Shown here piece by piece: positions 1 through 22,746 of a DNA stretch of 22,746 nt. Each line of letters opens with the position of its first letter. Positions within the stretch are counted from its first letter, which is position 1. The notes beneath the pieces were generated by a model. That model was given only the letters and a program-made list of their open reading frames with translations, did not search any database and had not been told where the DNA came from. Origin of the DNA: a virus. The stretch covers positions 1-22,746 of the IMG/VR virus record IMGVR_UViG_3300030108_004773; one strand, written 5' to 3'. Made by a program: the position numbers and the translations under genes.

Positions 1-179
1 CAAAGTATTTTGATCGTGATTATGTCCGCGGACTACAAGGTTTCGATTGGAACGTAACTTACTTACTTTTCGACTCTTATGTGGAGAAAGCATATCCCGA
101 TGAATGGGATAATTTTACCAATAGCTTAGAAGATATGGACATTGATCTTATAGAAGGTTCTTGGTCGGAGCTAGGATGA
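1..179 (+). CDS. Hypothetical protein, 3' end only
   Basis: The open frame with codons starting at base 3 runs without a stop from the window edge to TGA at 177-179, giving the last 58 residues of a protein that begins upstream. The visible part is acidic and rich in aromatic residues (YFDRDYVRGLQGFDWN near the left, ending in LIEGSWSELG). The stop overlaps the ATG of the next gene at 176 as ATGA, the same coupling used throughout this window, which supports it being real coding sequence. I do not recognise the family and assign no function. Confidence 0.7.
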   Translation, partial: KYFDRDYVRGLQGFDWNVTYLLFDSYVEKAYPDEWDNFTNSLEDMDIDLIEGSWSELG

Positions 180-454
180 ACAAATACGAATTATTAGCGT
201 CTGAGATAGGAAAACTTACAGCAGAAAAAAATAAAGCGTATGGTGATTCTTTTGGAAAAGCCTCAGACATCCTACAGATACTCTACCCAGATGGTATTTC
301 ACCAAGTTCATATGATGACGCCCTTGCCATTACAAGAGTTATCGATAAATTATTTAGACTGGCAACAAGAAAAGATGCCTTCGGTGAAAGTCCATGGAAA
401 GACATTTGTGGCTATGCTTTATTGGGCATGGCAAATGATGAGGAGAATAAATGA
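176..454 (+). CDS. DUF1599-like (nucleotide modification associated domain 1-like) small protein
   Basis: This 92-residue protein starts at ATG 176, five bases after a GGAG ribosome site; a TTG fifteen bases earlier in frame is less likely. The pattern is NKAYGDSF near residue 23, ISPSSYDDALAITRVIDKLFRL in the middle and a late CGYALLGM helix. This recalls the DUF1599/Nmad1 family, short helical phage and bacterial proteins with a K-x-YG box, an arginine/lysine-rich helix and a terminal 'GYA' helix, thought to be linked to nucleotide metabolism. It overlaps the GMPR/IMPDH gene by four bases, so a nucleotide-related role fits the context. The family match is from memory of the pattern. The sequence shows no catalytic residues that would prove an activity. 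Confidence 0.6.
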   Translation: MNKYELLASEIGKLTAEKNKAYGDSFGKASDILQILYPDGISPSSYDDALAITRVIDKLFRLATRKDAFGESPWKDICGYALLGMANDEENK

Positions 455-1464
455 AAGAAGCACTAACTTATGATGACGTACTTTTAACACCACAGTATTC
501 AGACATTAAAAGCAGAAAAGAAGTTAATTTAATTTCTGCTCTTGATGCAAGCTTGATTTTAGATCTTCCGATTATCTCATCCCCTATGGATACAGTAACA
601 GAATCAGAAATGGCCTATACTATGGACTCTCTCGGTGGTCTGGGTATTATTCATCGCTACAATTCAATAGAGGAGCAGGCTGGTTTAGTTGCAGAAGTCA
701 TAAGTGCTGGGGCTACAAAAGTTGGAGCAGCCATTGGAATTAGTGGCGATTATTTTGAAAGAGCACAGACACTTGTAGAGAATGGTGTGAGTGTTCTTTG
801 TGTTGATGTCGCCCATGGGCACCACATTTTGATGAAAGATGTCCTTGGTGTTCTTAAGAAATCATTTGGTGATTCAGTTCACATTATGGCTGGAAATGTT
901 GCGACACTAGAAGGAATAAATGATTTAGCTCAGTGGGGCGCCAATTCTGTGCGCTGTAACATCGGCGGCGGATCTATTTGTTCTACAAGGATACAAACAG
1001 GACATGGCTTGCCTGGACTGCAAACTATTTTTGATTGTGCTCAAACTGAGCATGATGTTGCTATTATCGCAGATGGTGGTATTAGAACTGCTGGCGATAT
1101 TGTAAAAGCTATAGCCGCTGGCGCTGACTTTGTTATGCTAGGTTCACTCCTCGCAGGGACAGACGAAACACCAGGAGAAGTTGTACAGCTACCAAGTGGA
1201 ATGAAAAAGCGTTACCGTGGAATGGCCTCTAAAGATGCTCAAATGGATTGGCGAGGTCGGTATAGTTCTAACGAGGGTGTAAGCACTTTCATTGATTACA
1301 AAGGTTCAGTCGTGGATATCCTAGAGGATCTCCGTGGCGGTGTGTTGTCTGGCTTATCTTATTCGGGATGTAGAACTATCAAAAGATTACAAACGACAGC
1401 CCAATGGACAAGGCAGACAACTGCCGGTTTGTCTGAAAGCAAAACTCACATCTTGTCTAAATGA
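451..1464 (+). CDS. GMP reductase / IMP dehydrogenase family enzyme lacking CBS domains
   Basis: This 337-residue (beta/alpha)8-barrel protein starts with the family signature [10 protein letters not shown]. It has SSPMDTVTE (43-51), GGLGIIHR (62-69), the catalytic loop GGGSICSTR with Cys177 and Thr179, then the phosphate-binding segment [10 protein letters not shown] (207-216) and MLGSLLAG. No CBS pair is inserted, and the length matches GMP reductase (about 345) rather than IMPDH (about 490). The mobile flap reads GRYSSNEGV: Glu275 is placed like the GMPR catalytic Glu, but Arg270-Tyr271 looks like the IMPDH Arg-Tyr dyad, so the direction of the reaction (IMP to XMP, or GMP to IMP) is uncertain. 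The usual GPGS is GGGS here. ATGA overlaps on both sides place it in a translationally coupled operon. A role in guanine nucleotide supply or salvage is inferred. Confidence 0.93.
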
Positions 1465-1790
1465 AAAAAAGAAAAGCAAAACCTGAAGAAGCAAAGACTA
1501 TTACTATTGATAGCTTGGAAACATTGGATACCAACTTGAGAATAAAGTTGAAGTTTGATGATATAACAAAGTTTTGGTTTTTTAATGAATATATCAAAGG
1601 CTATCTTTTAGATGACGCGCTTCTTCAACCTTTTATTGAAAAAATCAAAGAAAGTAGTATGATGGCGAGAAAACATAAATTAAAGAAAAACCGCCAATTA
1701 CTTGAAAAAGAAAAAGAAATAAAAAATAAATTTGGTTTAGACCCAGATGAAATAGAAAATATTTTTGACCTAATTGAAAGTGAGGAATAA
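1461..1790 (+). CDS. Hypothetical charged alpha-helical protein
   Basis: This 109-residue protein is translationally coupled to the GMPR/IMPDH gene through ATGA at 1461-1464. It has a basic N-terminus (KKRKAKPEE), a central hydrophobic/aromatic stretch (KLKFDDITKFWFFNEYIKGYLLDD), a lysine-rich helix and an acidic end around FGLDPDEIENIFDLIE. The architecture resembles, from memory, a small conserved gene near the head genes of marine T4-like metagenomic phages, whose proteins end in a similar 'FGL..EEI.DIFDLLE' motif. No function is known to me. The next gene begins only one base after its stop, so both are probably on one mRNA. Confidence 0.8.
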   Translation: MKKRKAKPEEAKTITIDSLETLDTNLRIKLKFDDITKFWFFNEYIKGYLLDDALLQPFIEKIKESSMMARKHKLKKNRQLLEKEKEIKNKFGLDPDEIENIFDLIESEE

Positions 1791-1791
1791 C

Positions 1792-2025
1792 ATGAGAAAA
1801 TGTGCCGCAGATAGCATGGAGAGCGACAGCGTATGTAATAAAGAGGACTGCAAGCTCTGGATAAAATATGGTAAAGATTTAAATTGTACCTTAATTTCTG
1901 TAAAAAAACACGGTAGATTAGGTCTTAAAGAAGTTGGCGAAAGACTAGGTATATCATATGTCCGTGTTTCTCAAATAGAAAAAGAAGCATTTAAGAAATT
2001 AAAAAAGAAAAATTTTGAGTTATAA
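1792..2025 (+). CDS. Small Cys4 protein with sigma-70 region-4-like helix-turn-helix
   Basis: The chosen start is ATG 1792 with GAGG at 1782-1785, giving 77 residues; an in-frame TTG at 1774 lies inside the previous gene. The C-terminal half, LKEVGERLGISYVRVSQIEKEA, matches the region 4.2 helix-turn-helix of sigma-70 factors (L-x-EVGERLGIS-x-x-RV-x-QIE). The N-terminal half has four cysteines at residues 4, 15, 20 and 32, a spacing that could bind a metal or iron-sulfur cluster. No sigma region 2 is present, so it cannot be a full sigma factor. It may bind RNA polymerase beta-flap or -35 DNA, like a co-activator or anti-sigma. It lies directly before the ACTATTTATA motif and the scaffold-like gene, which makes a role in late transcription an attractive but unproven idea. 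Confidence 0.85.
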   Translation: MRKCAADSMESDSVCNKEDCKLWIKYGKDLNCTLISVKKHGRLGLKEVGERLGISYVRVSQIEKEAFKKLKKKNFEL

Positions 2026-2028
2026 CAT

Positions 2029-2038
2029 ACTATTTATA
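2029..2038 (+). promoter_or_regulatory. ACTATTTATA motif, copy 1
   Basis: ACTATTTATA sits in the gap between the sigma-like gene and the acidic scaffold-like gene. The same ten bases recur exactly at 3872 and 7966 and with one change at 6782, always in an intergenic gap. The core TATTTATA is the reverse complement of the T4 late promoter TATAAATA, so it could be a sense-strand late element of this phage group, a leftward late promoter, or a binding site. No TTGACA box accompanies it. Confidence 0.45.
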
Positions 2039-2057
2039 ACACATAAACCAAACCAAA

Positions 2058-2072
2058 AGATGCCGAGCATCT
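2058..2072 (+). other. Leader hairpin before the scaffold-like gene
   Basis: AGATGC and GCATCT form a 6-bp stem with a CGA triloop, ending a few bases before the AAAGGAG ribosome site of the gene at 2089. It has no U-run, so it is not an intrinsic terminator. It might stabilise the mRNA or expose the ribosome site. Pairing is read directly from the sequence; the role is inferred. Confidence 0.4.
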
Positions 2073-2088
2073 AAAAAGGAGATTAAAT

Positions 2089-2754
2089 ATGTCTGACAAA
2101 AAGACTTTACTTGAAGAGGGAACCATCCGTCGCTTCATGAAACTTGCAAACATGGGAGCACTTGGAACTGGTTTCGTTAATGAAATGTATGGCAAAATGA
2201 AAGATGATAAAGAAGAACTAGATGAAAAGCGTCGTAAAAAAGAAGATGACCTTGAAGAAGGAAAGCGCAAAGACGATGACCTTGAAGAAGGAAAACGTAA
2301 AGATGATGATCTTGATGAAATGATGCACGGCGGCAAGATGGCCGACGATGACATGAAAGACGACGAGAAGAAAATGGAAGAAGACGTCGATATTGAAGAA
2401 GAGATGCACGGCGGCGCAATGGCCGACGATATGGAGATGTTAGATGTCGAAGACGAAGAAGAAGAAATGGATATGGACGCCGGTGATATGGGCGAACTCA
2501 CTCTCACTGACGAAGAAGCTGAAGTCTTCCTTAAAGTAGCAGACAAAGTTCGTGCCGCTATGGAAATGGACGCACCAGAGGAAATGCCAGCACCTGACAT
2601 GGGTGATATGGATGAACCTATGGACGAACCTATGGACGACATGGAAATGGACGCCGAAGAAGAGACGGAAGAGGAACCAATGATGGATGATATGGTTAAC
2701 GAAGTTGCCCGTCGTGTCGCTCGTCGTCTCAATGGACTAAAAAAGTCCAAGTAA
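2089..2754 (+). CDS. Very acidic repeat-rich protein, probable prohead scaffold/core component
   Basis: This 221-residue protein starts at ATG 2089 after AAAAAGGAG. It has three parts. The N-terminal segment (1-30, KTLLEEGTIRRFMKLANMG) is helical and resembles a capsid-directed or protease-cleaved leader. The long central region (about 40-195) is almost only Asp, Glu, Met and Lys, with internal repeats such as DDLEEGKRKD (twice, adjacent), HGGKMADDDM versus HGGAMADDME, and MDEP twice. The short C-terminal helix is basic (NEVARRVARRLNGLKKSK). An acidic body with a basic tail is typical of phage scaffold or prohead core proteins (compare the acidic T4 core proteins gp22, gp67 and gp68), though sequence identity is not evident. 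A DNA-mimic role is an alternative. The opposite strand has an open serine-rich frame that I regard as a composition artefact. Confidence 0.85.
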   Translation: MSDKKTLLEEGTIRRFMKLANMGALGTGFVNEMYGKMKDDKEELDEKRRKKEDDLEEGKRKDDDLEEGKRKDDDLDEMMHGGKMADDDMKDDEKKMEEDVDIEEEMHGGAMADDMEMLDVEDEEEEMDMDAGDMGELTLTDEEAEVFLKVADKVRAAMEMDAPEEMPAPDMGDMDEPMDEPMDDMEMDAEEETEEEPMMDDMVNEVARRVARRLNGLKKSK

Positions 2755-2787
2755 AAAAATATAGCAAGTATTTAATCGAGGTTTTTA

Positions 2788-3207
2788 ATGCAAGAACTCT
2801 TTTGGTTTTTCTTGGGTGGATTTGTCTATCTAATGATGGACAAATCTATCTCTTTTTATAAGAAAGTAAGATTTTTAAATGATATCAAGGTGCTTTCTTT
2901 TAAACTTATTGGATATGCCTACCAGCAATGGGTAACAGTTACTGCTGCTAAATATATTTATTTAGAGGCGAACGAGTATGATAAAGAGGAAATTAAAATA
3001 TTAAAAAACACTGACGAAGCGGATTTATTGGAATGGAAAAAAGAAGCAGTTAAAGGTCTTAATGAGTCTATTCCCCCTCATTACCGTTCTGCCCTTAAAA
3101 TAGATGGATGGGAAACAGTTATGAGCACTTTAGAAAACCATTATATGGGTGTTCTAGACGGTGATTACATTGTCAAAAAGGAGGGCAATCTAGATGTTGA
3201 AGACTAA
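2788..3207 (+). CDS. Small membrane-anchored hypothetical protein
   Basis: This 139-residue protein starts at ATG 2788 with GAGG upstream. Residues 2-18 (QELFWFFLGGFVYLMM) form one hydrophobic helix at the very N-terminus, probably a membrane anchor with the rest in the cytoplasm. The remainder is mixed helical with an acidic C-terminus. It recalls, by layout only, a conserved gene of marine T4-like contigs: an N-terminal LFWF..G..VY helix followed by a roughly 120-residue soluble helical domain with a W near the end. It overlaps the ClpP-like gene by 14 bases, so the two are likely co-expressed. Function unknown. Confidence 0.82.
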   Translation: MQELFWFFLGGFVYLMMDKSISFYKKVRFLNDIKVLSFKLIGYAYQQWVTVTAAKYIYLEANEYDKEEIKILKNTDEADLLEWKKEAVKGLNESIPPHYRSALKIDGWETVMSTLENHYMGVLDGDYIVKKEGNLDVED

Positions 3208-3868
3208 AAACAATAAAGAAGAGATGGAAAATGGCAAAGAAGTGATAAGTCTTGCCGATTTGCAACTAGCTGCAGCATCTAATACACCAGAACCTCTAAG
3301 AACCATTGGTCTTTTTGGGGACTTAGATGAAGAAAAAGTCGAGGATATTTGCTCTGGTCTTCTTTACTTAAAACACACAGCAAATGTAAATACAGACTTT
3401 CCACTAGGTATGCCGACGACCGAAGATGATAAAGACCCGCCAAAACCAGAACCAAAACCAATCACATTTTATGTTTCTACCTGGGGTGGTGATGCCCTTG
3501 GAATGTTCGGTATTTATGATCTTATGCGAACTGTACGTGAAGAGTGTGCTATCGAAACTTTTGGTTTAGGTAAGGTTATGTCCGCAGGTGTTCTTCTACT
3601 TGCAGCAGGAACAAAAGGTCAACGTAAGATTGGTAAACACTGCCGAGTAATGATGCATTCTGTTCGTGGAGGTCACGTTGGAACTATTCATTCGTTAGAG
3701 AATGAAATGGAAGAAACCCGATGGATTCAAAAACAACTTATTCAGGCAATGGTTGAGGAAACAAACTTGACCGAAAAACAGTTAAAAAGAATGCTTAGTA
3801 AAAATCTAGACCTTTACCTTACCGCAGAAGAGGCAGTAAAATACGGAATTGCCGATATCATCGTATAG
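3194..3868 (+). CDS. ClpP-like serine protease (S14 family)
   Basis: This 224-residue protein has a complete ClpP catalytic triad: Ser130 in GKVMSAG, His155 in RVMMHS and Asp206 in NLDLYLTAEEA. Other family features are the oxyanion/strand segment FYVSTWGGDALG (92-103), LLLAAGTKGQR (134-144) and the terminal EAVKYGIADIIV. It differs from bacterial ClpP by a Pro/Lys/Asp-rich insertion at about 62-89 (DDKDPPKPEPKP) between the first helix and the Gly-Gly strand. The start at 3194 follows GAGGG by eight bases; ATG at residue 11 is an alternative. It lies between head-like genes, so it could act in prohead maturation or in protein turnover with a host Clp ATPase; the sequence does not decide which. 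No Clp ATPase is nearby. Confidence 0.92.
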   Translation: MLKTKNNKEEMENGKEVISLADLQLAAASNTPEPLRTIGLFGDLDEEKVEDICSGLLYLKHTANVNTDFPLGMPTTEDDKDPPKPEPKPITFYVSTWGGDALGMFGIYDLMRTVREECAIETFGLGKVMSAGVLLLAAGTKGQRKIGKHCRVMMHSVRGGHVGTIHSLENEMEETRWIQKQLIQAMVEETNLTEKQLKRMLSKNLDLYLTAEEAVKYGIADIIV

Positions 3869-3871
3869 GGA

Positions 3872-3881
3872 ACTATTTATA
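3872..3881 (+). promoter_or_regulatory. ACTATTTATA motif, copy 2
   Basis: Exact repeat of the element at 2029, between the ClpP-like stop (3866-3868) and the ATG at 3884. It ends two bases before that ATG. A promoter with a normal start distance would therefore give an mRNA beginning at or inside the start codon, so either the message comes from upstream or the motif is not a simple -10 element. Confidence 0.45.
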
Positions 3882-3883
3882 AT

Positions 3884-5113
3884 ATGTCCGATCTTAAAAC
3901 CCTCGTAGAAAACTATTTTGCTCCCAAACCAAAAACCTTGACAAAACAAATGTTGTATGAGATATTTGATGAGGTTATGAGAGAACAAGAAGAACAAGAT
4001 ACAGATCCTTTCGAACTTGCTTCGTCTTTGAGCAAAAAACAAGTTGCAAGTATTCTTTTGGGGAATATAGCACAATTTTCTTCACTTCCAAAAGGTGCCA
4101 CTTATAAAGGTGGGAAAAGAACTATTGTTTTAGATAATTTCGGACCACTTCAAGATAGAGACAAAATAATAAGAGATCTTATGAAAGCAGGTGTTGTATC
4201 CCAGACAGAACCTTATCGTGCGGGACTGTCACGAGATGGTCTTACAAACTATTATTTTCTTACAAAAGGCGGAAAAAAGCAGTTTATAAAATTAGTCATG
4301 AGGCACGGCGGCAGTAGCACACTTGCTTCCAAAGGCGACAGAAATGAAAAAACAGTTGCAAATCAAATCAATGCTTTTCTGGCAAAAAGAATGTTAGAAG
4401 ATGATTTTATTGCTGATGTTATAGTTGATGCAACTGCAACTGCTGAAGGCGGGTCTACTGGAGAGAGTGATGTTGTTGTTAAGGATACAATCACAGGTAA
4501 AACACTTATGTCATTTGAAACAAAAACAAGCAAAGGCAGCAGAATAGATCTTGGTCAGTTTACAATAAAATACGAAAAAGGTAAAAAAGGTAAAAAAGGT
4601 CAGTGGGTAAAATCCCCGAAAAAAAGAGGAAAAGAAACCGAGACGATGAAAAAAGTGTTTGATGAAATAAAAGTTTCCTTAAACACTGAAATAAAACCAG
4701 CAACAAATAAACCGTTCCCAACCGGTCCAATGATTAATAGCAAAGGGGCAGAAGATTTTTGGAATACCCTTGGAGAACCCAGAGTCAAAAAAAGTTTAAG
4801 TGGGGATGTCAGGGAATTTGAAATAAGTAAAAATTTAATACAAGAATATTACAGAGAAAAAGGTGATACATACGCTGTACTTGGGAATGACATTTATTCA
4901 TTAGTAAAAGATAAAGATAAAGATACAGATCTGCCACAACTTTCTAGTGCCATGAAAAGAGCATATGCTCTATTTAGGATAAAATATCATGGTCCCAATT
5001 ATTCTTACACGGTTGCATTAAGAGCGGATTTTGCAAAAGATAGCAATCCTGGTTTTATAAATTCATTAGAAAAAATATTTCCAAATCTTCCAAACCCACC
5101 AGAAGAGGAATAA
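3884..5113 (+). CDS. PD-(D/E)XK nuclease-like protein with possible capsid-targeting N-terminus
   Basis: This 409-residue protein starts at ATG 3884; a weak AGGGAA lies 11 bases upstream. A restriction-endonuclease-like core is suggested by Glu155 in the helix GDRNEKTVANQINAF, then Asp196 in GESDVVV, then Glu212-Thr-Lys214 in SFETKTSKG, the order and spacing of the E / D / E-x-K motifs. This metal-dependent fold cuts or nicks DNA. The N-terminus (MSDLKTLVENYF) resembles the short LxE/N leaders of other putative virion proteins here, and residues 45-130 could form a winged-helix-like region. Residues 230-245 are a lysine/glycine-rich loop (KGKKGKKGQW). An internal head protein with nuclease activity is inferred. 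Alternatives are a DNA-processing enzyme made in the cell or a catalytically dead structural relative. No partner methylase is adjacent. Confidence 0.8.
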   Translation: MSDLKTLVENYFAPKPKTLTKQMLYEIFDEVMREQEEQDTDPFELASSLSKKQVASILLGNIAQFSSLPKGATYKGGKRTIVLDNFGPLQDRDKIIRDLMKAGVVSQTEPYRAGLSRDGLTNYYFLTKGGKKQFIKLVMRHGGSSTLASKGDRNEKTVANQINAFLAKRMLEDDFIADVIVDATATAEGGSTGESDVVVKDTITGKTLMSFETKTSKGSRIDLGQFTIKYEKGKKGKKGQWVKSPKKRGKETETMKKVFDEIKVSLNTEIKPATNKPFPTGPMINSKGAEDFWNTLGEPRVKKSLSGDVREFEISKNLIQEYYREKGDTYAVLGNDIYSLVKDKDKDTDLPQLSSAMKRAYALFRIKYHGPNYSYTVALRADFAKDSNPGFINSLEKIFPNLPNPPEEE

Positions 5114-5155
5114 GTGCTCGCTTGACAACAGTTTAAATTTATTTAAAAAAATCAC

Positions 5156-5183
5156 TTGACAAAATAAAATAACCTGTTATAAT
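5156..5183 (+). promoter_or_regulatory. Sigma70-type promoter for groEL
   Basis: TTGACA at 5156-5161 and TATAAT at 5178-5183 are separated by 16 bp, with an extended TG one base before the -10 (TGTTATAAT). Transcription should begin near 5190, shortly before the AGAGG ribosome site. A second TTGACA at 5122 has no matching -10. This promoter would be read by unmodified host RNA polymerase. Confidence 0.85.
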
Positions 5184-5202
5184 ATACCCCAGAGGTGTTT
5201 TT

Positions 5203-6780
5203 ATGAAAAAATTTAGTAACTCAGAGAATCTACGAACCCAGGTCGAGAGAGGTATAGAAACCATTGCAACCAACGTTGCTTCCACTCTTGGACCAAAAGG
5301 TCGCACCGTAATCTTACATCAAAAAGATAAGATGCCTATCGCAACAAAAGACGGTGTAACAGTCGCCAAGTTTATTGACTTACAGAATCCGTTTGAAAAT
5401 GCTGGTGCTCAAATTGTAAAGCAAGCAGCAGAAAAGACAAACCAAGAAGCAGGTGATGGGACCACAACCACAACCGTTCTTACTTATGCTATGTATCGTG
5501 AAGCACAAAAATATCTCGCTTCAGGCGCAGCACCAGTGGAACTTAAGAAAGGAATGGATCTTGCTGTTGATTATCTTGTAAATGAAATTAAGGACCAAGC
5601 AACGCCTATCAAGTCTATTGATGACGTTGAATCTATCGCAACTATTTCGGCAAATGGTGATCGAGTTATTGGTCGTCTTATCGCAAAAGCGGTTGATTTG
5701 GCTGGTAAAGACGGCACAGTGACCATTGAAGAAGCAAGATCAGTGGATACTAGTTTAGATCTCGTAGAAGGTTTTCGCTTTGATTCCGGTTATTTAGCAA
5801 GTGCGTTTATCAACGATGAAAAGCGTGGCGTTGTAAGTTACGATGAACCCATCATTCTAGTTACAGATGAAAAGATTGAATCCGTAGAAACACTCCTACC
5901 CGCTCTTGAAATCGCAGCACGAGAAGGTCGTCCCTTTGTAGTTGTAGCGGAAGACATCGAGGGTCAAGCACTCGCCGCTCTCATTATGAATGCCATGCGT
6001 GGGACCATGCGAGTGTGCGGTATCAAAGCGCCTCGTTATGGTGAGGAAAGAAGAAATATTCTAAAAGACCTTGCTCTTTCAGTTGGAGCAACTTTTGTTT
6101 CTCGTCAGATGGGTAAGAAGTTAAAAGAAGTTAAACTTACAGATTTTGGTAAGTCAAAGCGACTTGAAGTTGGAAAAAACTGGACTACTATTCTTGGAGG
6201 CAAAGGAACTCTTGAGTCAGTAGAAGATCAGATAGAAAAATTAAAAGCAATCATTCAAGACACAGAAAGTTTACATGAGTGTGAAAAAATTCAAGAAAGA
6301 ATTACTCGTCTTGCTTCTGGTATATCAGTTATTCGTGTTGGCGCCGCAACAGAGATTGAAATGATTGAAAAAACACATAGAATTGAAGACGCACTAGAAG
6401 CAGTTAAGTCTGCTCAAGCAGAGGGTGTCTTACCTGGTGGTGGTTCTTTCTTAGTACAAAATTCTGCAAAAATGGTAAAGTTTTTAGAAGATAAAGTAGA
6501 GAACGAAACACAAGCATTGGGGGTAAAAATAGTTCAAGGTGCATGTAAAGAACCTTTGCGTCAAATGTGTCTCAACGCTGGTGAGTCACCAGATATTATA
6601 GTTCATGATGTTGAAAGACAAGAAAAAAACTTTGGTTATGATTTTAGTGGACATAAAATGGTTAACCTTATAGAACAAGGTGTTATAGATCCAGCAAGAG
6701 TAGCACGTTGCGCTTTACAGAATTCTGTGTCAGTTGCAGGCACCCTTATCACTTCAAACTTTGCGATTGTTGAAGTTTGA
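5203..6780 (+). CDS. groEL: Chaperonin GroEL (60 kDa)
   Basis: A complete 525-residue group I chaperonin subunit. It forms a double-ring ATP-driven folding chamber. Visible landmarks are LGPKGRTVIL (29-38), TKDGVTVA with Asp50, the ATP loop GDGTTTTTVL (84-93), the apical segment around EKIESVETLLPALEIAAREGRP, IKAPRYGEERR, VRVGAATEIEM-like VIRVGAATEIE and the Asp of HRIEDAL that activates hydrolysis. It lacks the Gly-Gly-Met tail found in most bacterial GroELs and ends at AIVEV. No groES gene is in the window, so it may use host GroES, a distant phage co-chaperonin, or work alone as described for some phage chaperonins. It has its own strong promoter and AGAGG ribosome site. Likely substrates are phage structural proteins. 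The reading frame shows no damage. Confidence 0.98.
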   Translation: MKKFSNSENLRTQVERGIETIATNVASTLGPKGRTVILHQKDKMPIATKDGVTVAKFIDLQNPFENAGAQIVKQAAEKTNQEAGDGTTTTTVLTYAMYREAQKYLASGAAPVELKKGMDLAVDYLVNEIKDQATPIKSIDDVESIATISANGDRVIGRLIAKAVDLAGKDGTVTIEEARSVDTSLDLVEGFRFDSGYLASAFINDEKRGVVSYDEPIILVTDEKIESVETLLPALEIAAREGRPFVVVAEDIEGQALAALIMNAMRGTMRVCGIKAPRYGEERRNILKDLALSVGATFVSRQMGKKLKEVKLTDFGKSKRLEVGKNWTTILGGKGTLESVEDQIEKLKAIIQDTESLHECEKIQERITRLASGISVIRVGAATEIEMIEKTHRIEDALEAVKSAQAEGVLPGGGSFLVQNSAKMVKFLEDKVENETQALGVKIVQGACKEPLRQMCLNAGESPDIIVHDVERQEKNFGYDFSGHKMVNLIEQGVIDPARVARCALQNSVSVAGTLITSNFAIVEV

Positions 6781-6781
6781 T

Positions 6782-6791
6782 ACTACTTATA
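6782..6791 (+). promoter_or_regulatory. ACTACTTATA, one-mismatch copy of the ACTATTTATA motif
   Basis: Lies immediately after the groEL stop and 25 bases before the next ATG, so it is placed like the exact copies at 2029 and 7966. Only one base differs. The downstream gene has a strong GGGAGGG ribosome site. Confidence 0.35.
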
Positions 6792-6816
6792 AAGTGAGCA
6801 CGGGAGGGCTTATGAA

Positions 6817-7101
6817 ATGGGTGACGAGTCGGCCAGCACAAAAAATGCTGTTGCTTGGGCAGAGATAAACGGGAAGTTTGATCGTATGCTACAATCTATT
6901 GATACAGTGAAAGACAAGCAAGAAGAAATGGCTGATGATATTTCTAAAATCAAAGAAGCCGTTTATAATCCCGACTCTGGACTATACGCTCGCCTCCGTG
7001 AGTTAGAAAGTTGGAAAGAAACGAGCACTAGAATAATTTGGATGGTTGTCACTGCTGTGGTTACACTTTCTGTCGCAACAATCTACAAAAGTCTTATTTA
7101 A
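6817..7101 (+). CDS. Coiled-coil protein with C-terminal membrane helix
   Basis: This 94-residue protein starts at ATG 6817, eight bases after GGGAGGG; a closer ATG at 6812 in another frame stops after 18 codons. Residues 16-50 form a heptad-like helix (KFDRMLQSIDTVKDKQEEM), followed by a loop DPDSGLYARLRELESWKET-like region (YNPDSGLYARLRELES), and residues 73-90 are one hydrophobic helix (IIWMVVTAVVTLSVATIY) with a short tail. This layout matches XhlA/holin-accessory-like and other phage tail-anchored proteins. It probably sits in the inner membrane with its coiled coil in the cytoplasm. A role in lysis or membrane organisation is possible but unproven. Confidence 0.82.
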   Translation: MGDESASTKNAVAWAEINGKFDRMLQSIDTVKDKQEEMADDISKIKEAVYNPDSGLYARLRELESWKETSTRIIWMVVTAVVTLSVATIYKSLI

Positions 7102-7104
7102 TAC

Positions 7105-7133
7105 TTGACAAAACACAAAAAACATAATATTAT
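7105..7133 (+). promoter_or_regulatory. Sigma70-type promoter before 7151
   Basis: TTGACA at 7105-7110, 17-bp spacer, TATTAT at 7128-7133. The predicted start near 7140 falls right at AAGGAG, so the leader would be about ten bases long. Confidence 0.75.
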
Positions 7134-7150
7134 TACTTTAAGGAGTTTAT

Positions 7151-7456
7151 ATGAAAGTAAACATTCGTTATACTGTTGATCTAGAGGATGTATTAGATGA
7201 AATGACAGAACTCTACCACAAATCTTCAGCAAAACTAGGTGAAAAATTAGATCTTCATGGTAGTTCGCTTAGTGGTGATTTTAAAGAATCACAAGTAGAG
7301 TATATAATTGCAGCGTTGGAGCATAAACTAGAATGCTACCATGAATATCAAACAAGACTTGCAGAAGTACTAAACATTCTTCAAGGTTACAGAAATATTA
7401 AAGATGGCAAAGTTCAACCCCCATCTGTAGAAAATGAAGATGGAGAGGAAAAATGA
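7151..7456 (+). CDS. Hypothetical helical protein
   Basis: This 101-residue protein starts at ATG 7151 after AAGGAG. The first strand (MKVNIRYTVDLEDV) is followed by two long predicted helices (about 16-35 and 50-80) containing regular leucines and tyrosines, and an acidic tail. There are no catalytic motifs I recognise. It has its own promoter and overlaps the next gene by four bases (ATGA), and that gene overlaps the glutaredoxin, so the three form a small operon. Function unknown. Confidence 0.82.
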   Translation: MKVNIRYTVDLEDVLDEMTELYHKSSAKLGEKLDLHGSSLSGDFKESQVEYIIAALEHKLECYHEYQTRLAEVLNILQGYRNIKDGKVQPPSVENEDGEEK

Positions 7457-7725
7457 TACAACTAATAGAGGTTGTTAAAAACACAAGAAGTTATGAATTA
7501 AGAGAGGTATTTGTAAATCCTCGCCATGTTGTAATGTTACGAGAAGATCACGCAACTCGTTCAGCAATCAATGAAGGTAAAGTTATTGAGGGGATGGACC
7601 CTCGGCAACAATATACAAGAGTAACAGTAGACAACGGTACAACAGGTTCACAGTTCGTTGTCGTTGGTTCACCTGGAATTGTAGAGTCAAAACTAAAATC
7701 AGGGAGGCAACTACTCAATGGATAA
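7453..7725 (+). CDS. Small FlbD-like beta protein of unknown function
   Basis: This 90-residue protein starts at ATG 7453 (ATGA overlap). Its plan is a first strand (MIQLIEV), then REVFVNPRHVVMLRED, a loop, then TRVTVDNGTTGSQFVVVGSP and a last helix (VESKLKSGR). The order 'I-x-V-N-P-x-x-V ... T-x-V-x-x-G ... V-x-x-S/G-P-x-x-V' resembles the small flagellar protein FlbD and, from memory, a common small gene in marine T4-like contigs. A flagellar role is not implied in a phage. It overlaps the glutaredoxin gene by eight bases. Confidence 0.8.
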   Translation: MIQLIEVVKNTRSYELREVFVNPRHVVMLREDHATRSAINEGKVIEGMDPRQQYTRVTVDNGTTGSQFVVVGSPGIVESKLKSGRQLLNG

Positions 7726-7963
7726 CAAGCATTATACCGTATATATGAAAACAAACTGCCCTTTTTGCGTGCAGGCAAGAGATGAATTATTCCGACAGAA
7801 GGTAGGTCACACTATTCATATTTTAGATGAACAACCTAAAAGACTACAGAATTTAAAAGACTTTCACGATTACCACACGGTCCCGATGATTTTTGTAAGT
7901 CAAAATGGAATGCAAAAACTTATTGGTGGGTATACCGATTTAATATCCCATTTCGACAAGTAA
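7718..7963 (+). CDS. grx: Glutaredoxin
   Basis: This 81-residue thioredoxin-fold protein has the redox motif Cys14-Pro-Phe-Cys17 after the first strand (YTVYMKTNCPFC), the cis-proline motif HTVPMIFV and the closing GGYTDL segment that binds glutathione. The length is normal for glutaredoxin/NrdH-type proteins. It starts at ATG 7718, ten bases after GGAGG, inside the end of the previous gene. Phage glutaredoxins commonly reduce ribonucleotide reductase to supply deoxynucleotides; no reductase gene is in this window, so the partner is elsewhere or in the host. Confidence 0.95.
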   Translation: MDNKHYTVYMKTNCPFCVQARDELFRQKVGHTIHILDEQPKRLQNLKDFHDYHTVPMIFVSQNGMQKLIGGYTDLISHFDK

Positions 7964-7965
7964 AG

Positions 7966-7975
7966 ACTATTTATA
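7966..7975 (+). promoter_or_regulatory. ACTATTTATA motif, copy 3
   Basis: Exact repeat of the elements at 2029 and 3872, between the glutaredoxin stop and the ATG at 7994 of a putative virion protein. Here a start site six or seven bases downstream would still leave a CGGAG ribosome site on the message. Confidence 0.5.
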
Positions 7976-7993
7976 TCACGGAGATTAGTCTTT

Positions 7994-9631
7994 ATGCGAA
8001 TGAAACTGCTACTCGAAAACTTTAAAAGGTTTTCAACCCTCACCGAAGAACAACTTATCATAGAAGGTCGTATTGACGACGCAAGAAAAAAGTATCCATT
8101 TCTCGCCAACACAAGCGCAGAACCTGTGGGTATGGACAAAGATTTAATTGATCTGCTTATTGACGCAGACCCATCTGGAAATCAAAAGTATCTTATGGGT
8201 GCTGCCAGACTTGCAATTGATTTATTAGATGATTTGGGATATATGGAAGATGGAGGCGATAACCGAGCGCCTGCTGTGGTCTTCAACGTTGCCGAGTTGA
8301 TACAAAGGTATCATAAACTAATGCCTTTTATTCGTGATCAAGACGCAAAGTTTAAAGACATAAACGCAATAAAAGCATATAATGAACTTCGAAGTGTCAT
8401 AGACAGAGCAGCACAAAAGAAAGCAGATAGAGAAGCGGAAAAAGCAAGAGAGGCAGCAGAAAAGCAAGAGGCAATAAAGGGCACCGAGTTTGTAGCAGAC
8501 ACTCCTTTTCACAGAGTTGTTCGTCCTCTTACAAGGGAAGGTTCTTGTTACTTTGGACGTGAAACAAGATGGTGTATCTCCGCAACACAATCTCAAAACT
8601 ACTTCGATCAATATACCAAAGATGGTAAAGCATTCTTTTTCTTGCTAGCAAAGAATAAAGATATAGACCCTGCTTATAAAAAGATTGCTGTTGTGATAGA
8701 CAGCGACGGAGACTTTGAAGATTATTTTGACGCAACAGATGATAGTATGACTCCGCAGACGTTTAATGATGCGATACGTCAAACAATCCTTGGAGTAAAC
8801 CTTAGCGGTGAAATCGTATCCTTTGAGGACGACGACCCTTATGATCGTGATAAGATAATGAAAGCAGCAGAAATACTTGGCGTTACAGAATACATCGACG
8901 AAGATGAGATTGCTATTGAAAATGCTGTAGAGTTAATAGACGATGAAGTTGAAGAGTATATTCAAACTTTACAAACCGCAGCAGCACAAAGTGTTGCCGC
9001 AACTCCCGCTGGAGTACCATTCGAAAAGTATGAAGAGATATTAGAAAGATTTGATTTTAATAATATGTATGCGGAACTTGAAGATCCACAATATAGTGGA
9101 TATGAGACAATAACTCTTAACGTGGGCGGCACCATCGATATAAGTGATTACCTTGAGGGAACAGGATATGTTTATAGACCAGGAGTAGAAGAAGAACTTG
9201 GTGGCGGTTATGAACAAGATGTTGTCGACGCGGTATATAATGCTCTTGATTATGCTGGTTTTGATGTTTATTATGGTGAAGTAGAACAGTCTTACGACGA
9301 CCCAGAAAAAGTTTATTTTAGCACAAGATTCGATGCGCAAAGTAATATTGATGACCTTGGTGCTTTTGAGAATGTGTTAGAAGAACTACAGAAGGTTGAT
9401 CGTGCTATCGGTGATAAAGAATCTTTTGGTTTTGATATAATAAAATCACTCGAAGGAGATGAAGTTGTCTACAACCCAGAAGAAGAAAAGGAAAAAGAGG
9501 AAAAAGAAGCAGAGGCAAAGTTTAGAGCAAGCAAAGACGCAGAGTACTTTGCTTCGCAAGAAGAAAGAGAAAAACAAATGAAACTTGCTCTACAAGAAAG
9601 AAAATTCAGAATAAAAATAAAAAAATCTTGA
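7994..9631 (+). CDS. Large putative virion protein with WC-motif domain
   Basis: A 545-residue protein. ATG 7994 follows CGGAG by ten bases; an in-frame ATG at 8000 gives MKLLLENF and is possible. The N-terminus (KLLLENFKRF, then LIIE at 21-24 before Gly25) resembles T4 capsid-targeting peptides cut by the prohead protease after an L-x-x-E site. A charged helix (about 137-160) leads to a domain at about 165-255 with REGSCYFGRETRWCISATQ, two cysteines and a Trp, followed by NYFDQYTKDGKAFFFLL and strands. This 'tRWC-(S/T)-A ... Y-x-x-G' pattern recurs in hypothetical phage proteins I recall. The middle is acidic with strands. The C-terminus (490-545) is a long charged helix. An internal head protein injected with DNA is a plausible inference; enzymatic activity is unknown. 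Confidence 0.8.
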   Translation: MRMKLLLENFKRFSTLTEEQLIIEGRIDDARKKYPFLANTSAEPVGMDKDLIDLLIDADPSGNQKYLMGAARLAIDLLDDLGYMEDGGDNRAPAVVFNVAELIQRYHKLMPFIRDQDAKFKDINAIKAYNELRSVIDRAAQKKADREAEKAREAAEKQEAIKGTEFVADTPFHRVVRPLTREGSCYFGRETRWCISATQSQNYFDQYTKDGKAFFFLLAKNKDIDPAYKKIAVVIDSDGDFEDYFDATDDSMTPQTFNDAIRQTILGVNLSGEIVSFEDDDPYDRDKIMKAAEILGVTEYIDEDEIAIENAVELIDDEVEEYIQTLQTAAAQSVAATPAGVPFEKYEEILERFDFNNMYAELEDPQYSGYETITLNVGGTIDISDYLEGTGYVYRPGVEEELGGGYEQDVVDAVYNALDYAGFDVYYGEVEQSYDDPEKVYFSTRFDAQSNIDDLGAFENVLEELQKVDRAIGDKESFGFDIIKSLEGDEVVYNPEEEKEKEEKEAEAKFRASKDAEYFASQEEREKQMKLALQERKFRIKIKKS

Positions 9632-9656
9632 CTAAACCTCCTTTTCGTTTTATTAT
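9628..9656 (+). promoter_or_regulatory. Sigma70-type promoter before the hydroxylase-like gene
   Basis: TTGACT at 9628-9633, 17-bp spacer, TATTAT at 9651-9656. The -35 box contains the TGA stop codon (9629-9631) of the upstream gene. Confidence 0.7.
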
Positions 9657-9707
9657 TATATAGTTATTAATAGAACACCTGTTTTCTTTTACAATCTGGA
9701 GGTCATC

Positions 9708-10175
9708 ATGTTTATTTACCCATTGCTGTTTGGTTTAGCATTTGTCTATTCCAATTTGCTTGAATGGGTAATACATAAATATGTTTTCCACGGATTAGGA
9801 AAGAAAAAGAAAAGTCCCTTCTCTTCACATTGGCATCACCACCACAGGATGGTGAGAAAAAATGATTATGTGGACAGCAGTTACCTTGGCTTCCCGCCAC
9901 ATCCCTCAGTAACACAAGAGGTAGGTTCGTTAACGTTACTTGCTTTAATACATCTACCTCTTCTGTTCGTTAGTTATTTCTTTTATTGCAGTCTTCTCTT
10001 CTTTACTTGTCGATACTTTTATGTTCACAGAAGGTCACACGTAGATCCCGAGTGGGGTAAAAAGAATTATCCGTGGCACTACGACCACCACATGGGCAAA
10101 AACCAAAACGCCAACTGGGGTGTAACGTCACCTTTCTGGGATTGGATCTTAAAAACTCGCATTAAGTATCATTAA
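9708..10175 (+). CDS. Fatty acid hydroxylase-like integral membrane di-iron protein
   Basis: This 155-residue protein begins at ATG 9708 after GGAGG. It has a histidine-box set typical of the fatty acid hydroxylase/sterol desaturase superfamily: HKYVFH (23-28), HWHHHH (41-46), HRRSH (107-111) and HYDHH around 124-128, followed by NWGVTSPFWDWIL. Membrane segments lie at about 3-20 and 74-104. The histidines would hold two irons at the cytoplasmic face for oxygen-dependent hydroxylation or desaturation of a lipid or similar substrate. It is shorter than many cellular members (about 200 or more), but the boxes are complete. It is driven by its own sigma70-type promoter, suggesting expression apart from its large neighbours. 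Membrane lipid modification during infection is an inference. Confidence 0.88.
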   Translation: MFIYPLLFGLAFVYSNLLEWVIHKYVFHGLGKKKKSPFSSHWHHHHRMVRKNDYVDSSYLGFPPHPSVTQEVGSLTLLALIHLPLLFVSYFFYCSLLFFTCRYFYVHRRSHVDPEWGKKNYPWHYDHHMGKNQNANWGVTSPFWDWILKTRIKYH

Positions 10176-10210
10176 ATACTAATTAATACTACAGTCAGGA
10201 GATATAAAAT

Positions 10211-12676
10211 ATGACAGATTGGATGAAGAGTTGGAACAACTTTCTAACAGAAAATAAAGAACCTATTGAGGAAGCCACGGAAGAAGAGATCGGGGAACTC
10301 GATGATATACTTCTCAGACTAGATCCAAAAGACCTTTCATTCAATAATATCTTTGGCGACAAAATGAGAATCGCCATTCCTCTTGACGAAAAGGGCATTA
10401 AAAGTTCAGTAGAAAAGTTCATGAACGAAAAAGGCTATGAAGTTGATATGAAAACTGGTATTGCTACTGGTTACGCTATGACCAATGACGACCGCACTAA
10501 CACAAGAAAGATATCTTTGGATCAACAAGAAGATTATGTAACCCCAGAAGGCAAAATAAATGTAGCAAAGCTGAACCAGCTTGGATTCACTCCAGCGCGC
10601 ATAGAAAAAATGCAGAGAAACCTTCGCAAGATTCAAATGAAGGTGGGTAAACTTCTAAGAAAAGGTATTAACTTTTTAGAAAAAGACGATACAAAAAAGT
10701 ATAGACAGTTCTTTGACGAGAGATTTGAGGAAGACCCAATTCAACTTAAGTTGATGGCGTACAAGTTCAAAGAAGTGCTTTCTGATTGGGAAAAGCGCGG
10801 CGCAACAAAGTCCGGACACACCATTATTATTACTAGACACCCGATTGATGTTTTTAGAATGTCTGACTTTGACCGCATACAGTCATGCCACTCGCCACCC
10901 TCTCGCGAAGGCGATGCTTCTTACTACAAGTGTGCTGTAGCAGAAGCGCACGGGCACGGACTAGTCGCCTATCTTGTTCGCAATGAAGACTTGGATGAGG
11001 CATTAGAAGAAAAAGAATTAGACAAAGGAGATTACCAAGCACTTTTAGATCAATACGAGGAAGATGAAGAAGAATTCTTCTATGACGACAACAGAGTGGA
11101 AGGTGACATCACACCAATCAATAGATTGAGAATAAGAAAATATTCTTCACCAAAGTTTAATATGACCATCGCCGTCCCAGCAAAGAGAGTTTATGGAGAC
11201 GACAGAGGTTTTGGCGATGCTATGGTTAATAGCGTTGTTAAGTGGGCGCAAGGATCACAGGAAGATGCCATTAAGAAAATGAAAGACGATGAGGACATGC
11301 TTTCAGACGGAAAATTTGATATGGACAACTGGATACGTCACGGTGGAACTTATCACCAAGATAACTCACCGGAGACATTATTGAGACAGTTTTTAGATGA
11401 TGACCGCTTTGAAAACTTATCAGACTTTACAGGGTATATACAAGTAGATTCTACAACCGAAAATAGTTTAACGCTCACAGCAGGTGTTGGCGCGGTCACT
11501 GAACAAGCAGAAGAAATGGTGGATGAGTTTAACAGACGTTCCCATGCCGTGAGGGTCACTATGGGCGACGTTGATGCTGAAGATGGACAATTTTATATTT
11601 CTATTAATGAAGCGGTGATAGTAGTAAAAATACCAGAAGATGAGTTTACCCAATCCGCTTTCACCGACTTCACGAGAAACGCAATAGAGAATATTGTAGA
11701 GTATATGTCTGATTACCTACCGGTAGACAAAGACGAACGAGTATATTATAAAACACATGGTGGAACGGTCTTTATTGATGTTCCTTTCGACATGATGTCT
11801 GTAAACAGAGAAGGTGGAACACTTGCTTATGGAATAGATGGTCTTGATGAATTATTAATTAATCTTGATCGACAAGACGATGCTCATGAACAATACGAGG
11901 AAGCAGTACGAGAGGCACTAATGTTTGAGGGTGCTATCAAAGGCAGTCCTATTCAAGAGTTCGCTAAAATGTTTAATGATAACACTTACTACGAGTGGGA
12001 TTCTGAAATGGACGACCGCAACAATCCAACCGACATAGAGATTGAGACAAGACAATATGTAAACCTAGAAGACTTAGTAAAAAAGATTCCAGTAACTTTA
12101 GACCGCAACCCCACCCCAGGTGGGTTAAGCACTCTTATTCCAGTTAAGTTTGATGGAAGCGAGATAGCAGAGATCGCAAGGGTTTATGATGAGGACGATA
12201 ACGTGGTAGGTTATGAAGTCGTCAGTCAAGAGTTTGAAAACAAAAAGTCTGAACCTCTACCAAACTTAAAAGCAGTAATACCATACGTCCAAAGACAAAT
12301 AACAAAAATGATTGTTATGGGTGGACCACAAAAATTCGGTGGTCTTAATGACGCGAGCAGAGATTACCACATTGCTGTAAGAGAAGAGTTGAGAAAAGCA
12401 ACGGGTCTTCGTGGTGATTACCACTATCCAAATTCTTCACTCTATGTTTCTGGTCCAGATAGCGACGATGAGTATAATATGCAATACGAAATAGGACTTA
12501 ATGATGGATCAAGCGAAGGTCAGTTTAACGCAGCAGAGAAAATAGTAAACGATATTGACGACGAAGATGAACTAAAAACAATCTTCCGAAGAGCGTTCGC
12601 CAGGGTAGCAAAAGTGCCCGAGCCAACCAATGAGAGTGTAAGAAACTATTTTAAGAAGTTCGATATATTTGGTTAA
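10211..12676 (+). CDS. Very large putative virion protein (821 aa) with Cys-centred domain
   Basis: It starts at ATG 10211 after CAGGAG. The N-terminus (MTDWMKSWNNFLTE, then Asn15) closely resembles T4 internal-protein capsid-targeting peptides (aromatic residue, then F-[IL]-x-E cleavage site), so cleavage after Glu14 is predicted. A domain at about 200-255 contains TIIITRHPIDVFRMSDF, Cys in IQSCHSPP, then YYKCAVAEAHGHGLVAYLV. It is followed by an acidic region and NRLRIRKYSSPKFNMTIAVP. I recall similar 'SRHP-D-x-x-x-MS ... SC ... G-x-LVAYL' domains in unannotated phage proteins. The rest is acidic, mixed alpha/beta, ending in SVRNYFKKFDIFG. No catalytic family is assigned. Packaging in the head and delivery with DNA is an inference. 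It lacks a clear sigma70 promoter and so may be read with late genes. Confidence 0.8.
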   Translation: MTDWMKSWNNFLTENKEPIEEATEEEIGELDDILLRLDPKDLSFNNIFGDKMRIAIPLDEKGIKSSVEKFMNEKGYEVDMKTGIATGYAMTNDDRTNTRKISLDQQEDYVTPEGKINVAKLNQLGFTPARIEKMQRNLRKIQMKVGKLLRKGINFLEKDDTKKYRQFFDERFEEDPIQLKLMAYKFKEVLSDWEKRGATKSGHTIIITRHPIDVFRMSDFDRIQSCHSPPSREGDASYYKCAVAEAHGHGLVAYLVRNEDLDEALEEKELDKGDYQALLDQYEEDEEEFFYDDNRVEGDITPINRLRIRKYSSPKFNMTIAVPAKRVYGDDRGFGDAMVNSVVKWAQGSQEDAIKKMKDDEDMLSDGKFDMDNWIRHGGTYHQDNSPETLLRQFLDDDRFENLSDFTGYIQVDSTTENSLTLTAGVGAVTEQAEEMVDEFNRRSHAVRVTMGDVDAEDGQFYISINEAVIVVKIPEDEFTQSAFTDFTRNAIENIVEYMSDYLPVDKDERVYYKTHGGTVFIDVPFDMMSVNREGGTLAYGIDGLDELLINLDRQDDAHEQYEEAVREALMFEGAIKGSPIQEFAKMFNDNTYYEWDSEMDDRNNPTDIEIETRQYVNLEDLVKKIPVTLDRNPTPGGLSTLIPVKFDGSEIAEIARVYDEDDNVVGYEVVSQEFENKKSEPLPNLKAVIPYVQRQITKMIVMGGPQKFGGLNDASRDYHIAVREELRKATGLRGDYHYPNSSLYVSGPDSDDEYNMQYEIGLNDGSSEGQFNAAEKIVNDIDDEDELKTIFRRAFARVAKVPEPTNESVRNYFKKFDIFG

Positions 12677-12720
12677 ACGCAACACTGCGCCACTATCTAT
12701 TATAGAGGAGGGTGCTTTGC

Positions 12721-12933
12721 TTGATTGGCGAACCGATAGATGTAGGCGATTTAGTAGTCTTACGAACTTTACCAGACGACAGAATAGGTTTAGTTGTTTC
12801 GGTGTTTTACGAGAGGTCAGACGACGTAACGTTTGAGCAAGAAGCCTTCCTCCGCTACGCGATAGTGGAATGGTGTGGAGATCACAGAAATATAGTTAAA
12901 GTAAAAGCCTATTCTCTCTTAAAAATATCTTGA
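12721..12933 (+). CDS. GDLV-type SH3-like small protein (copy a)
   Basis: This 70-residue protein probably starts at TTG 12721, nine bases after GGAGG; GTG 12712 is in frame but directly abuts the ribosome site. Its core is DVGDLVVLRT, IGLVVSV and an IVEWCGD strand, ending KAYSLLKIS. The pattern G-D-L-V ... G-L-V ... V-x-W ... L-x-x-(I/V) is shared with seven other small proteins in this window and suggests a small five-strand SH3/KOW-like barrel that could bind nucleic acid or protein. The TGA stop lies inside the TTGACA box of the GAPDH promoter. Confidence 0.75.
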   Translation: MIGEPIDVGDLVVLRTLPDDRIGLVVSVFYERSDDVTFEQEAFLRYAIVEWCGDHRNIVKVKAYSLLKIS

Positions 12934-12958
12934 CATCTGATAAAATACAAACTATATT
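12930..12958 (+). promoter_or_regulatory. Sigma70-type promoter for the GAPDH gene
   Basis: TTGACA at 12930-12935, 17-bp spacer, TATATT at 12953-12958. The -35 overlaps the stop codon of the previous gene. The predicted start near 12965 leaves a short leader with GAGAGG. Confidence 0.8.
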
Positions 12959-12982
12959 ACGCATAACAACAAGAGAGGTATA

Positions 12983-14071
12983 ATGTTAAAAAACGTATTG
13001 GTAGTCGGAACCGGAACGATTGGTGAACCGCTTATAGGTTTGCTTTCCGACTTTAGAGAGGAATTAGGTATTCGCGTATTCTTTCACAAGCGTACACCAC
13101 TGTTGGATGAGAAGGCGAAAGTTAACAGTCTTGTTAAACGTGGGGCAAATCTTGTCGTAGATCAAGACAAACAAGATGCTTTTAGAGGTTTAGATCACGA
13201 TCCAGCGACTACTTCTGGATTGGCATTTGACTTGGCAGATGTAATAATAGACTGCACTCCCGCAGGGAATACAAATAAAGAAAATATTTATGAGGCATTA
13301 AACAATCAAACCTACTGCGCGACAAAGGGCAAAAGAAAAACTTTTATTGCTCAAGGGAGTGAAAAAGGTTTCGGATTACCTTATGCTTTTGGAATCAATG
13401 ATACGGCACTAGTTAAGAATGGTACCTCTTATGTTCAAGTGGTCAGTTGCAATACGCATAACATCTGCTCGTTGGTGAAAACTTTAAGTGCCGGTGACGT
13501 TGATAAAAACTTTGTGAGTGGAGACTTTACTTGTATCCGCCGAGCAAATGATATAAGTCAGAACGGAAGTTTTATTGCATCACCTGAAGTTGGAGCGCAC
13601 GGAGATAATATTTTTGGAACCCACCATGCGAAAGATGCTCACGATTTATTTGATACGCTAGGTTTTAAACCTAATCTATTCTCAAGTGCTATAAAAATAA
13701 ATAGTCAGTATATGCACTTGATTCGTTTTAACATTACTTTGAAGGGATACGCATTAGAGGAAGATATCTTAAATCTGTTAAAAGAAAATAAACACATTGC
13801 TTTGACTCACAAGACATTGACTAACAAGGTGTTCTCTTTTGGTCGCGATCACGGTTATTATGGCAGGATATTCAACCATACAGTAATCGCACAGGACAGT
13901 TTAAATATCTCACGAAATCATGGCAATACAATTGTAACAGGATTCTGTTTCACGCCACAAGACGGCAACTCTTTATTGAGTAGCGTTGCTGCTACACTTC
14001 ATGGTATTCACGGAGAGGAATATCTATCAAAGATGAAAGTATTTGACCAATTCCTTTTCGACGAAATATAA
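12983..14071 (+). CDS. gap: Archaeal-type (type II) glyceraldehyde-3-phosphate dehydrogenase homologue
   Basis: This 362-residue protein matches the archaeal class of GAPDH, not the common bacterial class. It has a Rossmann motif VVGTGTIGEPL (7-17), FHKRTPLLDEKAK (34-46) as in the archaeal KTRPDFEA region, IDCTPAGNTNKEN (89-101), IAQGSEK (122-128), the catalytic Cys156 in VVSCNTHNIC, RRANDISQNG (186-195) like archaeal RRAADPAQ, His214-His215, and MHLIRFNITLK. It would oxidise glyceraldehyde-3-phosphate with NAD(P) to 1,3-bisphosphoglycerate in the cytoplasm. Extra residues at about 60-80 and 107-118 make it slightly longer than the usual 335-340. It has its own promoter. Acquisition by transfer and use in redirecting host carbon or reducing power are inferences; a different small aldehyde substrate cannot be excluded. 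Confidence 0.9.
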   Translation: MLKNVLVVGTGTIGEPLIGLLSDFREELGIRVFFHKRTPLLDEKAKVNSLVKRGANLVVDQDKQDAFRGLDHDPATTSGLAFDLADVIIDCTPAGNTNKENIYEALNNQTYCATKGKRKTFIAQGSEKGFGLPYAFGINDTALVKNGTSYVQVVSCNTHNICSLVKTLSAGDVDKNFVSGDFTCIRRANDISQNGSFIASPEVGAHGDNIFGTHHAKDAHDLFDTLGFKPNLFSSAIKINSQYMHLIRFNITLKGYALEEDILNLLKENKHIALTHKTLTNKVFSFGRDHGYYGRIFNHTVIAQDSLNISRNHGNTIVTGFCFTPQDGNSLLSSVAATLHGIHGEEYLSKMKVFDQFLFDEI

Positions 14072-14072
14072 C

Positions 14073-14101
14073 TTGACATTTTATAAAACATATAATAATA
14101 T
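14073..14101 (+). promoter_or_regulatory. Sigma70-type promoter for uvsE, giving a leaderless message
   Basis: TTGACA at 14073-14078, 17-bp spacer, TAATAT at 14096-14101. A TATAAT at 14091 is only 12 bp from the -35 and so unlikely to be used. The start site would fall at about 14107-14109, exactly at the ATG at 14108, and there is no ribosome site. Confidence 0.7.
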
Positions 14102-14107
14102 ATATGC

Positions 14108-15025
14108 ATGATGAACTTAGGATATGCTTGTTTAAATATGTCCCTGTCCAACCGTAAGAAGTCGGAGAGGATTACCACTAACCGCTCTATGATTCGACGC
14201 ACGTTTGATCAGAAAGGAGTTGACTACGCTTCAGAGTTAGCACTGCAAAATTGTAAAGACCTTTACTCTATCTTACAGTGGAACGAGGAACACAATATTA
14301 AGTTCTTTCGTTTGTCTTCAGAGTTCTTTCCATGGGCATCCGAGTATGACATCGAAAGCCTAAAAGACTATGAAAAGATTATGTATTGGTGCAAGAAATC
14401 AGGTGACTATGCTCGTGAAATGGGACACAGGTTGACTAGTCACCCCGGACCATTTAACAAACTTACAAGTCCAAAAGAACATGTAATAAAGAATACTATT
14501 ACAGACTTGGAAATACATGGTAAGTTTTTTGATATGTTAGGTTTACCCCGAACACCGTATGCTAAGATTAATATCCATGTCGGTGCGCACTACAACAACA
14601 AAGCAATGGCGCTCGAAAATTTTTGTGTCAACTTTGAGCGTCTATCGCCTGCCGTACAGTCTCGTCTTACCGTCGAGAACGACGACAAGGCATCGCTTTA
14701 CAGCACAAAAGAATTATACGACGAAGTTTATAAACGCATCGGCATACCTATCGTGCATGACGTACATCACCACAAGTTTTGTACTGGTGGCATAGATGAC
14801 GAAGAAGCAATGCTTACTGCTGCAATGACGTGGGGTGATGTGAAACCTGTGATTCATTATTCACAGTCACGCGCAATCGAACACAACAATGTACGCATTC
14901 GAGCAAACGCACACTCAGATTCTTACTGGGAACCGGTATACACTCACGGACTTGACGTTGACGTTATGCTAGAATGCAAGCATAAAGAGATTGGATTGTT
15001 TAAGATGCGAGAGTTATTGGGATGA
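14108..15025 (+). CDS. uvsE: UV damage endonuclease (UVDE)
   Basis: A complete 305-residue TIM-barrel UVDE, which nicks DNA 5' of cyclobutane dimers and 6-4 photoproducts. The N-terminal strand LGYACLNMSL is followed by TTNRSM. Metal ligands can be traced as His112 (TSHPGPF), His157 (INIHVGAHY), Glu190 (TVENDD), Asp218 and His221 (HDVHHH), His250 (VIHYSQ) and Glu289 (MLECKHKE), with Lys291 in the position of the active-site lysine. The start is ATG 14108 or the adjacent ATG 14111. No later ATG would keep the first strand, so the message is probably leaderless. The gene ends in ATGA overlap with the next one. A sunlight-exposed habitat fits the gene. Confidence 0.96.
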   Translation: MMNLGYACLNMSLSNRKKSERITTNRSMIRRTFDQKGVDYASELALQNCKDLYSILQWNEEHNIKFFRLSSEFFPWASEYDIESLKDYEKIMYWCKKSGDYAREMGHRLTSHPGPFNKLTSPKEHVIKNTITDLEIHGKFFDMLGLPRTPYAKINIHVGAHYNNKAMALENFCVNFERLSPAVQSRLTVENDDKASLYSTKELYDEVYKRIGIPIVHDVHHHKFCTGGIDDEEAMLTAAMTWGDVKPVIHYSQSRAIEHNNVRIRANAHSDSYWEPVYTHGLDVDVMLECKHKEIGLFKMRELLG

Positions 15026-15234
15026 TGCTCAATAAGGGTGACTTGGTTTACTATACTGGACCTGCGTTGGCTCGTAAGAAAGATGGATTTAGTTTGTCCG
15101 GTTCTGCTATGGGAGTAGTGCTTGATCCATCTGCTGGCGACGAGGGTGAAAGAGTAGAAGTGCTCTGGACACACATGGATAAAACATGGGTCGGTCCACA
15201 GTACTGGTTAAAACTAGTAGTGGAGAGATATTAG
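15022..15234 (+). CDS. GDLV-type SH3-like small protein (copy b)
   Basis: This 70-residue protein starts at ATG 15022 (overlapping the uvsE stop) or ATG 15025. Its core is NKGDLVYYTG, then AMGVVLDP, VEVLWTHMDKTWVG and WLKLVV. It shares the G-D-L-V / G-V-V / V-x-W / L pattern of the small family described for the gene at 12721. The stop TAG overlaps the GTG start of the VOC gene by one base. Confidence 0.82.
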   Translation: MMLNKGDLVYYTGPALARKKDGFSLSGSAMGVVLDPSAGDEGERVEVLWTHMDKTWVGPQYWLKLVVERY

Positions 15235-15518
15235 TGAAAATTGATCACGTTGCTATACAAGTGGAAAACCCTAGACTTGCTGCAGATTGGTACGTCGAGA
15301 ACTTTGGAGCAGAACTATTATATGTTGATGACTCCTGGGGCTTTGTTCAGTTTGAGAATGTGAAGTTGGCATTCGTAATAAAAGAACAACACCCGCCACA
15401 CTTTGCTTTTGAAGTGGAAAATTTAGATGGTGGAATTTTACACAGAGATGGGTCTAGGTCTGTATACAAACAAGATCCGTGGGGTAACGCATTTGAATTG
15501 GTGAAATATGAAAGATAA
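15234..15518 (+). CDS. Glyoxalase/VOC superfamily protein
   Basis: This 94-residue protein starts at GTG 15234, six bases after GGAGAG. The more upstream ATG at 15186 lies inside the previous gene and would add residues not seen in the family. It begins IDHVAIQVENP and ends DPWGNAFELVKY, a typical vicinal oxygen chelate module. His5, His56 (PPHFAFEV) and Glu88 (FELV) are placed as metal ligands. It is shorter than the usual 110-130, so loops are trimmed. The reaction is unknown; family members include glyoxalases, dioxygenases and antibiotic-resistance proteins. It overlaps the following DCC-family redox gene by 11 bases. Confidence 0.9.
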   Translation: MKIDHVAIQVENPRLAADWYVENFGAELLYVDDSWGFVQFENVKLAFVIKEQHPPHFAFEVENLDGGILHRDGSRSVYKQDPWGNAFELVKYER

Positions 15519-15843
15519 AGTTTACTATGATGAAAATTGTTATGTGTGTTCACTGGAAATAAATGCCATAAGAACCCGAGGCGAACGATGCGGTATAGAG
15601 TTTATTGATATTAGCGCGGACAACTTTAATCTTGAGGGTGACTATGATACAGAAATGGTTGGAGAGTTTGAAGGCAAACAAACAATAGGCGCCGAAACAT
15701 TCCGTCAAATGTATCACAAGTTAGGGTTTAAACGTTCAGTTGCGTTCAGCAGACTACCTATTATAAGGCAGTTGTTTAACGGAGGATACTGGGTATTTGC
15801 TCATTGGATTAGACCTAACTTACCCAAAAAGAAAACTAAATGA
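15508..15843 (+). CDS. DCC family (DUF393) thiol-disulfide oxidoreductase-like protein
   Basis: A 111-residue protein with YYDENCYVCSLEIN: a C-x-x-C pair at 11 and 14 after the first strand, as in the DCC family, where the signature is usually D-x-x-C-P-x-C. Later parts match too: IEFIDISADNF, then AFSRLPIIRQL and a C-terminal WVFAHWIRPNLPKK segment. Members are predicted thiol-disulfide oxidoreductases. The ATG at 15508 lies inside the VOC gene and the stop overlaps the next ATG as ATGA. A redox or detoxifying role with the VOC protein is suggested by coupling only. Confidence 0.88.
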   Translation: MKDKVYYDENCYVCSLEINAIRTRGERCGIEFIDISADNFNLEGDYDTEMVGEFEGKQTIGAETFRQMYHKLGFKRSVAFSRLPIIRQLFNGGYWVFAHWIRPNLPKKKTK

Positions 15844-16106
15844 TAGTAGATCAAGATTATACACCAACAAAAAAAGTTTGGATACCAAACGATATCAAGA
15901 ACAGTGGAGATATTCTCAAATGGATAGAGACGGCACCTAACAAAGAAGTGATAGGTTGGATATCCATTGGAGAGGGTTTAAAGGTTTTTACAATCACACA
16001 ATCAAATCGATACCTTTGGAAAGATATAGTAAGTGAAATGAGAGCACACGAAGCCTATCTTGTATTGGAACAAACAAAGTTAGTAAAGAAAATAGTTGAG
16101 TCTTAA
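15840..16106 (+). CDS. Hypothetical protein
   Basis: This 88-residue protein starts at ATG 15840, overlapping the DCC gene by four bases. It reads as alternating strands and helices (TPTKKVWIPNDI, ILKWIETAPNKEVIGWISIGEG, VSEMRAHEAYLVLEQTKLVKKI). I see no known motif, cysteine pair or membrane segment. It is probably cytoplasmic and co-translated with the VOC/DCC pair. Confidence 0.8.
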   Translation: MIVDQDYTPTKKVWIPNDIKNSGDILKWIETAPNKEVIGWISIGEGLKVFTITQSNRYLWKDIVSEMRAHEAYLVLEQTKLVKKIVES

Positions 16107-16137
16107 TTAAATTTAAATTAACATGGAGTATGGCAAA

Positions 16138-16236
16138 ATGGGTGAACAGATAGGAGTACAGTTACTTTTACTTTTTTTATTTGGTTTTTTTATATTATGG
16201 TTGGTAGGTGATAATGATGAAGATGACGAACGCTGA
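16138..16236 (+). CDS. 32-residue single-span membrane peptide
   Basis: ATG 16138 follows GGAG by nine bases. The product starts MGEQIGVQ, has one strongly hydrophobic span (LLLLFLFGFFILWLV) and ends with a very acidic tail (GDNDEDDER). The ending overlaps the next gene by about 20 bases in another frame. A one-span peptide with a charged tail is typical of small phage membrane proteins. The function is not known. Confidence 0.6.
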   Translation: MGEQIGVQLLLLFLFGFFILWLVGDNDEDDER

Positions 16237-16684
16237 TTACTTTAAAAAATGGAACCCTGATATAGATTACCGCCAAAATCCACATCTTTATAGAGTTGGT
16301 CGAGGTCAGCAAGGTGTACTTATCTGTGAACCTTATAAATCGGAGATATGCGCTCACTGGCGATTCAAAACGCCACCGGAAGCGCAAATTAGTAGTCAAC
16401 AAATATTAAAAATGTTCTATGATTTTCTGGACATAAATGATTTTGTTGGTGCAGATATGGCGAAAAAGTATTTGCACATGGGTTTTACTCGCGCCAGACG
16501 CTACGCTAATCACAGAGATGGCAAAAAGTACAATGATGACGGTACGATAATACCACAAGAACCTGATGCGCTTACATGCGATAAGTCTATATCTGCTCGT
16601 ATTTTCTATGCTTGCTGGAAAGAAGCAAGAGAGAATGAAAAATACTTGACACTTAAAAAAAATCATAAGAAGATGCATGAATGA
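16217..16684 (+). CDS. DUF4385-like protein
   Basis: This protein of about 155 residues has strong conserved blocks: YFKKWNPDIDYRQNPHLY, RVGRGQQGVLICEPYKSEI, HWRFKTPPEA, then DFVGADMAKKYLHMGFTRARRYANH and IFYACWKEAR. These match the DUF4385 family, which is found in bacteria and phages and has no established activity. The start may be ATG 16217 (six bases after AGGTG), 16214 or GTG 16208. The R-rich FTRARRYANH helix hints at nucleic-acid contact, but that is speculation. Its stop overlaps the following GDLV protein as ATGA. Confidence 0.88.
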   Translation: MKMTNADYFKKWNPDIDYRQNPHLYRVGRGQQGVLICEPYKSEICAHWRFKTPPEAQISSQQILKMFYDFLDINDFVGADMAKKYLHMGFTRARRYANHRDGKKYNDDGTIIPQEPDALTCDKSISARIFYACWKEARENEKYLTLKKNHKKMHE

Positions 16685-16899
16685 AGGTTGGTGATCTCGT
16701 TCAATACATAAGAGATATGCCAACGTCATTTGTTGAGTTTCAAAACGGTGTAAGGCAAAACGATATTGGTTTAATCACTGATGCGCTAGCAAATGGAACA
16801 ACTGTAAGAGTAAAGTGGTTAAAAAGTAATGATGAGTTCTGGATGGGTAAGAATCATTTAGAGGTTATAAGTGGAAGACAAGAAAAAGAAAACAATTGA
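16681..16899 (+). CDS. GDLV-type SH3-like small protein (copy c)
   Basis: This 72-residue protein starts at ATG 16681 by ATGA coupling. It reads MKVGDLVQYI, DIGLITDAL, TTVRVKWLKSNDEFWMG and HLEVIS, the clearest example of the family pattern (G-D-L-V, then G-L-I, then V-K-W, a late Trp and L-x-V). A small beta barrel is predicted. The next gene begins within its last 29 bases. Confidence 0.85.
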   Translation: MKVGDLVQYIRDMPTSFVEFQNGVRQNDIGLITDALANGTTVRVKWLKSNDEFWMGKNHLEVISGRQEKENN

Positions 16900-17374
16900 T
16901 TATATAAATGAAGTTCTTAGACCACCCAGGGAAGAGTTTGGCGGTTTACCTGTTTGCCCATTTGCCGGTCCAGAGTTGGACAATGGTAAATTAATGATTG
17001 ATATTATTAGTGAACAAAAAAGTTTAGATTTTTTGCTTGATGAATATAAAAACTCAAAATACAATAGTGCCCTATTCATTCTGGAATTACCGGATGGAGA
17101 AACTCTTTCAAAAGACGAGACAAAGGAATTTCAAGTGTTTGTTAATAAAGTTATAAGGTACAAAGGTTATAAAGATATCAGGACGATATGCTTTAATCCT
17201 CGTGATTCTGTATCAATAAATGGCTTTAATCCGAGAGGAAAAGCACCTTATTTTCTAATTAATATAGCAGGCAGGAAAGAACTGCATAAAGCACATAAGT
17301 CCTTGACAAAGACAAGTTACTATGATAACATGGATGTCAAGTACAAGAGTTTTTTGAAAATTGGAGGTAAATAA
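16871..17374 (+). CDS. Conserved hypothetical protein (CPFA / AHKSLTKT motifs)
   Basis: This 167-residue protein starts at GTG 16871 after GAGG, inside the previous gene. Notable blocks are RPPREEFGGLPVCPFAGPEL near the start, a central strand-helix segment ALFILELPDGETLSKDE, then ICFNPRDSVSINGFNPRGKAPYFLINIA and AHKSLTKTSYYDNM. I recall relatives in marine T4-like contigs and some bacteria, always unannotated. The Cys-Pro-Phe-Ala site, paired with a conserved Asn/Arg loop, could be catalytic, but I can name no reaction. It is followed by a zinc-ribbon gene that starts at its stop codon. Confidence 0.82.
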   Translation: MEDKKKKTIDYINEVLRPPREEFGGLPVCPFAGPELDNGKLMIDIISEQKSLDFLLDEYKNSKYNSALFILELPDGETLSKDETKEFQVFVNKVIRYKGYKDIRTICFNPRDSVSINGFNPRGKAPYFLINIAGRKELHKAHKSLTKTSYYDNMDVKYKSFLKIGGK

Positions 17375-17571
17375 TGGCTGAATGTGTTTCTTGTGGAGAT
17401 AGTTTTAATCCAAAGAGATATCGTCTTGGTTATAGAACCTGTCTGGAGTGTGGTCAAACCCTGGCACTTCAAGAAAAAGTAAGTAAGTCTCGTCGCACTG
17501 CCCCCGCGTTTAACAAGGGTGCTTATCAATACATTACCAATATGGAAATGACAAAGAGCATTGGACGATGA
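17374..17571 (+). CDS. Zinc-ribbon small protein
   Basis: This 65-residue protein has two knuckles, Cys4-x2-Cys7 and Cys23-x2-Cys26 (ECVSCGD and TCLECGQ), separated by FNPKRYRLGYR, the design of a treble-clef or zinc-ribbon fold like DksA/TraR fingers. The rest (SKSRRTAPAFNKGAYQYI) is basic. The start at 17374 follows GGAGG and overlaps the previous stop by one base. It may bind RNA polymerase, ribosome or nucleic acid. From memory this is a common marine T4-like small gene. The stop overlaps the next ATG. Confidence 0.85.
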   Translation: MAECVSCGDSFNPKRYRLGYRTCLECGQTLALQEKVSKSRRTAPAFNKGAYQYITNMEMTKSIGR

Positions 17572-17768
17572 AAGAAGGCGATCTAGTACAACTTTCCAGT
17601 TATGGAAACAAACTAAAATGTTTAAAAGAGTATAAAAACTGTGTTGGGGTGATATCAATACACATCCCAATGAGTAAAAGAATGAAGTATAGAGTTGATT
17701 GGTTTATCAACGGGAAAGTAAAACGGGAAAGACACACAAGAAAAGATTTGAAAAAAGTAAAAAAGTAA
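17568..17768 (+). CDS. GDLV-type SH3-like small protein (copy d)
   Basis: This 66-residue protein starts at ATG 17568 by ATGA coupling and is strongly basic. It reads MKEGDLVQLSS, CVGVISIHIP, YRVDWFINGKVKRER and DLKKVKK. The G-D-L-V / G-V-I / V-D-W pattern places it in the small family. The many lysines and arginines fit nucleic-acid binding better than in its paralogues. It directly precedes the candidate structured RNA. Confidence 0.82.
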   Translation: MKEGDLVQLSSYGNKLKCLKEYKNCVGVISIHIPMSKRMKYRVDWFINGKVKRERHTRKDLKKVKK

Positions 17769-17782
17769 ATGCGTATATTTCG

Positions 17783-17910
17783 TGGAATGGTCGCAACACA
17801 CACTTATGGGTTTGACCTTCAATGGTTGTAGTGAAGGGTGCGTGAGTCGCACAGTTAAAATCAACCTAGTCCTCTCCCTGGACAAAGAACAAACAGGGGG
17901 GATCATTCCA
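17783..17910 (+). ncRNA. Candidate structured, possibly pseudoknotted RNA or cis-regulatory element
   Basis: The gap 17769-17932 has no gene but folds well by eye. A 10-bp closing helix pairs 17783-17792 (TGGAATGGTC) with 17901-17910 (GATCATTCCA), with one G-U. Inside it, 17874-17880 pairs with 17894-17900 (CTCCCTG/CAGGGGG, one U-G), stacked directly on the closing helix. CCTTCA at 17816-17821 pairs with TGAAGG at 17832-17837. GTGCG at 17838-17842 pairs with CGCAC at 17848-17852. GGTTG (17824-17828), in the loop of the CCTTCA hairpin, can pair with CAACC at 17862-17866 and make a pseudoknot. A T-run follows the closing helix. The gene at 17933 has no obvious ribosome site. I do not recognise the class; a riboswitch-like element, a processed small RNA or an attenuator are all possible. 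Confidence 0.6.
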
Positions 17911-17932
17911 ATTTTTTATTTGACTTTTTAAT

Positions 17933-18145
17933 ATGAACAAAGTAGATTATAAATATAAACTTGGTGACTTAGTAGTGACCTCTGCATATTATAGAAACTC
18001 TCCACAATACTTTGGTATTGTAGTAAAAAGAGAGAGGTTCAGTGGTATAAAAAGGTTTCTTTATCAAGTTAACTGGTTGAAAACTGGTTTCGATAATCGT
18101 TGGATACATGAAGACGATATTGTGAAGGTGAATGATGAACTTTGA
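17933..18145 (+). CDS. GDLV-type SH3-like small protein (copy e)
   Basis: This 70-residue protein starts at ATG 17933, about 22 bases after the structured RNA, with no visible Shine-Dalgarno sequence. It reads YKLGDLVVTSAYY, YFGIVVKRERF, YQVNWLKTGFDNRWIHEDDIVKV, the same strand order as its paralogues. The lack of a ribosome site directly behind a structured RNA raises the possibility of translation control by that RNA. Its 3' end overlaps the next gene by about 14 bases. Confidence 0.82.
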   Translation: MNKVDYKYKLGDLVVTSAYYRNSPQYFGIVVKRERFSGIKRFLYQVNWLKTGFDNRWIHEDDIVKVNDEL

Positions 18146-18449
18146 AGTTGGACAACTAGTAACAGTTTGGGTTGACGACCTAGACCCTATACATCGTAAA
18201 AGATGGAAGGGTAAATATGGTCTTATAGAAGAGTTAATGTTTACGGAGCAAAGCAATCGAGATGGTAAACCTAGTTTTATAAAGGTTTTCTTCCCTGGGT
18301 TGCAAGTATACAACAACGTAGAGTTTATTCCAGAAAGAATAAGATTAGTAGAAGACGAAAAACTAAACGCCGAGTTGATATCAAAAAAAGAACATGACAG
18401 ATTTTTAGAAAATGAGCAAGATTTTCTAAATTCTTTAGGAAATGATTGA
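18132..18449 (+). CDS. GDLV-type SH3-like protein with C-terminal helix (copy f)
   Basis: This 105-residue protein starts at ATG 18132 or 18135 after GAAGGTG. The barrel part reads FEVGQLVTVWVDD, YGLIEELMF, FIKVFFPGLQVYN and RIRLVEDEK; the family G-D-L-V becomes G-Q-L-V and the V-x-W strand is V-F-F. It carries an extra charged helix at 80-105 (KKEHDRFLENEQDFLNSL) that the other copies lack. It ends next to the methylase gene. Confidence 0.78.
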   Translation: MMNFEVGQLVTVWVDDLDPIHRKRWKGKYGLIEELMFTEQSNRDGKPSFIKVFFPGLQVYNNVEFIPERIRLVEDEKLNAELISKKEHDRFLENEQDFLNSLGND

Positions 18450-18457
18450 GAGGAAGA

Positions 18458-19375
18458 ATGAAAAAATATAAAACCCCACTGCGCTACCCAGGTGGTAAAT
18501 CGAGAGGGACAAAAAAGTTTTCCCCTTCTTTTCCAAAACAATTTAGTGAGTTTAGAGAACCATTTTTAGGTGGCGGTTCTGTTGCAATTCACGTAAGTAA
18601 AACCTATCCTGATGCAAAAGTCTGGGTGAATGATAAGTATTTTAACCTATACAACTTTTGGATGCAGTTGCGAGACAATGGAGATAAACTATATAAAACT
18701 CTTTTAGATATCAAAATGCCATTGGTTTACGTGTCGAAACCATTAAGGAAAGAAAAAGTCCCCAAAGAGAATTGGGATGTTGATATTATTAATAAAATAC
18801 AAAAGCATCGCGATCTTTTTAACAAAGCAAAAAAAGATATCAATACTGTTGACGACTTTACAAAAGCAGTTTATTTTTATATCTTGAACAAGTGCAGTTT
18901 TTCAGGGCTTGGTGAGAGTAGTTCATTCTCAGAGCAGGCATCCGAACAGAACTTTTCCCTCAATGGTATCAATGCTTTACCTTATTATTCTAAACTTATT
19001 AAAAACTGGAAAATAACTAATATTGATTATGAAGAGGTAATGAATACAAGTGGTGATAATTGCTTTGTTTTTCTCGACCCTCCTTATGATATTAAAGATA
19101 ATTTGTATGGTAAAAATGGAAACATGCACTCTGGTTTTGACCACATGAGATTCTATGAAGACGTTTCTAGGTGCTCTCACGATTGGATGATTACCTATAA
19201 TTCCAATGAGATACTAAAAAAACGGTTCTCTGATTACTTTTTTAACGATTGGGACTTGACTTATACGATGAGATCGACTAATATGTATGTCGATGCTCAA
19301 AAAGAGCGCAAAGAATTATTGATAACAAATTACGAGAGAGAGGTAGACGATGCTAGACCTAAGCAAAGTAGTTAA
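18458..19375 (+). CDS. DNA N6-adenine methyltransferase, Dam (D12) class
   Basis: The start is ATG 18458, four bases after GAGAGGA; TTG 18446 in frame is unlikely. The 305-residue protein has the D12-class order: TPLRYPGGKSR (6-16) for AdoMet, EPFLGGGSVA (34-43, motif I), the NDKY segment (58-61), then a target-recognition region and catalytic DPPYD (207-211, motif IV). The enzyme would transfer a methyl group to adenine N6 in a short site. GATC is the usual Dam-family target, but the sequence alone does not prove specificity. Its last 26 bases overlap the nuclease-like gene at 19350, so the two proteins are translationally coupled. It may protect phage DNA from that nuclease or from host enzymes. 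Confidence 0.94.
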   Translation: MKKYKTPLRYPGGKSRGTKKFSPSFPKQFSEFREPFLGGGSVAIHVSKTYPDAKVWVNDKYFNLYNFWMQLRDNGDKLYKTLLDIKMPLVYVSKPLRKEKVPKENWDVDIINKIQKHRDLFNKAKKDINTVDDFTKAVYFYILNKCSFSGLGESSSFSEQASEQNFSLNGINALPYYSKLIKNWKITNIDYEEVMNTSGDNCFVFLDPPYDIKDNLYGKNGNMHSGFDHMRFYEDVSRCSHDWMITYNSNEILKKRFSDYFFNDWDLTYTMRSTNMYVDAQKERKELLITNYEREVDDARPKQSS

Positions 19376-19871
19376 TTGGGAAAAAGTTTTCCGCGTTATT
19401 GATGGTACACAAAGTCTAAAAAGAAACCAGACGCGCCCACTTCGCACAGAGATTATCGAAATGTCGATTGATAAATATAGTGGTGGGAAATTAAAGTATG
19501 TTGGTGACACTGCTGACGGGATGGATTTTGATGGCGTTGACGGCATTCGATATGAATGCAAACTCCAGAATAAGATTTTTCAACCAAGAACGCTTCACAC
19601 TGCAAAGGTTACTTTAAAAAATCATCGCTCTAAAAAGCAAGAAATCAAACAAACGTTTGATAAGATGATTTTTATTGACGAAAAACAGCGTAAGGTTGGC
19701 GTTGTTGACTATGACAACCTCAAAGTACAAAACCTTGATGCCGTTGCAAATTGTTGGGTTGATGATTGGCGTACAAAAGTTGATATGATTGCTGAAAATG
19801 TGTCTAAAACACAATCAAACTCTGTAAACCTTGAAAAAATCATCTTTGATAAGATCAAAGAGGTTATTTAG
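19350..19871 (+). CDS. PD-(D/E)XK restriction-endonuclease-like protein
   Basis: This 173-residue protein starts at ATG 19350 after GAGAGAGAGG, inside the methylase gene. A likely catalytic core is Glu34/Glu37 in the first helix, then GDTADGMDFDGVDGIRYECK, with Asp59 (or Asp61) followed ten residues later by Glu69-Cys-Lys71, the D-(x)n-E-x-K arrangement. Downstream strands (FDKMIFIDE, KVGVVDYDNLKVQ) complete an alpha/beta fold of the right size for a small homing or restriction nuclease. I recall similar unannotated proteins in marine T4-like contigs. Pairing with the overlapping methylase suggests restriction-modification or degradation of unmethylated host DNA. Activity is unproven, and the spacing could also fit a related repair nuclease. 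Confidence 0.75.
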   Translation: MLDLSKVVNWEKVFRVIDGTQSLKRNQTRPLRTEIIEMSIDKYSGGKLKYVGDTADGMDFDGVDGIRYECKLQNKIFQPRTLHTAKVTLKNHRSKKQEIKQTFDKMIFIDEKQRKVGVVDYDNLKVQNLDAVANCWVDDWRTKVDMIAENVSKTQSNSVNLEKIIFDKIKEVI

Positions 19872-19873
19872 TC

Positions 19874-20221
19874 ATGCCTAAATATTATCAAGCAAGTTTT
19901 ATAGGTCCAGATAATAAACCTTATCAACTATGCGATACTTCACAAACAACAATCGAGAAGAAAGCAAAAGAGAGAGTGATAAAAGAAAACACACCAGTCT
20001 ATGTTGAAGTGGTAGAAATACCTCCATTGTCTCTAAAAGGTTTCGTAAATACACTAAATTTAAAGGAACAACCGAAGAGTCGAGAGGTTATCGCTGTGTT
20101 CGTACCTAAGAAAACTGACAAAGGTTTTAGAGCAAAAAGATTGAAAATTTCAAAGCAAAGAAAGAGGACTAAGAATATCTCTTTTCATCCAAACTTTAAA
20201 TATCTAACACAAATTGCTTGA
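19874..20221 (+). CDS. Hypothetical basic protein
   Basis: This 115-residue protein starts at ATG 19874 nine bases after AGAGG. The N-terminal half is mixed (YYQASFIGPDNKPYQL, VYVEVVEIPPL) and the C-terminal half is very basic (FRAKRLKISKQRKRTK), with a final HPNFKYL segment, which may bind nucleic acid. Its TGA lies inside the TTGACA of the tRNA promoter. No family is recognised. It is the last gene of the methylase/nuclease unit. Confidence 0.8.
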   Translation: MPKYYQASFIGPDNKPYQLCDTSQTTIEKKAKERVIKENTPVYVEVVEIPPLSLKGFVNTLNLKEQPKSREVIAVFVPKKTDKGFRAKRLKISKQRKRTKNISFHPNFKYLTQIA

Positions 20222-20246
20222 CAAATAAATAAAATATAAATATAAT
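20218..20246 (+). promoter_or_regulatory. Consensus sigma70 promoter for the CAT tRNA
   Basis: TTGACA at 20218-20223, exactly 17 bp, then TATAAT at 20241-20246; both boxes match the consensus perfectly. Transcription should begin at about 20253, three bases before the tRNA. TATAAATA at 20235-20242 overlaps it. Confidence 0.9.
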
Positions 20247-20255
20247 GTTTGTATT

Positions 20256-20332
20256 GCTCCCGTAGCTCAGTTGGTTAGAGCAAGCGCCTCATAAGCGCCC
20301 GGTCGTAGGTTCAAGTCCTACCGGGAGTACCA
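20256..20332 (+). tRNA. tRNA with CAT anticodon (Met elongator or Ile2)
   Basis: A complete cloverleaf: acceptor GCTCCCG / CGGGAGT with G1-U72, D-arm GCTC/GAGC, anticodon stem with a mismatch at 27-43, loop CTCATAA, T-arm GTAGG/CCTAC, discriminator A and encoded CCA. It lacks the initiator features (no GGG/CCC in the anticodon stem). The T-arm side GGTC-x2-AGG-TTCAAGTCC resembles E. coli Ile2 (CAT with modified C, reading ATA), whereas the D-arm equals elongator Met. The amino acid is therefore uncertain. It alone among the four tRNAs here has an encoded CCA. Confidence 0.93.
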
Positions 20333-20344
20333 AAGGAGATTACT

Positions 20345-20494
20345 ATGTTTTTTGAAACACCAATATCAGACTGGACACAGATAGCAGTTTTTCTATTGTG
20401 CGCCACTATTTCTATACCCCTCGCCACAATTGGAGCGATTAAACTTTTCATAGCAGTTCAAAATAAATTTCTTGACAAACAAAAAAAAGATTAA
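20345..20494 (+). CDS. 49-residue membrane protein
   Basis: ATG 20345 lies six bases after AAAGGAG. The product MFFETPISDW... has one long hydrophobic helix (IAVFLLCATISIPLATIGAI) and a short basic tail (FLDKQKKD). The stop is at 20492-20494. The bases coding FLDK contain the -35 box of the next promoter. It follows the tRNA on the same transcript. Function unknown. Confidence 0.7.
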   Translation: MFFETPISDWTQIAVFLLCATISIPLATIGAIKLFIAVQNKFLDKQKKD

Positions 20495-20500
20495 TATAAT
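20472..20500 (+). promoter_or_regulatory. Consensus sigma70 promoter before 20534
   Basis: TTGACA at 20472-20477, 17 bp, TATAAT at 20495-20500, both perfect. The -35 lies in the codons Leu-Asp-Lys of the upstream 49-residue gene. Confidence 0.9.
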
Positions 20501-20533
20501 ACCTATATCAATGTTTTTCCAAAAGGAGAGGAT

Positions 20534-20716
20534 ATGAATAAAGCAATGATTTCACGGACGTGTTTTATCGCGTCTCTAGTATCTGTAGCATTTTCTATTG
20601 CTACTTGGACGCTCGTAGGAGATGGCGATCCTGCCCATGCCGAACGATTCGGTATCTTTGTTGGACTTTGGGCACCAACATTAATGGGAATGGCAAATCA
20701 TTTCAAAGGAGATTAA
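20534..20716 (+). CDS. 60-residue two-span membrane protein
   Basis: ATG 20534 follows AAAAGGAGAGG. Two hydrophobic segments (about 8-26 and 39-56, FGIFVGLWAPTLMGMAN) are separated by a short loop with DGDPAHAERF. I recall the FGIFVGLWAPTL motif in small marine phage proteins. It probably spans the inner membrane twice. Its role is unknown. The gene is followed after three bases by another small ORF. Confidence 0.82.
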   Translation: MNKAMISRTCFIASLVSVAFSIATWTLVGDGDPAHAERFGIFVGLWAPTLMGMANHFKGD

Positions 20717-20719
20717 AAA

Positions 20720-20881
20720 GTGAACCTTTATGAATTTGTCATGATGTTCTTCTACGTTTCTCTTTGTACTGGTATTTTATCTATCGGGTGTCACTACACC
20801 GAAAAGATGAGAGAGCAAGATTCAAAGGCAAGAAAATTAGAAGTTGTTATGACTAATTTAGAAAACCCCCTTGACAAATAA
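20720..20881 (+). CDS. 53-residue membrane-anchored protein
   Basis: GTG 20720 is eight bases after AAAGGAG. The product has an N-terminal hydrophobic helix (FVMMFFYVSLCTGILSIG) and a charged C-terminal helix (EKMREQDSKARKLEVV), ending NPLDK. The last codons CTT GAC AAA TAA carry the TTGACA box of the hsp20 promoter. Function unknown. Confidence 0.7.
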   Translation: MNLYEFVMMFFYVSLCTGILSIGCHYTEKMREQDSKARKLEVVMTNLENPLDK

Positions 20882-20900
20882 AATAAGTTTATTATATTAT
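20871..20900 (+). promoter_or_regulatory. Sigma70-type promoter for hsp20
   Basis: TTGACA at 20871-20876. The -10 can be TATATT (20893-20898, 16-bp spacer) or TATTAT (20895-20900, 18-bp). The predicted start at about 20904-20906 coincides with the first base of a strong hairpin. Confidence 0.75.
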
Positions 20901-20903
20901 ATG

Positions 20904-20936
20904 GACTGTTACCACCCAGAGTAGGGAGTAACAGTC
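20904..20936 (+). other. 5'-end hairpin of the hsp20 message
   Basis: GACTGTTAC (20904-20912) pairs perfectly with GTAACAGTC (20928-20936), 9 bp, with an inner CCC/GGG helix and an AGAGTA loop. The stem begins where transcription should start and lies 14 bases before the AAAAGGAG ribosome site, which it does not cover. This fits a 5' mRNA-stabilising hairpin better than a ribosome-site-blocking thermometer. Confidence 0.65.
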
Positions 20937-20965
20937 TAACTCGCTTATAAAAGGAGAAAAATATT

Positions 20966-21400
20966 ATGACAAGTATTATTAAGCACCACCCAAGTCTATT
21001 GGGTAGAAATGTTATTGACGATGTGTTCGACTCTTTCTTTGTGGACTTTCCTCGTCATCTAAAACAAACAACACAAGGTTATCCAGTTGCAGATATTTAT
21101 CGTAATGACGATGGTAGCACTGTAATGGAATTTGCCCTTGCCGGTTTCAGTCGAGAGGAACTGAATATTGATATCCAACCGGACAAGCGAAGCATCACTG
21201 TATCAGCAGAAAATAATGTTGATAATGATGATGGTCCTGCTCAACGTAGGATTGCACGTCGTTCATTTACGAAGACATATGTAAACTACGATAACAACCT
21301 TGACCTTTCAAACACTTCCGCTCATTATGAGAATGGTTTACTTACAGTAACCGTTCCTCAACGTGCAGAAATGCAACCCCTTTCAATTTCAATCTCCTGA
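20966..21400 (+). CDS. hsp20: Small heat shock protein (Hsp20 / alpha-crystallin family)
   Basis: This 144-residue protein starts at ATG 20966 after AAAAGGAG. The alpha-crystallin domain spans about 38-130: YPVADIYRNDDGSTVMEFALAG, then REELNIDIQPD, RSFTKTYVNY and the signature ENGLLTVTVPQ. The C-terminus has an I-S-I-S variant of the I-x-I motif that docks dimers into oligomers. It holds unfolding proteins in an ATP-independent way and may hand them to GroEL, which this phage also encodes. The family is common in cyanophages and other marine phages. It is followed by a GC-rich hairpin terminator. Confidence 0.96.
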   Translation: MTSIIKHHPSLLGRNVIDDVFDSFFVDFPRHLKQTTQGYPVADIYRNDDGSTVMEFALAGFSREELNIDIQPDKRSITVSAENNVDNDDGPAQRRIARRSFTKTYVNYDNNLDLSNTSAHYENGLLTVTVPQRAEMQPLSISIS

Positions 21401-21415
21401 TTTTGTTTATCTCCA

Positions 21416-21447
21416 AAGCGGGGTGGATTTTCTGCCCCGCTATTCTT
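21416..21447 (+). terminator. Terminator after hsp20
   Basis: AGCGGGG (21417-21423) pairs with CCCCGCT (21435-21441), with loop TGGATTTTCTG, followed by ATTCTT. The T-run is short and merges with the TTGACA box of the next promoter, so termination may be partial. Confidence 0.65.
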
Positions 21448-21474
21448 GACAAACATAAAATATAAAACTAATAT
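21446..21474 (+). promoter_or_regulatory. Sigma70-type promoter before 21482, leaderless
   Basis: TTGACA at 21446-21451, 17 bp, TAATAT at 21469-21474. The predicted start is at 21480-21482, at the ATG of the next gene. It is built like the uvsE promoter, with the same TAATAT box. Confidence 0.7.
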
Positions 21475-21481
21475 ATTAAGT

Positions 21482-21730
21482 ATGGAGATTGGAGAGTTGG
21501 TAGTCTGGAGAACTCAAGTAAGTGTTTGGAAAGACTCTAATCAAATAGAATACATAACAAAAAAATACGTTGGATTGTTAACTCGTATCTTGAAAGTTGA
21601 TATTCAAGATGAGGAACTTTTAGAGATAAAAACTTTCAAAGGTGAGACTATTTTAGCACCGAGAAGCGAGTGTTATTTGTGGTCTTGCCCTAAGAACCCT
21701 GGTTGTTTTTGCGGAGCGTGCCACCCATGA
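21482..21730 (+). CDS. GDLV-type small protein with Cys-rich tail (copy g)
   Basis: This 82-residue protein starts at ATG 21482, immediately behind the promoter and without a ribosome site. An in-frame TTG at 21446 lies inside the -35 box and cannot be used from this promoter. The first part reads MEIGELVVWRTQ, YVGLLTRIL, LLEIKTFKG, as in the small SH3-like family. The tail is cysteine-rich (ECYLWSCPKNPGCFCGACHP: five cysteines in the last 20 residues) and may bind a metal. The stop overlaps the next ATG as ATGA. Confidence 0.75.
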   Translation: MEIGELVVWRTQVSVWKDSNQIEYITKKYVGLLTRILKVDIQDEELLEIKTFKGETILAPRSECYLWSCPKNPGCFCGACHP

Positions 21731-21951
21731 AAGTCGGTGATTTAGTTAGATTAAACAATATCGGATGCTATCATCCAGACGATGAATACCTCGCGTTTGG
21801 TGTGTTGCTAGAAATAGAGAGGGAACGCTACGATATTGGCGAGGGTCCGATATTAAGAGATGAGGGTTGTCACATTCGATGGTCCAATGGAACAACCACG
21901 GTTGAACCAATACAATTTATAGAAAAAGTATCTGCCGATGTGGTGAAATAG
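21727..21951 (+). CDS. GDLV-type SH3-like small protein (copy h), 3' end overlapping tRNA-Leu
   Basis: ATG 21727 overlaps the preceding stop (ATGA). The 74-residue protein reads MKVGDLVRLNN, FGVLLEIER, CHIRWSNGTTTVEPIQFIEKV. It has the family pattern, with I-R-W in the third strand. Its last six codons (21934-21951, Asp-Val-Val-Lys-stop) lie inside the 5' half of tRNA-Leu, so RNase P processing of the tRNA would remove the end of this message. Confidence 0.82.
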   Translation: MKVGDLVRLNNIGCYHPDDEYLAFGVLLEIERERYDIGEGPILRDEGCHIRWSNGTTTVEPIQFIEKVSADVVK

Positions 21952-22018
21952 GTAGACACAACAGACTTAAAATCTGTTGAGCAATTTGCTCGTACCGGTT
22001 CGAGTCCGGTCATCGGTA
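21934..22018 (+). tRNA. tRNA-Leu (TAA anticodon)
   Basis: An 85-base class II tRNA: acceptor GCCGATG/CATCGGT, anticodon stem ACAGA/TCTGT with loop CTTAAAA (TAA, reading TTA/TTG), a long variable arm (GAGCAATTTGCTC), T-arm ACCGG-TTCGAGT-CCGGT, discriminator A. No CCA is encoded. It overlaps the end of the upstream protein gene by 18 bases. It decodes a codon favoured in AT-rich genes. Confidence 0.95.
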
Positions 22019-22031
22019 CTAATTATTTTAA

Positions 22032-22103
22032 TGCACGGTAGCACAATGGCAGTGCGCTCGGCTGTTAACCGAGACGTTGTAGGTTCGAGTCCTACCCGTG
22101 CAG
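22032..22103 (+). tRNA. tRNA-Asn (GTT anticodon)
   Basis: A 72-base cloverleaf: acceptor TGCACGG/CCGTGCA (7 perfect pairs), D-arm GCAC/GTGC, anticodon stem CTCGG/CCGAG with loop CTGTTAA, T-arm GTAGG-TTCGAGT-CCTAC, and discriminator G as usual for tRNA-Asn. No CCA is encoded. It is probably co-transcribed with tRNA-Leu, 13 bases upstream. Confidence 0.95.
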
Positions 22104-22126
22104 TCAACAAACGATAGGAGAGATGG

Positions 22127-22363
22127 TTGGGTAAACTCACAGCGATTCAATGTATAGAGTGCAAAGATATACTATATAAACAAGATTTTGTTCCAAGCAT
22201 TGGAGAGCAAAGGTTCGCAACCTGTAATTGTGGGAACATACAAGTAGGTACGAAATACCTTGAAGGTAGTCATGTACCCTGGTATGTTACCGTACATTTT
22301 AGAGATTCTAGTCCCCACTTTTTTCAAACCGAAGAGAGGCGAGAAAAAGTACTTGACAAATAA
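22127..22363 (+). CDS. Small Cys-pair (zinc-finger-like) protein
   Basis: This 78-residue protein starts at TTG 22127, six bases after AGGAG. The nearer ATG at 22123 stops after three codons. Cys9-x2-Cys12 (IQCIECKD) and Cys33-x-Cys35 (ATCNCGN) probably bind one zinc. The layout resembles DUF7695-type small phage proteins as I recall them (IRCKKC ... CSCG ... YL). It ends KVLDK, and the codons for LDK contain the -35 of the tRNA-Arg promoter. Confidence 0.72.
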   Translation: MGKLTAIQCIECKDILYKQDFVPSIGEQRFATCNCGNIQVGTKYLEGSHVPWYVTVHFRDSSPHFFQTEERREKVLDK

Positions 22364-22381
22364 TAAAAAATAAAATAGAGT
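22353..22381 (+). promoter_or_regulatory. Sigma70-type promoter for tRNA-Arg
   Basis: TTGACA at 22353-22358, 17 bp, then TAGAGT at 22376-22381, a weaker -10. The predicted start at about 22388 is six bases before the tRNA. Confidence 0.6.
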
Positions 22382-22393
22382 AAAATGAAAAAC

Positions 22394-22467
22394 GCGCCCG
22401 TAGCTCAGTTGGATAGAGCATCTGCCTTCTAAGCAGAGGGTCACAGGTTCGAATCCTGTCGGGCGTA
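22394..22467 (+). tRNA. tRNA-Arg (TCT anticodon)
   Basis: A 74-base cloverleaf: acceptor GCGCCCG/CGGGCGT, D-arm GCTC/GAGC, anticodon stem TCTGC/GCAGA with loop CTTCTAA (TCT, reading AGA/AGG), T-arm ACAGG-TTCGAAT-CCTGT, discriminator A. No CCA is encoded. AGA is a rare codon in many bacteria but frequent in this AT-rich DNA, so the gene may compensate for host tRNA supply. Confidence 0.95.
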
Positions 22468-22476
22468 CTTTGTGGG

Positions 22477-22550
22477 GGACACAGACCAGAGTGGATAGTT
22501 ATCCCGTGGTTGCGTAAGCGTGAGATGGATTTCTCGTTTAGGCTGTGTCT
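22477..22550 (+). ncRNA. Candidate multibranched small RNA downstream of tRNA-Arg
   Basis: Between tRNA-Arg and a terminator there is no gene but there is a branched fold. GGACACAG (22477-22484) closes with CTGTGTCT (22543-22550), 7 bp plus one G-U. Inside are ACCA/TGGT with an inner GGAT-AGTT-ATCC hairpin (22485-22510), a short GC-GTAA-GC hairpin with a GNRA loop (22512-22519) and GAGA/TCTC (22522-22535). Total length is about 74 bases, tRNA-sized, but the arms do not form a tRNA and no T-arm is present. It would be released with the tRNA transcript. No class is recognised. Confidence 0.5.
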
Positions 22551-22551
22551 G

Positions 22552-22583
22552 GGTAGGGAAGTTGGGAACCCTATCATTTTTTT
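22552..22583 (+). terminator. Rho-independent terminator
   Basis: GGTAGGG (22552-22558) pairs with CCCTATC (22569-22575), 7 bp with one G-U, loop AAGTTGGGAA, followed by A and seven T. It ends the tRNA-Arg and small RNA transcript just before the next promoter. Confidence 0.8.
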
Positions 22584-22584
22584 G

Positions 22585-22613
22585 TTGACAATCAATAAAA
22601 AGTATAATATAAT
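22585..22613 (+). promoter_or_regulatory. Consensus sigma70 promoter before 22683
   Basis: TTGACA at 22585-22590, 17 bp, TATAAT at 22608-22613, both perfect. It lies directly behind a terminator. The leader (about 22620-22682) contains ACTATTTAAA at 22645, a variant of the intergenic motif. Confidence 0.9.
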
Positions 22614-22682
22614 GTGCTCAACAATGACTTTTAGTTTTTTAGAAACTATTTAAACGACACTGAAAATCAAGGAGAAAGTTTT

Positions 22683-22746
22683 ATGTTTACAGCAGCTTAT
22701 GTTATGGGGTCGTGTGTGACCGCTGGAGTTATTTGTGCATCCAATC
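22683..22746 (+). CDS. Start of a hypothetical protein (5' end only)
   Basis: ATG 22683 follows AAGGAG by eight bases. Only 21 codons are visible (MFTAAYVMGSCVTAGVICAS, then Asn). They form a hydrophobic, small-residue-rich helix that could be a membrane span or signal-like segment. The gene continues beyond the window, and its identity cannot be judged. Confidence 0.65.
   Translation, partial: MFTAAYVMGSCVTAGVICASN

Follow-up and report, generated by a model that had tools for sequence, protein, structure and literature searches.

Between two very short genes of a phage genome lies a region of ~128 bases that raises two questions: does it encode a structured RNA, and what may such an RNA do? 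The region (17783-17910, + strand) is part of a 22,746-nucleotide stretch of DNA, here called the window, which belongs to the 26,257-base virus record IMGVR_UViG_3300030108_004773. It sits between genes encoding proteins of 66 and 70 amino acids (aa) (Table 1). The original prediction drew five helices by eye in this region, including a loop-to-downstream pairing that could form a pseudoknot, and described it as rich in G and C, followed by a T-run, and placed ahead of a gene lacking a Shine-Dalgarno (SD) sequence. These local features are all present. The G+C content is 47.7% compared to 38% for the window and 33-35% in the flanks, and the T-run, read as a U-run in the RNA, directly follows the element. 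The start codon of gene 17933 is positioned 22 bases past the closing helix P1, and an SD sequence is absent before it in all four phages described below; at least a loose SD-like match is found at 21 of the 29 gene starts checked in the window.

Three homologous regions were found in other IMG/VR phage contigs, each between the same two flanking genes. One (L003, IMGVR_UViG_3300025828_000016) was reached via a relative of the downstream methyltransferase, and two (L092, IMGVR_UViG_3300030110_004345, and L093, IMGVR_UViG_3300030117_006560) via a relative of a 167-aa protein encoded at 16871-17374. The L092 contig carries a T4-type Gp23 capsid gene, and L092 and L093 are the closest pair by sequence identity. 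Together with the window, these regions form an alignment of four sequences (n=4), all close relatives. Scanning 2.9 million viral contigs with the conserved strands, the helices, and the neighbor proteins returned the same three contigs as the only true matches, no further member was present among 50,697 phage records, and a covariance model run over 46 loci and 41 whole viral records of relatives recovered the known members only. A blast match in S-SRM01 (L002) lies inside a lipoprotein-like gene and shows no structure, while a short match on a bacterial contig (L091) lacks the rest of the element; both were considered chance. Weak model matches (e.g., L162, L169, and 21378-21498 on the minus strand of the window) either miss parts of the fold or were selected by pattern and were likewise rejected.

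Table 1 Features of the RNA element and its flanking genes, as positions in the window.
Feature	Position	Strand	Remarks
Upstream gene, 66 aa	17568-17768	+	3' end 14 bases ahead of the element
Structured RNA domain (whole element)	17783-17910	+	Four aligned homologs, consensus-fold z -5.9
P1 5' strand, closing helix	17784-17792	+	9 bp conserved, no breaks
UAUGGGUUUGA	17805-17815	+	Invariant in 4/4, mostly unpaired in the proposed fold
P3 5' strand, hairpin with knot strand in its loop	17816-17821	+	
PK1 loop strand GGUUG	17824-17828	+	Two of five pairs doubly compensated, all paired
P3 3' strand	17832-17837	+	
P4 hairpin GUGCG-UGAGU-CGCAC	17838-17852	+	Paired in 4/4; one one-sided change (G-C to G-U)
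PK1 downstream strand CAACC	17862-17866	+	
Tentative extra hairpin, 5' strand GUCC	17869-17872	+	Pairs with 17880-17883
P2 5' strand	17874-17880	+	Stacks on P1 via continuous 3' strand
Tentative extra hairpin, 3' strand GGAC	17880-17883	+	
Conserved A-rich loop AAGAACAA	17885-17892	+	
P2 3' strand	17894-17900	+	
P1 3' strand	17901-17909	+	U-run directly after
U-run, terminator-like tail	17912-17917	+	Present in 4/4 although indels occur between it and P1
Downstream gene, 70 aa, SH3/Tudor-like barrel	17933-18145	+	No SD; candidate regulated gene

Conservation of the fold in four phages

Positions 17783-17910 encode a conserved structured RNA on the + strand, consisting of a closing helix (P1), a second helix stacked on it (P2), two hairpins (P3 and P4), and a long-range pairing (PK1). 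All five helices pair where the original prediction had placed them, and across the four sequences, 97.9% of the base-pair cells of the five helices and one tentative 3-bp stem stay paired, compared to 39-51% when the partners are slid. The covariation that the original prediction proposed to look for is found as well. Five pairs change on both sides, two of them in PK1, and the covariation score was reached by none of 500 shuffles of these four related sequences, a test that ignores their kinship.

PK1 stands out most: the window and L092 both have GGUUG:CAACC, L003 has GAUUC:GAAUC, and L093 has GGUUC:GAACC. As L092 and L093 are each other's closest relatives, the G-C/C-G swap in PK1 suggests at least two events. 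In an exhaustive list of 74 stems that pair in all four phages, PK1 alone has two double changes, and P1 and P2 rank next. In 24 of 300 shuffles, some stem with two double changes appeared, though PK1 had been named beforehand from one sequence. In P1, the pair 17784:17909 changes from G-C to A-U in L093, accompanied by two one-sided (G-U) changes elsewhere in the helix. The closing helix was originally given 10 bp, and while these bases pair in the window, the outermost pair 17783:17910 is kept in only two of the four phages, leaving a conserved P1 of 9 bp. In P2, 17877:17897 changes from C-G to U-A in L092 and L093, and 17880:17894 is either G-C or G-U. Five pairs of P3 are invariant and its end pair is broken in L003, which is neutral evidence without covariation support.

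Folding energies agree with these changes. The single-sequence fold reaches -41.7 kcal/mol (z -2.6 against dinucleotide shuffles, of which 2 of 200 were as good), and the RNAalifold consensus reaches -39.2 compared to -19.2 ± 3.4 for column shuffles (z -5.9, 0 of 300), while the antisense consensus fold is only -24.6. Thus, neither a loss of pairing among homologs nor an energy on par with shuffled sequence, the two outcomes that would have spoken against the fold, is seen. In addition, conservation ends sharply at P1, as 10 of the 14 spacer bases (17769-17782) are variable compared to 27% inside the element. No other stretch of the neighborhood comes close to the variability of this spacer, which runs from the upstream stop codon to P1.

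Could the conserved bases instead belong to a short overlooked gene? A frame, ATGGGTTTGACC, starting at 17806 is open in all four phages for 38-42 codons. Yet, its variable columns number 8, 11, and 5 at codon positions 1, 2, and 3, the reverse of coding, whereas the flanking upstream genes display an excess at third positions (5/5/16 and 15/9/26). The frame also lacks an SD sequence, and the changes fall on helix partners, so a gene here is very improbable, in agreement with the view that the region lacks one. An open reading frame on the minus strand (17655-17906) is interrupted in L003 and was rejected.

Another explanation is that the element stimulates recoding, with an in-frame slippery run at the end of the upstream gene and the knot promoting -1 frameshifting. 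The run A AAA AAG/AAA TAA (17755-17768) lies directly before the stop codon and is kept in all four phages. However, conservation is absent from the -1 frame, whose stops lie in different places, the 17 bases to P1 exceed the usual spacers, and a Lys-rich tail alone explains the slippery run, making recoding the least probable of the explanations considered.

A likely pseudoknot and unpaired strands

The pseudoknot proposed from the single sequence is supported on one side. PK1 is backed by covariation, but its crossing partner P3 is nearly invariant and lacks such support. If P3 does not form, PK1 may simply be nested around P4 as an ordinary helix, and the energies of the two arrangements are ~0.5 kcal/mol apart. 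A true pseudoknot in which P3 crosses PK1 is therefore likely rather than proven, as P3 hardly varies. The minimum free energy fold contains a different helix (17807-17815 with 17861-17868), pairing GGGUUUGA with the 3' strand of PK1, but it displays no compensatory change and one pair is broken in two of the four phages, leading to its rejection.

A further 4-bp hairpin (GUCC/GGAC) is paired in all four phages and includes a U-A/U-G/C-G change, although one such stem is within chance. Tentatively, it would either combine with P2 into an H-type pseudoknot or take the place of P2 transiently. Finally, the invariant strand UAUGGGUUUGA may be a binding or tertiary-contact site, judging from its conservation.

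Known RNA classes and the neighboring genes

The element is a conserved structured phage RNA of a kind absent from Rfam. None of the 4227 families of Rfam 15 matches it, in line with the original impression of an RNA of no recognized class, and searching the region alone with E up to 10 gave only two weak partial matches, far below their cut-offs. In riboswitches of the SAM-I/SAM-IV type, a closing helix encloses a first hairpin whose loop pairs after the second hairpin, while the last hairpin is stacked on P1. The element shares this helix architecture, which serves as a lead only, yet it has no Rfam match and its 23-base strand from P1 to the first hairpin is much longer. Among documented kinds, manA (RF01745) and wcaG (RF01761), riboswitch candidates of marine cyanophages, come closest (PMC2864571). 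Like the element, they are structured RNAs of T4-like marine phages found in front of genes, and the pseudoknot of manA has been drawn with a question mark (PMC2864571). However, neither covariance model matches the element, even when the region alone is searched under permissive filters, and no sugar or photosynthesis gene directly follows it.

The protein encoded downstream, at 17933, has no match in Pfam, PHROG, or PADLOC. Its predicted model is a small barrel of moderate confidence (pLDDT 73), which appears to resemble SH3, Tudor, and PWWP folds as well as many unnamed phage proteins. Several very short proteins (15022, 16681, 17568, 17933, and also 21703) have a GDLV motif near their start in common, and the motif suggests that those encoded at 15022-18449 and at 21703 form a repeatedly duplicated SH3-like phage family.

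The arrangement of RNA and small gene is reminiscent of type III toxin-antitoxin systems (ToxI and relatives), where a pseudoknotted RNA is followed by a terminator and a small gene (PMC5086642). The layout here is the same, with a probably pseudoknotted RNA, a terminator-like tail, and a small gene, so that the RNA could be an antitoxin and gene 17933 its toxin. Yet, tandem repeats of ~35 nt are missing, the only repeat being an A-rich one of 8 bases at 17751-17769. Nor does the protein look like a toxin of this type: besides its lack of PADLOC and Pfam matches, its predicted fold is SH3/Tudor/PWWP-like, and there is no ToxN among its best 50 PDB matches. Such a system is accordingly very doubtful here.

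Several other features of the neighborhood may be mentioned. A promoter-like match, TTGACT-17-TAnATT (17920-17948), is kept in all four phages and overlaps the start of gene 17933, and transcription from there would start within this gene. An adenine methyltransferase gene and the next gene, encoding 173 aa (18458-19871), are found in the window and L003 but are absent at that place in L092 and L093, showing that the element does not travel with them. The 167-aa protein (16871-17374) has no assigned function; in the more distant phages L095 and L096, its gene is close to an IMP dehydrogenase-like gene, and the IMP dehydrogenase gene of the window (451-1464) is 15 kb away from it. Host-like genes are abundant in the window (451-22468), including those for IMP dehydrogenase, ClpP, GroEL, UvdE, fatty-acid hydroxylase, glyoxalase, and Hsp20, and four tRNAs are found at 20256-22468.

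A possible structured terminator or free-standing RNA

While the structure is seen to be conserved, its function has to be inferred, and the original prediction offered a riboswitch, an attenuator, or a processed phage RNA. The structured RNA with a P1/U-run layout is common to all four phages, among which neither a conserved antiterminator nor another conserved alternative helix was found. Therefore, a riboswitch is unproven; the same result separates the element from attenuators and counts against regulated termination in cis, while favoring a free-standing RNA. Gene 17933 offers no hint of a ligand or gene class either, as its SH3-like product is an unnamed protein.

The reading tentatively preferred here is a cis-acting structured terminator of the attenuator type at the end of the upstream transcript, whose core would gate P1 and the U-run before the SH3-like gene. 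As the U-run follows P1 in all four phages, P1 probably doubles as an intrinsic (Rho-independent) terminator. It resembles such terminators in that a helix is followed at once by a U-run, but differs in the folded domain, 108 bases long, that its stem would enclose. A loop of this size is beyond a terminator scan that considers loops of 3-8 only and lists none here, so that termination is read from the layout. In this model, the core, compact and probably pseudoknotted, would be the first part to fold, drawing both strands of P1 together. P1 would then zip onto P2 while the U-run leaves the polymerase, and transcription would stop. Read-through into gene 17933 and the genes behind it would occur when the core folds late or is bound by a ligand or protein.

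Termination in cis agrees with the covariation in P1, P2, and PK1, with a sense strand that folds far better than the antisense, and with a U-run that abuts P1 in each of the four phages while the intervening bases differ. It also fits the edge of conservation at P1 and the short distance to a start codon that has no SD sequence. In step-wise folding predictions, P1 displaces an upstream hairpin (17770-17795) only once its 3' strand has been made; this competing hairpin includes bases of the hypervariable spacer and lacks conservation in the other three phages. On the other hand, the RNA is better conserved than gene 17933, which also fits a free-standing RNA, and shared gene order among four closely related phages is weak evidence from synteny.

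Would the insert need to matter at all? If the insert were accidental and the element a plain intrinsic terminator, nothing beyond P1, P2, and the U-run would be of importance, and P1 and the U-run are indeed conserved. However, the PK1 pairing survives two double changes, and P4, UAUGGGUUUGA, and AAGAACAA are near constant next to an outside spacer that can vary freely, which makes an accidental insert improbable.

A more serious contender is a free-standing or processed phage non-coding RNA, where P1 and the U-run form the 3' end, the fold protects the RNA, and gene 17933 is a mere neighbor. Such an RNA might act in trans, its target being a protein or RNA of the host or the phage. The limits of conservation match P1 and the U-run, predictions for the window have P1 formed at all times (pair probability ≥0.97 inside the helix), and the invariant UAUGGGUUUGA and the A-rich loop AAGAACAA could serve as sites of interaction. 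However, no promoter was detected ahead of it, as the 14-base spacer is hypervariable and the nearest upstream promoter-like match on the + strand is at 17303-17331, and the identical gene order in all four phages gives no sign of independence. A free-standing RNA is thus a possibility to be taken seriously, and the cis-acting structured terminator is placed only slightly ahead of it, the two readings being close.

A bolder and rather unlikely version of termination in cis is that the element represents a new class of sensing RNA in T4-like marine phages, in which the closing helix of a pseudoknotted receptor is itself the terminator and no separate antiterminator exists. If true, sensing of a ligand or protein would decide whether P1 zips before the polymerase leaves the U-run.

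To our knowledge, descriptions of structured RNAs from marine phages are few. Here, a fold was predicted from one sequence alone, and compensatory changes in phages that its author had not seen bear it out. The element is compact and conserved, with sharp boundaries, and at 128 nt small enough to be probed, crystallized, and tested in a reporter. Such work would tell whether knotted RNA serves phages as a means to meter or shield transcription.
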